From Thiomonas sp. X19 (lineage in GTDB: Bacteria > Pseudomonadota > Gammaproteobacteria > Burkholderiales > Burkholderiaceae_C), in assembly GCF_900089495.1 (NCBI RefSeq), contig NZ_LT605203.1:1666468-1730467 (forward strand): a stretch of DNA of 64,000 bases, written 5' to 3'. The notes under the pieces were generated by a model, which searched no databases, was not told the DNA's origin, and saw only the letters and a program-made list of their open reading frames with translations. Position numbers and translations under genes: made by a program. Of this stretch, positions 1-64,000 are shown piece by piece (position 1 is the stretch's first letter; the number at the start of each line of letters is the position of its first letter).

Positions 1-1179
1 ATTTTCGGCAACGGCTACAACAGCAGCACGGGAACCGCAGCCATTTTCATCGCCACAGTGAAGAACGGCGCCTCGGGCACCAACCCGAACGGCCAGACAG
101 GGGCCATTTACGAACTGGATACGGGCGCGGGCCCCAGTTCGGACCCGACCGGCCAGCATCGTGCCAACGGCATCAACTACGTCACCTCGGCCGATCTGGA
201 CGGCGACCACGTCGTCGACTACTTGTACGCCGGCGACCTGTTCGGCAACCTCTGGCGATTCGACGTGAGCAGCTGCAATCCCCCGGGCGTGACCACCACC
301 GGCTGCACGGCCTCGGGCGGATGGGCAGTCTCGAAGTTTGGCGGCACGTCGGCGAAAGCGCTGTTTTCCGCCAAGAACGCGACGTCCACGGCCCAGCCCA
401 TCACCACGCAAGTGCAAGTGCTCTCGGTGCCTTCGCGCGTGGGGCAGCCGCGCATCGAAGTGATGTTCGGCACGGGCAAGAATATCGAAACCGCCGACCA
501 GTTGCCGAACAACTCGCCCACGGGCGTGCAGAGCATCTACGGCGTCTGGGACTGGGATATGAATGGTTGGAATGCGCAGTCCCAGGCGCAGTACACATCC
601 TTGAGCGGCACCCAAAGCATTGCCCGCAGCGTGATGCAGCAACAAGCGGTGCAAGGCGCTTATGACACCAGCGGCCAGGCGTTTGCCGGCACGGGAACGG
701 GCTACCGGACCCTCACCACCAACACCGTGTGCTGGAAGAATTCGTCATCCTGCCCCAACAACAACAACCAGTTGGGCTTCTATCTCGACTTGCCCAGTTC
801 CGGCGAAAGCATCATCTACAACCCGACGCTGGCCTTTGGCACCTTTATCGTCAACAGCACCATTCCCTCGCCCAATTCGCAAGGCCTGAGCTGCTACGCG
901 CCAGCGCCGCCAGGGGGCTGGACCATGGCGATCAACCCGCTCAATGGGGGCGCCTTGCCCAACTCCTTCTTCGCCGACAGCATTGGAAATTTCGTCACCA
1001 TCGGCGGTCAGATCGTCAGTGGCATGTACCTGAACGCAGTGGGCTCCCCGAGTCTCGTCACCGATCAAGGCAAGCCTTACATGATCAACCAGGACAACAG
1101 TGGCAATCCCAATGTGCAGCAGGTCAATCCGGCGCCCAACGGCACTGGCCAGCGCCTGACCTGGACTGAACTGCGCTGA
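1..1179 (+). CDS. pilY1: Type IV pilus tip/assembly protein PilY1, C-terminal part (5' end outside window)
   Basis: The frame is open from the first base, so only the C-terminal part of about 392 residues is present. PilY1 is a large cell-surface protein at the pilus tip that helps pilus extension, adhesion and surface sensing. The fragment has the PilY1-type beta-propeller look: a DLDGDHVVDYLYAGDLFGNL stretch (D-x-D-G-D calcium-site-like, then AGD-x-x-G-N-x-W) and a later FGTGKN motif. The next gene is a prepilin 9 bp downstream, as is usual for minor pilin/pilY1 clusters. The fold-level call is good; the exact paralogue is less sure because the N-terminal von Willebrand part is not visible. 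Confidence 0.85.
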   Translation: MFGNGYNSSTGTAAIFIATVKNGASGTNPNGQTGAIYELDTGAGPSSDPTGQHRANGINYVTSADLDGDHVVDYLYAGDLFGNLWRFDVSSCNPPGVTTTGCTASGGWAVSKFGGTSAKALFSAKNATSTAQPITTQVQVLSVPSRVGQPRIEVMFGTGKNIETADQLPNNSPTGVQSIYGVWDWDMNGWNAQSQAQYTSLSGTQSIARSVMQQQAVQGAYDTSGQAFAGTGTGYRTLTTNTVCWKNSSSCPNNNNQLGFYLDLPSSGESIIYNPTLAFGTFIVNSTIPSPNSQGLSCYAPAPPGGWTMAINPLNGGALPNSFFADSIGNFVTIGGQIVSGMYLNAVGSPSLVTDQGKPYMINQDNSGNPNVQQVNPAPNGTGQRLTWTELR

Positions 1180-1188
1180 GCCGGAGGC

Positions 1189-1623
1189 ATGATGAACAGC
1201 GGTCAAACCCTGCGGGGATTCACCCTCATCGAACTCATGATCGTGGTGGTGGTGATCGCCATCCTGAGCGCCATTGCGCTGCCGGCCTACCAGGACTCGG
1301 TGCGCAAGTCGCGCCGCACCGCGGCCAAGACGGCGGTGCTGGACCTGGCCAGCCGCGAAGAAAGGTTCTACACCACCAACAACGCCTACTCGGCCACGGC
1401 CGCGGACCTGGGCTACAGCGCGCTGCCGGCCGCCGTGCCCGACGCCGCGACCAACGACTTCCAACTCAGCGTCACGGTGGATAACACCACCAGCCCGCCG
1501 TCGTTCACGGCGACGGCCACGGCGCAAGGCGACCAGCAGAACGACGGTTGCGGCAATTTTTCGGTCAACGCGCTGGGCGTGAAAACGGTGAGTGGTGCCC
1601 TGCCCGTCAGCACTTGTTGGTGA
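1189..1623 (+). CDS. pilE: Type IV prepilin, PilE-like minor pilin
   Basis: The 144-residue protein has a short basic leader and a class III prepilin peptidase site, [23 protein letters not shown], with the Glu at +5 of the mature pilin that is needed for assembly. The hydrophobic helix is followed by a soluble domain with two cysteines near the C-terminus (NDGCGNF and the final STCW) that could form the D-loop disulphide. It would be processed by PilD and inserted in the pilus fibre. It lies 9 bp after pilY1 and probably shares its transcript. PilE is used here as the family name of the minor pilin at the end of such clusters, not as the major pilin. Confidence 0.88.
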
Positions 1624-1774
1624 GCAAGCCGGTGCAGCCGCTTTGCCGCGGCCGCACCCAGGGCGACGAGGAGACAACGCACGGCTGCGTGCGTTCGCCT
1701 GCGTGCAGTGCTCCAGCCGCGCCGCAGGGCGCTTGGTGCCGTTGGCGCGCAAGCCCACGGCTACACTGCCGCCC

Positions 1775-2425
1775 ATGCAAGCAGTTCAAGCCCCCATCGT
1801 CATCCTCATCTCCGGCCGCGGCACCAATATGCAGGCCATCGTGCGCGCGTGCACGGCCGAAGCCTGGCCGGCGCGGGTGGCTGCCGTCATCAGCAACCGA
1901 CCGGATGCCGCTGGACTGGGCTTCGCGCGCGAGCTGGGCATTGCCACACACGTGGTCGATCATTGCCAGGCGTCGAACCGCGAGGCCTTCGACGCCGCGC
2001 TGGCCGCATGCATCGATGCTTACGCACCGAAGGCGGTGGCGCTGGCCGGTTTCATGCGCGTGCTCACGCCCGGCTTTGTGCGCCGATATGCCGGCCGCCT
2101 GATCAACATCCATCCCTCGCTCTTGCCCGCGTTCGCGGGCCTGGGCACGCACCGGCGCGCGCTCGATGCCGGGGTGAAGTGGCACGGCGCCACGGTGCAC
2201 CTGGTCACGCCCGATGTGGACCATGGCCCTATCGTCGCCCAGGCCGTCGTGCCCGTGCTGGACGGCGACACCGAAGAATCCCTGGCCGCGCGCGTGCTGG
2301 ACCAGGAGCACCGCATCTATCCCGCAGCGGTGCGTGCCCTGGTGGAAGGACGCTTGCAGGTCCAGGGCCTGCATGTGCGGGTGCTGCCCGCGCCGTGCGC
2401 CCAGCCCCGGCAGGAGGCGGTATGA
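1775..2425 (+). CDS. purN: Phosphoribosylglycinamide formyltransferase
   Basis: PurN transfers the formyl group of 10-formyl-tetrahydrofolate to GAR in step three of purine synthesis, in the cytoplasm. The 216 residues start with the nucleotide-binding strand and loop ILISGRGTNMQAI, then carry the catalytic NIHPSLLP segment (Asn and His) and the VDHGPIVAQ segment with the catalytic Asp. The ATG at 1775 gives the normal family length; the frame is open further upstream but without homology. The stop overlaps the start of the next gene by 4 bp (ATGA), indicating translational coupling. The usual FPGLHTH loop reads FAGLGTH here, a small departure. Confidence 0.95.
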   Translation: MQAVQAPIVILISGRGTNMQAIVRACTAEAWPARVAAVISNRPDAAGLGFARELGIATHVVDHCQASNREAFDAALAACIDAYAPKAVALAGFMRVLTPGFVRRYAGRLINIHPSLLPAFAGLGTHRRALDAGVKWHGATVHLVTPDVDHGPIVAQAVVPVLDGDTEESLAARVLDQEHRIYPAAVRALVEGRLQVQGLHVRVLPAPCAQPRQEAV

Positions 2426-3687
2426 AGCGCCGCGTTCTGGTCAGTACTGCGCGCGAGTTGTTGCGCATCGTGTTGCGCTTCGACCTGCCGGCCGATGTCG
2501 TCATCTCGCGCTATTTCCGCGCCCATCCCCAGCTCGGCCAGCGCGATCGCCATGTCCTGGCCGAGAGCATCTACCAGATCGTGCGCAATCTGCGCCTCTA
2601 CCGCCACCTGGCGCAAGGCGCAAGCGGCGCGCAGGACTTGCACCTGCTCGTGCTCGGCTGGCAGGGCGACGCGCATGGTCAGCTCGACGAGGCCTTTCCA
2701 GCCGAGCTGCTGGCTTGGCGCGAGGGGATTCTCAGGTTCGATTTGTCCACCTTGCCGCCTGAATTGCGCTACAGCCAGCCAGACTGGATGGCGCAGGCGC
2801 TGCAGGCCCGTGGCGACCTGGACGGCGGTGAATTCGAGGCCTTGGCCCAAAGCCTGCTGCAGCCGGCTCCGCTGGATTTGCGCGTCAACCTGCTCAAGAC
2901 CACGCGCGAGGCAGCGTTGGCCGAACTGCGCAGCCTGGGCATCGCCTCCGAAACCATGCGTTATTCGCCCTGGGGCTTGCGTGTGCAGGGCAAGCCGGCG
3001 CTCAACCGCTCGACCCTGTTCACCGAAGGCGCGATCGAAGTGCAGGACGAAGGCAGCCAGTTGCTGGCGCTGCTGCTCGCACCCCGGCGCGGCGAGATGG
3101 TGGCTGACTTCTGCGCCGGCGCCGGCGGCAAGACCCTGGCGTTGGGCGCGATGATGCGCAACACCGGCCGGCTCTATGCCTTCGACGTGGCCGAGCACCG
3201 CCTCGACAAACTGCGCCCGCGCCTGGCGCGCAGCGGCCTGTCGAACGTGTATCCGGTGGTCATTGCCCATGAGCGCGACGACCGCATCCAGCGCCTGGCC
3301 GGGAAACTCGACCGCGTGCTGGTGGACGCTCCCTGCACCGGCACGGGAACCCTGCGCCGCAACCCCGACTTGAAATGGCGCCTGAACGAAGCCGACGTGT
3401 CCAAGCTGGCGGCGCAGCAGGCGTCCATCCTGAAATCGGCGGCCACGCTGCTCAAACCCGGCGGGCGCCTGGTCTATGCCACCTGCAGCCTGTTGCCGGC
3501 CGAGAATTGGAAGATCGTGGCGCAATTCCTGCGTGAGCGGGCCGACTTCACGCTCCACAATGCAGCCGAAACGCTGGCCCACCAGCAAGTGAGCTTCGAG
3601 CCGGCAACGGACAACCTGATGCTGGAATTGCTCCCCCACCGGCACGGTACCGACGGCTTTTTTGCCGCGGTGATGCAACGCGCTTGA
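2422..3687 (+). CDS. RsmB/NOP-family 16S rRNA (cytosine-C5) methyltransferase
   Basis: A 421-residue SAM-dependent RNA m5C methyltransferase. Residues about 1-150 are helical and NusB/RsmB-N-like; residues about 160-421 form the Rossmann domain. SAM motif I is near residue 230 (DFCAGAGGKT). Motif IV, DAPCTGTGTLRRNPDLKW, is near 302 and motif VI, YATCSLLPAEN, near 351. The two cysteines of motifs IV and VI are the release and nucleophile residues of this family. The start overlaps the purN stop by 4 bp. RsmB (position 967) is the likeliest role but the N-terminal domain is divergent, so no symbol is given. Confidence 0.88.
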   Translation: MKRRVLVSTARELLRIVLRFDLPADVVISRYFRAHPQLGQRDRHVLAESIYQIVRNLRLYRHLAQGASGAQDLHLLVLGWQGDAHGQLDEAFPAELLAWREGILRFDLSTLPPELRYSQPDWMAQALQARGDLDGGEFEALAQSLLQPAPLDLRVNLLKTTREAALAELRSLGIASETMRYSPWGLRVQGKPALNRSTLFTEGAIEVQDEGSQLLALLLAPRRGEMVADFCAGAGGKTLALGAMMRNTGRLYAFDVAEHRLDKLRPRLARSGLSNVYPVVIAHERDDRIQRLAGKLDRVLVDAPCTGTGTLRRNPDLKWRLNEADVSKLAAQQASILKSAATLLKPGGRLVYATCSLLPAENWKIVAQFLRERADFTLHNAAETLAHQQVSFEPATDNLMLELLPHRHGTDGFFAAVMQRA

Positions 3688-3915
3688 ACCCCGGCCGCGT
3701 GCGCTGCCAACCATCGGCCGCCATGCTGGCATTGCGGCGCGGTTTCGCACCGGAGCGCCGCTCGGTTCAGGCGCATGGCCTTGTTCCGTGACGGGTCAGT
3801 CTGGGCTCTAAAATAGAAAGATCGGATAACGGCGCGCGCAGCTTCATCTCGCGAGTCCGTGTCGCAGCTTTGTGAGCCGACCCTCACGTTTGAAGTCTTA
3901 CGGATCGCAAGAACA

Positions 3916-5133
3916 ATGTTGAATGGTTTCCTGAACTGGGCGGGGCATGGCGTGTTGCATGCAAGCGCCTGGCAGATCGTGCTCTACACCCTGGTGGTGA
4001 CCCACATCACCATCATCGCCGTCACCGTGTTCCTGCACCGCTCGCAGGCCCACCGCGCCCTGGAACTGCACCCGGCGGTGATGCATTTCTTCCGCCTCTG
4101 GCTCTGGCTCACCACCGGCATGGTGACCAAGGAATGGGTCGCCATCCACCGCAAGCACCACGCCAAATGCGAAACCGTGGACGACCCGCACAGCCCCGTC
4201 GCACGCGGCATTTCCACCGTGCTGTTGCGCGGCTCGGAGTTGTACCGGGCCGAGTCGAAAAACCAGGAAACCCTGGCCAAATTCGGCCGTGGCACGCCCG
4301 ACGACTGGCTGGAGCGCAACGTCTATTCGCGCTTTGTCTGGCAAGGCGTGGGCATCACCCTCATTGCCAACGTCCTCATGTTCGGCGCCATCGGCGGCAC
4401 CATCTGGGCGGTGCAGATGCTGTGGATTCCGATCTGGGCCGCGGGCGTCATCAACGGCCTCGGCCACTGGTGGGGTTACCGCAATTACGCCAGCCGCGAC
4501 AACAGCCACAACGTCTTCCCCTGGGGCATCCTCATCGGTGGCGAGGAACTGCACAACAACCACCACACCTATCCGACCTCGGCCAAACTCTCGCTCAAAT
4601 GGTGGGAGTTCGACATCGGCTGGGCCTATATCCGCCTGCTCTCCTGGTTCGGCCTGGCCAAGGCACGCAAGCTGCCGCCCCAGGCGAAAATCGGCGCGCT
4701 GCAGCCGCATGTGGATCTGGCGCTGGTGCAGACCGTCATCACCAACCGTTACGACCTGATGGCACGCTACGCCCGCGAGATCAAGCGCGCGATGCACGCC
4801 GAACTGCTGCGTGCCCAGGCCGGTATCCGCTCGCAGGGCGCAGGTTCGCGCGGGCAATGGGCGGCGCTGCGCGCCGCGCGCAAACTCGTCACGCGCGAAC
4901 GCGAGACCCTGGATGCGAAGTCGCTTGCGGTGGTCGACGCCGCTGCACAGAACAGCCCGGTGATCGACAAGCTCTTGCGCATGCGCGAAGACCTCAAGGC
5001 CGTTTGGGAGCAGTCCTCGGCCTCTGCCGAGCAAGTGCGCCTGCACCTGCAGGACTGGTGCCAGCGCGCCGAGCAAAGCGGCATTGCGGCGCTGCAGAAC
5101 ATGTCGCTACGTCTGCGCAGCTATCAGGTTTGA
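3916..5133 (+). CDS. Membrane acyl-lipid/acyl-CoA desaturase (DesA-like)
   Basis: A 405-residue integral membrane di-iron desaturase that would introduce a double bond into fatty acyl chains. The three histidine boxes are present: HRSQAH after the first membrane helix, HRKHH, and HNNHH followed by TYP. Hydrophobic segments flank boxes one and two and a helical pair lies before box three. After about residue 270 there is a C-terminal extension of about 130 residues, rich in charged helices, which is often seen in betaproteobacterial members. The ATG at 3916 was chosen over a GTG at 3859 because the conserved N-terminus starts there. A weak -10-like TAAAAT lies at 3809-3814. Confidence 0.88.
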   Translation: MLNGFLNWAGHGVLHASAWQIVLYTLVVTHITIIAVTVFLHRSQAHRALELHPAVMHFFRLWLWLTTGMVTKEWVAIHRKHHAKCETVDDPHSPVARGISTVLLRGSELYRAESKNQETLAKFGRGTPDDWLERNVYSRFVWQGVGITLIANVLMFGAIGGTIWAVQMLWIPIWAAGVINGLGHWWGYRNYASRDNSHNVFPWGILIGGEELHNNHHTYPTSAKLSLKWWEFDIGWAYIRLLSWFGLAKARKLPPQAKIGALQPHVDLALVQTVITNRYDLMARYAREIKRAMHAELLRAQAGIRSQGAGSRGQWAALRAARKLVTRERETLDAKSLAVVDAAAQNSPVIDKLLRMREDLKAVWEQSSASAEQVRLHLQDWCQRAEQSGIAALQNMSLRLRSYQV

Positions 5134-5222
5134 TCTTGTCCCTGATGTGATGCAGGGCTGGCGACACAGCGCGTTTTGCCGGGAGCCAGGCGCCACGACC
5201 GGCGCGCCGTTCACGGCGCCTG

Positions 5223-6368
5223 TTACTGCAATTGTTGCTGCAACACCTTGAGGATGTTCTGCGCGGACTGCTGGCTGCCGGCGCCGGCCTTCACCGCCTG
5301 CACGGTGACTTGTGATACCGAGCCCGCGGGCTGCACCAGGATGCGGAAGTCCTCGGGCTTGACCACGGTCTTGTCGCCACCGAACAGCTTGCTGAGGAAA
5401 CCGCCTTTGTTCTCCTCGGCCTTCAAGGCCTGCGCCGGATTGACGTAACGAATGTCATACGCGCCAGCCGTGCGATTGCGGTCGGTCACCGTGAAGCCGG
5501 CCGTGTTGATGGCCAGCCCCACCTTGCGCCAGGCTTCGTCGAAGCCGTCCTGCACCTGCAGGACGCGCCCGTTGTCGATCAGGCTGGCATGCAGGGCTGT
5601 TGCGGGAGTCGTCACGTCAGCCACGGCGGCCTTGGCCTGGGCTTCATTCATGCCCAGGCGCACCATGAGTTTGCGCAGGAACACGGTGTCCAGTGTCGGG
5701 TCGGGCGTGCCGGGCTGCCAGGTGGTCTGGGTCTTGTCCTGGTTGGTGTAGACCTCCACCATGGTCTGGTGGGTGATGAAAATCTCGGTGCCCTTGCCAT
5801 CCGGCGTGCGTTCGAACACCGTGCGGAAGCGGTCGCGCTCGCCGGTGTCGTACATGCTGTCGAACACCTTGCCGAGGTATTTGCGAATGAAATCTTGCGG
5901 CAGCTTGGCGCGGTTCTCGGCCCAGTCGGTTTCCATCTCGCCGGTGGTCGCATCGGCCTTGGTGAGGTAGAAGCCGTTTTGCTGCCAGAACTCCTTCACC
6001 GTATCCCACAGTTTGTCGGGCGGTGTATCCACCACCAGCCAGCGCTGGCCGCCGGCCTGCTCGATGCGCATGCCGGGGTACTGCGGCAGCACGGCATTGC
6101 TCTGGACGACTTGCGCTTGCTGCGTGGTGACGTTCTGGTAGGCCAGGGCGCTCACCGGTCCGGTCTTGGTGCCGCCCTCGGGCATGGTGTAGCGTTGCTC
6201 GCGCGCCAGTTGCGTGAGGTCGGGCGGCACCACGAGGTCGGGGCCGGCTTTGGCGCTTTCGTAATCGACACTCTTGCCCGTGACGACGGTGTTGAGCGAG
6301 GAACAGCCACCTAGCGAGGCCAGGGCCAGGGCGAGAGCGGACAAATGCAGGACAGGGGTGCGACGCAT
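5223..6368 (-). CDS. bamC: Outer membrane assembly lipoprotein BamC
   Basis: BamC is a lipoprotein of the BAM complex that folds beta-barrel proteins into the outer membrane. The 381-residue product has a short signal peptide ending in the lipobox L-G-G-C, with Cys22 as lipidation site. An unstructured BamD-binding stretch follows, containing the family segment YESAKAGPDLVVPPDLT. Two helix-grip domains then occupy about residues 90-210 and 250-340. It lies 10 bp after dapA on the same strand, the same dapA-bamC order as in Escherichia coli. The longer frame from 6473 lacks a signal peptide, so the ATG at 6368 is the start. Confidence 0.95.
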   Translation of the reverse strand: MRRTPVLHLSALALALASLGGCSSLNTVVTGKSVDYESAKAGPDLVVPPDLTQLAREQRYTMPEGGTKTGPVSALAYQNVTTQQAQVVQSNAVLPQYPGMRIEQAGGQRWLVVDTPPDKLWDTVKEFWQQNGFYLTKADATTGEMETDWAENRAKLPQDFIRKYLGKVFDSMYDTGERDRFRTVFERTPDGKGTEIFITHQTMVEVYTNQDKTQTTWQPGTPDPTLDTVFLRKLMVRLGMNEAQAKAAVADVTTPATALHASLIDNGRVLQVQDGFDEAWRKVGLAINTAGFTVTDRNRTAGAYDIRYVNPAQALKAEENKGGFLSKLFGGDKTVVKPEDFRILVQPAGSVSQVTVQAVKAGAGSQQSAQNILKVLQQQLQ

Positions 6369-6378
6369 GGTGGACGTT

Positions 6379-7266
6379 TCAGTGGTGGACGGGGATGCCC
6401 AGGTCGGCCAAGGCAGCACGAAGGGCATCTTGATGGCTGGACAGCGGCGTGAGCGGCAGGCGCAAGCTGCCACCCATTTTTCCCATGGCGGCGAGTGCCC
6501 ACTTGACGGGAATGGGGTTGGGTTCGATGAACAGCAAACGGTTCAGTTCCATGAGCTTGAAGTGCAGTTGCGCCGCCTCGCTGGCATGGCCGGCGATGGC
6601 GGCCATGCACAACGCGTGCATCGACCGCGGGGCGACGTTGGCGGTGACGCTGACGTTGCCCTGGCCGCCCAGCAGCATGAGCGCCACGGCGGTGGGGTCG
6701 TCGCCCGAGTACACGGCAAAGCCTTGGGGGCGCCTGCGCAGGATTTGCAGCGCACGGTCGATATTGCCGGTGGCTTCCTTGATGCCGACGATGTTCGGCA
6801 CCTCGGCCAGGCGCAGCACGGTCTCGGCCAGCATGTCGGCGACGGTGCGGCCGGGCACGTTGTACAGCACCATGGGGATGTCCACGGCTTCGGCGATGGC
6901 GCGGAAGTGGCGGTAGATGCCTTCCTGCGTCGGCTTGTTGTAGTAGGGCACGACCTGCAGCGTGCAGTCGGCGCCGACGTCCTTGCAGAAGCGCGTCAGC
7001 TCGATGGCCTCGGCCGTGGAATTGGCCCCGGCCCCGGCCATGATGGGCACGCGCCCCGCGGCGTGTTCGACCGCCACGCGGATGATGTCGCGCTGCTCTT
7101 TCACGCTGACCGTGGGCGATTCGCCGGTGGTGCCGACCACGCCGATGCAATCGGTGCCTTCGGCGATGTGCCAGTCGATGAGCTTGCGCAGGGCGTCGAA
7201 ATCGACGCTGCCGTCATCACCCATGGGTGTGACCAGGGCCACGATACTGCCGGTGATTGGGTTCAT
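6379..7266 (-). CDS. dapA: 4-hydroxy-tetrahydrodipicolinate synthase
   Basis: DapA condenses pyruvate with aspartate semialdehyde, the first committed step towards diaminopimelate and lysine. The 295-residue TIM-barrel has the GTTGES loop (residues 45-50), catalytic Tyr135 in VLYNVPGR and the Schiff-base Lys163 in GIKEATG, all at the normal spacing. It sits between a small methyltransferase gene 30 bp upstream and bamC 10 bp downstream, so the three are probably one transcript. Confidence 0.97.
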
Positions 7267-7296
7267 GCGGGGTTCATGCCACGCTGGAGATGAAGC

Positions 7297-7911
7297 CTAC
7301 AGATTGTACTTGGCGGGAAGCGCCGCAGTGCCTGCCGCGGCGTGGTGCGGGGGCGCGGGCTCGCGCACCGCGCACACCCGCTGGATGAAGGCGGGTTTGG
7401 GCGCATCGACATAGCCGTCCTCATAGGCCACCACACGCAGCGCAGGGCGCACCAGGTCCAGCAACTCGCCGGGGCGCAGCAGGAAGTCCGGGTTGCTGGG
7501 TTTGCCCACGCTGGCATTGCCGAGTGCGAAGGTCTCATAGATGAGCACACCCCCCGGAGCCACGGCCGCCACGATCTGCGGCAGCAGCGCACGCCACAGG
7601 TAGTTGGCGACGATCACGCCGCCGAAGGTCTGCGTCGCATAGGGCCAGTCACCCGCTTCCAGGTCCGCCACACGGACCTGGGCGATGGCACGCAGCGGCG
7701 CCACGGCCTGGGCATCGCGATCCACCGCGTGCACCGCATGGCCGCGCTCGGCCAGCAGGCGCACATGGCGGCCACTGCCGCAGGCCACGTCGAGCACCGA
7801 GGCGGCGGGTGCGATGAGCGGGGCAAAGCGCAGCACCCAGGGCGAAGGCGCGAGTTGCGCGTGTCGTGCATCGGCTGCGTCGAGGCCAGGATGGTGGGAA
7901 GGCGGAGTCAT
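7297..7911 (-). CDS. Class I SAM-dependent methyltransferase, substrate unknown
   Basis: A 204-residue protein with a single Rossmann methyltransferase fold. SAM motif I reads VLDVACGSGRHVRLLAERGH (about residues 43-62), followed by the acidic end of strand two (AVDRDAQA). The post-motif GGVIVANYLWRALLP and GGVLIYETFA segments resemble the TehB/YidC-neighbour type found near dapA in Burkholderiales. The ATG at 7911 was chosen because the upstream extension to 8052 is not conserved-looking. It is the first gene of the dapA-bamC group. The substrate cannot be read from the sequence. Confidence 0.75.
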   Translation of the reverse strand: MTPPSHHPGLDAADARHAQLAPSPWVLRFAPLIAPAASVLDVACGSGRHVRLLAERGHAVHAVDRDAQAVAPLRAIAQVRVADLEAGDWPYATQTFGGVIVANYLWRALLPQIVAAVAPGGVLIYETFALGNASVGKPSNPDFLLRPGELLDLVRPALRVVAYEDGYVDAPKPAFIQRVCAVREPAPPHHAAAGTAALPAKYNL

Positions 7912-8285
7912 GGGTGTGCGGCGCGGGAAGTGAGTCGCGACATTCAAGCAGAATCGGCCCGGCCCGGGTTTGCCGCCCACCAACCTCCACCAACCCAAGT
8001 CGGGCAAGCCGCCAGGCGTGGCTCTTAGAATTCCGGCGCTTGAAGTCATCAAGACAGGCTCGGCTTGGTCTTGTCAAGTCTTGTTAACGTCTTTTCAGCC
8101 GGCCCCTCGCTGCTGAATTTTTGGGCAGGCCCGAGCCGAGCCGCATGGAATCAAGGTTTTCGGCTTCCGGCCTGGTGCTCTATCCCCATCAGGTGGGGAT
8201 AAGTTTTTGCGCCAACGCAACCGGCAGGGCCAGCCGGACACCCCTGACGCTTGTCCACAATGTCCTCGTCTTATCCACAATCCCC
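7912..8285 (+). promoter_or_regulatory. Divergent intergenic region upstream of parE with two DnaA-box-like sites
   Basis: This 374-bp gap separates the leftward methyltransferase-dapA-bamC group from rightward parE and must hold both promoters. A perfect E. coli-type DnaA box, TTATCCACA, lies at 8271-8279, six bases before the parE start. A one-mismatch copy, TTGTCCACA, lies at 8251-8259, 20 bp away in the same orientation. Farther upstream, 8071-8086 contains the short direct repeat TCTTGTCAAGTCTTGT. No gene was seen. The DnaA interpretation rests on sequence match only. Confidence 0.45.
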
Positions 8286-10259
8286 ATGGCAACCCGAACC
8301 CCTCCGGTCTACAGCGAAGCCTCCATCCGCGTGCTCAAGGGCCTGGAGCCGGTGCAGCAGCGGCCGGGCATGTACACCTCCACGGTCAACCCGCTGCACG
8401 TCATCCAGGAGGTCATCGACAACAGCGCCGATGAAGCCCTGGCGGGCCATGCCCGACACATCACACTGACGCAGCATGCGGACGGCAGCACCAGCGTGCA
8501 GGACGACGGCCGCGGCATTCCCATCGGCCTGCATCCCGAGGAGGGCGTGCCGGTGGTGGAACTGGTCTTCACCCGGCTGCATGCCGGTGGCAAGTTCGAC
8601 AAACTCGACGCCGGTGCCGCCTACCGCTTCTCCGGCGGCCTCCACGGCGTGGGCGTGAGCGTGACCAATGCGCTGGCCACCCGCCTTGAAGTCGAAGTGC
8701 ACCGCGACGGCCAGGCGGCCACGCTCGCCTTTGCCCACGGCGCCCCGGTCGAGCCCCTGCAGACGCGGCCGCTGACGCGCGGTGAATGGAAGACCGGTAC
8801 CCGCGTGCGGACGTGGCCGGACGCCAAGTATTTCGACGGCGTGCAGTTGCCCCAGGCCGAACTGCTGCACCTGCTGCGCAGCAAGGCCGTACTGCTGCCG
8901 GGCCTGGAGGTGAGTCTGCTGCAGGAGAAGACCGGCGAGACGCAGACCTGGCGTTTTGATGAAGGCCTGCGCGGCTATCTGCACGAGGCCCTGGGCGACA
9001 CGCCGGTGCTGGTCGAGTTCGAAGGCGAAGGCCACGCCGGCAGCCAGACCGAAGGCTTCGCGGCAGGCGAGGGCGCGGCCTGGTGCGTGGCGTTCAGCAG
9101 CGAAGGCAATGTGCTGCGCGAGTCCTACGTCAACCTCATTCCCACGCCTGCCGGCGGCACGCATGAGTCGGGCTTGCGCGAAGGGCTGTTCCAGGCGGTG
9201 AAGGGTTTCATCGAACTGCATGCGCTCTGCCCCAAGGGCGTGAAGCTGCTGCCGGAAGACGTGTTCTCGCGCGCTTCCTTCGTGCTCTCGGCCAAGGTGC
9301 TGGACCCGCAGTTCCAGGGCCAGATGAAAGAGCGCCTGAACAGCCGCGATGCGGTGCGCCTGGTGTCCGGCTTCGTGCGCCCGGCGCTGGAGCTGTGGAT
9401 GAGCCAGCATGTCGAGCAGGGCAAGGCGCTTGCGGAGCTGGTGATTGCCCAGGCGCAGAGCCGCCAGCGCGCGGCGCAGAAAGTGGAGAAGCGCAAGGGC
9501 TCGGGCATGGCCGTGCTGCCGGGCAAACTGACCGATTGCGAAAGCCGCGACGTGGCGCGCAACGAGGTGTTCCTGGTGGAGGGCGACTCGGCCGGAGGCT
9601 CGGCCAAGATGGGGCGCGACAAGCAATTCCAGGCGGTGCTGCCGCTGCGCGGCAAGGTGCTCAACGCCTGGGAGGTGGAGCGCGACCGGCTGTTCGCCAA
9701 TCAGGAAATTCACGACATCGCCGTGGCCATCGGGCTCGATCCGCATGGGCCGAACGACGTCGTCGATTTCGCCCAGCTGCGCTACGGCAAGGTCTGCATC
9801 CTGAGCGACGCCGACGTGGACGGCTCGCACATCCAGGTGCTGCTGCTCACACTGTTCTTCCGCCACTTTCCGCAACTCGTCGCCCGTCGCCACGTGCATG
9901 TGGCGCGGCCGCCGCTGTTCCGCGTGGACGCACCGGCGCGTGGCAAAAAACCGGCAACCAAGCTGTATGCGCTGGACGAAGGCGAGCTCACCGCCATCCT
10001 CGACCGCCTGCGCAAGGACGGCGTGCGCGAAGGCGCCTGGAGCGTGTCGCGCTTCAAGGGCCTGGGCGAGATGAGCGCCGAACAACTTTGGGAAACAACC
10101 CTCAACCCCGACACCCGCCGCCTCATGCCCGTGCACCTCGGCCAGGTCGGCGAGACCGCTACCACCGAGCTGTTCGTGCAGCTCATGGGCAAGGGCGAAG
10201 CCCAGGCCCGGCGCAACCTGATGGAGGCCTATGGCGACCAGATCGAGGTGGATGTTTAG
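8286..10259 (+). CDS. parE: DNA topoisomerase IV subunit B
   Basis: ParE is the ATPase subunit of topoisomerase IV, which decatenates daughter chromosomes. The 657 residues carry the GHKL ATPase site (EVIDNSADEA near residue 42, DDGRGIPIG near 73, GGLHGVGVSVTNAL near 119). The transducer domain follows, then the TOPRIM domain with EGDSAGGSA near residue 432 and the metal-binding DADVDGSHI near 506. Its length and the lack of the GyrB C-terminal insertion separate it from GyrB. The ATG at 8286 fits the family N-terminus. parC follows 114 bp downstream. Confidence 0.96.
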   Translation: MATRTPPVYSEASIRVLKGLEPVQQRPGMYTSTVNPLHVIQEVIDNSADEALAGHARHITLTQHADGSTSVQDDGRGIPIGLHPEEGVPVVELVFTRLHAGGKFDKLDAGAAYRFSGGLHGVGVSVTNALATRLEVEVHRDGQAATLAFAHGAPVEPLQTRPLTRGEWKTGTRVRTWPDAKYFDGVQLPQAELLHLLRSKAVLLPGLEVSLLQEKTGETQTWRFDEGLRGYLHEALGDTPVLVEFEGEGHAGSQTEGFAAGEGAAWCVAFSSEGNVLRESYVNLIPTPAGGTHESGLREGLFQAVKGFIELHALCPKGVKLLPEDVFSRASFVLSAKVLDPQFQGQMKERLNSRDAVRLVSGFVRPALELWMSQHVEQGKALAELVIAQAQSRQRAAQKVEKRKGSGMAVLPGKLTDCESRDVARNEVFLVEGDSAGGSAKMGRDKQFQAVLPLRGKVLNAWEVERDRLFANQEIHDIAVAIGLDPHGPNDVVDFAQLRYGKVCILSDADVDGSHIQVLLLTLFFRHFPQLVARRHVHVARPPLFRVDAPARGKKPATKLYALDEGELTAILDRLRKDGVREGAWSVSRFKGLGEMSAEQLWETTLNPDTRRLMPVHLGQVGETATTELFVQLMGKGEAQARRNLMEAYGDQIEVDV

Positions 10260-10263
10260 GGCA

Positions 10264-10291
10264 GGCGCTGCGCGCCCGAATGCGCAGCGCC
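10264..10291 (+). terminator. Inverted repeat in the parE-parC gap, possible attenuator
   Basis: A perfect 10-bp stem, GGCGCTGCGC (10264-10273) and GCGCAGCGCC (10282-10291), with an 8-nt loop starts 4 bp after the parE stop. The bases after it are only moderately T-rich, so it may be a weak terminator, an attenuator setting the parE:parC ratio, or an RNA-stability element. Confidence 0.35.
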
Positions 10292-10373
10292 CACCGCTCG
10301 ATCTTCGTCTTGCTTTATGTGTTTTTCTTCGCGTCCTTCGCGGTCCCACGCTTGCTGTTTTCATCCCCGCCTC

Positions 10374-12752
<2,379 letters not shown>

Positions 12753-12792
12753 ACACCGCGCAGCGCGAAACGGAGCGTGAGGCCGGCGGGCA

Positions 12793-13254
12793 TCAATCCA
12801 CTTCGGCAATCAACTCGATTTCCACCGCAGCGCCCAGCGGAATCTGCGCCACGCCGAAGGCGCTGCGCGCATGCTGGCCCTTGGCACCGAACACCCGGCC
12901 GAGCAGTTCCGACGCGCCGTTGATGACCAGATGCTGCTCGGTGAAGCCGGGCACCGAGTTCACCAGGCCCATGAGCTTGACGATGCGGCGTATGCGCCCC
13001 AGATCGCCGGTGGCGGCCTGCAGCGTGCCCATCAGGTCGATGGCCACGAGATGCGCCGCTTCGCGCCCCTGCGCCGTGGTGAGTTCCCGCCCGAGCTGAC
13101 CGGCCCAGACCGCACCGTTTTGCTTGCTGATGTGGCCCGAGAGAAACAGCAGATTCCCGGTCTGCACGAAAGGCACATAGGCGGCCGCCGGGGTTACGGC
13201 TTGCGGCAGGGTGATGCCGAGTTGTTGCAGCGTGGCGGAGATGGAGTCGGACAT
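12793..13254 (-). CDS. RidA/YjgF-family protein
   Basis: A 153-residue member of the RidA superfamily, trimeric proteins of which the best known hydrolyse reactive enamine/imine intermediates from PLP enzymes. Family landmarks are LLFLSGHISKQNG, the central DLGRIRRIVKLMGLVNSVPGF stretch with INGASELL, and the C-terminal IPLGAAVEIELIAEVD. The RidA1 catalytic Arg of the VRG-type motif is not obvious: the corresponding segment reads ARSAFGVAQIPLG, which is typical of the YjgF-like subfamily with unknown substrate. ATG at 13254 gives the normal start; the longer frame is spurious. Confidence 0.85.
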   Translation of the reverse strand: MSDSISATLQQLGITLPQAVTPAAAYVPFVQTGNLLFLSGHISKQNGAVWAGQLGRELTTAQGREAAHLVAIDLMGTLQAATGDLGRIRRIVKLMGLVNSVPGFTEQHLVINGASELLGRVFGAKGQHARSAFGVAQIPLGAAVEIELIAEVD

Positions 13255-13531
13255 GATGGCGGGGTTCCGGATGTGAAAGGAGTGGAATTTGCAAGCTGGT
13301 GAAAGCTGATTCAGGCACTGCTCAAGGCCAGAAACACGGGCGATGGCGCCAAGCCGTAAGCATAAGCAGGGAGCAGGCGACAAGGCTGTGCATGGGCCGC
13401 GCCAAGTTGTGCTGGTGTGATGCCAAGCATGCGGTGCGCCAGTGCAGACGCAGTTCTTGCTTTGCTCTGATGCGCCCCATTCTGTCGCACCTCTGCCGAA
13501 CAATCGCTCCAATCGCAAATGGAGACGGTTC

Positions 13532-13711
13532 ATGTCCGACGTCCTCGACGAAAACCACGAGTTTTTCGAAACGGCACGCTTGGTGCCGCCCATCGTCAAG
13601 CTCTGGATGCTGCGCCATGCCATACACAATGTGCTACGGGAGTTGATGCGTCGTGGCTACGACGCAGATCTCGGCGAGGATGATGAGCTATCTGGTGGCG
13701 ACGGTATTTGA
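13532..13711 (+). CDS. Small hypothetical protein, 59 residues
   Basis: A 59-residue acidic-ended protein with a plausible ribosome site (GGAG at 13520-13523) and an ATG at 13532. The middle is helical and basic (IVKLWMLRHAIHNVLRELMRRG), the end very acidic (ADLGEDDELSGGDGI). I do not recognise a family. It overlaps the start of a WYL-domain gene remnant in another frame, so it could itself be a relic of that locus. Real expression is uncertain. Confidence 0.45.
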   Translation: MSDVLDENHEFFETARLVPPIVKLWMLRHAIHNVLRELMRRGYDADLGEDDELSGGDGI

Positions 13712-14098
13712 CTATCCCGACGTTCGCACCTACGCCGTGCATCGCATGCACAGCGCGGCGGTGCTGGATCAACACGCCCAGCCGCCGGAAGCCTTCGATC
13801 TGGATGCCTACATCGCCTCGGGTGCCATGCAGTTTGGCGCGGGAAGATCCATCCGCCTCAAGGCCCGCATCGCGGAGTCGCTGGCGCAGGTGCTGCGCGA
13901 AACGCCGCTGGCTGCGGATCAAGCCATCGGCAGCACGCGCCTTGGGTTCTGCACCTTGCGGCCACCGTGCAGGACACCTGGCAGCTGCGCTGGTGGCTGC
14001 TCAGTCATGCCGATCAGGCCGTGGTCATCGCCCCCAAGAGCTTGCAGCGGGACCTGGCCTTGCGCATCGCCGAAGCTGCGGAGCTGTACGGCGTCTGA
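13680..14098 (+). pseudogene. Remnant of a WYL-domain transcriptional regulator, 5'-truncated and frameshifted
   Basis: From 13680 one frame encodes a WYL domain: SYLVATVFDYPDVRTYAVHRM, then PPEAFDLDAYIASGAMQFG and LRETPLAADQ. Around 13930-13945 homology moves to the next frame, which reads WVLHLAATVQDTWQLRWWLL followed by SHADQAVVIAPKSLQRDLAL and stops at 14096-14098. WYL regulators normally have an N-terminal winged helix-turn-helix; none is found upstream, so the DNA-binding part is missing as well. The two lesions make this a dead gene. WYL proteins often regulate defence or DNA-damage genes, but the former target is unknown. Confidence 0.75.
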
Positions 14099-14262
14099 TC
14101 CGGGCGCGCGACACCTGCCGCAGGGCCGCTGCGGCCTGTTCCGCCGAGGAGGCTTTCGCTGCGGGCGGTGCGGAAGGTCCGGGCGGTCTGGGCGCGGTCT
14201 TTGGTCTGCGCGCAGCACCCGGTTCCTGGCGGTCACGCGCGGGGACGTGCCCTGGAACTTTT

Positions 14263-14290
14263 TACATTGCCCGTACATTTGGCGTACATT
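14263..14290 (+). promoter_or_regulatory. Three TACATT repeats at exact 11-bp spacing, putative antitoxin operator
   Basis: TACATT occurs at 14263-14268, 14274-14279 and 14285-14290, one helical turn apart, so all copies face the same side of the DNA. The array ends 47 bp before the start of the DUF1778 antitoxin gene, where an autoregulatory operator of a ribbon-helix-helix antitoxin would lie. It is also the only A+T-rich patch nearby and may overlap the promoter. Confidence 0.6.
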
Positions 14291-14337
14291 GAAGCTGCGC
14301 CGGGAGTCAACCCGTGCCGCACCCGAGGAGTAGCCCC

Positions 14338-14637
14338 ATGCAGACCACCACGCCGGATGCGACCGGCAAGTCACGGGGCGCACGCCTGGAAGCCCGTATC
14401 TCGGTCGAACAGAAGGCCGTGCTGCAGCAGGCCGCCGCCCTGTCGGGGCGCACCCTGAGTGAATTCGTCATCGCCAGTGCCCAGGAAGCGGCCAGCCGCG
14501 TCATCCAGGAACACGAGACCATCCGCCTGAGCCGCGCCGAACAGATTGCCTTCGTCAGTGCCTTGCTCAATCCCCCTGCGCCCAATGCGCGCCTGCGCCA
14601 AGCCGCCAAGGCGTATCGCAAACAGATGGGGCTGTGA
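14338..14637 (+). CDS. DUF1778-family antitoxin (TacA-like, ribbon-helix-helix)
   Basis: A 99-residue antitoxin that would bind DNA and neutralise the GNAT toxin encoded directly after it. The N-terminal ribbon-helix-helix reads ARLEARISVEQKAVLQQAAA, followed by SGRTLSEFVIASAQEAA, both typical of DUF1778. The C-terminal tail, rich in Ala, Arg and Leu and ending KAYRKQMGL, matches the toxin-wrapping part of TacA proteins. A clear GAGGAG ribosome site lies at 14325-14330. The stop codon is immediately followed by the toxin start, so the two are translated as a coupled pair. Confidence 0.9.
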   Translation: MQTTTPDATGKSRGARLEARISVEQKAVLQQAAALSGRTLSEFVIASAQEAASRVIQEHETIRLSRAEQIAFVSALLNPPAPNARLRQAAKAYRKQMGL

Positions 14638-15159
14638 TTGCCCGCGCCCGCCACGCGGTATCGGATCGAGGCACTCGGCAAGAACCACGACCGCGCCGCG
14701 ATCGACTGCGGCAGCGCCGCACTCGATCGCTACCTGCACCAGCAGGCGCGGCAGGACGCGGACAAGAACGTCGCTGCGCCCTTTGCCATGACCGTACCGC
14801 CCGCCCTGCGGGTGCTCGGCTACTACACGCTGTCAGCGTCGCACGTGAACGCCAGCGAACTGCCCGACACCCTGGCCAAGAAGCTGCCGCGCTATCCGCG
14901 GCTGCCGGTGATCTTGCTCGGTCGTCTGGCCGTTGACCAAAGCATGAAGGGCAAGGGTCTGGGAGCGTTTCTGCTGCTGGACGCCCTGCGCCGCAGCCTC
15001 GAAGCCGCCGCCAACATCGCGGCGATGGCCGTGCTGGTTGACGCCAAGGACGAAGCGGCGGACGCCTTTTACCGGCATTTCAGCTTTCTGCCGCTGCAGC
15101 ATCCGCCGCGCCGCCTGTTCCTGCCCATGAAAACCGTCGCCGGGCTGTTTGATGCTTGA
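14638..15159 (+). CDS. GNAT-family acetyltransferase toxin (TacT-like)
   Basis: A 173-residue GNAT protein. TacT-type toxins acetylate aminoacyl-tRNA and stop translation. The acetyl-CoA motif is seen as GRLAVDQSMKGKGLGAFLLL (about residues 98-117), and the C-terminal half has ADAFYRHFSFLPL, where the Tyr is the usual catalytic residue. The N-terminal CGSAALDRYLHQQARQD block is characteristic of this toxin family. The start is TTG at 14638, directly after the antitoxin TGA; no ATG fits the conserved N-terminus. The low-efficiency start would keep toxin below antitoxin. Confidence 0.9.
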   Translation: MPAPATRYRIEALGKNHDRAAIDCGSAALDRYLHQQARQDADKNVAAPFAMTVPPALRVLGYYTLSASHVNASELPDTLAKKLPRYPRLPVILLGRLAVDQSMKGKGLGAFLLLDALRRSLEAAANIAAMAVLVDAKDEAADAFYRHFSFLPLQHPPRRLFLPMKTVAGLFDA

Positions 15160-15483
15160 CCGGCACCTGTCCCTGGACGGGAGTCGATCGCAGATCGAAC
15201 TGGCGTGACGCGGAACTGCCGCCCGTCGGAACGGCAAGCCGCATCCGCTATGGCCAAGTGGCCTCAGCGTTGCATCGAAACGTCGGTTGCCTGCGGCGAG
15301 CGGCCAGCACTGCTATAGTGTGCGGCTGCGGTGTGCTGCCCAGTTCTGCGCACCCTGTCAATCTGACATCCTGCCGGAACTCTCCGGCTCCGTCTTGCAA
15401 CAAGCTGGTGTTCGGCCTCCCGGTTGAACGGTTGCAAGACACTTGCCGCACAAGGCTTGCGCCATGCGGCTTCGAAAGCTTCC
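15160..15483 (+). other. 324-bp gene-free region, likely promoter and leader of rhlE
   Basis: No credible gene was found here. A -10-like TATAGT lies at 15314-15319 with a poorly spaced TTGCCT at 15287-15292, which would give a leader of about 160 nt for rhlE. Long 5' leaders are common for DEAD-box helicase genes that regulate themselves, but no conserved RNA element was recognised. Confidence 0.3.
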
Positions 15484-16890
15484 ATGAACTTTGATCAACT
15501 CGGACTTGCCGAGCCTATCCTGCGCGCCGTGATCGAGCAGGGCTACACCACGCCCACGCCCATTCAGGCTCAGGCCATTCCCGCGGTGCTCAAGGGCGGC
15601 GATTTGCTGGCCGCCGCGCAAACCGGCACCGGCAAGACGGCCGCCTTCACCCTGCCCATCCTGCATCGCCTGAGCCAGACCGAGCAGGCGCACGACGCCC
15701 AGGGCCGCGTCATTCCCCGCGTGCTGGTGCTGGTGCCCACGCGAGAACTCGCCGCGCAAGTGGCCGAGAGCGTGCGCGACTACGGCAAGAACCTCAAGCT
15801 GCGCAGCATGGTGATGTACGGCGGCGTGGGCATGCAGCCGCAGCTCGACGCGCTCAAGCGCGGCGTGGACATCGTCGTCGCCACGCCCGGCCGCATGCTC
15901 GACCACCACGGCCAGCGCTCGCTCAACCTCTCCGGCATCGACACCCTGGTGTTGGATGAGGCCGACCGCATGCTCGACATGGGCTTCATCCACGACATCA
16001 AGCGCGTCCTCGCCCTGCTGCCCAAGCAGCGTCAGAACCTGCTGTTCTCGGCCACGTTCTCCGACGAGATCAAGGGCCTGGCCAACGGGCTGCTGAACAA
16101 GCCGGCGGTGATCGAAGTGGCGCGCCGCAACGCCACCGCTGCCACGGTGCAGCAGACCGTGCACCCGGTGGGCCGTGAGCGCAAGCGCGAACTGCTCTCC
16201 CACCTCATCCGCGAAAGCAACTGGTACCAGGTGCTGGTGTTCATGCGGACCAAGCATGGCGCCAACCGCCTGGCCGAACAGCTCAACACCGACGGCATCG
16301 GCGCCGACGCCATTCACGGCAACAAGAGCCAGGGCGCACGCACCCGCGCGCTGGCCTCGTTCAAGAGCGGCAAGCTGCAGGTGCTGGTGGCCACCGACAT
16401 CGCCGCGCGCGGCATCGACATCGACCAGTTGCCCATGGTGGTGAACTACGAGCTGCCCAACGTGCCCGAGGACTACGTCCACCGCATTGGCCGCACCGGC
16501 CGCGCAGGCGCCGAAGGCCAGGCCATCTCGCTGGTGTGCGTGGACGAGCTGCGCTTCCTGCGCGACATCGAGAATCTCATCGGCAAGCCCATCGACCGCA
16601 AGCTCATCACCGGCTTCGAGCCCGATCCGAAAGAGCGTGCGCAACCCATTCGCGTCGGTCGCACCACCATTGGCGGGGGTGGCAAGCCAGCCGGCGGCGG
16701 TGGTGGCCAGCGCCGTGGCGAAGGCGCGTCGCGCGCCGCCGCGGGTCATGGCCATGGCCGTAGCGATGCCACCAGCCACGCCCATGGCAGCGGCCGCCGT
16801 GACGGTGCCGCTGCAGGTTCTGGCGCACCGCGCCGCGATGCTGGCCGGCGTGGTTCGTCGGGCGCCCCCAGGCGCGACGGCGGGCGCTGA
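15484..16890 (+). CDS. rhlE: DEAD-box ATP-dependent RNA helicase RhlE
   Basis: A 468-residue RNA helicase that remodels RNA in ribosome assembly and decay. All motifs are present: Q motif ([14 protein letters not shown]), motif I AQTGTGKT, Ia PTRELAAQ, Ib TPGR, II DEAD, III SAT, then IV-VI with the [12 protein letters not shown] and HRIGRTGR stretches. After about residue 390 comes an Arg/Gly/His-rich tail with many GGGG and RR segments, typical of betaproteobacterial RhlE and likely RNA-binding. The ATG at 15484 fits the family N-terminus NFDQLGL. The TGA stop abuts a MITE-like hairpin. Confidence 0.95.
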
Positions 16891-16949
16891 GGCGACGCTG
16901 AATCCGTTCCCGTGATGCGATGCGCACGAGGGACTTGTTCAGCGTCGCC
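16891..16949 (+). repeat. Short MITE-like hairpin directly after rhlE
   Basis: A 59-bp palindrome with perfect 12-bp ends, GGCGACGCTGAA (16891-16902) and TTCAGCGTCGCC (16938-16949). Its right half (GATGCGCACGAGGGACTTG, then TTCAGCGT) is the same as the right end of the 167-bp element at 29892-30058, and its left half resembles that element's left end. It looks like an internally deleted copy. It is followed by CTAA and preceded by CTGA, whose last three bases are the rhlE stop codon. Confidence 0.7.
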
Positions 16950-16960
16950 CTAAGCTCGAA

Positions 16961-17000
16961 CGGGCTCTCGCGGAACGGAACCAAGGTCCGCGAGAGCCCG
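16961..17000 (+). repeat. Inverted repeat with 14-bp perfect stem
   Basis: CGGGCTCTCGCGGA (16961-16974) pairs perfectly with TCCGCGAGAGCCCG (16987-17000) around a 12-nt loop. It lies between the MITE-like hairpin and a 40-bp palindrome, all downstream of rhlE and of the convergent waaF gene. It may form part of a bidirectional transcription barrier. Confidence 0.6.
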
Positions 17001-17010
17001 ATCAACAAGA

Positions 17011-17050
17011 ACAAAGGGCGAGGGCCGCAGCTGCGGCCCTCGCCCTTTGT
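17011..17050 (+). terminator. 40-bp perfect palindrome, probable bidirectional terminator
   Basis: Positions 17011-17030 and 17031-17050 are exact reverse complements with no loop bases; the arm starts ACAAAGGGCG and the centre is CAGCTG. The stem is very G+C-rich and bounded by A and T tracts (AACAAAGGG on one side, CCCTTTGTCTTT on the other), so it can end transcription from rhlE rightward and from waaF leftward. Confidence 0.65.
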
Positions 17051-17132
17051 CTTTGCACGCCAGCCCGATGCTCGCGGCAAGTTGCTTCGAACCACCAGCC
17101 GCCATGCGCAAGCGAAGGCCTGCGGCGAAGAT

Positions 17133-18287
17133 CTACGGCCCCTGCATCAACCCACGCAATTGCGCCCATGTCTGCTCGGGGGTGATGCCGCGCAGGCAGT
17201 TCAGGTGGCCCAGCGGGCAGGTGCGCTGGAAGCAGGGGCTGCAGTCGAGTTGCAGCCAGATGGTGGCGCTACGGTGCGCAGCCGGCGGGGTGTGGCGCGG
17301 GTCGGTGGAGCCGTAGAGGCCGACGGTGGCGCGGCCCAGCGCGGCGGCGACGTGCATCAGGCCGGAGTCGTTGCTGACCGCGCCTTGGCTGCTGGCGAGC
17401 AGGGCGATGACTTGCTCCACACGGGTTTTGCCGCAGAGGTTGACGCTTCCCGCTGCCTGCGTGGCGATGGCCTCACCCATGGCCGCATCACGCGGCGCTC
17501 CAAGCACGGCAACGGTATAGCCCTGCTGCTGCGCCAGCCGGGCCAGCGCCGCATAGTGCTCCACTGGCCATTGTTTGGCGGGGCCGTATTCGGCACCGGG
17601 GCAGAGTGCGACCCAGCGTTCGGGCAGGCCGAATCGCTGGCGGGCGGCGGCAGCCATGCTGGCCGCGATGTGCAGCGTGGGTTCGAGAATCGGCGCTGGG
17701 CTCGTTGCTGCTGCTGAGGCAGCCCCAGCGGTGGCGGCGCCAGGCTGAGCGCAGGCTGCAAGTGCCGCGTAGTGGCGCCGCATGTCGCTGCGCGAAGCGC
17801 CGGCTTGCCCGGCATTGGCCAGCTTGCTAGCTGCGGCTTCGCGCGGAATGCGGCCGGCAATGGGCGAGATGGCAAGCGGTTCGACCGGGTGCGTGGCGCT
17901 GGACGCATGGGCGGAGTCTGGCGCATGCGCGGCGTGGGTCAGCAGCAGCCCGCGCGCTTCGCCCCGATAACCGATGCGTTGCGGAATGCGCGCCAGCCAT
18001 GGCACCAGCCGCGACTTGACGTTGTTGCCGAGGATGTAGGCGCGCTCGTAACCTCGCTCGCGCAACTGCGCCGCGAGGCGGCGGCGGGCGGGGAAGTCGA
18101 GCTTGCCATGCGCGAACGGCGCTTCGATCACGTCCACCACACCCGGCATGGCGCGCAGAACCGGCGCAACACCGGGCAGGCCCAGCGCGGTGACCTGCTC
18201 GCCGCGCGCCGCGAGCAGCGCCACCAGCGGCTGCGCCATCACCGCGTCGCCGATCCACTGCGGGGCGATCAGCAGGACGCGGGTCAT
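17133..18287 (-). CDS. waaF: LPS ADP-heptose:heptose transferase II
   Basis: A 384-residue GT9-family glycosyltransferase that adds the second heptose to the LPS inner core on the inner face of the inner membrane. The N-terminal MTRVLLIAPQWIGDAVMAQPL is the family signature. The ADP-heptose-binding half has PGAEYGPAKQWP and NDSGLMHVAAALGRATVGLYG. Between the two domains, at about residues 115-190, there is an Ala/Ser-rich insertion beginning after RGEARGLLLTHAA, which makes the protein roughly 40 residues longer than usual. It is the last gene of the ilvE-zinc finger-waaF group, 13 bp after its neighbour. Confidence 0.92.
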   Translation of the reverse strand: MTRVLLIAPQWIGDAVMAQPLVALLAARGEQVTALGLPGVAPVLRAMPGVVDVIEAPFAHGKLDFPARRRLAAQLRERGYERAYILGNNVKSRLVPWLARIPQRIGYRGEARGLLLTHAAHAPDSAHASSATHPVEPLAISPIAGRIPREAAASKLANAGQAGASRSDMRRHYAALAACAQPGAATAGAASAAATSPAPILEPTLHIAASMAAAARQRFGLPERWVALCPGAEYGPAKQWPVEHYAALARLAQQQGYTVAVLGAPRDAAMGEAIATQAAGSVNLCGKTRVEQVIALLASSQGAVSNDSGLMHVAAALGRATVGLYGSTDPRHTPPAAHRSATIWLQLDCSPCFQRTCPLGHLNCLRGITPEQTWAQLRGLMQGP

Positions 18288-18300
18288 GCGGGACGCCGCC

Positions 18301-18501
18301 TCAATGCCCGTGCGCCACTTCGCCTTCGGCCAGGCGGTAACGCGTGCCGCAGTAGGGGCAGGCGGCTTCGCCGTGGCTGATGTCGATGAACACGCGCGGG
18401 TGGCTGCTCCAGATGGGCATGTTCGGATTGGGGCAGTAGGCGGGCAGATCCTTGGCCTTGAGTTCGACCACGGGCATGTCGGGCTTGGGAATGGCGCTCA
18501 T
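18301..18501 (-). CDS. CHCC-type zinc-finger domain protein
   Basis: A 66-residue protein of the short zf-CHCC family, related to the zinc-binding NDUFS6 subunit of complex I. The four ligands are Cys23 (AYCPNP), His34 (SSHPRVFIDI), and Cys48/Cys51 (CPYCGTRY). In Burkholderiales this small protein commonly lies between ilvE and waaF, as here, 36 bp after ilvE. Its role is unknown. Confidence 0.9.
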   Translation of the reverse strand: MSAIPKPDMPVVELKAKDLPAYCPNPNMPIWSSHPRVFIDISHGEAACPYCGTRYRLAEGEVAHGH

Positions 18502-18537
18502 GGGTAAGACCTCAGTCGTTGAAGGATGGACGCATGT

Positions 18538-19473
18538 TCAAACCATCGACAGCCAACCCGCGTATTTCGGGTTGCGACCGCCGACGATGTCGAAGAAGGC
18601 GTTCTGGATGCGCTCGGTGATCGGGCCGCGATGGCCGTGGCCGAGGGTGATGCCGTCGAGTTCGCGAATCGGCGTGACTTCCGCCGCGGTCCCGGTGAAG
18701 AAGGCTTCGTCGCAGATATACACCTCGTCGCGGGTGATGCGCTTTTCCTTCACCGTCAGGCCCAGGTCTTCGCAAATGGCGAACACCGTCTTGCGGGTGA
18801 TGCCGTTGAGCGCGCCGGACGACAGGTCCGGGGTGTAGAGCACGCCTTCGCGCACCACGAAAATATTCTCGCCCGCGCCTTCGCTCACGAACCCCTGCGG
18901 GTCGAGCAGCAGCGCCTCGTCGTAGCCATCGGCGGTCACTTCCATGTTCGCCATGATGGAGTTGGTGTAGTTGCTCACCGCCTTGGCATTGCACATGGTG
19001 ATGTTCACATGATGGCGGGTGAAGCTGCTGGTCTTGACGCGGATGCCGCGCTTGAGGCCCTCTTCGCCGAGATACGCGCCCCAGGGCCACGCGGCGACCA
19101 TCAGGTGAATGGTGTTGCCGCGCGGCGAGATCCCCAGCTTCTTGTCGCCAATCCAGGTGAGGGGGCGGATGTAGCAGGAGTCGAAGCCGTTGAGCCGCAC
19201 CACGTCGAGTTGCGCCTGCATCGCCTGCTCGAGGGTGAAGGGGATCTCCATGCGCAAAATCTTGGCGCTGTTGAACAGGCGATCGGTGTGGTCGCGCAGG
19301 CGGAAGATGGCCGTGCCCTTGTCGGTCTTGTAGGCGCGCACGCCTTCGAAAGCGCCGCAGCCGTAATGCAGGGTGTGGGTCAGCACGTGAATTTTGGCGT
19401 CGCGCCATTCGACGAACTGGCCGTCCATCCAGATTTTGCCGTCGCGGTCGGACATGGATGTGGGCAGGGCCAT
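18538..19473 (-). CDS. ilvE: Branched-chain amino acid aminotransferase
   Basis: A class IV PLP aminotransferase, 311 residues, which makes Val, Leu and Ile from their 2-oxo acids with glutamate as donor. The PLP Lys is Lys164 in CNAKAVSNY. Other landmarks are HTLHYGCGAFEGVRAY, YIRPLTWIG and EGAGENIFVV. It is the first gene of a leftward three-gene group. No leucine-responsive attenuator was seen in the 230 bp before it. Confidence 0.95.
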   Translation of the reverse strand: MALPTSMSDRDGKIWMDGQFVEWRDAKIHVLTHTLHYGCGAFEGVRAYKTDKGTAIFRLRDHTDRLFNSAKILRMEIPFTLEQAMQAQLDVVRLNGFDSCYIRPLTWIGDKKLGISPRGNTIHLMVAAWPWGAYLGEEGLKRGIRVKTSSFTRHHVNITMCNAKAVSNYTNSIMANMEVTADGYDEALLLDPQGFVSEGAGENIFVVREGVLYTPDLSSGALNGITRKTVFAICEDLGLTVKEKRITRDEVYICDEAFFTGTAAEVTPIRELDGITLGHGHRGPITERIQNAFFDIVGGRNPKYAGWLSMV

Positions 19474-19703
19474 GATGCAAAGTCTCCAGGGATAGTCGGG
19501 TCGAACGGATCATTCTAGGAGCCTGTCGGCGCCCTGGCGCTTGGCCAGGCGAGCAACTCCCCGCAGGCGTCCGAGCTGACGCAGGAACAGCCCCAGCGCA
19601 GACCCGGATTCAGACAGGTTTCAGCACCTGTGGCTATGCTGTGGACGATTTTCTGCCCGCCCGCCCGCGTCGGCACGCCCGCTGTTCCCCATTCCTTGCC
19701 GCC

Positions 19704-21569
19704 ATGGCCACCATGTCCGACACCCAGCCCAAGCCCTACCGTTTCGCGTTCCGTGATTTCATCCAGCTCGCCAAGCCCTATTGGGTCTCCGACGACAAGA
19801 AAAAGGGCTGGGCACTGCTGCTCGTCATCCTGGCGATGAACCTGGCCCTCGTCTGGGTGAACGTGCGGCTCAACTTCTGGAATGCGGCGTTCTACAACTC
19901 GATTCAGGCCAAGAATTTTCCGGACTTCAAGCACCTGCTGCTGGTCTTCAGCGGCTATGCGCTGCTCTACATCGTGCTGGCGGTGTATTCGCAATACTTC
20001 CTGCAAATGCTGCAGATCCGCTGGCGGCGCTGGGTCACCGAGGTGTTCCTGAAAGACTGGCTGGTGGGCGGTGCGCATTACCGCATGTCGCTGCGCCAGG
20101 GCAACTCCGACAACCCCGACCAGCGGATTGCCGATGACATTCGCAGCTTCGTCAACGATTCGCTCAGCCTGTTCTTTGGCTTCATCTCGTCCCTGGTCAC
20201 GCTGCTGTCCTTCCTCACCATCTTGTGGACCCTGTCGGGCGCCTTCACGCTTCTGGGCTACAGCATTCCCGGCTACATGGTGTGGGTCGCCATCGCCTAC
20301 GCCGGCATCGGCAGCTATTTCGCGCACAAGGTGGGCAAGCCGCTCATCAAACTGAACTTCAACCAGCAGCGCTACGAGGCTGACTTCCGCTTCGGCCTGG
20401 CGCGCACGCGCGAACACAACGAGGGCATCGCTCTCTACCGTGGCGAAGACCGCGAGATGGAAGGCCACAACAGCCGCTTCGCCAATGTGTGGAGCAACTG
20501 GTGGGGCATCATGAAGCGGCAGAAGTTGTTCACCTGGTACAGCTCGTTCTACGGCCAGCTCGCCATCATCTTCCCCATCCTGGTGGCCGCTCCGCGCTAC
20601 TTTGCCGGGCAGATCCAGCTTGGCGGGCTGACGCAAACCGCCAGTGCCTTCGGCCAGGTGCAGGGCGCCTTGTCATGGTTCATCGACGCGTATGGCCGCA
20701 TCGTCGACTGGCGCGCCACGGTCGAGCGGCTCTACACCTTCGTGCAGTCGGTCGAGGCGGTGCGCCATGTGCCGATTTCAGACTTGATGGATGGGCAGTT
20801 GCCCGGAGCGCCTGCGGCCGGCGGGCTGCTGCCGCAAGGCCCCGGCAGTGGCGGCAGCAGTGGCGGAGCCGTGCTCGCCATCGAGCTCGGCGATCTGCGC
20901 GTCGCCACGCCCGACGGCCGGCCGCTGCTCCAGGCCGACGGCCAGCGCATCCAGCCCATGCAGCACACCCTGTTCGTCGGCCCCTCGGGCCTGGGCAAGA
21001 GCACCCTGGTGCGCTGGCTCGCCGGCATCTGGCCGTATGCCGAAGGCACGCATTACCGCCTGCCTGCGGGGCGCAGCCTGTTCCTGCCACAAAAGCCGTA
21101 TTTGCCCATCGGCACGCTGCGCCAGGCGCTCACTTATCCCATGCCGACAGAGCAGTTTGACGATGCCCGTTTGCAAGTGGTGCTGACCCAGGCCCGCGTG
21201 CCGTATCTGTTCGCGTCCATCGACCAGGCCGACACCTGGATGCAGCGCCTCTCGCCCGGCGAGCAACAGCGCCTGGCGATTGCACGCGCCTTGCTGGCCG
21301 CGCCCGACTGGCTGTTCCTGGACGAAGCCACCAGCGCGCTCGACCCACCCACCGAAGCCGCGATGTACGAACTGCTGCAGCGCGAGTTGCCGCATACCAC
21401 CTTGGTGAGCGTGGCGCACCGGCCCGGGGTGGTGCATTTTCACCGGCAGATTCTGTTGGTCAAGGCCGGTGGCGAAGGCGAGCCGGGCCACCTGGTGTCA
21501 CACACTCCGCAGTTGGCCGAAACCCGGGCCGCGAGCGAGTCGGGCGATTGGGCGCTGGCAGGGGCTTGA
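19704..21569 (+). CDS. SbmA/BacA- or YddA-like ABC transporter, fused permease and ATPase
   Basis: A 621-residue inner-membrane protein with an N-terminal ABC_membrane_2 domain (the SbmA/BacA and peroxisomal ABCD type, about residues 15-370). Landmarks are LNFWNAAFYNSIQAKNFPDF, WRRWVTEVFLKDWL, RQGNSDNPDQRIADDI and the long EADFRFGL segment. The C-terminal ATPase has Walker A GPSGLGKST, signature LSPGEQQRLAIARAL and Walker B WLFLDEATSALD. Substrates of this family include peptides and cobalamin; here it is unknown. A Gly/Ser/Ala-rich linker joins the domains. The ATG at 19704 was chosen, though one at 19713 is also possible. Confidence 0.9.
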   Translation: MATMSDTQPKPYRFAFRDFIQLAKPYWVSDDKKKGWALLLVILAMNLALVWVNVRLNFWNAAFYNSIQAKNFPDFKHLLLVFSGYALLYIVLAVYSQYFLQMLQIRWRRWVTEVFLKDWLVGGAHYRMSLRQGNSDNPDQRIADDIRSFVNDSLSLFFGFISSLVTLLSFLTILWTLSGAFTLLGYSIPGYMVWVAIAYAGIGSYFAHKVGKPLIKLNFNQQRYEADFRFGLARTREHNEGIALYRGEDREMEGHNSRFANVWSNWWGIMKRQKLFTWYSSFYGQLAIIFPILVAAPRYFAGQIQLGGLTQTASAFGQVQGALSWFIDAYGRIVDWRATVERLYTFVQSVEAVRHVPISDLMDGQLPGAPAAGGLLPQGPGSGGSSGGAVLAIELGDLRVATPDGRPLLQADGQRIQPMQHTLFVGPSGLGKSTLVRWLAGIWPYAEGTHYRLPAGRSLFLPQKPYLPIGTLRQALTYPMPTEQFDDARLQVVLTQARVPYLFASIDQADTWMQRLSPGEQQRLAIARALLAAPDWLFLDEATSALDPPTEAAMYELLQRELPHTTLVSVAHRPGVVHFHRQILLVKAGGEGEPGHLVSHTPQLAETRAASESGDWALAGA

Positions 21570-21900
21570 CGCGACTGGCGACTGGCGACTGGCCACTGGC
21601 CTGGCCCACCTGCTGCACGCCCAAGTTGGGTTGAGAGCAGCCCCCCGAGCGGGATGAGAAAACCCGGGGCGGCCCGACGTTTGCTCTCAAGAAAACGCAG
21701 GGCCGCCCCAAGTTTTCTTGAACCCCACGGGGGGCGGGTTGGGCGCAGCCCGGCCCTGGGGCGCTCATGAGACACCCTGTGTCAACCCTCCGCTGTTTGG
21801 CGCAGGCCTTGCCGCCCGCCGTGCAGTGCGGGATCGTAGGGTTTGCGGTCGACCCATGCGCGCCAGATCACGCGCACCCAGCCACGGGCGGTGCCTGCGC
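21570..21900 (+). other. 331-bp gene-free region with simple repeat and palindromes
   Basis: Just after the ABC transporter stop there is a short tandem GCGACTGGCGACTGGCGACT stretch. The rest contains the palindromic repeat described at 21685-21770. No gene is supported. It separates the rightward ABC gene from the leftward DoxX gene, so a terminator function for the hairpin is plausible. Confidence 0.5.
21685..21770 (+). repeat. Dispersed palindromic repeat, family 2, copy 1
   Basis: The core is a hairpin with stem AAGAAAAC (21689-21696) and GTTTTCTT (21712-21719) and the loop GCAGGGCCGCCCCAA. It is followed by a conserved tail that ends CCCTGGGGCGCTC. The same loop, a covarying stem and the same tail recur at 40943-41030, and a weaker copy lies at 42471-42555. 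Confidence 0.75.
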
Positions 21901-22323
21901 TCAATACCCGAAGCCGCTCGAACGCCGCCTTTTCTTGGTCTGCCGCAGTTGGTCGATGCTGAGCCCGCCACCGCCGCGCACCGCATAGTGAATCAGCCCG
22001 CCGACCATGGCGATTTCGGCATACATCACGATCACACCCATGCGCCCGGCCGGCGGCAGCGCGAAGATCAGGATTGCCGCAATGGAAAACAGCGCCAGCG
22101 CCGCAGCCATGAAACGGGTGAACAGGCCAAGCGCCAAGGCGATGCCGCCGCCCAATTCCAGCAGGATGACCAGCGGCAGCAGCCCGCCCGGCACCCCGTG
22201 CGACTGCATGAAGCCGGCGGTCTGGGCGTAGCCGTCGATTTTCGACAGGCCGGCGTGGATGAAAACAGCGGCCATCAACACGCGGCCAATGGCAATCAAC
22301 AGGGCTCCTAGTGCGTCTTGCAT
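21901..22323 (-). CDS. DoxX-family membrane protein
   Basis: A 140-residue four-helix inner-membrane protein. Family marks are IGRVLMAAVFIHAGLSKIDG near the N-terminus and LLELGGGIALALGLFTRFMA in the middle. The ribosome site AGGAG sits just before ATG 22323, which decides the start; upstream in-frame sequence is not conserved-looking. Characterised DoxX proteins act in thiosulphate oxidation or, in mycobacteria, in a membrane redox complex. The specific role here is unknown. Confidence 0.88.
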   Translation of the reverse strand: MQDALGALLIAIGRVLMAAVFIHAGLSKIDGYAQTAGFMQSHGVPGGLLPLVILLELGGGIALALGLFTRFMAAALALFSIAAILIFALPPAGRMGVIVMYAEIAMVGGLIHYAVRGGGGLSIDQLRQTKKRRRSSGFGY

Positions 22324-22554
22324 CCGAATCTCCTGGGTGTTGGCCGGCGGTTTGCGGTCGTGGCCGCGCCGGCTGCGTGGATGAAGGCTCGCCATGCGCC
22401 GCGCGAGCTTGGCGACATGCGCCGCGGTTGCCGAAGTGTAGGCAGATTCGCACCCGGCGTCACAACCCGCTACATCCGTTCGCGTCAGCTGTCCGCAAAA
22501 TTCGTCCTGGTTCGTTAAATACGACAACCAACATCCTCAGGAAGGAGAACTGCG

Positions 22555-23085
22555 ATGCGTGTCCGTTCATTGGCCCTGGCCATCATGCTGCCGGCTTTCG
22601 CCGCTCTTGCCGGCTGCGCTCAATACCCCACCCAGCCCGGCTATGGCTACGCCCCGCAGCCCGCCTACGCCCCCCCGCCGGTCTATGGGCAACAGCCGAG
22701 TTATGCGCAACAACCCGCCTATGCGGCACAGCCGGCACCGGCTTACGGCTACAACAACCAGGCGCCCATCTATGCGCCCGCACCCGGTTACGCGCCGGCT
22801 CCGAGCTACGCCGCCCCGGCCATCAACCCCGCGCTGGGGGCCGTGGCCGGCGGCTTGGCCGGCTCGGCCATCGGCAATGGCAACGGACGGGTCGCAGCCG
22901 CCGCAGCCGGTGCCGGCATCGGCGCCATCGCCACGCAGAACTGCCCGGGCGGCCCCAGCGTCAACCAGGCGCTGGGAGCCGTGGCTGGCGGCCTGATCGG
23001 CTCCATGGTCGGCCACGGCAACGGCCGCGTCGCGGCAGCGGCGGTGGGCTCCGGCCTGGGGGCGATGGCCACGGGGTGCAACTGA
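22555..23085 (+). CDS. Glycine-zipper outer-membrane lipoprotein
   Basis: A 176-residue lipoprotein. A signal peptide ends in LAGC (Cys20). The next 70 residues are a Pro/Tyr/Gln-rich low-complexity linker made of repeats such as YAPQPAYAPPP and YAQQPAY. Two glycine-zipper segments follow, each with the pattern NxALGAVAGGLxGSxxGxGNGRVAAAAxG. Such proteins (SlyB/YMGG-like) sit in the cell envelope and their zippers pack as membrane-associated helices. A strong ribosome site (AGGAAGGAG) precedes the ATG. A single-gene unit by its spacing. Confidence 0.85.
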   Translation: MRVRSLALAIMLPAFAALAGCAQYPTQPGYGYAPQPAYAPPPVYGQQPSYAQQPAYAAQPAPAYGYNNQAPIYAPAPGYAPAPSYAAPAINPALGAVAGGLAGSAIGNGNGRVAAAAAGAGIGAIATQNCPGGPSVNQALGAVAGGLIGSMVGHGNGRVAAAAVGSGLGAMATGCN

Positions 23086-23097
23086 GGCGCCACCGGC

Positions 23098-23505
23098 TTG
23101 GCGTCGGGCCAGGGGCCCCGCGTCAAGCTCACGGCGAACTTCGCGGGCAATGTCAAAGAGGTCGAGCGCTTCTTGCTGGAGGCCGATGCGCTCCAGGCAT
23201 TCGATGCCCCGCTGATCGAACTGACCGACACCCTGATCCCGAACCTGGAACGCTTTCCCGGCATGGGCAGGCGGTTCTTTGGCCGCCCAACCCGCTCCGT
23301 CGAAGCCAGCAACGGCATCGACGGTTTGCACCGCAAACCCGAGGCCATTGCAAAGGACGGCGAGCTGCGCGAATACCTCCTTCCTCGCTACCTGCTGCTC
23401 TACGCCCGCATCGACTCGACAATCCATCTGTTGTCCATCAGGCACCACCTGCAACTCCCTTTCGATTTTGAAAGCCAGTGGGAGTGCAGCAAGGGGACGC
23501 AATGA
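23098..23505 (+). CDS. RelE/ParE-family toxin without a visible antitoxin
   Basis: A 135-residue member of the RelE/ParE superfamily. The conserved pattern is NVKEVERFLLEA..AFDAPLIELTDTLIPNLE, then FPGMGRRF, and the C-terminal LREYLLPRYLLLYARID with LLSIRHHLQLPFDFE. The start is weak (TTG at 23098, no good ribosome site). It begins 12 bp after the glycine-zipper gene, and no antitoxin-type small gene lies on either side. It may be a stranded toxin whose antitoxin was lost. Confidence 0.7.
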   Translation: MASGQGPRVKLTANFAGNVKEVERFLLEADALQAFDAPLIELTDTLIPNLERFPGMGRRFFGRPTRSVEASNGIDGLHRKPEAIAKDGELREYLLPRYLLLYARIDSTIHLLSIRHHLQLPFDFESQWECSKGTQ

Positions 23506-23597
23506 CAGGAGCGCATTGGAATCATCACGCGCCGTGGCTATGATCTCCTCGTTTCTGACCTGAGCCGGTCCAGCTTCGGAGGTTGTCGGCATGCACC

Positions 23598-24230
23598 ATG
23601 ACCACAACCTCCGCCTTGTCGCAAGGCCTGCTCCTTGGCCTGGGCGTTTTCATCTATCCCGGTCCGAAAGACATCGTTGTTCTCCGCATGGCCCTGGCCG
23701 GACGCTGGCCGCCCGGGCTGGTCGCCATCGGCGCCTTTAGCGACGCACTGCTCATCACTATCGGCATGGCGGGTGTGTCGGCCATGCTGCAGCAATCTTC
23801 CCCACTGCAACACACGGCGCTATGGATTGGCGTGGTCGTCATGTCATGGCACGGCCAGCGCGCGGCACGCGCCGCGTTGCGTGGCGATGCCGAGGTGGCG
23901 AAGTGGCAAGCCACTGAACCTGCAGAACGCACAGCCCCGCGCGGCAATGGCTGGCCGGAGCTGCTCGCTGCTTCCCTGCTCAATCCGGTGGCGTGGCTCG
24001 ACACCTTGTTCATCCTGGGTACGGTGGGTGCCGCATTGCCAGCGCCGCAGCGCCCGGCATTCACGCTCGGTGCTGTACTGGCTTCCGCACTGTGGTTCAG
24101 CCTGCTGGTCTGGGGCGCAAGCAGGGCGAGCGCCTGGGTGACCTCGACCGCCGTCTGGCGCATCCTTGATGGTTTCGTGGCGCTCTGCCTGTTGGGATTG
24201 GCCGCGTATGTCGCAGCGGGGCTGCTGTAG
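23598..24230 (+). CDS. LysE-family amino acid exporter
   Basis: A 210-residue inner-membrane protein with about six hydrophobic helices. The N-terminal LLLGLGVFIYPGPKDIVVL resembles the LysE GxxxGPxxxxVxxxA signature, with the Pro-Gly-Pro kept. ASLLNPVAWLDTLFILG matches the second family motif (NPxAxLD). LysE proteins export basic amino acids or homoserine-type compounds; the substrate cannot be told. The ATG at 23598 gives a normal N-terminus. It converges on the hicB remnant. Confidence 0.85.
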   Translation: MTTTSALSQGLLLGLGVFIYPGPKDIVVLRMALAGRWPPGLVAIGAFSDALLITIGMAGVSAMLQQSSPLQHTALWIGVVVMSWHGQRAARAALRGDAEVAKWQATEPAERTAPRGNGWPELLAASLLNPVAWLDTLFILGTVGAALPAPQRPAFTLGAVLASALWFSLLVWGASRASAWVTSTAVWRILDGFVALCLLGLAAYVAAGLL

Positions 24231-24314
24231 CCGGGATGGGTTCGAGCTTGAATCCACAGCGGGACGACGCCGTATCTGTGTGTGCACCAATGCGTCCAAC
24301 CAAGCCAAAAATCT

Positions 24315-24637
24315 TTAAGCCGCCAGTTTCGCGCTGGCGAGGCGGTTCAGGCTGACGTGCTGTTCAGCAGCTTGCAAGGCCAAGGCGCGGTGAACTTCCG
24401 GCGGAATGCGAACCCGGAACTCGCCGCTGTCATGCTTCTCGGCAAGCGGAGCCGGAATGTCTTCGCCGCTGGCTAGCAGATCGGCCACGGCTTCGGCCAC
24501 AACTTGCCGATCCCTTTCAAGGCCGCTTCGGGCGTCGAAGCCAGCCAGGAGAGGGAAGGAAACTCGGCGCACAAGCCGACATGCACGCCATCCTCCGGCG
24601 ACCAGGCGACGCGATAGGTGTAGTGGTCAACGCTCAT
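24315..24637 (-). pseudogene. hicB: HicB-family antitoxin gene broken by a 1-nt frameshift
   Basis: From ATG 24637 the frame reads the HicB N-terminus MSVDHYTYRVAWSPEDGVH, then VGLCAEFPSLSWLASTPEAA, but ends early in LWPKPWPIC-stop. The rest of the protein continues in the next frame: QVVAEAVADLLASGEDIPAP, then SGEFRVRIPPEVHRALALQA and EQHVSLNRLASAKLAA, the ribbon-helix-helix-like DNA-binding tail. One missing base near 24513 (GGGATCGGCAAG) would explain it. No hicA toxin is adjacent. A sequencing error is the main alternative to a true pseudogene. Confidence 0.75.
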
Positions 24638-24716
24638 GGTGAAAACCCTCTAGTTTCCCGATGGCAAGGAGCACTGCCGAACTCGGTACGAAGCGCTTTT
24701 GGGAGCTGTCGCGTTG

Positions 24717-26132
24717 TTACCCCTGCAACCCCCGCACCACCTCCAGCGCCTCATCGATGCGCGACACCGGGTGCAGTTCCAGCCCCTCGAACTGTCTGCC
24801 CGCGCCCTTGGGTGCATTCGCTGCCGGGATGATGGCGATGGAGAAGCCGAGCTTGGCGGCTTCGCGCAGGCGTTCCTGGCCGCGGGGGGCGGGGCGGATT
24901 TCGCCGGCCAGGCCCACTTCGCCGAAGGCGAGCAGGCCGCGGGGCAGGGGGCGGTTGCGTAGCGAACTCTGGATGGCGAGCAGCACGGCGAGGTCGGCGG
25001 CGGGTTCGGTGATGCGCACGCCACCCACGGCGTTGACGAACACGTCCTGATCGCCGCTGGCCACGCCGGCGTGGCGGTGCAGCACGGCGAGCAGCATGGC
25101 CAGGCGCGCGGCGTCCAGGCCGACGCACAGGCGCCTCGGGCTGGGCGCGGCGGCGCTGTCCACCAGCGCCTGCACTTCCACCAGCAGCGGGCGCGTGCCT
25201 TCCAGCGTGGCGAGCACGCAGGTGCCGGGCACGGGTTCGGCATGGGTGGAGAGAAAGATGGCCGAGGGGTTGGACACGCCTTTGAGACCATGCTCGGTCA
25301 TGGCGAACACGCCGAGTTCGTTCACCGCGCCGAAGCGGTTTTTGATGGCGCGAATGAGGCGGAAGCGCGACTGCGTGTCGCCCTCGAAATACAGCACGGT
25401 ATCGACCATGTGCTCCAGCACGCGCGGCCCGGCGAGCGCGCCTTCCTTGGTGACGTGGCCGACGAACACCAGGGTGATGCCGCTGGTTTTGGCGGCGCGG
25501 GTGAGCTGCGCCGCGCATTCACGCACCTGCGAGACGGAGCCGGGGGCGGATGACAAGGCCTCGGTGTAGACGGTCTGGATGGAGTCAATCACCGCCACGG
25601 CGGGGCGTTCATTCGCCAGGGTGTCGAGCATGACCTCCAACTGCGTTTCGGCCATCAGTCGCACCGGGGCGTCTTTCAGCCCCAGGCGCTGCGCCCGCAG
25701 CGCGACTTGCGCGGCGGATTCTTCGCCACTGATATAGAGCACCGGCAAGGTGGTCGCCAGCCCCGCGAGAACCTGCAGCAGCAGCGTGGACTTGCCGATG
25801 CCCGGGTCGCCGCCCAGCAGCAGCACGCCGCCGGGCACGAGGCCGCCGCCGAGCACGCGGTCGAGTTCATCGATGCCGCTGGGCTGGTGGCGATGGCGCT
25901 CGGCCTGCACCTCGGTGAGCAGAATGGGCCCGCTGGGGACGGCCAGCCCGCCGCGTGCGGCGAACTGCGCTGCCGCCGCGCCATGCCGCGCGCCGGGGCG
26001 GGGGCCGGACGCCGCGCTCTCCACCGTTTCCACCAGCGTGTTCCAGGCCTCGCAATGCGAGCAGCGGCCCTGCCACTTGGCGTTCTTGCCGCCGCATTCG
26101 GAGCAGACGTAGACGGTTTGGGGTTTAGCCAT
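24717..26132 (-). CDS. radA: DNA repair protein RadA/Sms
   Basis: A 471-residue RecA-related helicase that drives branch migration in recombination. An N-terminal zinc finger (Cys10, Cys13, Cys24, Cys27) is followed by a RecA-like core with Walker A GGDPGIGKST, Walker B VAVIDSIQTVYT and the RadA-specific KNRFG motif (AIKNRFGAVNELG). A C-terminal Lon-like domain contains GGVRITEPAADLAVLLA and AFGEVGLAGEIRP. It starts 21 bp after alr and is probably co-transcribed with it. Confidence 0.96.
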   Translation of the reverse strand: MAKPQTVYVCSECGGKNAKWQGRCSHCEAWNTLVETVESAASGPRPGARHGAAAAQFAARGGLAVPSGPILLTEVQAERHRHQPSGIDELDRVLGGGLVPGGVLLLGGDPGIGKSTLLLQVLAGLATTLPVLYISGEESAAQVALRAQRLGLKDAPVRLMAETQLEVMLDTLANERPAVAVIDSIQTVYTEALSSAPGSVSQVRECAAQLTRAAKTSGITLVFVGHVTKEGALAGPRVLEHMVDTVLYFEGDTQSRFRLIRAIKNRFGAVNELGVFAMTEHGLKGVSNPSAIFLSTHAEPVPGTCVLATLEGTRPLLVEVQALVDSAAAPSPRRLCVGLDAARLAMLLAVLHRHAGVASGDQDVFVNAVGGVRITEPAADLAVLLAIQSSLRNRPLPRGLLAFGEVGLAGEIRPAPRGQERLREAAKLGFSIAIIPAANAPKGAGRQFEGLELHPVSRIDEALEVVRGLQG

Positions 26133-26153
26133 GATGCGGCGTGACCATGCCCC

Positions 26154-27347
26154 TCACTCCACTTGCACGGGTACGCGCAAGGCCAGGGCGCACATCAATT
26201 CGTAGCCCAGGGTTCCAGCGGCGGCGGCGACTTCGTCGATGGGCAACTCGACGCCGTTGTGGCGGCCCCAGCACAGCACCGGGCTGCCGACGTCGGCGGC
26301 GCGTCCGGCGGCGCGCACGGGGTCGAGGTCCACGGTGACCATGTCCATCGACACGCGGCCGACGATGCGGGTGCGGATGCCGTCCACCACGATGGGCGTG
26401 CCGGTGGGCGCATGGCGCGGGTAGCCGTCGGCATAGCCCACGGCGGCCGCGCCGATGCGCATCGGCTGCTCGGAGGTGAAGGCGGCGCCGTAGCCCACGC
26501 TGGCACCGGCGGGAATCTGCTGCACGCCGACGATGCGGGTGACGAGGCTCATGGCCGGGTGCAGATCCCAGGCCTTCGCATCGGACGCCAGGCCGGTGGG
26601 CGAGCCGCCGTAGAGCATGATGCCGGGACGAACCCAGTCGCCCAGAATGGCGGCTTGGGGCGCTTCTTGTTCGGCGGCTTGTGCGGTGCTTGCGGTGCGG
26701 GTGGCATGCGCGGCGAGCTTGAGCACCCCATCCGCCGGGCGGCGCCCCTGACCATGGCGCAACAACGCTGCCGAATTGCACAGGCTGCGCTCGCCCGGCA
26801 GGTCGCCCATGCAGCGCTGGAACAAGTCGAACGCATCGGCCGTGCCTTGCGGGCCGTCGGCGGTGGCGAAATGGGTCATGTGGGTGATCTCGCCCACGGC
26901 CGGGCATTGCTGCAGCCGCTCCCACGCGGCGCGGTACTGCGCGGGCGTGAAGCCCAGCCGGTTCATGCCCGTGTTCATCTTGAGATACACGCGGTGCGCG
27001 CGGGGTTTGCGCCGAGCCGCCAGCCAGTTGAGCTGGGCCACGTCGTGCACCACATGCCACAGGTTGAGGCGCTCGCAAAGCTGCAGGTCGTCCGCGCCGA
27101 AACAGCCTTCCAGCAGCAGGATGGGACCGCCCCAGCCCAGGGCGCGCAGGGCTTCGGCCTCGGCCAGGTCGAGCAGGGCAAAGCCGTCGGCCGCGCGCAA
27201 GGCCGCGAACGCGCGCTCGATGCCATGCCCATAGGCATTGGCCTTCACCACCGCCCACACCTTCGCCTGCGGCGCCGCCAGGCGCGCGCGCGCCAGGTTA
27301 TGGGTCAGGGCCTCGGGGTGGATGGTGGCTTGAATGGGGCGTGGCAT
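26154..27347 (-). CDS. alr: Alanine racemase
   Basis: A 397-residue PLP enzyme that makes D-alanine for peptidoglycan. PLP binds Lys35 in [10 protein letters not shown]. The second catalytic residue is the Tyr in SVGYGAAF, and GYADGYPR and GRVSMDM are further family segments. The region between [18 protein letters not shown] and ILGDWVRPG contains about 20 extra Ala/Gln-rich residues. The gene precedes radA in a two-gene leftward unit and faces away from lplT. Confidence 0.95.
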
Positions 27348-27654
27348 GGGGGGCGCAGGGCGTTGCCGTGCTCGTGATGGGGTCGTGCAGGTGGTGACCA
27401 GGAGGCGTGCAGGGGGTGTGCGGGAGGTGGAAGCGCAGTGTAGTTTGGCAGAAATCCTGGCTCGACCGCTGTGCTATAAACCGCCCCCAGACCTGCAACT
27501 TAGCGCAGCCGCCCCGTGGGGATCGAGAAAATTTCGGGGCACTCCGTTTTCTCGAAAGCCGCAGCCTGGCGGCAGCGAGCAACAGGCTGGGGGAGACAAG
27601 CGCAGGGCCGCCCGCGCGACCGGCGACACCCGTGATGCAACTGCGATCGAGATA
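27348..27654 (+). promoter_or_regulatory. Divergent intergenic region between alr and lplT with a hairpin
   Basis: A 307-bp gap holding the promoters of leftward alr-radA and rightward lplT. A perfect 9-bp inverted repeat, TCGAGAAAA (27523-27531) and TTTTCTCGA (27547-27555), lies in it and resembles the stem of repeat family 2 in sequence and G+C-rich context. No gene is supported. A hairpin here would be in the lplT leader. Confidence 0.45.
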
Positions 27655-28980
27655 ATGAAAAAAGGCTTTTACTGGATCATGGCCGCGCAGTTCTTTTCGT
27701 CGCTGGCCGACAACGCGTTGCTCATCGCCTCCATCGCCTTGCTGCTGCAACTGCAGGCTCCGGGCTGGATGACGCCGCTGCTGAAGTTTTTTTTCACCGT
27801 GTCCTACGTGGTGCTGGCGCCGTTCGTCGGCGCCTTCGCCGACTCGATGATGAAGGGCAGGGTCATGTTCATCACCAATCTGGTGAAGGTCGTCGGACTC
27901 ATGCTCATGCTCGCCAGCGTCCACCCGTTGCTGGCTTACGGCGTGGTCGGCCTCGGCGCCGCAGCCTACTCGCCGGCCAAGTACGGCATCCTCACCGAGT
28001 TGCTGCCACCGCAACAACTGGTGGCGGCCAATGGCTGGATCGAGGGCACCACGGTGGGCTCCATCATTCTCGGCACCGTGTTCGGCGGCTTTCTGGTGAG
28101 CCAGATGGCCAGCCGTTATCTGCTGGGTCTGCCGGGTCTCGCGCACCTGGGCATCAACACCGCGGCCGAGGCGGCGCTTGGGGTCATCGTCTTTGTCTAC
28201 ATCATCGCCGCGCTGTGCAATCTGAAAATTCCCGACACCGGCGCCCGCTACCCGCACCAGACCGCCAACCCGGCGAAGCAACTGGTCGAGTTCATCCACT
28301 GCACCAAGGTGCTGTGGACCGACAAGCTGGGGCAGATTTCCATGGCCGTGACCACGCTGTTCTGGGGCGCAGGCGCCACGCTGCAATTCATCGTCATCAA
28401 GTGGGCCGAGTACGCCCTGGGGCTGGACCTGAGCAAAGCCGCCACGCTGCAAGCCACCGTGGCATTCGGCGTGGCGGCAGGCGCCATACTGGCCGCCACC
28501 CGCGTGCCGCTGAAAAAGAGCCTGACCGTGCTGCCCATGGGCATGGGCATGGGCATTCTGTGCATGGTGCTGTCGCTGTATACGCGCAGCCTGGTACCCG
28601 ACCTGCAGTTCAGCGTCGGCAGCCTGCATCTGCCGCTCTATCTGGTGCTGGCCGGCGTGTTCATGGTCGCCATCGGCGCCATGGCCGGTTACTTCGTGGT
28701 GCCGATGAACGCGCTGCTGCAGCACCGCGGCTATGTGCTGTTGTCGGCCGGGCATTCGATTGCGGTGCAGAACTTCAACGAGAACGTCAGCGTGCTGGTC
28801 ATGCTGTCGGTGTACGCCCTGCTCATCAAACTGAACCTGCATATCCAGTGGATCATCGGCCTGTTCGGCGTGTTCGTGGTCGGCGCCATGTGGCTGGTGA
28901 TGCAGTGGAACAAGCGCAATATGCGCGAGCGCGACTGGACCCAGATCATCGGCGAGCCGCGCCACGAGTCCGGGCATTGA
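27655..28980 (+). CDS. lplT: Lysophospholipid transporter LplT
   Basis: A 441-residue major-facilitator protein that flips lysophospholipids across the inner membrane for re-acylation. It opens with KGFYWIMAAQFFSSLADNAL and has FADSMMKGRVMFITNLVK and AAYSPAKYGILTELLP, both typical of LplT, plus twelve hydrophobic segments. The usual partner gene aas is not adjacent. The ATG at 27655 fits the family start; the long upstream extension is not credible. Confidence 0.93.
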   Translation: MKKGFYWIMAAQFFSSLADNALLIASIALLLQLQAPGWMTPLLKFFFTVSYVVLAPFVGAFADSMMKGRVMFITNLVKVVGLMLMLASVHPLLAYGVVGLGAAAYSPAKYGILTELLPPQQLVAANGWIEGTTVGSIILGTVFGGFLVSQMASRYLLGLPGLAHLGINTAAEAALGVIVFVYIIAALCNLKIPDTGARYPHQTANPAKQLVEFIHCTKVLWTDKLGQISMAVTTLFWGAGATLQFIVIKWAEYALGLDLSKAATLQATVAFGVAAGAILAATRVPLKKSLTVLPMGMGMGILCMVLSLYTRSLVPDLQFSVGSLHLPLYLVLAGVFMVAIGAMAGYFVVPMNALLQHRGYVLLSAGHSIAVQNFNENVSVLVMLSVYALLIKLNLHIQWIIGLFGVFVVGAMWLVMQWNKRNMRERDWTQIIGEPRHESGH

Positions 28981-29020
28981 GCCCATCATCCTCACGGTTG
29001 AACCCAACTGCCGCCACCTG

Positions 29021-29878
29021 ATGGACGCGCTACGCATCGGCCCCCTGGTGCTGCCCTGGGGACCGCTCATCCTGGTGCTGGGCTACACCGTGGCGGTGTT
29101 TGTGGCCGGCGCGGCGCAGCGCAAAGGCCAGGGCCATGCGGAGCCGGCTTTGCTGCCCCTGCTGGTGCTGGCCCTGGTGGCGGCGCGCGCGGTCTTCGTT
29201 GCGCAGCACCTGGCGAACTACCCCACGATGCTGTCCATGCTGGACATCCGCGACCGCGGCTTCACGCCTGTGGCGGGCTGGGCGGCTGCCGTGCTTGGCG
29301 TGGCGTTCTGGGCCTGGCGCCGGCCCACGCTACGGCGCAGCCTGCCGATGAGCGCGGCAACCGGTGCGGCCGTCATCCTGGCAGCCGGTGCCTTGTTGCA
29401 GGCGGTGCAGCCACCCCGGCCGCCACTGCCGCAGCTCAGTCTGCAGCGCTTGGGCGGCGAGGCGGGGAATGCGCCTGAGGGGGCTGCTCTCGCCCTGGCG
29501 CGCCCCGGCGGCGAGGTCGCGCTGCGAAGCCTGGAAGGCAAGCCGCTGGTGCTCAACCTCTGGGCCACCTGGTGCCCGCCCTGCCGGCGCGAACTGCCCA
29601 CCCTGGTGCAGGCCGCGCGGCAGGAACACAACGTGCGCATCGTGCTGGTGAACGAGGGCGAATCGGCACAGCGCGTCGCCGACTTCCTGCGCCGCGAAAA
29701 ACTCGCGCCCTCCGAGGTGCTGCTCGACCCCGACAGCCGCCTGCTGTCGTACTACCAGTCCCCCGGCCTGCCCACCACTCTGTTCATCGCCGCAGACGGC
29801 AAGGTGCAGCGCATGCATATCGGCGAACTGTCGGCCGCGACGCTGCAGCAGGGTATTGCGGAACTGGGCGGGAACTAA
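29021..29878 (+). CDS. TlpA-like membrane-anchored thiol:disulphide protein
   Basis: A 285-residue protein with an N-terminal membrane part of three or four helices (residues about 8-125) and a periplasmic thioredoxin domain. The active site is Cys185-Pro-Pro-Cys188 in LNLWATWCPPCRRELP, and the cis-Pro loop is GLPTTLFI. Classical TlpA has one anchor helix; the longer N-terminal membrane part, beginning LRIGPLVLPWGPLILVLGY, resembles the first helices of prolipoprotein diacylglyceryl transferase. The combination suggests a reductase with its own electron-entry or anchoring domain, but that is inference. Start at ATG 29021. Confidence 0.85.
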   Translation: MDALRIGPLVLPWGPLILVLGYTVAVFVAGAAQRKGQGHAEPALLPLLVLALVAARAVFVAQHLANYPTMLSMLDIRDRGFTPVAGWAAAVLGVAFWAWRRPTLRRSLPMSAATGAAVILAAGALLQAVQPPRPPLPQLSLQRLGGEAGNAPEGAALALARPGGEVALRSLEGKPLVLNLWATWCPPCRRELPTLVQAARQEHNVRIVLVNEGESAQRVADFLRREKLAPSEVLLDPDSRLLSYYQSPGLPTTLFIAADGKVQRMHIGELSAATLQQGIAELGGN

Positions 29879-29891
29879 GACGTCCTTCACC

Positions 29892-30058
29892 TAAGGCGAT
29901 GCTGAACAAGTTCCCGTGATGCAACTCGCCTTGCATCGGGATGGGATGCAAGGCGCAAACCACAGCCATAGCCCAAGCTATGGCGCGGATTTGCAACGCC
30001 GCAGACCGCCCGAGGCGCGGACGCGATGCGCACGAGGGACTTGTTCAGCGTTGCCCTA
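29892..30058 (+). mobile_element. 167-bp MITE with IS5-like terminal inverted repeats
   Basis: Both ends carry a matching inverted repeat. Inside flanking CTAA copies (29891-29894 and 30056-30059) the left end reads GGCGATGCTGAACAAGT and the right end, reverse-complemented, reads GGCAACGCTGAACAAGT. The similarity continues for about 35 bp. CTAA fits the YTAR target duplication of IS5-group elements, whose ends have similar sequence. There is no transposase gene inside. It lies between the TlpA-like and EamA genes; its right end reads into the EamA upstream region. Confidence 0.7.
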
Positions 30059-30175
30059 AGCTTGCTGGTGGTGCGCGACCTTGCTTCGCCTTGCGGCAGG
30101 AGGACGAAACAAGACGTTGCCCACCCACCGATCTGCATGTTTTCTCCGCTCACCGAGCGGACTCCACTTCTCTGT

Positions 30176-31105
30176 ATGCACACGTCCCGCCAAACCCTGG
30201 CCGCCATCAGCGGCCTGATGCTCAACGCCTTCGTTTGGGGCGTGTCGTGGTGGCCGTTTCGCGACCTCCGGGCGCTGGGCTTGAATCCCTTGTGGGCAAC
30301 GGCGGCGATCTATGGGCTGAGCACGGCAGCCATTCTGTTGGCGCGGCCTCGGGTTTTGGGCGCGCTGCTGCGCAACCCTGCGCTGTGGCTGATTCTGTTG
30401 TCTTCGGGCGCGACCAACGCCGCGTTCAACTGGGGCGTGACCGAAGGAGATGTGGTGCGGGTGGTGCTGCTGTTCTACCTCATGCCGGTGTGGGCGACGC
30501 TGCTGGCGCGCTGGCTGCTGCAGGAGCGGCTCACGCCGCTGGTGGGGTTGCGGCTGGTGCTGGCCTTGGCCGGGGCGATGGTGGTGCTGTGGCCGCCGGG
30601 CGGCGGCTTGCCGCTGCCGCAGCATCCGGCCGACTGGCTGGGCGTGGTGGGCGGCATGACCTTCGCCCTCAACAACGTGCTGTTGCGCAAGTATGCGCAT
30701 ACGCCGCCGGAGGCGCGCGGCTTGGCGATGTTCGCCGGCGGCACGCTGGTGGCCGGTGGCTTGGCGTCGGCGCTGGCGGCCGCTGGCGTGGCCAGCGGCC
30801 TGCCCGTGCCGACGCTGCCACTGGTGTTGGCCGTGGGCTTGTTGGCGCTGGCCTTTCTCGCCGCCAACCTCGGCCTGCAATATGGCGCGGAGCGCCTGCC
30901 GTCCAGCCTCACGGCGGTGGTGATGACGGTGGAGATCGTCTTCGCCAGCGGCAGCGCGGTGCTGCTGGGGGCCGAGCAACTCAGCGTGCAGGCGCTGATC
31001 GGTGGTAGCCTCATTTTGCTGGCCATCCTGCTCGCGGCCTGGCGCCAACCGGCGCTGCCGCCGCAGCCACCGCAGCAACATTCGCCCCGGGAGACTCCGA
31101 TATGA
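30176..31105 (+). CDS. EamA/DMT-family transporter
   Basis: A 309-residue inner-membrane protein with about ten helices in two EamA repeats. The first repeat has LMLNAFVWGVSWWPFRDLRA and the second FALNNVLLRKYA. The end of each repeat shows the usual acidic/basic boundary (RWLLQERLTP and VLLGAEQLSVQALIGGSLIL). Such proteins export metabolites or amino acids; the substrate is unknown. ATG 30176 was chosen; ATG 30137 is possible. The stop overlaps the next start by 4 bp. Confidence 0.85.
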   Translation: MHTSRQTLAAISGLMLNAFVWGVSWWPFRDLRALGLNPLWATAAIYGLSTAAILLARPRVLGALLRNPALWLILLSSGATNAAFNWGVTEGDVVRVVLLFYLMPVWATLLARWLLQERLTPLVGLRLVLALAGAMVVLWPPGGGLPLPQHPADWLGVVGGMTFALNNVLLRKYAHTPPEARGLAMFAGGTLVAGGLASALAAAGVASGLPVPTLPLVLAVGLLALAFLAANLGLQYGAERLPSSLTAVVMTVEIVFASGSAVLLGAEQLSVQALIGGSLILLAILLAAWRQPALPPQPPQQHSPRETPI

Positions 31106-31653
31106 GCGCCGCCGACACCGATATCACCACGAAACCTGCAACACCCAGCGTGTTCGACTTCAGCGCCACCGACATCCACGGCCAGGCGCAGTCGCTGGCG
31201 CAATGGCGCGGCAAGGTGCTGCTCATCGTCAACACCGCCAGCGCCTGCGGCTTCACGCCGCAATACGCCGGGCTGCAGGCGCTGCACCACGCCTACCGCG
31301 ACCGGGGCTTCGAGGTTCTGGCCTTTCCCTGCAACCAGTTTGGCGCGCAGGAGCCGGGCACGCCGGAACAGATCGCCCAGTTTTGCAGCATCAACTACGG
31401 CGTCGAATTTCCGCTGTTCGACAAGATCGATGTCAACGGCGCCCATACCCACCCGCTGTGGCGCTGGCTCAAGGACCAGGCCAGCGGCGTGCTCGGCACC
31501 GAAGCCGTCAAATGGAATTTCACCAAATTCCTGGTTGGCCGCGACGGTCAGGTGATCCGCCGCTACGCGCCGCAGACCCAGCCGGATGCGCTGCGGGCCG
31601 ACATCGAGATCGCGCTGGACAACCCTGTGTCGGCACCCGTGGCTGCCGGTTGA
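31102..31653 (+). CDS. Glutathione peroxidase family protein
   Basis: A 183-residue thiol peroxidase that reduces hydroperoxides. The peroxidatic cysteine is Cys49 in NTASACGFTPQY, and FPCNQFGAQEPG and VKWNFTKFLV supply the Gln, Trp and Asn of the catalytic tetrad. It is translationally coupled (ATGA) to the EamA transporter. A short N-terminal extension lacks signal-peptide features, so the protein is cytoplasmic. It converges on glcF. Confidence 0.94.
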   Translation: MSAADTDITTKPATPSVFDFSATDIHGQAQSLAQWRGKVLLIVNTASACGFTPQYAGLQALHHAYRDRGFEVLAFPCNQFGAQEPGTPEQIAQFCSINYGVEFPLFDKIDVNGAHTHPLWRWLKDQASGVLGTEAVKWNFTKFLVGRDGQVIRRYAPQTQPDALRADIEIALDNPVSAPVAAG

Positions 31654-31695
31654 TCCGGCCAGGGTCGGTCCAGTTCGACACGGTTCGGCCCGCTC

Positions 31696-32922
31696 TCAGT
31701 TCCGCAAGGCTTCGTCGAGGAACTCCAGCCAGTGCTGCACCGGCATGGTGGTGCCGGCTTGCAAGTGTTGGATGCAGCCGATGTTGGCGCTGAGGATGCG
31801 CTGCGGCGCCACATGCGCCAGGTGCTTGAGCTTGCGCTCGCGCAACTGTTTCGACAAATCCGCCTGCAGCACGGAGTAGGTGCCGGCCGAGCCGCAGCAC
31901 AGGTGGCTCTCCGCCGGCAGGCTGACGCTGAAACCCAGGCCGCGCAGCAGCGCTTCCACCTGCCCGCCCAGGCGCTGGCCATGTTGCAAGGTGCAGGGCG
32001 GGTGCCAGGCCAGGTTTTCGGCCGGCTTGTGCCGGAGCTTGGCGGCGATGTGCTCGCCGTGCGCGGCGAGGAATTCGATCGGGTCGCGTGCGAGTGCGGA
32101 GATGCGTGCGGCCTTGTCGGCATAGGCCGGATCGTGCCGCAGTTCACGGCCGTAGTCCTTCACCAGCACGCCGCAGCCTGAGGCATTGACGACGATGGCC
32201 TCGACCATGCCACGCTCGACTTGTGGCCACCAGGCGTCGATGTTGCGGCGCATGTCGGCCAGCGCCCCGTCGTGGTCGCTCAGGTGCTGGCGGATGGCGC
32301 CGCAGCAGCCGGCACCTTCGGCCACCAGCGCCTGCACCCCCAGGGCGTCGAGCACGCGGGCGGTGGCGGCGTTGATGTTCGGCGCCATGGCCGGTTGCAC
32401 GCAGCCGGCCAGCATCAGCACCTTGCGCGCGTGTTCGCGCGTCGGCCAGGCGCTGGCCGGTGTCGCCGGCGGCACCTTCTCTCTCAGCGATTTGGGCACC
32501 AGCGGCTTGAGCGCCTGGCCGAGCTTCATCGCCGTGCCGAACAGCGGCGAGGTGAGGCCTTCTTTCAGCGCCCAGCGTTTGGCGCGTTCAGCCATTGGGC
32601 GCTGCACCTTGGCGTCCACCACACGGCGGCCGATGTCCACCAACTGGCCGTAGGCCACGCCGGAGGGGCAGGCGGTTTCGCAATTGCGGCAGGTGAGGCA
32701 GCGGTCCAGATGCTGCTGGGTGCTGCGCGTGGGCGCGGCGCCTTCGAGCACCTGCTTGATGAGGTAGATGCGTCCGCGCGGGCCATCCAGTTCGTCGCCC
32801 AGCAACTGGTAGGTGGGGCAGGTGGCGGTGCAAAAACCGCAATGCACGCAGGCGCGCAGGATGCTCTGGGCCTGCTGGCCGTCGGGCGTGCCGGCGAATT
32901 CGGGGGAGAGTCGGGTTTCCAT
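31696..32922 (-). CDS. glcF: Glycolate oxidase iron-sulphur subunit
   Basis: A 408-residue protein with two N-terminal [4Fe-4S] clusters (CVHCGFCTATCPTYQ and CLTCRNCETACPSG) and two CCG domains (GCVQPAMAP..EGAGCCGAIR and HPPCTLQH..HLCCGSAGTY). It passes electrons from the flavin subunits GlcD and GlcE to the quinone pool. ATG 32922 fits the family N-terminus METRLSPEFAGTPDGQQAQ. It is the third gene of the leftward glcD-E-F set, 86 bp after glcE. Confidence 0.95.
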   Translation of the reverse strand: METRLSPEFAGTPDGQQAQSILRACVHCGFCTATCPTYQLLGDELDGPRGRIYLIKQVLEGAAPTRSTQQHLDRCLTCRNCETACPSGVAYGQLVDIGRRVVDAKVQRPMAERAKRWALKEGLTSPLFGTAMKLGQALKPLVPKSLREKVPPATPASAWPTREHARKVLMLAGCVQPAMAPNINAATARVLDALGVQALVAEGAGCCGAIRQHLSDHDGALADMRRNIDAWWPQVERGMVEAIVVNASGCGVLVKDYGRELRHDPAYADKAARISALARDPIEFLAAHGEHIAAKLRHKPAENLAWHPPCTLQHGQRLGGQVEALLRGLGFSVSLPAESHLCCGSAGTYSVLQADLSKQLRERKLKHLAHVAPQRILSANIGCIQHLQAGTTMPVQHWLEFLDEALRN

Positions 32923-33008
32923 GAAGGCAGGAAGGAGGGGTCGGTGAGGCGGAGGCGGTGAGGCGGGGGCGGTGAGACGCGAAGGGCGGGAGGTCGTCGG
33001 CGCTGGGT

Positions 33009-34133
33009 TCAGCCGGCCATCACCGTCGGAAAGATGCCGTGAGGATCGAAGGCGCGCTTGATCTCGCGGTGGATGCGGTCCAGCGGCGGCGCTGGCGGGG
33101 TGAACACCGGCGTGTCCGGGTCGCCGCCGCGAAAGCGCGTGGCGTGGCCACCGGCCCGTGCGGCGGCTTCGCGCATCACGGCGGCGGGCAGTGCGGTTTT
33201 GAGCCAGCGCTGGGCGCCGCCCCATTCGATGAGCAGATCGCCCTGCAGGCGCATGGGCGGTGTGGTGGGCGGCACCGCCAGGCGCCACAGGGCTTCGCCG
33301 GCGGCTCCGGGTTGCGCCCAGGTGGTGGCGAACCAGGGCAGGGTTTGCTCGCGCAGGCCTTGCCACAACGCGGCTGCCGCGGCATCGTCCACGCGCTGCC
33401 CACCCAGACGGGCGCAGGCGGCGGCCACTGCAGCCTGTGCGCCGCGCAGGCGCAGGTGGAGGTGGTGATCGGAGCCATCGCCGCCACAGCACCAGGCGCT
33501 GGCGGCGATGGGCAGCGGCTGGCCGCCCCAGAGGTTGACCTGCTCGATCGCGCGCTCCTTGCTCATCTCGAACACCAGCGTGGCGTCGGCCGGGGCGCGC
33601 GGCAGCACCTTGAGCGAGACTTCCAGAATGGCGCCGAGCGAGCCCATCGACCCCACCAGCAGGCGCGAGACGTCGAAGCCGGCGACGTTCTTCATCACCT
33701 GGCCGCCGAAATGCAGCACCTCGGCGCGGCCGCTCAGCAGCACCGCGCCCAGCACATAGTCGCGCACCGCGCCGGCGCCCTGGCGGGCGGGACCGGCAAG
33801 CCCTGCCGCCACCATGCCGCCCACCGTGGCGCGGGCGCCGGTGTGGGCGAAATGGGGCGGGTCGAACGGCAGGCATTGGCCTTGGGTCGCAAGCAGGGCT
33901 TCCAGCTCGGCCAGCGGTGTGCCGGCGCGGGCGGTGACGACGAGTTCGGTGGGCTCGTAGCTGACGATGCCGGCGTAGGCATGCAGGTCCAGCATGGTGC
34001 CGGTGCGCGCTTGGCGCGAGGCAGGGTTGAGCCAGGATTTGCTGCCGCCGCCGCGTACGGCAAGCGGGGTGTGGTTGGCTGCTGCCTGCCGCACCTGCTC
34101 TTGCAGGGTGGCGAGTGTGTCGGATGGGTTCAC
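33009..34133 (-). CDS. glcE: Glycolate oxidase FAD-binding subunit GlcE
   Basis: A 374-residue FAD-binding protein of the PCMH type. The flavin site is seen as TPLAVRGGGSKSWL, VGGMVAAGLAGPARQGAG and GQVMKNVAGFDVSRLLVGSM. The C-terminal HREIKRAFDPHGIFP closes the FAD-oxidase domain. The start was set at GTG 34133 because the frame upstream runs into a palindromic repeat with no homology. glcD lies 238 bp upstream, an unusually wide gap that the repeat fills. Confidence 0.93.
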   Translation of the reverse strand: MNPSDTLATLQEQVRQAAANHTPLAVRGGGSKSWLNPASRQARTGTMLDLHAYAGIVSYEPTELVVTARAGTPLAELEALLATQGQCLPFDPPHFAHTGARATVGGMVAAGLAGPARQGAGAVRDYVLGAVLLSGRAEVLHFGGQVMKNVAGFDVSRLLVGSMGSLGAILEVSLKVLPRAPADATLVFEMSKERAIEQVNLWGGQPLPIAASAWCCGGDGSDHHLHLRLRGAQAAVAAACARLGGQRVDDAAAAALWQGLREQTLPWFATTWAQPGAAGEALWRLAVPPTTPPMRLQGDLLIEWGGAQRWLKTALPAAVMREAAARAGGHATRFRGGDPDTPVFTPPAPPLDRIHREIKRAFDPHGIFPTVMAG

Positions 34134-34169
34134 GGGTTCAGGCGATGAAAGGGTGGATCGAGTCCTGGG

Positions 34170-34285
34170 GTTCACGCCCTCCACACGGCGTGGGGAGGGT
34201 TGGGGAAGGGAGGGTTGTTGCGCATCGCGGCTCCCCCTCCCGGCCTCCCCCACCAGTGGGGGAGGTGAGAACAGCGCTGCGCGAC
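34170..34285 (+). repeat. Palindromic repeat family 1, copy in the glcD-glcE gap
   Basis: This G+C-rich block includes a hairpin with CCTCCCCCAC (34244-34253) and GTGGGGGAGG (34256-34265), and downstream bases that include GCGCTGCGCGA. The 22-bp hairpin is identical to that at 48761-48782 upstream of mdtA, and related sequence lies inside mdtB and mdtC. Its position between two genes of one operon suggests it is transcribed. Confidence 0.8.
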
Positions 34286-34371
34286 GTGCTGGTTGCCATC
34301 ACGGTCCCTTTCCGTCCACCGCAGTTTGTGGAGGAGAAACAGAAGCGCTCCGGGCGGGGTGAGTGCGCGGC

Positions 34372-35865
34372 TCAAAAGCGTGGCAGCTCCGGAAACGCCA
34401 CGCGCCCGCCGCGCACATGCATCTTGCCGTACTCGGCGCAACGCGCGTGGCTGGGGATGTTCTTGCCCGGGTTGAGGTGCTCGGCGGGGTCGAAGGCGCG
34501 GCGCATGGCCAGGAACTGTTCGAGTTCCTCGGGGCTGAACTGCACGCACATGGAGTTGATTTTTTCCAGCCCCACGCCATGCTCGCCGGTGATGGAGCCG
34601 CCCATCTCGACGCAGGCCTCCAGGATTTTCGCGCCGAAGGCCTCGGCGCGCTCCAGTTCGCCGGTCTGGTTGGCGTCGAACAAGATCAGCGGGTGCAAAT
34701 TGCCGTCGCCGGCATGGAACACGTTGACGCAGCGCAGCGCGAACTCGCGCTCCATGCCCTGGATGGCCAGCAACATGTCGGCGATGCGCTTGCGCGGGAT
34801 GGTGCCGTCCATGCAGTAGTAGTCGGGCGAGATGCGGCCCGAGGCGGGGAAGGCGTTCTTGCGCCCGCTCCAGAAGCGCAGGCGCTCGGCCTCGTCGCGG
34901 CTGATGGTCAGGGCCGTGGCGCCGCAGCCTTGCAGCACGGCGAGCATGCGGCCGATTTCCTCCTCCACCTCCTCCGGCGTGCCGTCGGACTCGCACAGCA
35001 GAATGGCGGCGGCGTCCAGGTCGTAGCCGGCGTGGACGAAGGACTCGACCGCCGCCGTCATGGGCTTGTCCATCATCTCCAGCCCGGCCGGGATGATGCC
35101 GTCGGCGATCAGGCTGGCCACGGCGTCGCCGGCCTTGCGCAGATCGTCGAAGCTGGCCATGATGCAGCGCGCCAGCACAGGCTTCGGAATGAGCTTGACG
35201 GTGACTTCGGTGACGACCATCAGCATGCCCTCGCTGCCGATGACCACGGCCAGAAGATCCGGCCCCGCGCAGTCGCCGGCCAGATTGCCCACCGTGATGG
35301 GCTCGCCCTCCACGGTGTAGCCGCGCACTTGCAGCACGTTGTGCACGGTGAGGCCGTATTTCAGGCAATGCACGCCGCCGGAGTTCTCCGCCACGTTGCC
35401 ACCGATGGTGCAGGCGATCTGGCTGGAGGGGTCGGGCGCATAGTACAGGCCGTGGGGCGCGGCGGCTTCGGAAATGGCCAGGTTGCGCACGCCGCATTCC
35501 ACCGTGGCCGTGCGCGCCAGCTTGTCGATGGCCTTGATGCGGTTGAAGCGCGAGAGCGCCAGCAGCACGCCCTCGGCATGCGGCAGCGCCCCGCCCGACA
35601 GCCCGGTGCCCGCGCCGCGCGCCACCACGGGCACGTGCAGGTGGTGGCAAACGCGCAACACCGCGGCCACCTGGGCCTCGGTCTCCGGCAGCGCCACGAC
35701 CATCGGCTTCTGCCGGTAGACGGACAGGCCGTCGCATTCGTAGGGGGTTACATCCTCGCGCTGCCACAGCAGGCAGGAGGCAGGCAGCACGTCCGTCAGG
35801 GCGGCCACCACCTCGGCTTGGCGCCTCGCGCGCGCGGCGAGGTCTTGGGGGATGGGGGCATTCAT
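34372..35865 (-). CDS. glcD: Glycolate oxidase catalytic FAD subunit
   Basis: A 497-residue FAD-linked oxidase that oxidises glycolate to glyoxylate. It has the PCMH FAD domain (PVVARGAGTGLSGGALPHAE, CTIGGNVAENSGGVHCLKYG, VIGSEGMLMVVTEVTVKL) and the C-terminal oxidase domain (NVFHAGDGNLHPLI, SITGEHGVGLEKI). ATG 35865 matches the family start. It heads the glcD-E-F set. No obvious GlcC-type operator was seen upstream. Confidence 0.95.
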   Translation of the reverse strand: MNAPIPQDLAARARRQAEVVAALTDVLPASCLLWQREDVTPYECDGLSVYRQKPMVVALPETEAQVAAVLRVCHHLHVPVVARGAGTGLSGGALPHAEGVLLALSRFNRIKAIDKLARTATVECGVRNLAISEAAAPHGLYYAPDPSSQIACTIGGNVAENSGGVHCLKYGLTVHNVLQVRGYTVEGEPITVGNLAGDCAGPDLLAVVIGSEGMLMVVTEVTVKLIPKPVLARCIMASFDDLRKAGDAVASLIADGIIPAGLEMMDKPMTAAVESFVHAGYDLDAAAILLCESDGTPEEVEEEIGRMLAVLQGCGATALTISRDEAERLRFWSGRKNAFPASGRISPDYYCMDGTIPRKRIADMLLAIQGMEREFALRCVNVFHAGDGNLHPLILFDANQTGELERAEAFGAKILEACVEMGGSITGEHGVGLEKINSMCVQFSPEELEQFLAMRRAFDPAEHLNPGKNIPSHARCAEYGKMHVRGGRVAFPELPRF

Positions 35866-36506
35866 GGTTGCGGGCTTGTGAACGCAAGTTGGTTTTATGG
35901 ATTGTTTCAAACCATAGCGCAGCCCATGTTGCAGTGCATGAGGGACAAACCCGACGCAGGCGTGAACGCCGGGCAAAGCTGTCTTGATCGGGATGGGGGT
36001 AAAGCGCGTGGCGCGGCGGTGCGGGCGCGGCAAAAACGCCGCATGCATCGCGGGAAGCCCATGCCTGGCGCGAAACAGTTCGATACAAAAATCGCCAGCA
36101 AACACCGCGTTCGATGCGCTCAAAGCCAGCCGAGCACGATTAGCATCAAACTACAAGGGCTTCCCCATACGTCAAGCAAAAGTTGAGGTGTGGCCCGCGC
36201 AGCGGGCCATCTTTCCATCTTGATTCAAAGCCAACCAGCCGGGCATAGGGGACGAAGAGGAACAACAAGGTGCGGACTGGCCAAACTACAAACGGTCATT
36301 CGTGTGGCATGTCATTTGCCACGGACCCTGATGAGAACCGCACGCGGGGGACCCATTCGTTAGTCGGCAATCTGGCCGCCCTTGAGTTCATCGGTCACGC
36401 CCCGCGCAGGTCCAAACCTGTTGTCATCAACGCCTGCCGTCACGCGGCGGTCGAAAGCAATTCTCCTGAAGTTGATGTCATCGTGACACGTTGTCTGGCC
36501 CGGCGC
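35866..36506 (+). other. 641-bp non-coding stretch: glcD upstream region, then edge of a foreign segment
   Basis: The first part holds the glcD promoter. Base composition drops after about 36120. At 36190-36213 the segment TGGCCCGCGCAGCGGGCCA forms a hairpin. A direct repeat starts at 36149 (see separate entry), and CATTCGTTAG at 36355-36364 recurs at 37628-37637, on the far side of the IS110 transposase gene. No gene is supported. Confidence 0.5.
36149..36179 (+). repeat. Left copy of a direct repeat flanking the foreign segment
   Basis: AACTACAAGGGCTTCCCC followed by ATACGTCAAGCAA. The right copy at 39122-39153 has the same first 18 bases, then CCCATGTCAAGCAA. The two copies bracket about 3 kb with an IS110 transposase and two low-G+C genes. 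Confidence 0.75.
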
Positions 36507-37627
36507 TCAAGACGGCAGCGCGAAGCCTTCGCCCTGACGCAACACCGCCCAGGCCATGCGTGCGTTCTTCGCCGCAATGGCCACCACCGCCTTCCAGTAG
36601 CCGCGTCGTGCCTCCAGGGCCACAGCCCATCGGCTGGTGGCATCGGTCTTGTTCTTGGCCGCCGCCAGCATGGCTCTAGCCCCCAGGATCAGCAGCATGC
36701 GCAAGTCGCTGTCCGCCGCTTTGGTGATGCGCCCCAGCCGGGTCTTGCCTCCCGAGCTGTATTGGCCCGGCGCCAAACCCAGCCAGGCGGCGAACTGCCG
36801 ACCGCAATCGAAGTCGTGCCCGTTGCCGATCATGGCCAACATGCAGGTTGCCGTGGTCTCGCCTACACCGCTGAGTTGCATCAGGCGCTTGGCCCGCACG
36901 TCCTCCTTGGCCATGGCCTTGATGTGTTGGTCGTACTGCGTGATGCGCTCGTCCAGTCGGGTGACCTCGCTGAGGAGATCGCCAATGACGATGTTGGCGT
37001 AACCCGGCAGGTCCTCCAGACAGTCGCAGGCACGCCGGCGCACGGTGGCGGCCTTGAGCGGCAGCACGATGCCGAACTCGCTCAAGCAGCCGCGAATGCG
37101 GTTGAGTGTGGCTGTGCGCTGCTCGACAAAGCCTTGCCGGGCCCGGTGCACCATCAGCAGAGACTGCTGTTCCAGGGTCTTGATCGGCACAAAGCGCATG
37201 TGCGGGCGCCGCACAGCTTCGCAGATCGCCGCAGCATCGGCCGCATCGTTCTTGCCCCGCTTGCCGCTCATGCGGTAGGGCGTGACGAACTTCGGCGCGA
37301 TCAGACGCACGGTGTGGCCCGACGCCTGAAACAGCCGGGCCCAGTGGTGCGCGCCCGAGCAGGCTTCCATGCCAATCACGCAAGGCGGCAGCGCCGCGAT
37401 CAGCTCATGCAGCTTGTCGCGCGGCACGGCCGGACGCAGTAGTTCGGCTTTGCCAGCCTCGTTGACCCCGTGCACCGCAAAAACAGACTTGGCAAGATCA
37501 ATGCCAACGCTCAGAATCACCATGGTCTTCCCCTTCCGGATGCGTTGATGAGAAACAGCGCTTCCCATCGTGGCACTCAGTTGCCGGTTGCCGCAAGGCG
37601 CCCAGTTCGGGACGGGGAAGTCCCTTT
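36365..37627 (-). mobile_element. IS110-family insertion sequence (boundaries approximate)
   Basis: The transposase at 36507-37523 is flanked by a 10-bp repeat, CATTCGTTAG, at 36355-36364 and 37628-37637, which may mark the target. IS110-family ends lack long terminal inverted repeats, so the limits given are estimates. The IS1111 subgroup is known to target integron attC sites, and here the element sits immediately before a GTTAGCC core-like site. Confidence 0.55.
36507..37523 (-). CDS. IS110-family transposase (IS1111 subgroup-like)
   Basis: A 338-residue transposase with the N-terminal DEDD RuvC-like domain: Asp9 in VGIDLAK, Glu in VIGMEACSGAHHW, and the Asp pair in GKNDAADAAAI. The C-terminal IS116/IS110 domain follows (LSGVGETTATCMLAMIG, FAAWLGLAPGQYSSGGKTRLG), with the Ser used as nucleophile in this family. 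Length is normal and no frameshift is seen, so it may be active. ATG 37523 fits the family start MVILSVGIDLAK. Confidence 0.93.
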   Translation of the reverse strand: MVILSVGIDLAKSVFAVHGVNEAGKAELLRPAVPRDKLHELIAALPPCVIGMEACSGAHHWARLFQASGHTVRLIAPKFVTPYRMSGKRGKNDAADAAAICEAVRRPHMRFVPIKTLEQQSLLMVHRARQGFVEQRTATLNRIRGCLSEFGIVLPLKAATVRRRACDCLEDLPGYANIVIGDLLSEVTRLDERITQYDQHIKAMAKEDVRAKRLMQLSGVGETTATCMLAMIGNGHDFDCGRQFAAWLGLAPGQYSSGGKTRLGRITKAADSDLRMLLILGARAMLAAAKNKTDATSRWAVALEARRGYWKAVVAIAAKNARMAWAVLRQGEGFALPS

Positions 37628-37658
37628 CATTCGTTAGCCGCTAGGGAGGAAGAAAAGG

Positions 37659-38402
37659 ATGGAAGTCACCCTTGCGTCTGTTATTGTCCTTGGGGCTACA
37701 GCAGTTATCCTCAACCTCGGTCGTTTCGCGAACAAGTCGCCATATTCTGTAAGCGTCCTGGAATACATCAATACCCAATCTAAATATCAAGCTCTACTAT
37801 TGAGCGTGGCTGGGGTGGTTTTGTTTTGCCTCTATTCCGTGAATGCTGCAAATCTTTGGTCGTTCCTTACACCGGGTAAAATTGCCGCACCTGCCAAGGG
37901 AGTGCCATGGCTGGGAATCTCGGATAATCAGTCATGGGCTAGCGTAGGAGCCAGTCTCTCGTTTTTTATCACTCTCGCTACATCGACCTTCGTCTATTTG
38001 CAGTTCCGTAAATCTGGAGAAGGTCTAAAACAAGCCCTTCCCTATCTGCCGTGGGTTCTACTGTTTTCCCTCACTAATTCATTCTCGGAAGAGGTGGTTT
38101 ACCGTCTCGGAATTATTGTTCCGCTCGTTGGTTCCGTTGATACCAACTACATTCTCCTCTTTTCGGCTGCGGCCTTTGGCGCGCCGCACCTTCGTGGCAT
38201 GCCTAACGGTATAGTTGGTGCATTAATGGCGGGGTTTCTTGGCTGGTTGCTGGCAAAGTCGATGATCGAAACAAATGGTATTTTTTGGGCATGGTTCATC
38301 CATTTCTTGCAGGACATCGTTATTTTTTCTGCTTTCGTCATGGCGGCGGCTAACCGTGCATTCGAGAGGGACGCGCCAAAAGCGGCGCGTCCCTCAATTT
38401 GA
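37659..38402 (+). CDS. CPBP-family intramembrane metalloprotease
   Basis: A 247-residue membrane protein with six to eight hydrophobic segments. The CPBP (Abi/Rce1-like) motifs are visible: SEEVVYR (EExxxR) near residue 146, FGAPH (FxxxH) near 175, and HFLQD near 223. Related proteases process prenylated or bacteriocin-type peptides or give immunity, but the target here is unknown. Codon use and base composition are much more A+T-rich than in neighbours, which shows recent transfer. The ribosome site GGGAGGAAG precedes ATG 37659. The last codons lie in the 12-bp hairpin. Confidence 0.85.
   Translation: MEVTLASVIVLGATAVILNLGRFANKSPYSVSVLEYINTQSKYQALLLSVAGVVLFCLYSVNAANLWSFLTPGKIAAPAKGVPWLGISDNQSWASVGASLSFFITLATSTFVYLQFRKSGEGLKQALPYLPWVLLFSLTNSFSEEVVYRLGIIVPLVGSVDTNYILLFSAAAFGAPHLRGMPNGIVGALMAGFLGWLLAKSMIETNGIFWAWFIHFLQDIVIFSAFVMAAANRAFERDAPKAARPSI
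38366..38395 (+). repeat. Hairpin with AAAAGC loop at the end of the CPBP unit (attC-like)
   Basis: GAGGGACGCGCC (38366-38377) pairs with GGCGCGTCCCTC (38384-38395) around AAAAGC. TTGAAC follows after 3 nt. The same loop and the same TTGAAC follow the hairpin at 39080-39117, though the stem sequences differ. Confidence 0.7.
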
Positions 38403-38419
38403 ACGTCGGACACCATAAG

Positions 38420-39052
38420 ATGCGCCAGTCTCTTGTCCTCAATCCTCCTGTGCATGGACAATGGGCAATAATGAACCCACCAGGCCACGCGAAACTCGCG
38501 TTTGACTTCTTGGCTGTTGATGACAATAAGTCGCCGTACAAAGATGTGAGTCTGCTCCGCCACGTTACCTCCACCATTACAGTCGAGAATACTCTGGCAT
38601 GGGATCAACCTGTTTTCTCGGTCATGGACGGAACTGTAGTCGCGGCAAGCGATGGCGCACCGGATAGGGAGCGCATCAGTATGGTCAGAGACTTGTTTCG
38701 GCTCATGCTATTTGGTCCGAAAATGGTTCCACCATTCTCAGCCTTGGGAGGAAATTACGTCATTCTGAAATGCGGCGACGTCTACCCGCTCTATGCACAT
38801 CTGAAGAAAGGTTCCGTCTGCGTACGTCCCGGCGACATCGCGCGCAACGGTGATCTTTTGGGCAAAGTTGGAAATTCGGGGTCTTCACTTCAGCCTCATC
38901 TTCATTTCCAAGTCATGAATACCCCAGATCCCTTCCCTCTGTTCAAGAACCTTGTGCCCTTTGCAATCTCCGCCGCAAGCAGACGAAACGAGAAACAATG
39001 GGAGCCAGTCGTCCGCAATGGATTGAAAAATGGCGACCATCTACGGTTGTGA
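38420..39052 (+). CDS. M23-family (LytM-like) peptidase
   Basis: A 210-residue zinc peptidase-like protein. The M23 fold is shown by GGNYVILKCGDVYPLYAHLK, GSVCVRPGDIARNGDLLGKV and NSGSSLQPHLHFQVM, with the HxH zinc motif in PHLHF and a third His in YAHL. The first ligand region is probably GHAKLAFDF. There is no signal peptide or SH3/LysM domain, so whether it reaches peptidoglycan is unclear. It begins 17 bp after the CPBP stop and shares its low G+C content. A TTG at 38399 is an alternative start. Confidence 0.85.
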   Translation: MRQSLVLNPPVHGQWAIMNPPGHAKLAFDFLAVDDNKSPYKDVSLLRHVTSTITVENTLAWDQPVFSVMDGTVVAASDGAPDRERISMVRDLFRLMLFGPKMVPPFSALGGNYVILKCGDVYPLYAHLKKGSVCVRPGDIARNGDLLGKVGNSGSSLQPHLHFQVMNTPDPFPLFKNLVPFAISAASRRNEKQWEPVVRNGLKNGDHLRL

Positions 39053-39079
39053 GGTGCCGATGGTGCCCAACCCTACGGT

Positions 39080-39117
39080 CAACCGGACCTGCGCGAAAAG
39101 CCGCGCAGGTCCGGTTG
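39080..39117 (+). repeat. 16-bp-stem hairpin with AAAAGC loop at the end of the M23 unit (attC-like)
   Basis: CAACCGGACCTGCGCG (39080-39095) pairs perfectly with CGCGCAGGTCCGGTTG (39102-39117) around AAAAGC. TTGAAC follows at 39119-39124 and runs into the right-hand direct repeat. It could also serve as a terminator for the peptidase gene. Confidence 0.75.
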
Positions 39118-39121
39118 CTTG

Positions 39122-39153
39122 AACTACAAGGGCTTCCCCCCCATGTCAAGCAA
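39122..39153 (+). repeat. Right copy of the direct repeat flanking the foreign segment
   Basis: AACTACAAGGGCTTCCCC, then CCCATGTCAAGCAA. It matches 36149-36179 in the first 18 bases and in the GTCAAGCAA end. Host-like G+C-rich sequence resumes after it. Confidence 0.75.
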
Positions 39154-39309
39154 TGCCGGTCCTTGACGGCGCACTGCGCAGCCGTTCATCGAATCACTGG
39201 ACGTTTCTGATTGAGCCCCAACCTGGCGGTGACATCAAGGGTGTGAACGGATAGCTTTCCAGCGGCCGCGCCGATGGGTTGGGTTCAACTAGCATGGGTG
39301 CGCGCCAAC

Positions 39310-39858
39310 ATGAATGCTTATTTATTGCCTCCACGCTGGAACCGTCTCGACACCCTTGAACTGCCGGTCGTCAGGCGCTTCGCTGCGCTGGGGCGATGGC
39401 GCTGGGTGCGGTTCGGCGTCGGCATGGTCAACGTCTTGGCCGACGGTTGGATCTATCTCCCGATCGCGGTGGCGGTCTACCTGCTGGCGCGTGGGAATGC
39501 CTGGCAGATGATCGGCCAAGCGGTTTTGGCGACGCTGCTTGCGCACATCGTGCATGTCCTGCTGAAGCACGGACTGAAACGCCCGCGCCCCTTCGACCGC
39601 GACCCGGCGCTTGCGGCGCGAACGCGTGTACTCGGCCGCTATGCGTTTCCAAGTGGTCATTGCATGACGCTGACCTGCGTCGTTGTGCCGATCGTTCACA
39701 ACGCGCCGTGGCTGTGGCCGCTGGCAACCTTGGGTGTCGCGCTGCTCGCGGTATGCCGGATCATCGCGGGCCACCACTATCCGACCGATGTGCTGGCCGG
39801 AATCTTCATCGGCCTGGGCGTTGCATGGCCGACGGTGGCGTTCGCGTTGATCAAATGA
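39310..39858 (+). CDS. PAP2-family membrane phosphatase
   Basis: A 182-residue inner-membrane phosphatase of the type 2 phosphatidic acid phosphatase group. The three catalytic motifs are KHGLKRPRP (KxxxxxxRP), FPSGHCM (PSGH) and CRIIAGHHYPTDV (RxxxxxHxxxD). Five to six membrane helices fit undecaprenyl-diphosphate or lipid phosphatases. An in-frame ATG at 39274 is an alternative start; neither start has a clear ribosome site. It stands alone between the foreign segment and the fnr-like gene. Confidence 0.87.
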   Translation: MNAYLLPPRWNRLDTLELPVVRRFAALGRWRWVRFGVGMVNVLADGWIYLPIAVAVYLLARGNAWQMIGQAVLATLLAHIVHVLLKHGLKRPRPFDRDPALAARTRVLGRYAFPSGHCMTLTCVVVPIVHNAPWLWPLATLGVALLAVCRIIAGHHYPTDVLAGIFIGLGVAWPTVAFALIK

Positions 39859-40126
39859 GTGCCGCGGGCATCGCGCGGGACGGGTGGCTGCGATTCGGCC
39901 ACGCCAAAGTGAGGCAGAACCAAGAAAGTGCGATGCGGCCGCCGGCCCGAAGGGCTGTAAGCCGTAGTGCCTGACATGGCGACGGCGACGATGCGCGAAT
40001 AGGACACCGTGCGCCGGCGGATTCGCCATGGTTCAGCCCGACGTCACGGTCCTTTCTGGATGGGCGACGATGGACATCACATTCAAGTTGTGCGATGTTC
40101 GTTCCCGTCCAGCCAGGGAGCCACCG

Positions 40127-40936
40127 ATGAAAATCATGCCTGCGCCCAGTCGTCGCAACGCGGCAGCGCATCCTTGCGAGCAGTGCTTCCAGAGCCGGTT
40201 CTGTCTGCCCATCGCACTGCCTCAAGATGAATCGGCATGCATGCGCGACATCATGCAAGCCACGGTGCGCATGCACAAGGGCGAGGCGCTGTTCAAGGCG
40301 GGCCAGCCGGTCAACAAACTCTACTCGGTGCATGCGGGCTCGTTCAAGCCGGTGGTCAGCAGCCCCGATGGACGCCAACAGATCGTTGGCTTTCACGTCG
40401 CGGGAGAGTTGATGGGGCTGGAGAGCTTCGCCATGAAAACCTTCGCGACCGATGGCGTGGCGCTGGAAGACAGCGAGGCCTGCGAAATCGATGTCGGCAT
40501 CCTGGAACGGCACGCCGCCTCATCGCCGGCCCTGCAGCACCAGATTCATCGCCTGATCGGCAACCGGCTGGCGAACGCCCAGCAAAACCAGTTCGCCCTG
40601 GGCAGCATGCATGCCGAGGAGCGGCTGGTGCGCTTCCTTCTCGATCTGTCCCAACGCTACAGGGCGCGCGGGCTCTCGCCCGATGCCTTCGTGTTGAGCA
40701 TGACGCGGCAAGACATCGCCAGCTATCTGGGTTTGAAGCTGGAGACGGTCAGCAGGTTGATGACGCACCTCCATCGCGATGGGCTCCTGGAGGTGATGCA
40801 GCGCCAGGTCCGCATCGCCAACCGCGACGGCCTGACCGCTCTGCTGACGCCGCCGGAGCATGAACGGACTGCAAGGCAGGCTCCACGGTGCCATTTGTCG
40901 GGCTTTGGGACGCGAAATTCCACCGCGCATGGTTGA
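40127..40936 (+). CDS. fnr: Fnr-type oxygen-sensing transcription regulator
   Basis: A 269-residue Crp/Fnr protein. Cysteines at 17, 20 and 26 keep the FNR spacing C-x2-C-x5-C, and Cys119 in EACEID gives the fourth ligand of an oxygen-labile [4Fe-4S] cluster. The cyclic-nucleotide-like barrel runs from about residue 45 to 150. The C-terminal helix-turn-helix has MTRQDIASYLGLKLETVSRL, with the E-x-x-S-R recognition residues that read TTGAT half-sites. GGGAG precedes ATG 40127. It should control genes for low-oxygen growth. Confidence 0.93.
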   Translation: MKIMPAPSRRNAAAHPCEQCFQSRFCLPIALPQDESACMRDIMQATVRMHKGEALFKAGQPVNKLYSVHAGSFKPVVSSPDGRQQIVGFHVAGELMGLESFAMKTFATDGVALEDSEACEIDVGILERHAASSPALQHQIHRLIGNRLANAQQNQFALGSMHAEERLVRFLLDLSQRYRARGLSPDAFVLSMTRQDIASYLGLKLETVSRLMTHLHRDGLLEVMQRQVRIANRDGLTALLTPPEHERTARQAPRCHLSGFGTRNSTAHG

Positions 40937-40942
40937 TGCGGC

Positions 40943-41030
40943 CTCTCAAGGAAACGCAGGGCCGCCCCAAGTTTCCTTGACCCCTACGTGGGGCGTGATC
41001 GGCGAGCCGACCCTGGGGGCGCTCAAAGAG
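40943..41030 (+). repeat. Dispersed palindromic repeat, family 2, copy 2
   Basis: Stem AAGGAAAC (40948-40955) and GTTTCCTT (40971-40978) around the loop GCAGGGCCGCCCCAA, the same loop as at 21697-21711. The tail ends ACCCTGGGGGCGCTC. Compared with copy 1, one base pair in the stem has changed on both sides (A-T to G-C). Confidence 0.8.
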
Positions 41031-41049
41031 GCAGGGCACCCGCTAAAGA

Positions 41050-41065
41050 CTGTATATAAAAACAG
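41050..41065 (+). promoter_or_regulatory. LexA-binding SOS box
   Basis: CTGTATATAAAAACAG is a perfect CTGT-N8-ACAG LexA box with the A+T-rich centre of strong boxes. It lies 79 bp before the start of a Y-family DNA polymerase gene. TATAAAA within it may be the -10 region, so LexA would block RNA polymerase directly. Confidence 0.85.
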
Positions 41066-41143
41066 TTAACATGGCCTTCCGGCTGCTCAACGCCACGCCC
41101 ATGGCGGGCCGTGGCAGGTGCGCCGGGGTTTGGGGTGCTGGCC

Positions 41144-42370
41144 ATGTTGCGTTGTCTGCTCGTCGATTTCAATGCCTACTTCGCCTCGGTGGAGCAGCAG
41201 GCGCGGCCGGAGCTGCGCGGGCGGCCGGTGGGGGTGGTGCCGATGATGGCCGACACCACCTGCTGCATCGCCGCCAGCTACGAGGCCAAGGCCTTCGGCG
41301 TGAAGACCGGCACCCAGGTGACCGAGGCGCGCAAGCTCTGCCCCGGCATGGTGTTCGTCGAGGCGCGGCATGCGCTGTACGTGGAGTTCCACCACCGCGC
41401 CATCGCCGCGGTGGACCGGGTGGCGCCGGTGGAGCGGGTGCTGTCCATCGACGAGATGGCCTGCGGCCTGCCCATGGGCTGGAGCAGCCGCGAGCGCGCC
41501 ACCGCGCTGGCGCTGCGCATCAAGGCCGGGCTGCGCGAGGCGCTGGGTGAATGCCTGCGCGTGTCGGTGGGCATTGCGCCCAATGTATTCCTGGCGAAAC
41601 AGGCGTCGAACCTGCAAAAGCCCGACGGCCTGGTGGTGCTGGACGACACCGACCTGCCCGGCCCGCTGTTGCGCATGAAGCTCGACGACCTCACCGGCAT
41701 CAACCGCGGCATGCTGGCGCGGCTGCACGCGCATGGGCTGACCACGGTGGCGCAGCTGTGGCGCGCGCGGCGCGAGCAACTCCACACCATCTGGGGCGGT
41801 GTCGGTGGCGACGACTTCCACGACCAGCTCCACGGCCTGCCGGTGCAACGCCTGGCCAGCCCGCGCCGCACCCTGAGCCACAGCCACGTGCTGCCACCCG
41901 AGCAGCGCAACCGCGACGACGCCTGCGCCGTGCTCGACCGACTGACGCAAAAAGCCGCCATGCGCCTGCGCCGCGAAGGCCTGGTGGCCGGCGCCATGAG
42001 CGTGGGCCTGCGCTGCGCCGCCCGCGGCCAGGCATCGCAGCGTTGGGAACAGGCCGCACGCATGGCGCACACGCAGGACACCCAGACCCTGCTGCACACC
42101 CTGGCCGCGCTCTGGGCGGGTTTGCCGCCGCGGCTGCCGCCGCCATTCAAGGTCGGCATGGTGCTGCACGACTTGCTGCCGCTGGCGCAAAGCAGCGCCG
42201 GCCTGTTCGATGACGACAGCCGCCGCAGCGGCCTGTGGCAGGCGGTGGATGCGCTGAACCTGCGCTATGGCAAGCACACCGTCTATTGCGGCAGCGCCCA
42301 CCGCGCCCGCGACAGCGCGCCCATGCGCATCGCCTTCAACCGCATTCCCGACCTCGGCACCGAGGCGTGA
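41144..42370 (+). CDS. Y-family translesion DNA polymerase (DinB/UmuC-like)
   Basis: A 408-residue translesion polymerase. The palm has Asp8 in LLVDFNAYFASVEQQARPEL and Asp103-Glu104 in LSIDEMACG (SIDE motif). SYEAKAFGVKTG is the finger segment, with Lys where DinB has Arg. A thumb helix-hairpin-helix follows (MKLDDLTGINRGMLARLHAHG), then a little-finger domain. The C-terminus has no clear beta-clamp motif that I can see. It is a stand-alone gene; no umuD, imuA or dnaE2 lies next to it. The LexA box at 41050 makes it DNA-damage-inducible. Confidence 0.9.
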   Translation: MLRCLLVDFNAYFASVEQQARPELRGRPVGVVPMMADTTCCIAASYEAKAFGVKTGTQVTEARKLCPGMVFVEARHALYVEFHHRAIAAVDRVAPVERVLSIDEMACGLPMGWSSRERATALALRIKAGLREALGECLRVSVGIAPNVFLAKQASNLQKPDGLVVLDDTDLPGPLLRMKLDDLTGINRGMLARLHAHGLTTVAQLWRARREQLHTIWGGVGGDDFHDQLHGLPVQRLASPRRTLSHSHVLPPEQRNRDDACAVLDRLTQKAAMRLRREGLVAGAMSVGLRCAARGQASQRWEQAARMAHTQDTQTLLHTLAALWAGLPPRLPPPFKVGMVLHDLLPLAQSSAGLFDDDSRRSGLWQAVDALNLRYGKHTVYCGSAHRARDSAPMRIAFNRIPDLGTEA

Positions 42371-42470
42371 GCCCTGTGGATGCCGGGGGCGCCATGGCAT
42401 CGCCCTGACAGGCCTTCGACGGACATCCGCCAACACCGCGAGGCAAACGTCCTGCCCAACTCTCCGCTCC

Positions 42471-42555
42471 CAAGGCAACGAAGGGCGGTTCCCGAGTTTT
42501 CTTGACCCCTCCCCGGGGGGGCCGCTTGCGGGCTGCTGGGGGCGCTATGGAGGGG
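42471..42555 (+). repeat. Dispersed palindromic repeat, family 2, degenerate copy 3
   Basis: It shares GAGTTTTCTTGACCCCTCCC-type sequence and the tail CTGCTGGGGGCGCT with copies 1 and 2. The left stem arm is diverged, so the hairpin is weakened. It overlaps the last bases of the leftward sterol desaturase gene. Confidence 0.55.
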
Positions 42556-43432
42556 GCTGCATGGTCGTGCCGATGCTGTTCGATCGTGGCAAAGGCGCAG
42601 ACTCCTGATCCGCCAGCGCCCGGTCGGGTGGACCGAACAGTTGCACCAGCCGCTGGCGCAGCCCGCGTGCGCGTGCAGCGTCGCGCAGCATGGCGATCCA
42701 TTCGTGAAAGGTGAGGGTGATGGGGTTATGGCTGCGGATCGGATGGACGATGCCGTAGACGCAGGGATGGGCCGGATCTTCCGGCGTGAAGCTGCCGAAC
42801 AGCTTGTCCCACACGATGAACACGCCCGCGTAGTTGCGGTCGAGGTATTGCGGGTTGCGGGCGTGGTGCACGCGGTGGTGCGAAGGGGTGTTGAACACAT
42901 GCTCCAGCCAGCCGAGCTGGCCCACCGCCTCGGTGTGGACGAAGAACTGGAAGGCCAGATTGATGGCGACCACGGCGACGATGTGCGCAGGGGCGAAGCC
43001 GATCCACGCCAGCGGCAGCCAGAACAGCCACATGCCCGAGATGGGGTAGGCGAGGCTCTGGCGGAACGCGGTGGAGAGGTTGAGCCGCTCCGACGAATGG
43101 TGAGTGACATGCGAGGCCCACAGCCAGCGCACGCGGTGGCTGGTGCGGTGAAACCAATAGTAGAAAAAGTCCTGGGCGACGACGAGCAAAACCACACTCC
43201 ACCAGGTGGCGGGAATGTTGAACAGACGATGCTGCCAGAGCCCGACGAACAGGCCGAAGGTGAGCAGCCAGGCCACCGCGTCCGAGGCCTGGTGCATCAG
43301 CGCCAGGGCGGCGTTGGAGGTGGTGTCCGCCCAGGTGTAGTTGCTGCGGCCCATGCGCCTGAAATGCCAGGCTTCCCAGGCGATGAAGCCGAGGAAGACC
43401 GGGCCGAGCAAGAGCAGGATGGGGTTGTCCAT
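42545..43432 (-). CDS. Sterol desaturase/fatty acid hydroxylase family membrane protein
   Basis: A 295-residue di-iron membrane oxygenase. The histidine clusters are WFHRTSHRVRWLWASHVTHH, FFVHTEAVG and PSHHRVHHARN, which match the FA_hydroxylase pattern, with about five membrane helices around them. The substrate (sterol-like, fatty acid or carotenoid) is unknown. The last 30 residues are low-complexity and run into the repeat at 42471-42555, so the C-terminus may have been altered by it. It is the last of three leftward genes with the SRPBCC and VOC proteins. Confidence 0.87.
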   Translation of the reverse strand: MDNPILLLLGPVFLGFIAWEAWHFRRMGRSNYTWADTTSNAALALMHQASDAVAWLLTFGLFVGLWQHRLFNIPATWWSVVLLVVAQDFFYYWFHRTSHRVRWLWASHVTHHSSERLNLSTAFRQSLAYPISGMWLFWLPLAWIGFAPAHIVAVVAINLAFQFFVHTEAVGQLGWLEHVFNTPSHHRVHHARNPQYLDRNYAGVFIVWDKLFGSFTPEDPAHPCVYGIVHPIRSHNPITLTFHEWIAMLRDAARARGLRQRLVQLFGPPDRALADQESAPLPRSNSIGTTMQPPP

Positions 43433-43450
43433 GCGGTGTTGAGTTCGGCT

Positions 43451-43960
43451 CTAAACCGGCGTGGTGGCGAGACTTGCGGCGCATGCACGCGCCATCGCAT
43501 CCAGGCTGCGCTGCATGGCGGGCTGCATGCAGCAGCGCAGCAGCAAGGCAACGAAGGGCTGTGACAGCGCCGCGCGCGGGGTGAAGGTGTAGCGCCATTC
43601 CACCGCGCAGCCGCGGGCGGCGCCGGTGGCATCGGTGGTGTGGGCGAAGGTCCAGCTGGCAACGCCTTGGCGCACCAGCCAGGAGAAGGGCGGGCGAAAG
43701 CCGCTCAGGGTGTAGGCATGCAGGTGAGGGCGTTGCAGGGCGGTGACGCGTTCGGTGAGCACCGAGCCGTCGCTGTTGGCAACGCGCCGCTCGCACCCCA
43801 GGGCCAGTGGCGACAGCAGGGTGATGGAGCGGATGGACGGAATCAGCCCGTAGCCGCGAAACAGGGGTGGAAAACGCACCGGGTCGGCCGAGAGATCGAA
43901 CGCGGCCTCGGCGCTGCAGGGCAGGGTGGCTTGGGCCGTGCAGGACAGGGACATGGACAT
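43451..43960 (-). CDS. SRPBCC-fold protein
   Basis: A 169-residue protein with the helix-grip pattern of polyketide cyclase/START-like proteins: an opening strand and helix (AQATLPCSAEAAFDLSADP), strands around GCERRVANSDGSVLTERVTA and CAVEWRYTFTPRAALSQPFV, and a long C-terminal helix. Ligand and role are unknown. It lies 18 bp before the sterol desaturase gene, which suggests a lipid or sterol-like ligand, an inference only. Confidence 0.65.
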   Translation of the reverse strand: MSMSLSCTAQATLPCSAEAAFDLSADPVRFPPLFRGYGLIPSIRSITLLSPLALGCERRVANSDGSVLTERVTALQRPHLHAYTLSGFRPPFSWLVRQGVASWTFAHTTDATGAARGCAVEWRYTFTPRAALSQPFVALLLRCCMQPAMQRSLDAMARACAASLATTPV

Positions 43961-43993
43961 CGGGTGGTGTCGAAGCGGGCCGGCCCTGGCTGC

Positions 43994-44422
43994 TTACGCC
44001 CCAAGCCCCGACGCGCTCGGCGCCGCGCGGCACACGGCGGCGAGCTTGTTGCCGTCGGGGTCGCGCACGTAGGCGGCGTAGAAGTCGGGGCCGTAATGCG
44101 GGCGCAGGCCGGGCGCGCCTTCGTTCGTGCCGCCTTGGGCGAGGGCTGCGGCGTGAAAGGCATCCACCTGCGCCCGCGTGCGCGCGGCCAGCGCCACCAT
44201 GGTGCCGTTGCCGGCGCTCGCGGGCTGGCCGTTGAAGGGCTGGCACAGCCACAACGCCAGTTCCTGCCGCCCGTCGTCGAGATAGGTGCCCCAACCGGCT
44301 TCGTCATCGGACGCATCGTTCCCCGTGTCACAACGCGCATGGCCGAGCGCAGCCATCACCGGATCGTAGAAGCGCACGGCCCGGGCCAGATCGTTGGTGC
44401 CGAGCATGAGGTAGGTGAACAT
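43994..44422 (-). CDS. VOC-family (glyoxalase/bleomycin-resistance-like) protein
   Basis: A 142-residue protein with paired beta-alpha-beta-beta-beta modules. It opens MFTYLMLGTNDLARAVRFYD and closes with GPDFYAAYVRDPDGNKLAAVC, both typical of the VOC superfamily. Metal ligands are partly kept (the Glu of the last module is replaced by Lys in DGNKLAAV). Substrate unknown. ATG 44422 fits better than a TTG nine bases upstream. Confidence 0.85.
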   Translation of the reverse strand: MFTYLMLGTNDLARAVRFYDPVMAALGHARCDTGNDASDDEAGWGTYLDDGRQELALWLCQPFNGQPASAGNGTMVALAARTRAQVDAFHAAALAQGGTNEGAPGLRPHYGPDFYAAYVRDPDGNKLAAVCRAAPSASGLGA

Positions 44423-44431
44423 GGGGTGCAA

Positions 44432-44725
44432 TCAGTTGGATTTCACTGCGCCGCTTTTCGCCATGCTCTTGCGTGGTGACTGCGTGGGGATGGCTGCGCT
44501 GTGCCGATCGACATAGGCGTCGAGCAAGTGGCGGATCATGCGTTGATACTGCGTGTGATTTCGGGGCGCTTCAAGTTTGAAGAACTCCACACTCTTCTTG
44601 CTCAGGGCCAGGGTGACTTTGACGCCTTCGTCACGCAGGCCAAGTTGCGCGGGCGGTGGCAAAAAATCAGGAATGATCCGCACCTCGCCGAGAGGCTCAT
44701 CGGTGCAATGAATTTTCCTGCGCAT
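44432..44725 (-). CDS. BrnA/CopG-type antitoxin (toxin partner decayed)
   Basis: A 97-residue ribbon-helix-helix-type protein: EPLGEVRIIPDFLPPPAQLG, then VKVTLALSKKSVEFFKLEA and YQRMIRHLLDAYVDRHS, as in BrnA antitoxins. It should bind its own promoter. The toxin gene before it is broken (see 44697-44870), so this is an orphan antitoxin. ATG 44725 lies inside the 3' end of the toxin remnant, the usual overlap of brnT-brnA pairs. Confidence 0.8.
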   Translation of the reverse strand: MRRKIHCTDEPLGEVRIIPDFLPPPAQLGLRDEGVKVTLALSKKSVEFFKLEAPRNHTQYQRMIRHLLDAYVDRHSAAIPTQSPRKSMAKSGAVKSN

Positions 44726-44870
44726 AAAGAGCTTTTCCTTTGCGCCAATAACACCAGCGCCAATGATGCGAATGACATGGTTGCGGTGGGTGAACCGCAC
44801 CGGGTGAGGATGCCACTGCCAACTTTGCCGAAGCAGTAAAAACGTTCTTCGGTCTGACCAGGGTTGATCG
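44697..44870 (-). pseudogene. Decayed BrnT-family toxin gene fragment
   Basis: Reading leftward, three frames in succession encode the C-terminal half of a BrnT RelE-like toxin: QTEERFYCFGKVGSGILT, then VRFTHRNHVIRIIGAG, then YWRKGKALYAQENSLH and a stop. Two frameshifts (near 44797 and 44750) and loss of the first half make it inactive. Its stop falls within the brnA start region, as in intact brnTA operons. Confidence 0.75.
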
Positions 44871-44880
44871 TGGTGGTTGC

Positions 44881-46290
44881 TCACGCAAAAATCTTCCCCG
44901 GATTCAAGATGCCATTCGGGTCGAGGGCCTGCTTGATGGCGCGCATCACGTCCAGCGCGTCGTCGCCCGCTTCTTCGCGCAGGAACTCCTGTTTGTGCAG
45001 GCCGATGCCGTGTTCGCCGCTGCAGGTGCCGCCGAGTTTCAGCGCCCGGCGCACCAACTGCGCATTGAGGCGTTCGGCCAATTCGCGTTCTTCGGGTTTG
45101 GCCGGGTCGAGCAGGTAGCCGATGTGGTAGTTGCCGTCGCCCACATGGCCGACGACGAAGTAGGGCAGGCCAGCTGCTTCGGCCTCGGCGATGGTGGCGT
45201 TGATGCTCTCGGCCAGGCGCGAGATGGGCACGCAGGTGTCGGTGGTGACGCAGCGGCAGCCGGGCTTGGTTTGCAACGCGGAGAAGTAGGCGTGATGCCG
45301 CGCCTTCCACAAGCGGGTGCGTTCTTCCGGCGTGTCGGCCCAGGCGAAGTCGGAGCCGCCATAATCCGCGGCGATGCCCTGCACGCTCTGGGCCTGCTCG
45401 CGCACGCCTGCGGGCGAGCCGTGGAATTCCATCAGCAGCAAGGGTTGCTCGGGCAGGCCGAGGTGGTCGTGGGCGTTGACGGCGCGCACCGCGCCGGGGT
45501 CCATCAGCTCGACGCGGGCGATGGGGATGCCGGCCTGGATGATGGCGATGGTGCAGTCCACCGCCTGCGCCACGTCGGGGAAGGAGCACACGGCGGCGGC
45601 CACGGCCTCGGGCTGGGGATACAGCCGCAGCGTGACCTCGGTGACGATGCCCAGCGTGCCCTCGCTGCCGACGAACAGGCGCGTGAGGTCGTAGCCCGCG
45701 CTGCTCTTGCGCGCCAGCGTGCCGGTGCGCACCACGCGGCCATCGGCCAGCACCACGGTGAGCGCCAGCACGTTCTCGCGCATGGTGCCGTAGCGCACGG
45801 CGTTGGTGCCCGAGGCGCGCGTCGCGGTCATGCCGCCCAGGGTCGCGTCGGCACCGGGGTCGATGGGGAAGAACAGCCCGGTGTGGCGCAACTCCTCGTT
45901 CAACTGCATGCGCGTCACCCCGGCCTGCACCTTGACCAGCATGTCGGCGGCGGCGACATCGAGCACGCGGTTCATGCTGGTGAGGTCGAGGCTGATGCCG
46001 CCCTGCACCGCGAGCAACTGGCCTTCGAGCGAGGAGCCCGCGCCGAAGGCGATGACCGGCACGCCGTGCGCGGCGGCGAGCTTCACCGCGTCGGCCGCGT
46101 CGGCGGTGCTTTCGCAGAACACCACGGCGGAAGGCGGCGGCACGTCGAAGGGCGACTCGTCGCGCCCATGCTGCTCGCGCACGGCCAGCGCGGTGGAGAG
46201 TTGCGCACCGAAACGCATGGCCAGGGCGTCGAGCAGGGCGGGTGGGGTGGGGCGGGTGAGCGTTTGGGACGTAGCCGGTGCGTTCATCAT
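44881..46290 (-). CDS. FAD-linked D-lactate dehydrogenase (LDHD/GlcD-like)
   Basis: A 469-residue flavoprotein of the D-lactate dehydrogenase (cytochrome) type. FAD-binding segments are PVIAFGAGSSLEGQLLAVQG, DATLGGMTATRASGTNAVRY and LFVGSEGTLGIVTEVTLRLY. The catalytic domain has VGHVGDGNYHIGYL and CSGEHGIGLHKQEFL, with histidines for metal and substrate. It is related to but distinct from GlcD at 34372-35865. The ribosome site GAAGGAGACC sits before ATG 46290. It diverges from the cobalamin adenosyltransferase gene. Confidence 0.9.
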   Translation of the reverse strand: MMNAPATSQTLTRPTPPALLDALAMRFGAQLSTALAVREQHGRDESPFDVPPPSAVVFCESTADAADAVKLAAAHGVPVIAFGAGSSLEGQLLAVQGGISLDLTSMNRVLDVAAADMLVKVQAGVTRMQLNEELRHTGLFFPIDPGADATLGGMTATRASGTNAVRYGTMRENVLALTVVLADGRVVRTGTLARKSSAGYDLTRLFVGSEGTLGIVTEVTLRLYPQPEAVAAAVCSFPDVAQAVDCTIAIIQAGIPIARVELMDPGAVRAVNAHDHLGLPEQPLLLMEFHGSPAGVREQAQSVQGIAADYGGSDFAWADTPEERTRLWKARHHAYFSALQTKPGCRCVTTDTCVPISRLAESINATIAEAEAAGLPYFVVGHVGDGNYHIGYLLDPAKPEERELAERLNAQLVRRALKLGGTCSGEHGIGLHKQEFLREEAGDDALDVMRAIKQALDPNGILNPGKIFA

Positions 46291-46491
46291 GGTCTCCTTC
46301 GAGGCAGTCTGATTGTCGAGGGCAACGCCGAACGGGTTCCTCGCGCCGCACGCATCCGTGTCTGCCTGGTTTGGACGCCCTGCATGGCATTCCAAACCGA
46401 GGCCCGCGTACTCACGACGACGCATTCAACGTCACCTTGGACAAGAATACGCTGTTGCCGTCAGCGGCGCCGACTTGAAAGGGAAGCAACC

Positions 46492-47097
46492 ATGGGACAC
46501 CGCCTCACCGCCATCACCACCCGCACCGGCGACGCCGGCACCACCGGCCTGGGCGACGGCAGCCGACGCTCCAAGGCCGACGACCGCATCCACGCCCTGG
46601 GCGAGGTGGATGAACTGAACTCCCACATCGGCCTGCTGCTCACCGAGCCGATGGACGACGCGATTCGCGAACTGCTGCTGCAGGTGCAGCACGACTTGTT
46701 CGACCTCGGCGGCGAACTCGCGGTGCCGGGCATGACCCTGGTGCAGGACGCCCATGTGCGGCGCCTGGACGCGGCGCTGGCGCGCTACAACCCGCTGCTG
46801 CCGCCGCTGAAGGAATTCATCCTGCCCGGCGGCACGCGCGCCGCCAGCCTCGCCCATGTGTGCCGCACCGTGGCGCGGCGCGCCGAGCGGGCGGTGGTGG
46901 CGGTGATGCGCGCTGTCCAGCCGCAGGCTGGCGCTGCCACGGCCACGCCAGCGGCGCTTGCCGACCTCGCCCGCCCCTTGCAATACCTCAACCGCTTGTC
47001 GGACCTGTTGTTCGTGCTGGCGCGCAGCCTCAACCGCGCCGGAGCCGAAGGCAGCACCGAGGTGTACTGGAAACACGAACGCAAGGCCAGGCCCTAG
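46492..47097 (+). CDS. PduO-type cob(I)alamin adenosyltransferase
   Basis: A 201-residue ATP:corrinoid adenosyltransferase that makes adenosylcobalamin. The N-terminal TTRTGDAGTTGLGDGSRRSK binds ATP, EVDELNSHIGLL follows, and the C-terminal CRTVARRAERAVV and YLNRLSDLLFVLAR helices are diagnostic. The stop codon TAG is part of the CTAG that borders an IS1182 element, so transcription now runs into the insertion sequence, but the coding region is intact. Confidence 0.94.
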   Translation: MGHRLTAITTRTGDAGTTGLGDGSRRSKADDRIHALGEVDELNSHIGLLLTEPMDDAIRELLLQVQHDLFDLGGELAVPGMTLVQDAHVRRLDAALARYNPLLPPLKEFILPGGTRAASLAHVCRTVARRAERAVVAVMRAVQPQAGAATATPAALADLARPLQYLNRLSDLLFVLARSLNRAGAEGSTEVYWKHERKARP

Positions 47098-48699
47098 GAG
47101 ACTGTCGGACTTTGCGGTCTTCCGGATGAAGACGCTATCCGAGACAATTGCTGCTGCACAACCGAGAGCCCGAGCCGATGAGCCGCTTCGTCCCTGTTGA
47201 CCGAGACACCGCATATCTGTTGCCACCGTCGGTGGACGAATGGCTGCCCACTGATCACTTGGCGCGCTTCGTGGTCGAAGTCATCGAGCAGCTTGATCTG
47301 GGCGATCTGGCCCGACAGTACGCAGGCCGGGGCTCGGCGGCGCACCATCCGGCGGTGCTGCTGGGCCTGCTGATCTACGGCTACGCCAACGGCGTGCACT
47401 CCAGCCGCAAGATCGAGCGGGCGACCTACGACTCGGTGGCGTTCCGCTTTGTTGCGGCCAATACCCACCCCGATCACGACACGCTGGCGACGTTCCGCCG
47501 CCGCTTCTTGAAGGAGGTGGAGGCACTGTTCGTGCAGGTGCTGGTTCTGGCGCGCGAGATGAAGCTGCTCAAGCTCGGACACATCGCGCTGGATGGCACC
47601 AAGATCGACGCCAACGCCAGCAAGCACAAGGCCTTGTCGTGGGCTCATGCCAACAAGATCGAGGCGCAGCTGCGCCAGGAAGTACAAACGCTGCTGGCGC
47701 TGGCAGAGAACAGCGACCGCGCGACGGTACCCGACGGCATGGATGTGCCGGCGGAGATCGCCCTGCGTGCAGATCGCTTGAGCGCAATCGCGCAGGCCAA
47801 GGCCAAGATCGAGCAGCGCGCCAGCGAACGCCATCAGGTCGAGCAGCAGGAGTACGAGGCCAAGACCGCCAAGCGCCAAGCCCAGCGCGAGGCGGGCAAG
47901 AAGCCGCGCGGCAAGGACCCTGAGCCGCCAGAGGCCGGCCCCCGGAGCAGCGATCAGGTCAACCTCACGGATGAAGAGTCGCGCATCATGCCCGTGTCGG
48001 GTGGGGGCTTCGAGCAAAGCTACAACGCACAAGCCGGCGTGGACATCGCGACGATGATGGTGATCACCCAGCATGTGAGCCAGGCATCCAACGACAAGCG
48101 CGAAGTTGTGCCTACGCTGCAGCAGATCCAAGCGTTACCCGCGGTGCTGGGCGAGGTGCACACGCTCATCACGGACAACGGCTTCTTCAGCCAAGCCAAC
48201 GTGATCGCGTGCAACGACGCGGGTATCGAGCCGCTGCTGGCGCTCAAGCGGGAGTCGCATCACACGCCGGTGATGGGGCGCTTTGCACCCGATGTGCCCG
48301 AGCCCCAGACGACGGATCCGCTCGTGCAGATGGCACACCGCCTGGGCACGCAAGCAGGCCGAGCCCTGTACGGCCTGCGCAAGCAGACAGTGGAGCCGGT
48401 GTTCGGCATCATCAAGCAAGTGATGGGTTGGCGCCAGATGAGCATGCGCGGGCTGGCCAAGGCACAAGGCGAATGGAGCTTGGTGACCATGGCTTGGAAC
48501 ATCAAGCGCATGCACGTCCTGCGAGCCGCGTGAGGGCAATAGTGCGCCCCGACCACGCCAAAACCGAGTCCCCAGGCCGCCCCATGTGCCCTCACAGTGT
48601 CTCGCCAACCATCGAGAGCGTTCGATCAGCGCGCCGCTGTCAAAAAAAACGCGTCGCACTGATCAATCGGATTCGCTCGGGTTCAAGTCCGACAGCCTC
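47098..48699 (+). mobile_element. Complete IS1182-family insertion sequence, 1602 bp, with CTAG target duplication
   Basis: The ends are GAGACTGTCGGACTT (left, 47098-47112) and, reverse-complemented, GAGGCTGTCGGACTT (right, 48685-48699), one mismatch in 15. CTAG flanks it on both sides (47094-47097 and 48700-48703). One intact transposase gene lies inside. The left CTAG contains the stop codon of the adenosyltransferase gene. The near-identical ends and intact gene suggest a recent insertion. Confidence 0.9.
47178..48533 (+). CDS. IS1182-family transposase
   Basis: A 451-residue transposase with an N-terminal DUF772/InsH-like domain (WLPTDHLARFVVEVIEQLDL, VLLGLLIYGYANGVHSSRKI, ANTHPDHDTLATFRRRF). 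The DDE catalytic domain follows: Asp in LGHIALDGTKIDANAS, Asp in TLITDNGFFSQ, Glu in KQTVEPVFGIIKQVMGWRQ. A charged coiled-coil-like insertion of about 80 residues lies between the first and second Asp. ATG 47178 is the start. Confidence 0.94.
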   Translation: MSRFVPVDRDTAYLLPPSVDEWLPTDHLARFVVEVIEQLDLGDLARQYAGRGSAAHHPAVLLGLLIYGYANGVHSSRKIERATYDSVAFRFVAANTHPDHDTLATFRRRFLKEVEALFVQVLVLAREMKLLKLGHIALDGTKIDANASKHKALSWAHANKIEAQLRQEVQTLLALAENSDRATVPDGMDVPAEIALRADRLSAIAQAKAKIEQRASERHQVEQQEYEAKTAKRQAQREAGKKPRGKDPEPPEAGPRSSDQVNLTDEESRIMPVSGGGFEQSYNAQAGVDIATMMVITQHVSQASNDKREVVPTLQQIQALPAVLGEVHTLITDNGFFSQANVIACNDAGIEPLLALKRESHHTPVMGRFAPDVPEPQTTDPLVQMAHRLGTQAGRALYGLRKQTVEPVFGIIKQVMGWRQMSMRGLAKAQGEWSLVTMAWNIKRMHVLRAA

Positions 48700-49191
48700 C
48701 TAGTGAGCTTTCCAGAACAGGCGAGAGACTCGAAGCAGCGCACCGAGCTTTCCCTCCTGGCCTCCCCCACCAGTGGGGGAGGTGAAAGCTGCGCTGCGCG
48801 AAGCTTCTGGATGCCCCTCCTGGCCTCCGCCACCTCGCGGGGGAGGAGCCCGCCCCCTCCCCATGCGTGGGGAGGGTTGGGGAGGGGATGAATTCGGACG
48901 GCCACGGACCGGGGAAACATCAATCGAGTAGGTCCGGCTCTTGCCGCATGGCGTGACCACTTGGCTGGTGGTTTCCTGCCAGCAAAACTTCAACACAAAC
49001 GCCTCACGCGGCGTTCATGCGGCTCGGGCATGATGCGGCCTGTTCACAATGTGGTCTGCACATACCCCCAGGAGGCATGCGGGCCGGGAACGATTGGACA
49101 ATGCGCCAACCGCGCTGCGGTCAGCCGGCCACCATGCCTTGGCCGGCCACCATGCCTTGCTTGTGTCTCGCCTTTCATCCGAACCCTGCCC
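48534..49191 (+). other. 658-bp gene-free region: IS1182 right end, palindromic repeats, mdtA upstream region
   Basis: It contains the right end of the IS (to 48699), the palindromic block at 48745-48890, and about 300 bp before mdtA in which the efflux-operon promoter must lie. A short tandem repeat, GGCCACCATGCCTTG, occurs twice at about 49126-49160. No gene is supported and no regulator gene flanks the operon. Confidence 0.55.
48745..48890 (+). repeat. Palindromic repeat family 1, copy upstream of mdtA
   Basis: Hairpin CCTCCCCCAC (48761-48770) and GTGGGGGAGG (48773-48782), then a 38-bp segment at 48783-48820 that is exactly the reverse complement of 50684-50721 inside mdtB. A second G+C-rich palindrome (CCCCTCCCCATGCGTGGGGAGGG) follows in two parts at about 48860-48885. 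Confidence 0.85.
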
Positions 49192-50589
49192 ATGACCCCA
49201 TCCGGCCCACGCCCCGATCCTGCTCCGACCTCCGTTGCCCGGCCGGCCGGGCGTCGCTGGCCCTGGTTGCTGCCGTTGGCCATCCTGGCGGCAGGAGCCA
49301 TGCTGTGGTGGCGCGTGGGCGATGTGAGCAACACCCAGAAAGGTCCGCCCGGCATGTCCGGCAAGCAGCCACCGCAGCCGGTGACGGCGGCCGTCGCCCG
49401 CGCGCAGCCGTTACCGGTGTGGCTCAGTGCCCTGGGCACGGTGACGCCGCGCAGCCTGGTGAACGTCATGCCGCGCGTGGCGGGCCTGCTGCAAAGCGTG
49501 GATTACAAGCAGGGGCAGATGGTCAGGGCCGGGCAGTTGCTGGCGCAGATCGACCCGCGTCCGTTCCAGATCGCGGTGGAGCAGACGCAAGCCCAGGTCG
49601 AGCAGACCCGGGCGCAACTGAGCGGGGCGCAGAGCGACCTGGTGCGTTATGAAACCCTGCTCAAGCAGGACTCGATTTCCGCGCAGCAGGTGTCGGACCA
49701 GCGCGCCACCGTGGCGCAGTACAAGGCCACGCTCGACGCCAACAAGGCCGCGCTCGACAACGCCAAACTGCAACTCAGCTGGACCCGCATCACCGCCCCG
49801 GTGGCCGGCCTGGCCGGCCTGCGGCCGGTGGATGCGGGCAATATGGTGACCACCTCGGGCGCGGTGGGCGCGGGCAACGGTTCCAGCAGCACCACAGGCG
49901 GCAGCGTGACGCCGATCGCCACCATCGCCCAGGTGCAGCCGGTGGACGTGACCTTCGCCTTGCCGCAGCAGCAGATCGGCGAGGTGGTCGGGCGGTTGCT
50001 GGGTGCCCCGGCAAATCCGCAAGCGGATTTTGTCCCCCAAGGGGGAGGCACACGCCTGGGGCGCCCCGGCACGGCTCGCATGTCCGGCAAGCAGCTCGAA
50101 GCCCAGGCCTGGGACGCGCGCAACACCCGGCTGCTGGCGAGCGGCAAGCTGGTGGCGGCCGACAACCAGATCAACACCGCGACCGGCACGCTCAACCTGC
50201 GCGCCGAGTTCGACAACAAGAACCTGGCGCTGTTTCCCAACCAGTTCGTCAACGTTCGTCTGCTGGTGCGCACCATTCCCGATGCGGTGGTGGTGCCGAC
50301 CACCGCCGTGGCCGTGGGGGCGCCTGGCACCTATGTGTATGTGATCGGCGCTGGCGACAAGGTGATGTTGCGCAAGGTGACGACGGGGGCGACCGACGGC
50401 GACCTGACGCAAATCGTCTCCGGCCTGAAGCCCGGTGAACGGGTCGTCACCGATGGTCTGGACCGCCTGCGCGATGGCCGTGAAGTGAAGGTGGTGCAGG
50501 CGCGCACTGCGGAGGCTTCGCCGACGTCGCAAAAGGGAAAGACAAAGCCGGGCGAGCATGCCAAGGCTGCGGCCAGCGGAGCGCGCTGA
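49192..50589 (+). CDS. mdtA: RND efflux periplasmic adaptor MdtA
   Basis: A 465-residue membrane-fusion protein that links the inner-membrane pump to the outer-membrane channel. An N-terminal membrane anchor ([18 protein letters not shown]) is followed by the lipoyl halves ([20 protein letters not shown] and [20 protein letters not shown]), an alpha-hairpin and beta-barrel domains. At about residues 271-293 it has an in-frame insertion made of a palindromic repeat (50005-50071), between [12 protein letters not shown] and [19 protein letters not shown], which are adjacent-type segments in E. coli MdtA. ATG 49192 fits the family start. Confidence 0.93.
50005..50071 (+). repeat. Palindromic insertion within mdtA
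   Basis: Two small hairpins, AAATCCGC-AA-GCGGATTT (50013-50030) and TCCCCC-AA-GGGGGA (50033-50046), are enclosed by direct copies of GCCCCGGCA at 50005-50013 and 50063-50071. The segment is translated and keeps the mdtA frame open. Confidence 0.75.
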
Positions 50590-50591
50590 GC

Positions 50592-53500
50592 ATGAGCGGG
50601 CAGCAGACCGACGACTCCCCACCCCAGCCCTCATCGCAGGCGGGGAGGGAGCCAACCCCTCCCACACAGCGCGGGGAAGGCGGGGAGGGGCATCCAGAAG
50701 CTTCGCGCAGCGCAGCTTTCACCTCCCCCACTGGAGGGGGAGGCCGGGAGGGGGGGGCTGGCGCCGACCGCCCCAGTCCGTCGCGGCTGTTCATCCTGCG
50801 GCCCATCGCCACCACGCTGCTGATGATCGCGGTGCTGGTGGCCGGTTTCGTCGGCTACAAGCTGCTGCCGCAGGCGGCGCTGCCGGAGGTGGACTACCCC
50901 ACCATCCAGGTCACCACCCTCTACCCCGGGGCCAGCCCGAATGTGATGACATCCTCCGTCACCGCGCCGCTTGAGCAGCAGTTCGGGCAGATGCCGGGGC
51001 TGGCGCAAATGTGGTCGGTGAGCTCCGGCGGGGCGTCGGTCATCACCCTGCGTTTCGATTTGTCGCTGTCGCTCGACGTGGCCGAGCAGGAGGTGCAGGC
51101 GGCGATCAACGCCGCCGGCAGCCTGCTGCCCACCGACCTGCCGCAGCCGCCCATCTACGCCAAGGTCAACCCGGCGGACGCGCCCGTCATCACCCTGGGG
51201 CTGACCTCGGACTCGCTGCCCCTCACCACGCTCTACGACCTGGCCGACACGCGCTTGAGCCAGAAGCTCTCGCAGGTCTCGGGCGTGGGCCTGGTCACGC
51301 TGTCCGGCGGCCACAAGCCTGCCGTGCGCGTCACGGTCAACGCGCAGGCCCTGGCGGCGCTGGGCTTGAGCCTGGACAGCATTCGCACCGCCATCACCGG
51401 GGCCAACGTCAACAGCCCCAAGGGCAGCATCAGCGGAAGCCGGCAATCCTTCACCATCGACGCCAACGACCAGTTGCAGTCGCCCGAGCAATACCGGCAG
51501 ATGATCATCGCCTACAACAACGGCGCGCCGGTGCGCCTGGGCGATGTCGCCACCATCGACACCGGCCCCGAGAACGCCTGGCAGGCGGCCCTGGTCAATG
51601 GCAAACCTGGCATCGTCATCAACGTGCAGCGCCAGCCTGGCGCCAACGTCATCGCCGTGGTCGACAGCATTCAGCAGCTGCTGCCCAGCCTGCAGCAGCA
51701 ACTGCCCGCCGCGGCGCGGCTCTCGGTGCTGTCGGACCGCACCGTCACCATTCGCGCCGCCATCAGCGACGTCAAGTTCGAACTCCTGCTCGCCGTGGCC
51801 CTGGTGGTGCTGGTCATCTTCGTCTTCTTGCGCAGCGCGCGCGCCACCTTCATTCCCGCCACGGCCGTGCCGCTGGCGCTGGTGGGAACCTTCGGCGCGA
51901 TGTATCTGTTCGGCTTTTCCATCAACACCCTCACGCTCATGGCGCTGACGATTGCCACCGGCTTCGTGGTGGACGACGCCATCGTCATGATCGAGAACAT
52001 CTCCCGCTACATCGAGGCCGGCGAGCCGCCGCTGCAAGCGGCGCTCAAGGGCGCGGCGCAGATCGGCTTCACCATCATCTCGCTCACCTTCTCGCTCATC
52101 GCCGTGCTCATCCCGCTGCTGTTCATGGGCGATGTGGTGGGGCGGCTGTTCCGCGAATTCGCCATCACCCTGGCGGTGGCCATCGTCATTTCGGCGGCGG
52201 TGTCGCTCACCTTCACCCCCATGCTGTCGGCGCGGCTGCTGCGCCATGTGCCCGAGCACGAACAGGGCCGCCTGTTCCGCGCCACCGGCCATGCCTTCGA
52301 GCGCCTGACCGAGGGCTACACCCGGGCGCTCGGCTGGGTGCTGCGCCACCAGCCGCTGGTGCTGCTGGCGGCGCTGGCGACGCTGGTGCTCACGGTGTTT
52401 CTCTACATCGCCATTCCCAAGGGCTTCTTTCCGGTGCAGGACACCGGCCTGATTCAGGCCACCACCGTGGCGCCGCAGGACGTGTCGTTCGCCGCGATGA
52501 GCCAGCGGCAACAGACGCTGGTCGACGCGCTGCTGCAAGACCCGGCGGTGGCCAGTGTGTCTTCGGTGGTCGGCATCGACGGCACCAACACGACGATGAA
52601 CACCGGGCGCCTGCTCATCAGCCTCAAGCCCTTGAGCGCACGCGTGCTGCGGGTGCAGCCGGTCATTTCTCGGCTCGACGCGCGCGCCGCGAAGGTCGAA
52701 GGCATACGCGCCTTCCTGCAGCCGGTGCAGGACCTGACCATCGACGACATCGCCAGCCGCTATCCCTACCAGTTCAGCCTCTCGGCCACCAGCCAGGCCG
52801 AGCTTTCCAGCGCCAACGCGGCGCTGATGGCCAAGCTCAAGACCCTGCCGCAGCTCGCCGGCGTCACCAGCGACCTGCAGGACCAGGGCCTGCAGGCCTA
52901 TGTGGACGTGGACCGCAGCGCCGCCTCGCGTCTGGGCATCACCATGAGCGCGGTGGATAGCGCGCTCTACAGCGCCTTCGGCCAGCGCCTGGTGTCCACC
53001 ATCTTCACCCAGTCGGCGCAGTACCGCGTGGTGCTGGGGGTCAGCACGACCGGCGGTGGGGCGCAGAATCCCCACGCTTCAACGGCATCGCCTTCGCTGC
53101 TGTCCGAGGGGGTGCCTGCCGCCTTGGGGCGGCCCGGCGGTGGCGGGGGGCTGGCGGCGTTCGACAACATCTACCTCGCCAGCAGCAGCGGGCGGCCGGT
53201 GCCGCTGTCGGCCATCGCCCATGTCGAGCAACGCGCCACGCCGCTGGCGGTGGATCATCTCGGCCAGTTCCCGGCGGCGCTCATTTCCTTCCAGCTCGCC
53301 CCTGGCGCCTCGCTCGGCGCGGCGGTCGATGCCATTCAGCAGGTGGCCGCGGACGCCGCGCTGCCGCCTTCGGTGGTCATCGCCTTCCAGGGCGCGGCCA
53401 GCGCCTTCCAGGCGGCGCTCTCCAACCAGCTCTGGCTGCTGCTGGCGGCGGTGGCCACCATGTACATCGTGCTGGGCGTGCTGTACGAGAGCTACATCCA

Positions 53501-54068
53501 CCCCATCACCATTTTGTCCACGCTGCCATCGGCCGGCATCGGCGCCTTGCTGGCGCTGATGGGCACGGGGCACAACCTCACCGTCATCGCCATCATCGGC
53601 ATCGTCCTGCTCATCGGCATCGTGCAGAAGAACGCCATCCTGATGGTGGACTTCGCCCTCGACGCCCAGCGCCACCAGGGGCTTGCGCCCGAGGCCGCCA
53701 TGCTGCAAGCCGCGCGCCTGCGCTTGCGCCCGATTTTGATGACGACGTTCGCCGCGCTGTTCGGCGCCGTGCCGCTGGTGGTGGGCGGCGGCATGGGCGC
53801 CGAGCTGCGCCAGCCGCTGGGCATCACCATGGTGGGCGGGCTGCTGCTGTCGCAGCTGCTCACGCTGTTCACCACGCCCGTCATTTATCTCGCCTTCGAC
53901 CGCCTGGCCACGCGCGCCGCGGCATGGCGGACGCGCACCTTCGGTTCCGGTCCGGGGGGCGGGCGGAACCTCCCTCTCCCAGCCGCCCCCACAGGTGGGG
54001 GCGGCGCCGCGCGATCTTCAGGCGTGCCCCCGCCGACATCCTCCACGGACGGGGAGGGGAAGCCGTGA
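50592..54068 (+). CDS. mdtB: RND multidrug efflux permease MdtB, with repeat-derived insertions
   Basis: A 1158-residue proton-driven RND pump subunit, about 118 residues longer than E. coli MdtB. The normal protein starts at about residue 65 ([15 protein letters not shown]) and includes [20 protein letters not shown] and [17 protein letters not shown], with 12 membrane helices and two large periplasmic loops. Three extra segments come from G+C-rich palindromes: residues about 12-57, about 820-857 in the second periplasmic loop, and the tail from about 1117. Residues 2-65 contain no Met, Val, Leu or Ile, so no alternative start can bypass the first. The stop overlaps mdtC by 4 bp. Confidence 0.93.
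50627..50756 (+). repeat. Palindromic repeat family 1, copy translated as the MdtB N-terminus
   Basis: It has a CGGGGAGGG/CCCCTCCC palindrome at 50641-50664. A 38-bp segment at 50684-50721 is the exact reverse complement of 48783-48820. A CCTCCCCC/GGGGGAGG hairpin follows at about 50722-50742. The peptide is rich in Gly, Pro, Ser and Arg. Confidence 0.85.
53050..53165 (+). repeat. G+C-rich insertion in the second periplasmic loop of MdtB
   Basis: It encodes a Gly/Pro/Ser-rich segment between YRVVLGVS and [18 protein letters not shown], where E. coli MdtB has a short acidic turn. The end, GCCTTGGGGCGGCCCGGCGG, resembles the end of the mdtA insertion (GCCTGGGGCGCCCCGGCAC) and the tail of repeat family 2. 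Confidence 0.6.
53964..54062 (+). repeat. Palindromic repeat family 1-like copy at the MdtB C-terminus
   Basis: The block includes CGCCCCCAC-AG-GTGGGGGCG (about 53983-54003) and ends in GACGGGGAGGGGAAG just before the mdtC start. It is translated as a Pro/Gly/Ser/Thr-rich tail. It also forms the ribosome-binding context of mdtC, GGGGAGGGGAAG, 4-15 bases before the GTG start. Confidence 0.6.
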
Positions 54069-57000
54069 ATCTTTCCGCCCCCTTCATTCGTCGCCCGGTG
54101 GGCACCACGTTGCTGGCGCTGGCGGTGCTGCTGGCGGGCGTCATGGCCTTTCGCCTGCTGCCGGTGGCGCCGCTGCCGCAGGTGGATTTTCCGACCATCA
54201 CGGTGCAGGCCAATATGGCCGGCGCCAGCCCGGCGGTGATGGCCGCCACGGTGGCCACGCCGCTGGAGCGCAGCCTGGGGACGATTGCCGGCATTTCGCA
54301 AATGACCTCCAGCAGCACGCAGGGGTCCAGCCGCATCATTCTTCAGTTCGATCTGAGCAAGGACATCAACAGCGCCGCGCGCCAGGTGCAGGCCGCCATC
54401 AACGCCGCGCGGCCGCTGCTGCCCACGGGGCTCACCGGCAACCCGACCTACCGCAAGGTGAACCCGGCGGATGCGCCGATCATGATCCTCGCGCTCACCT
54501 CCAAGAGCCTGACGCGCGGGCAGATGTACGACGCCGCCTCCACCATCCTGGCGCAGAAGATCTCGCAGGTCGCCGGCATCGGCTCGGTCACCGTGGGCGG
54601 CTCCGCGCTGCCGGCGGTGCGGGTGGAACTGGACCTGCCGCGCATCAACGGCATGGGCCTGGGGCTGGAGCAGATTCGCCAGGCCATCGCCAGCGCCAAT
54701 GTGGACACGCCGAAAGGCGCGGTGGACAGCGCGGACCGCCGCTGGCAGGTGGGCGCCAACGACCAGATGACCACGCCGGCGCAGTACCGGCGCATCGTCG
54801 TGGGCTACAAGAACGGCGCGCCCATCCGGCTGGATGAAGTGGCGCAGGTCCGGGAAGGGCTGCAGAACGACCAGCACATGGGCCTGGCGAACGGCGAGCC
54901 GGCGGTGCTGCTCATCATTTTTCGCCAGCCCGGGGCCAACATCATCAGCGCCGTGGAAGGCGTGAAGGCGGCGCTGCCGCAGCTCGAAGCCTCCATTCCG
55001 GCAGGCATCGACGTGCGCATCATGTCCGACCGTACCTCCACCATCCGCGCCTCGCTGCAAGAGGTGGAGAACACCCTGCTGCTCGCCGTCATGCTGGTCA
55101 TCGGCGTGGTCTGGCTGTTCCTGCGCGACTGGCGCGCCACCCTCATTCCGGCACTGGCCGTGCCGCTGTCGCTGGTGGGTACCTTCGCCGCCATGTGGCT
55201 GCTGGGCTACAGCCTCGACAACCTGTCGCTGATGGCGCTGATCGTCGCCACCGGCTTCGTCGTGGACGACGCCATCGTCGTGCTCGAAAACATCATGCGC
55301 CATGTCGAGGCCGGCATGGCGCCGCTGGACGCGGCGCTCAAGGGTGCGCGCGAAGTGGGCTTCACCGTGCTGTCCATGAGCCTGTCGCTGGTGGCCGTGT
55401 TCCTGCCGGTGCTGTTCATGGGCGGCATCGTCGGCCGGCTGTTCCACGAGTTCGCCGTCACGCTGTCGGTGGCCATCGGCATTTCGCTGCTGGTCTCCCT
55501 CACCGTCACGCCCATGCTCGCGTCGCGCTGGCTGCGCGCGAAACCCCTCCCCGCCCCAACCCTCCCCATCAGTGGGGAGGGAGTGACTTCACCTCCCCCA
55601 CCCGTGGGGGAGGCCGGGAGGGGGAGTGTTGCCCGCGTGTCGCGTCTGGAGCGCGTGTGGAACGCCATTCACGGCGGCTACGCCCGCAGCCTGCGCGGGG
55701 CGCTGGCGCATCCCACGCTCATGCTGCTGCTGTTCTTCGCCACCATCGGTCTGAGCGTGTATCTCTACGCCATCGTCCCCAAGGGTTTTTTCCCGACGCA
55801 GGACACCGGCTTGTTGGTCGGTTCGGTGCAGGCCGATCAGTCCATTTCCTTTCAGGGCATGAGCAAGAAGCTGGAGCAGATCGTCGCCATCGTGCGCAAG
55901 AACGAAGGCGTGCAGAACGTGCTGGCGTTCACCGGCGGGAGCACCGCCAACAGCGGCTTCATGTTCATGCAGCTCAAGCCGCTGGACCAGCGCCGGGGGG
56001 TGCAGACCATCATCGCGCAATTGCGCAAGGCGCTCTCGAGCGTGCCGGGGGCGCAGACCTTCATGTTTCCGGTGCAGGACATTCGCGCCGGCGGCCGGCC
56101 CTCGGCGGCGCTGTACGAGTACACCCTGCAGGCCTCCGACCTGGACACCCTGCGCACCTGGGAGCCCAAGGTGCTGGCGGCGTTCAAGCGCATTCCCGGC
56201 ATGAACGATGTCAACACCGACCAGCAGGCCAGCGGCCTGCAGCTCTCCCTGGTGCTCGACCGCGCGGCCGCGGCGCGCTACGGCATTTCCATAGCCACCA
56301 TCGACCAGACCCTGAACGACGCCTTCGGCCAGCGCCTGGTCTCCACCATCTACGCCCCGCTCAACCAGTACCGCGTGGTGATGGAGGCGGCGCAGCAGTA
56401 CCAGCAAAGCGCCTCGGCGCTGCAAGATCTTTTCCTGGTGGGCAGCAAGGGCCAGCGCGTGCCGCTCGCGGCCCTGGCGCATTACGAGCTGACGAACACT
56501 CCGCTGGCGGTGAACCACCAGGGGCTGTTCGTCTCGGCCACCCTTTCCTTCAATCTCGACAAGGGCATTGCACTCGGGCAGATGCAGGGCAAGATCGACC
56601 AGGCCATGGCCGAGATCGGCCTGCCGTCCGAGGTTCACGGCGGGTTCCAGGGCACCGCCAAGCTGTTCTCCGACACGCTGAAAAACCAGCCGCTGTTCAT
56701 CATGGCGGCCATCTTCGCCATCTACATCGTGCTCGGCATCCTGTACGAAAGCACGCTGCACCCGCTCACCATTCTCTCCACCCTGCCCCCCGCGGGCGTG
56801 GGCGCGGTGCTGGCGCTTTTGATCACCCACACCGAGTTTTCCATCATCGCCCTGATCGGCGTGTTCCTGCTCATCGGCATCGTCAAAAAGAACGCCATCC
56901 TGATGGTGGACTTCGCCCTGCAGGCCGAGCGCGAGCATGGCGCCGGACCGCGCGACGCCATCTTCCAGGCTGCCACCCTGCGCCTGCGCCCCATCCTCAT

Positions 57001-57232
57001 GACCACGCTGGCGGCGCTGTTCACCGCGCTGCCGCTGGCCTTCATCAGCGGCAACGGCGCCGAGCTGCGCCAGCCGCTGGGCATCTCCATCGCCGGCGGG
57101 CTCGTCGTCAGCCAGGCGCTGACGCTCTACACCACCCCGGTCATCTACCTCGAACTCGACCGCCTGCGGCAATGGACCCTGCGCAAATTCGGCCGCAGCG
57201 GCAATCCGGTTCCGCTCGACACTCCGGCCTGA
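54065..57232 (+). CDS. mdtC: RND multidrug efflux permease MdtC, with repeat-derived cytoplasmic insertion
   Basis: A 1055-residue RND pump subunit that forms a hetero-trimer with MdtB. Landmarks are [60 protein letters not shown] and [20 protein letters not shown]. Residues about 494-521 ([20 protein letters not shown] and on) are a palindromic repeat inserted in the cytoplasmic loop between helices 6 and 7, just after [11 protein letters not shown]. The start is GTG 54065, which overlaps the mdtB stop. Confidence 0.94.
55545..55626 (+). repeat. Palindromic repeat family 1, copy translated inside MdtC
   Basis: Two hairpins in tandem: CCCTCCCC (55560-55567) with GGGGAGGG (55574-55581), and CCTCCCCCA (55592-55600) with TGGGGGAGG (55605-55613). 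The segment keeps the frame and lies in a cytoplasmic loop where an insertion should be tolerated. Confidence 0.85.
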
Positions 57233-57237
57233 ACACC

Positions 57238-58701
57238 ATGACCCCAAACCCATCGCCTCGAATCTTGATCATGGCTTCGCTGGCGCTGCTGCTCGGCGCT
57301 TGCGCCGCGCAGCCACCCGAGCCGCCGCTCAAGGTGGCGCTGCCGCTCGACTATGCCCATGCCGGCCAGGGCTGGACGCCGCTGCAAAGCGCCGCCGCGA
57401 TGCCCGCCGGGCCCTGGTGGAGCGTGTTCGACGACCCGGTGCTGAGCGGTCTGGAAGGCCGGGTGGCGCAACACAACCAGACTCTGGCCGCGCAACTCGC
57501 CGCCTACGAGCAGGCCGAGGCGGCCATTGCCCAGGCCCAGGCGGCGTACTACCCGACGCTGTCGGCGGGCGCTTCGGCGACGCGTTCCAAATCAGCCTCG
57601 GCCAGCACCAGCGTGGCGCAGCCAGGGCGCATTTTCAACAGCGTCAGCACCTCGGTCAGCGCCAGCTGGGCGCCCGACCTGTGGGGCAAGGTGCGCCTGC
57701 AGGTGCGGGCTGGCGAGGCCAGCGCCGCGGCCAGCGCCGCCACCCTGCGATTCACCCAGCTCAGCCTGCAAGGCACGCTGGCGCAGAGCTATTTGCAACT
57801 GCGCACGGTGGATGCGCAAGTGCTCCTGGCGCAAGACACGGTGGCGGCCTACGCGCGTGCCTTGCAACTCACCGAGAACCGCTACAAGGCCGGGGTCGAT
57901 ACCGCCGCCGGCGTGGCCCAGGCCCGCACCCAGTTGCTGCAGGCGCAGACCAGCGCCACCGATCTGGGCGTGACCCGGGTGCAGTTGCAAAACGCCATTG
58001 CCGTGCTGGTGGGCCAGGCCCCCGGCGACTTCACACTGCCGGCGGTGAACGCACTGCCCACGGTGCCTGCCATACCGCCCGGCATTCCCGTGCAGTTGCT
58101 GCAGCGCCGGCCCGACCTGGCCGCCGCCGCCGCGCAGGTGCAGGCGGCCAATGCGCAGATCGGCGTGGCCCAAACCGCCTGGCTGCCCAACCTCACGCTG
58201 TCGGCGCAGGGCGGGAGCCAGGCCACGCGCATTGCCGAGTTGTTCACCGCGCCTTCGCTGTTCTGGTCCATCGGCCCCAGCCTCGCCGCCACCTTGTTCG
58301 ACGGCGGTCTGCGCCGCGCCCAGGTCGAGTCCAGCAAGGCCGCCTACCGCCAGACCGTGGCCAACTACCGGCAAGACGTGCTCACCGCCCTGCAGCAGGT
58401 GCAGGACAACCTCGCCGCCCAGTCCATCCTGGCGCAAGAGGCGCAGCAGCAGGCCGCCGTGGTGCAGGCCGCCGAGGTGTCGTTGCGCCTGGCCGAAAAC
58501 CAGTACAAGGCCGGCATCGCGCCCTACCTCAACGTCATCACCGCGCAGACCACCGCCACCAGCGCACGCAACGCTGAACTCACCCTGCTGAACCGCCGCT
58601 ACGCCGCCAGCGTGGCGCTGATCCAGGCACTGGGCGGCGGCTGGGGCGAGACGGGCCAAACCGCCATCGGCCCGCTGCCGGCTTCCGCTGCGGGGGATTG
58701 A
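57238..58701 (+). CDS. OprM/NodT-family outer-membrane efflux lipoprotein
   Basis: A 487-residue TolC-like channel. A signal peptide ends at LLLGAC (Cys21), which would be lipidated. Two outer-membrane-efflux repeats follow, with paired long helices (LEGRVAQHNQTLAAQLAAYE and later TAAGVAQARTQLLQAQTSAT) and QLLQRRPDLAAAAAQVQAAN, a NodT-family mark. It starts 5 bp after mdtC and completes the tripartite pump. Confidence 0.94.
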   Translation: MTPNPSPRILIMASLALLLGACAAQPPEPPLKVALPLDYAHAGQGWTPLQSAAAMPAGPWWSVFDDPVLSGLEGRVAQHNQTLAAQLAAYEQAEAAIAQAQAAYYPTLSAGASATRSKSASASTSVAQPGRIFNSVSTSVSASWAPDLWGKVRLQVRAGEASAAASAATLRFTQLSLQGTLAQSYLQLRTVDAQVLLAQDTVAAYARALQLTENRYKAGVDTAAGVAQARTQLLQAQTSATDLGVTRVQLQNAIAVLVGQAPGDFTLPAVNALPTVPAIPPGIPVQLLQRRPDLAAAAAQVQAANAQIGVAQTAWLPNLTLSAQGGSQATRIAELFTAPSLFWSIGPSLAATLFDGGLRRAQVESSKAAYRQTVANYRQDVLTALQQVQDNLAAQSILAQEAQQQAAVVQAAEVSLRLAENQYKAGIAPYLNVITAQTTATSARNAELTLLNRRYAASVALIQALGGGWGETGQTAIGPLPASAAGD

Positions 58702-58794
58702 GCGCAGGGCAGGGCGCCAACCGCCAAAGGGCGCTGTCAGGTTTCTTGGTGATCCCGCGTCGTTCCGCGCCCGGCCAACCTAAACTGATTCGGC

Positions 58795-60270
58795 ATGGAA
58801 CTCCCCGAGCCATCCCCTCCTGCGGCTGCCGCCGCGCCGCCAGCCGCAGCCCATGCGCCCGACGGTCCGGTTCCCTTCGGCCGCTTCGTGCAGTTGTTCA
58901 CCGCGGTGATGCTGCCCATCTTTCTCGCGGCCATCGACCAGACCCTGCTGGCCACCGCCACGCCGGCCATCGCCCGCGACCTCGGCGACCTGCGCGACAG
59001 CGCCTGGATCGCCGTGGGCTATCTGCTCGCCTCCACCATCATGGCGCCGCTGTACGGACGGCTGGGCGACCGCTACGGCCGGCGCGACGCGCTGGTCGCG
59101 GCGCTCGGCCTGTTCGCCCTCGGCTCGGCCGCCTGCGCCGCAGCCCAAGGCATGTGGTGGCTGATCGCCGCGCGCATGCTGCAAGGGCTGGGCGGCGGCG
59201 GCTTGATGGTGATGAGCCAGGCCCTCATCGGCGAGGTCGTGCCGCCGCGCCAGCGCCCGCGCTTCCAGGCCTATTTCGGCGTGGTGTTCGTGCTCGCCAG
59301 CGTCACCGGCCCGGTCATGGGCGGGCTGGTGGTCAGCAGCTTCAACTGGCGCTGGCTGTTCATCGTCAACCTGCCGCTGGCGGCGATTGCCGCGTGGCGC
59401 GTGCTGCGCCTGTCCGAAAGCCCGCGCCATGCCGCCCAGGGCCAAAGCCACGACGTCCCCGGCGTGCTGCTGTTCGCCGCCATGGCCGGGCTGGCCCTGC
59501 TGTGGCTGACCCTGGCTGGCCACCGCTTCGCCTGGCTGTCCATCCCCAGCCTGGCCATGGCCGGCACGGCCCTGCTGCTGGGGGTGTTGCTGGCGCGGCG
59601 CGAGCGCGCCCAGGAGCATCCCTTCCTGCCGCTGGAACTGCTGCGCCTGCCGGCGATTGCCTGGACCGGCCTCACCGTCACGCTGTTCGCCGCCAGCATG
59701 TTCGCGCTGGTGTTCTTCCTGCCGGTGTATCTGCAACTGGGCAACCACGGCGATGCCGCGCATGCCGGGCTGCTGCTGTTGCCACTCACCGGCGGGCTGG
59801 TGCTCGGTTCCAACCTCACCGGCCGCCTGGTGGCCAAAACCGGGCGGCCCGACCAGCCGCCGCGCTATGGGCTGACGCTGGCGGCACTGGCGTTGATGCT
59901 GCTCGGGCTGCTGCCCGGCGGGAGCTGGACGGTGGGGCTGCTGGGTGTGCTCGCCGGCCTGGGTTTCGGCACCGTCACGCCCACGTCCCAGCTCGTCATC
60001 CAGACCGTGGCCGGGCGCACCCGGCTGGGTGCGGCTGCGGCCACCGTGTCGCTGGCCCGCTCCATCGGCGCCTCGGTCGGCACGGCCGTGTTCGGTGCAC
60101 TGGTGTTCGGCCTGGCGTCCAGCGCCGAGTTGCAAGCCGCGTTGCACGGCGGCAGCGAGGCGGCCACGCTGCAAGTCACGCATGCCTTCCACCTCGCCTT
60201 CATCGCCGCCGGCGTGCTCACGCTCGTCGCCGCGTGGGCGTCCACCCGCGTGCCGCGCGTGGAGTTGTGA
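58795..60270 (+). CDS. MFS multidrug exporter, DHA2 (EmrB/QacA) family
   Basis: A 491-residue 14-helix exporter. Motif A reads LYGRLGDRYGRRDALV, motif D1 is LPIFLAAIDQTLLATATPAI, and motif C appears as LASVTGPVMGGLV. The N-terminal 25 residues are a Pro/Ala-rich cytoplasmic tail. It begins 93 bp after the efflux operon on the same strand and may extend it. Its substrate is unknown. Confidence 0.92.
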   Translation: MELPEPSPPAAAAAPPAAAHAPDGPVPFGRFVQLFTAVMLPIFLAAIDQTLLATATPAIARDLGDLRDSAWIAVGYLLASTIMAPLYGRLGDRYGRRDALVAALGLFALGSAACAAAQGMWWLIAARMLQGLGGGGLMVMSQALIGEVVPPRQRPRFQAYFGVVFVLASVTGPVMGGLVVSSFNWRWLFIVNLPLAAIAAWRVLRLSESPRHAAQGQSHDVPGVLLFAAMAGLALLWLTLAGHRFAWLSIPSLAMAGTALLLGVLLARRERAQEHPFLPLELLRLPAIAWTGLTVTLFAASMFALVFFLPVYLQLGNHGDAAHAGLLLLPLTGGLVLGSNLTGRLVAKTGRPDQPPRYGLTLAALALMLLGLLPGGSWTVGLLGVLAGLGFGTVTPTSQLVIQTVAGRTRLGAAAATVSLARSIGASVGTAVFGALVFGLASSAELQAALHGGSEAATLQVTHAFHLAFIAAGVLTLVAAWASTRVPRVEL

Positions 60271-60359
60271 CCTCGGGCACCAAGCCCGGAGATCGCTCCC
60301 CGTTTCCGGGCGAGTTCGGCTGGCAGAATGGCGCGGTCATCGACCTTCCGCCTCGCGCC

Positions 60360-61262
60360 ATGCAAGACCTCTCCTCCCTCCGCGCCTTCGCCATCCCCGG
60401 CCAACTGAGCTTTCGCGCTGGCCCAGGTGGTCTGGTGTTCGCCGACATCGACAACCCCGACGGCAGCGCGAGCATCGCCCTGCAGGGCGCGCATCTCACC
60501 AGCTTTCGGCCCAAGGCCCAGCGCGAGCCGGTGGTGTGGCTGTCGGAGAAGGCACGCTTTGCGGCGGGCAAGTCCATACGCGGCGGCGTGCCGGTGTGCT
60601 GGCCGTGGTTCGGGCCGCACGCCAGCGAACCCACCTTCCCCGCGCACGGCTTCGCCCGCACCGTGCCCTGGGAGGTGGTGGACAGCGGCAGCGCCGATGG
60701 CGCCACCACCATCACCCTGCGCCTGGTGTTCAGCGACGCCACGCACGCGCAGTGGCCGCACGATACCCCGGTGGAACTGCGCATCAGCGTGGCCGATGCG
60801 CTGGACCTGGAACTCACCACCCTCAACGCCGGCGAAGCGCCCGTGCCGCTCGGCGAGGCGCTGCACAGCTATTTCCACGTTGGCGACATCGCCGAGGTCG
60901 AACTCCGAGGCCTCGACGGCTGCGCCTACCTCGACAAGACCGAAGCCTTCGCGCGCAAGCAGCAGAGCGGTCCGCTGCGCTTCGCCGCCGAGACCGATCG
61001 CGTGTATGTCGACACCCGGTCCACCTGCATGATCGACGACGCCCGCCTGCGCCGCCGCATCCACATCGCCAAGCAAGGCTCCGCCTCCACCGTGGTGTGG
61101 ACGCCTTGGGGCCAGAAGGCCGCGGCGATGGGCGACTACACCGCCGAGGGCTGGCGCAGCATGCTGTGCGTGGAATCCGCCAACGCCGCCGACAACGCGC
61201 TCACCCTGCAGCCCGGCGAGGCCCACGTCCTGGCGGTGCGCTACAGCGCCGAAGCCCTCTGA
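60360..61262 (+). CDS. D-hexose-6-phosphate mutarotase (YeaD-like)
   Basis: A 300-residue aldose-1-epimerase-type beta-sandwich. Landmarks are ALQGAHLTSFRPKAQREPVV, GGVPVCWPWFGPH, FPAHGFARTVPWEV, ALHSYFHVGDI and CVESANAADNALTLQPGEAH. His and Glu residues of the active site lie in AHGFAR and SYFHV. The enzyme interconverts anomers of glucose-6-phosphate. ATG 60360 gives the standard start; it lies 89 bp after the MFS gene. Confidence 0.9.
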   Translation: MQDLSSLRAFAIPGQLSFRAGPGGLVFADIDNPDGSASIALQGAHLTSFRPKAQREPVVWLSEKARFAAGKSIRGGVPVCWPWFGPHASEPTFPAHGFARTVPWEVVDSGSADGATTITLRLVFSDATHAQWPHDTPVELRISVADALDLELTTLNAGEAPVPLGEALHSYFHVGDIAEVELRGLDGCAYLDKTEAFARKQQSGPLRFAAETDRVYVDTRSTCMIDDARLRRRIHIAKQGSASTVVWTPWGQKAAAMGDYTAEGWRSMLCVESANAADNALTLQPGEAHVLAVRYSAEAL

Positions 61263-61293
61263 AGCGCATCTCCCAGCTCAGCGCTCACGCCCC

Positions 61294-61800
61294 ATGACCC
61301 GACGGCTGGCCGACTTTCTCATCGCTGCCCGTCACGTGCGCGACAGCGCCGGCGGGGTGGACGAGGCCTCCTACGACACTGCCCTCAACCAGGTCGACGT
61401 CGCCACCATCCGCGCCACCTTGCTCCCCTTGGGTTACCGCCAGCGGCCGCCTGCTGCGCTACGCCTACCGCACCTTCGATCACCGCTGGGTGTATTGGCA
61501 TGCACAGACCAAGCTGCTGGCCGAGAAGCGCAGCGACCTGGTGGAGCAGGTGTTCGAGGGCAACCTCTGGCTGTTCACCACCGGGCGCAGGCGCAAGGGC
61601 ATTCCCGAGCCGGCTTACCTCACCCACCTTGCCACCGGCCTCAACCTGCAAGACAGTGGCACGCGGCATTCCCATGCTGTTGCGCGCCACCTTGCTGGGC
61701 GAAACGGCGCCGCGTCCCAACCTGTCCGCCGCCGCCCGTGCCCATCTGCAGGCTCTGGAGCTGGACGCCACGCAGCCGCTTGTGCGCAAGATTAAATGGA
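61294..61800 (+). pseudogene. Fragment of a type ISP restriction-modification enzyme (C-terminal domain), frameshifted and interrupted
   Basis: Three frames in turn give one continuous homology: RLADFLIAARHVRDSAGGVD and NQVDVATIRATLLPLG; then SGRLLRYAYRTFDHRWVYWH, TKLLAEKRSDLVEQVFEGNL and PEPAYLTHLATGLNLQD; then GIPMLLRATLLGETAPRPNL. The YRxFDxRWxYW and TKLLxEKR blocks are characteristic of the target-recognition region of single-chain type ISP (helicase-methylase-nuclease) enzymes. The start is missing, there are two frameshifts (near 61440 and 61660), and an insertion sequence follows at about 61839. Confidence 0.6.
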
Positions 61801-61838
61801 GTGGCCCGTCCAGTCAAGTTAGAGCCTTGTCCAACGTG

Positions 61839-63445
61839 GAATGAGCCTGAGCGAGGCGCGTCTTTCCATCGAGGGATGAGCCTGAAGGCGGGTTCGGGTC
61901 TGAGTTTCAAGCGGGTTGATCATCCACAGGATGGTGATCAACATGGACGACACGCGACTGACCACAATCGCGCAACTCGAGCAATTTCTCAGCGCCAATG
62001 CACAAGTTGCGTTTTCACCGCACGGCGACGATGCGCAGCGCTACGCCCACATCAGTCGGGTTCTGCGGCGGCTTGACTACCCCCGACGCACCAAGTGTGA
62101 ACGCGGGGTGGTGCTGGCCTATTTGCGTCACACCAGCGGTTACAGCCGCGCGCAACTCACGCGCCTGGTGCGCCGGTGGCAGGCCAACCGCCTGGCCGCA
62201 GAGCCGCTGGTCAAGCGTTACGGCGCCCCGGCAGCCCCCTTTGCCCGCAAGTTCACGCCCGGCGATGTGACGCTGCTCGTGGAGATGGACCGCGCCCATG
62301 AGGATGTCTGCGGCCCGGCCATCGCGCACCTGCTGCAGCGGGCCTACCACGTCTATGGCGACGCGCGCTATGCCCGCCTGGCCACGCTGTCAGTCTCGCA
62401 CCTGTACAACCTGCGCAAGAGCGCTGGCTACCGCGCCCAGCGCCTGCATGTCACCAAGACCCGCCCGGTGAACAACCCCATTGGCACGCGGCGCGCACCG
62501 CAACCCCAGGGACGCGCAGGCTTTGTGCGCATCGATACCGTGCACCAGGGCGACCAGGACGGCATCAAGGGGGTGTATCACATCACCTGCGTGGATGCGG
62601 TCAGCCAATGGCAGGTGCAGGCTTGCGTGCAGGGCATCAGCGAGGCGTATCTGTTGCCCGTGCTGGCCCTGGTCATCGCCCAGTTTCCTTTCGAGATCGC
62701 AGGCTTTCATTCGGACAACGGCTCGGAATACATCAACGCCCGCGTGACCAAGATGCTGGAGAAGCTGCGGATCGAGCAGACCAAGTCCCGCTCCCGCCAC
62801 AGCAACGATAACGCGCTGGCCGAGAGCAAGAACGCCAGCGTGGTGCGCAAACACATGGGGTACAGCCACATCCCGCAGCAGTATGCCCAGAGGATCAATG
62901 CCTTCTACCAAACGGTCTTCAACCCTTGGCTCAATGGGCATCGTCCGTGCTTGTTTGCCACGGAGATCACCAGCCCCAAGGGCAAGATCGTCAAGCGCTA
63001 CGCCCACGCCGATGTGAAGACGCCCCTGGCTTGCCTGGCGCAGCTCAGTGCGCAGGGCTTGGTGCGCTTCAAGGCAGGCATCACGCTAGACGCTTTGCAG
63101 GCTCAGGCGGCTGCGCAAACCGATCTGGCCGCCGCTCAGGCCATGCAGCAGGCCAAGGCGGCGCTCTTTGCGCGGTTCAACGCGCCACGGCAACAGGCCT
63201 GACAGGGGGCCACTCTGCGCCGCGGGGAACGGATCCATCCCAACCCGCTCAGATCCAAACAGAAAAGACGGCGCGCGTGGGCAGTGCTTGCAGCAAGACT
63301 GGAGGGGGGCCTCCGGCGGCCTGGCAGGGGCCTTCCAATCAAAGGTCCAAGCCACAACCCAACCCTCTTTACACTGACCCTTTCAACTTCGATCAACCCG
63401 ACTTCAAAGAACCCAACTCAACCTGGCTTCAGGCTCATTCCTGAA
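61839..63445 (+). mobile_element. Integrase-core insertion sequence with GGRATGAGCCTGA ends (boundaries approximate)
   Basis: At the left, GGAATGAGCCTGA (61839-61851) and GGGATGAGCCTGA (61873-61885) stand in tandem. At the right, the inverse of GGAATGAGCCTGA lies at 63429-63441. Past these, both ends also share a GGGTTGATC-type inner repeat. One intact transposase gene lies inside. The doubled left end may be a transposase-binding array. Flanking target duplication was not identified. Confidence 0.7.
61943..63202 (+). CDS. Transposase with integrase (rve) catalytic core
   Basis: A 419-residue DDE transposase. An N-terminal helix-turn-helix-like part (ISRVLRRLDYPRRTKCERGV, TSGYSRAQLTRLVRRWQANR) is followed by the rve core: Asp in VRIDTVHQGDQDGIKGVYHI, Asp in GFHSDNGSEYINA and Glu in NDNALAESKNASVV. 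A C-terminal tail is Ala/Gln-rich. ATG 61943 was chosen because AGGA lies at 61928-61931; an ATG at 61931 is also possible. The IS family is not certain; IS481- or ISNCY-like. Confidence 0.88.
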   Translation: MDDTRLTTIAQLEQFLSANAQVAFSPHGDDAQRYAHISRVLRRLDYPRRTKCERGVVLAYLRHTSGYSRAQLTRLVRRWQANRLAAEPLVKRYGAPAAPFARKFTPGDVTLLVEMDRAHEDVCGPAIAHLLQRAYHVYGDARYARLATLSVSHLYNLRKSAGYRAQRLHVTKTRPVNNPIGTRRAPQPQGRAGFVRIDTVHQGDQDGIKGVYHITCVDAVSQWQVQACVQGISEAYLLPVLALVIAQFPFEIAGFHSDNGSEYINARVTKMLEKLRIEQTKSRSRHSNDNALAESKNASVVRKHMGYSHIPQQYAQRINAFYQTVFNPWLNGHRPCLFATEITSPKGKIVKRYAHADVKTPLACLAQLSAQGLVRFKAGITLDALQAQAAAQTDLAAAQAMQQAKAALFARFNAPRQQA

Positions 63446-63779
63446 TTAGAAAATACTCCGCCACACCCCTCGAGTGAGCGGAACGGTTCTGTTTGTGGGG
63501 CGTGATGGCTATGCCGTCGCACGCTGGGGCGCGAAGGCATCCGCAAGAAAGCTCCAGACTGAACCCTGCGTGGAAGGGTGGCGCCGCGTGGCACCCAACG
63601 TCGTGAAAACTCGATAAGCTCACCACGAGCGCCTCCCAGCCCGGAGCGGAATCCGAAAAACCAGGCCGAATGGCGCAATTGGTCTGGTTTTATGGCGCCC
63701 TTGCCGCCAGATTAGGGTGACAAGGCGTGGCGCCCCCCACAACACGAGTTGACCCTCCACCACCGAATGAGGAATCACC
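63203..63779 (+). other. 577-bp gene-free region: right end of the insertion sequence and upstream of a methyltransferase gene
   Basis: Up to about 63445 it is IS sequence. The rest has a hairpin (63656-63692) and the methyltransferase upstream region. No gene is supported; short frames on either strand have no recognisable family. Confidence 0.5.
63656..63692 (+). terminator. Inverted repeat, possible terminator
   Basis: AAAACCAG (63657-63664) and CTGGTTTT (63684-63691) form an 8-bp stem with a 19-nt loop that can pair further (GCC/GGT region). A- and T-runs on both sides fit a bidirectional terminator. No intact gene directly upstream needs it, so it may serve a lost one. Confidence 0.35.
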
Positions 63780-64000
63780 ATGGAACTCAAGAAACACTGG
63801 GAGCACGTTTACGCAACAAAACCGACCAACACGGTCAGTTGGTTCCAAGAGCATGCCGAGCAGTCGGTTTGGCTCATCCAGGCGTCCGGTGTTCCATTTG
63901 CCGCATCAATCATCGATGTCGGCGGGGGTGCCTCCACGCTCGTGGACGACTTGCTTGACCGCGGGTATTCAAACCTTAGCGTGCTCGACCTTTCCGTCTC
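63780..64000 (+). CDS. Class I SAM-dependent methyltransferase, N-terminal part (runs off window)
   Basis: The first 73 residues are seen. They open MELKKHWEHVYATKPTNTVS and reach the SAM-binding motif IIDVGGGASTLVDDLLDRGY, followed by the strand LSVLDLS. This N-terminus (KxHWExVYxxKxxxxVSWF) is typical of a widespread methyltransferase family with unknown substrate, often near metal- or arsenic-related genes. GAGGAA lies 7 bases before ATG 63780. The downstream part is outside the window. Confidence 0.85.
   Translation, partial: MELKKHWEHVYATKPTNTVSWFQEHAEQSVWLIQASGVPFAASIIDVGGGASTLVDDLLDRGYSNLSVLDLSV

Follow-up and report, generated by a model that had tools for sequence, protein, structure and literature searches.

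A REP-like palindromic doublet in frame at the 5' end of mdtB and in further genes of Thiomonas

In-frame palindromes became known through the obligate intracellular Rickettsia. The Rickettsia palindromic elements (RPEs) are described, in the parts of PMC2229807 and PMC10969869 drawn on here, as palindromes of ~105-150 bp that form in-frame fusions in unrelated conserved genes and are tolerated by the protein, with translation and activity demonstrated for a guanylate kinase; the same part of PMC10969869 gives one conserved peptide per RPE element family. Other genomes were listed later, with a warning about N-terminal translation: the passages of PMC3733652 used here, whose listing of intragenic REPs dates from 2013, place REPs of the GTAG/CGTC superfamilies within genes of several bacteria and caution that, in some other species, many of the REPs at N-termini may be non-coding. 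The main text of that paper makes no mention of Thiomonas. REPINs are defined, in the portion of PMC3116915 used here, as inverted hairpin doublets. For Thiomonas sp. 3As, the main text of PMC2829063 gives 7.62% repeated regions and contains no word beginning with "palindrom", and no report of coding REPs in Thiomonas was found in the literature searched, largely at the level of listings. The genus supplies orthologues with and without an insert at several genes, as well as a case without another standard start, and because it has cultured strains, the long-standing issue of whether inserts of this kind are translated, and whether they are neutral or useful, becomes directly testable.

The repeat at the start of mdtB

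The window, meaning the whole stretch of 64,000 nt that was analysed (G000:C3:1666468-1730467), belongs to the 4.67-Mb, three-contig genome of Thiomonas sp. X19. It contains an operon with the gene order mdtA-mdtB-mdtC and the following features around the start of mdtB.

48752..48888, minus strand: intergenic copy of the element, upstream of mdtA
49192..50589, plus strand: mdtA, start taken from alignment with relatives; stop 2 nt before the mdtB ATG
50592..54068, plus strand: mdtB, RND permease subunit, ORF of 1158 aa with three repeat- or insertion-derived segments
50616..50756, plus strand: palindromic repeat with two hairpins, a Y unit and an X unit joined by a linker; in frame, it corresponds to MdtB residues about 9-55
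50684..50734, plus strand: 51-nt stretch exactly reverse-complementary to 48770-48820
50722..50743, plus strand: X hairpin CCTCCCCC-loop-GGGGGAGG of the mdtB copy
54065..57232, plus strand: mdtC, with a GTG start overlapping the mdtB stop

Profile models of MdtB/MuxB match the reading frame 50592-54068 from residue 62 on, MdtB being the best of 13 models with 1569.5 bits (short of the curated cut-off, 1584). The initial annotation had located a G+C-rich palindromic repeat at about residues 12-57 of the protein; this repeat is real, with a span of about residues 9-54 (137 nt). It agrees with the intergenic copy at 111 of 137 positions without a gap (81%; 50616-50752 versus 48752-48888), and a BLAST search within the same genome returned the intergenic copy at E = 3.9e-30, with 49 matches in all at E <= 10. 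The inverted match to non-coding DNA at 48783-48820 is exact, as had been noticed at the outset, but the length of 38 bp given for it was too short, a 13-nt extension bringing it to 51 nt. The mdtB copy is a doublet in which the Y hairpin is degenerate and the X hairpin intact, with all eight of its stem pairs (seven of eight in each of two sister species).

Codons 2-65 contain no Met, Val, Leu or Ile, a statement of the initial annotation that checking bore out, and hence no ATG, GTG, TTG or CTG; the first start-like codon past the mdtB ATG is a CTG at codon 66, and the first internal Met is M78. No ATG, GTG or TTG lies between this ATG and the motif S-R-x-F-I-L-R-P (residues 64-71), which is invariant across 27 aligned MdtB proteins. 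The AlphaFold model of MdtB is poor overall (mean pLDDT 54), and its low-confidence tails prove little.

Further copies and in-frame insertions in the window are listed below.

34233..34284, minus strand: single-unit copy, matching that of mdtB at 92% over 52 nt
49999..50079, plus strand: 27-codon in-frame insertion in mdtA
53052..53138, plus strand: 29-codon in-frame insertion in mdtB
53946..54065, plus strand: C-terminal extension of mdtB, with a diverged X-type hairpin recognised by eye (53982-54005)
55541..55625, plus strand: Y+X doublet in frame in an mdtC loop

Six of the 48 hairpins counted in the genome (see below) fall within the 64-kb window, five of them in 48761-55613, a clustering that was noticed after the fact. 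No counterpart of the intergenic copy was found ahead of mdtA in six relatives, over ~1300-1400 nt scanned (only 537 nt in G003). The mdtC doublet has a shorter form in two sister species and neither form in four further relatives. Relative to shuffled sequences, the folding z is -3.5 for the mdtC doublet, -3.6 for the intergenic copy and -1.6 for the N-terminal copy of mdtB, the latter element folding 1.2-1.6 sd better than shuffles across three species.

The other insertions were considered as palindromic repeats, and two of them are not claimed as such. The mdtA insertion is found in the genome under study, G023 and G001 but in none of G011, G021, G006 and G003; it has short palindromes by eye, folds less well than most shuffles (z +1.1) and has one weak other match in the genome. 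The 29-codon insertion in the middle of mdtB folds no better than shuffles (z -0.5) and is absent from six aligned relatives including the sister species; at this position the protein P0027 carries an insertion that differs from it. The C-terminal extension, common to both sister species, folds little better than shuffles (z -0.85). Other structures were seen in passing, namely an 18-bp tandem duplication at 49124-49159, just ahead of the mdtA start; a 461-aa ORF at 47148-48533, directly upstream of the intergenic repeat copy, which resembles, and may be, an insertion-sequence transposase; and another two-copy repeat at 21684-21745 and 40943-41004, 87% alike and with an inverted-looking part.

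The mdtB tail in related genomes

Thirty mdtB loci were read, the present one included, and the N-terminus was readable in 23, some of which are cut by contig ends; the anchor motif is missing in L051, L053 and L056-L060. Among the 22 other readable loci, a tail recognised as the same repeat occurs only in G023 and G001, with 62 codons in both, dating the element to an ancestor of at least three species. The tail has 25 codons in G021, G006 and G003 and 37 in G011, and no repeat doublet was recognised in the mdtB tail of these four. Relatives that have the repeat and relatives that lack it both retain the ATG next to the mdtA stop, which in G023 overlaps this ATG. The alignment of mdtB in relatives, a check that the initial annotation had proposed, thus sets G023 and G001, with the repeat tail, apart from G021, G006 and G003, which have no repeat and the same start beside the mdtA stop. 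An identical N-terminal peptide in repeat-free relatives, named there as evidence against the proposal, is absent, since the latter three genomes have 25 unrelated codons. Of the two options that it offered, a repeat peptide made as part of the pump is better supported than a non-standard start, the ATG being kept with and without the repeat. GTG codons occur in the tail at codon 3 only in G001 and at codons 3 and 25 in G023; the one at codon 25 slightly lowers the odds of a translated tail, a later start there being formally possible.

Across the three repeat-bearing mdtB genes, 199 nt align with zero gaps and no in-frame stop, and 28-35 of 140 positions in the element differ between pairs of species (20-25% DNA divergence). 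In neutral simulations at 25% divergence, 43% keep the frame open in one lineage, and the absence of stops alone is therefore weak evidence. In the repeat (codons 9-59), dN/dS is 0.66, 0.35 and 0.57 (95% limits 0.34-1.43, 0.17-0.73 and 0.25-1.44), clearly below 1 in one of the three comparisons and with an upper limit of ~1.4 in the other two, versus 0.15-0.16 in codons 63-762 of mdtB. The corresponding dS values of 0.40, 0.53 and 0.32 are about three times higher than those of codons 63-762 (0.13, 0.16 and 0.11). Exchange or copying between repeat copies would fit both this acceleration at synonymous sites and the 51 nt shared exactly with the intergenic copy. One double change retains its base pair in the X hairpin, and the retention of this hairpin exceeds the prediction for a pure passenger. 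An assembly error is thought unlikely, because the relatives are separate genomes bearing the same tail.

A search with MdtB residues 1-90 gave 75 proteins, 74 of them with the anchor motif and 15 with a repeat-like motif by a rule drawn up once the sequences had been inspected. A quick tree was built from 72 of them, leaving out two short proteins (one labelled with the motif) and the one without the anchor; in it, all 14 labelled proteins fall inside one clade of 20 (support 87) and none among the other 52. The tail motif requires at least five changes on this tree (four forced by well-supported branches) versus 13.1 in shuffles, none of 500 shuffles being as low. Between P0005 and P0006 (a source gives P0006 the name Thiomonas arsenitoxydans), the tail varies by a 21-residue tandem repeat that stays in frame.

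The repeat family and its copies in other genes

Two subtypes of hairpin make up the family: X is CCTCCCCCAC-loop-GTGGGGGAGG with a CCCCCTCCCGG-type foot, and Y is CCTCCCCA-loop-TGGGGAGG with a CCCCACCCCAG-type foot. The perfect-hairpin pattern occurs at 48 places in the genome under study versus 0 for the reversed control; a pattern with another loop length, found at two places, equalled its control and was discarded. The 48 hairpins form 31 clusters (gaps <200 nt). Two hairpins are present in each of 17 clusters, the doublets, and by a rule written on these same sequences 46 hairpins have a foot on a single side and two have none. Nine of 28 genomes of the genus Thiomonas contain the pattern (48 hairpins in the present genome, 17 in G001, 9 in G011, 6 each in G023 and G020, 4 each in G021 and G003, and 1 each in G006 and G041), compared with reversed-control counts across the 28 of 2 in G007 and 1 in G005; the hairpins of the nine genomes may not all be of one family, those of the relatives being counted by the hairpin pattern. 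A GTAG/CTAC tag within 18 nt accompanies none of the 48 hairpins, and CGTC/GACG accompanies five. No linked RAYT was found: the sole PF01797 (Y1) transposase match in the genome (L213, G000:C3:4274206-4274541) has no family hairpin in its 3.3-kb locus, and the nearest family cluster is ~4.2 kb away. A different hairpin, outside the family studied, occurs near L213.

The REP windows have on average 72% G+C and 5.00 of six frames open. A special stop-poverty of the element was not borne out, since this value falls between that of random windows (4.52) and that of windows with >=75% G+C (5.28); the high G+C content is sufficient to account for the open frames over the repeat.

Genes were called by codon usage, with a purpose-built model, in 27 stretches around repeat sites. 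The search for the unit in coding frames throughout the genome, likewise proposed by the initial annotation, reveals that the event is not confined to mdtB, as five of the 31 clusters lie in frame in genes that have shorter relatives (mdtB, mdtC, putA, a transglutaminase-DUF2126 gene and a membrane-protein gene). The putA copy is a doublet or a diverged form within the aldehyde dehydrogenase part (L189, L194, L195), present in the genome under study, G023 and G001 (with an extra unit in G001) and absent in G021, G003 and G006, that is, in three of six aligned species; a distant match in G011 was left out of the alignment. The transglutaminase-DUF2126 copy is present in the genome under study and G023 and absent in G001 and G011 (present in two of four aligned), the alignment leaving out G003, G006 and G021, in which the frame motif was not found. 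The membrane protein, of 708 residues and without a Pfam match, has the copy in the present genome, a diverged copy in G001 and G023 and none in G041 (present in three of four aligned), and the gene had no match in five of the eight genomes searched. A sixth cluster lies at residue 774 of a PKS, between Pfam domains that end at 589 and start at 837, and this gene probably brings the genes with in-frame copies to six. In addition, the linker of an NADH-dehydrogenase-51K-like protein holds a diverged copy without a perfect hairpin (E 1.6e-4), which is full in the genome under study, shorter in G023 and G001 and absent in five others aligned.

The coding copies are read in several frames and in both orientations, which argues against selection for one peptide. 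Copies at or close to N-termini were not counted as coding wherever a later start is possible (i.e., those of a molybdopterin oxidoreductase, an aminotransferase, a histidine kinase, an FAD oxidoreductase, CusF, UreF, a dehydrogenase and a 175-aa frame without a Pfam match), and possibly coding copies in a glycosyltransferase-3N gene and at the C-terminus of an ABC protein also stand outside the count. The remaining clusters include intergenic ones and ones at possibly mis-called starts.

Alternative readings and described systems

Comparison among orthologues makes it very likely that a REP-like doublet entered the 5' end of mdtB and is read in frame as a protein tail, tolerated here as in other genes. 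The element is a REPIN-like doublet of two short hairpins in opposite orientation, each with a one-sided C-rich foot; probably non-autonomous and mobile, it would have dispersed among the genomes of a single Thiomonas subclade. One copy would have entered just past the mdtB start codon in the ancestor of the repeat-bearing species, its length and frame leaving the gene open, and would thereby have placed a tail of ~46 residues, with much Pro, Gly, Ser and Glu, in front of the first membrane helix, to be kept open afterwards under weak constraint. Copies in genes would survive only where frame and fold tolerate a Pro/Gly/Ser-rich segment (e.g., in tails, linkers, loops and ends), and the peptide is presumably made and harmless.

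For the mdtB tail, translation is the most likely reading on sequence grounds. It is very unlikely that the repeat is an untranslated leader, with a start at a non-standard codon at ~62-66 and a frame open by chance in G+C-rich DNA, given that codons 2-65 offer no ATG, GTG, TTG or CTG, that the start ATG is kept in repeat-free relatives, that 199 nt align without a gap in three species, that S-R-x-F-I-L-R-P at 64-71 is invariant in 27 proteins and that dN/dS falls under 1, unambiguously in one comparison of the three. Such a leader would agree with the stop-poverty of G+C-rich DNA (5.00 of six frames open in REP windows), with the 43% of neutral simulations that stay open, with the GTG at codon 25 in G023 and with the caution on N-terminal REPs in some other species in the cited passages of PMC3733652.

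Selection could also act on the hairpin as an mRNA or DNA element, for instance a translation brake between mdtA and mdtB, with the peptide as a by-product. The seven of eight X pairs kept in both sisters, with one compensatory change, and the copies located at the start of mdtB as well as at the mdtB-mdtC junction point in this direction, but such a role appears unlikely for an element whose Y hairpin is degenerate here and fails the pattern, which folds just 1.2-1.6 sd better than shuffles and which orthologues do without. Co-option, in which a flexible cytosolic N-terminal tail is now functional in the pump at a site re-used in the genus, is quite improbable, as close relatives have no repeat and the tail peptides vary in sequence and length. 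The repeat-like motif in 14 of 20 MdtB proteins of one clade versus none of 52 others would suit it, but the motif rule is post hoc and the clade support is just 87% in a quick tree; also in its favour are the 21-residue in-frame tandem duplication between the two Thiomonas arsenitoxydans-like proteins (P0005 and P0006) and the dN/dS point estimates below 1. The wider proposal that the mdtB 5' end is a recurrent landing or retention site across the Thiomonas clade, with a probably disordered tail that grows and shrinks by whole codons, including one tandem duplication, and is now a working pump part, is rather improbable; if true, it would be a case of mobile DNA turned protein linker in a free-living bacterium.

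With the tail of MdtB read as a translated and tolerated repeat, the Thiomonas element resembles described systems in different respects. Like the RPEs, it is inserted in frame in unrelated conserved genes; unlike them, it belongs to the Thiomonas lineage, consists of hairpin doublets with feet and is read in several frames with no single conserved peptide. The parallel with Rickettsia palindromic elements drawn by the initial annotation accordingly stands for how the element works and not for lineage. Many copies of a short palindrome (48 versus 0 in the control), the one-sided foot and the inverted doublets in 17 of 31 clusters are shared with REP and REPIN sequences, whereas the halves of the Thiomonas doublets are two subtypes, X and Y, and a RAYT flanked by the repeat was not found in the genome under study. 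The hairpins differ from the GTAG/CGTC superfamilies in having no GTAG tag (0 of 48) and CGTC/GACG in just five of 48. In-frame palindromes outside Rickettsia are already in print, as the passages of PMC3733652 used here attest; compared with the cases described there, the Thiomonas events are dated by orthologues with and without the insert, and Thiomonas is a further case with clear comparative dating.
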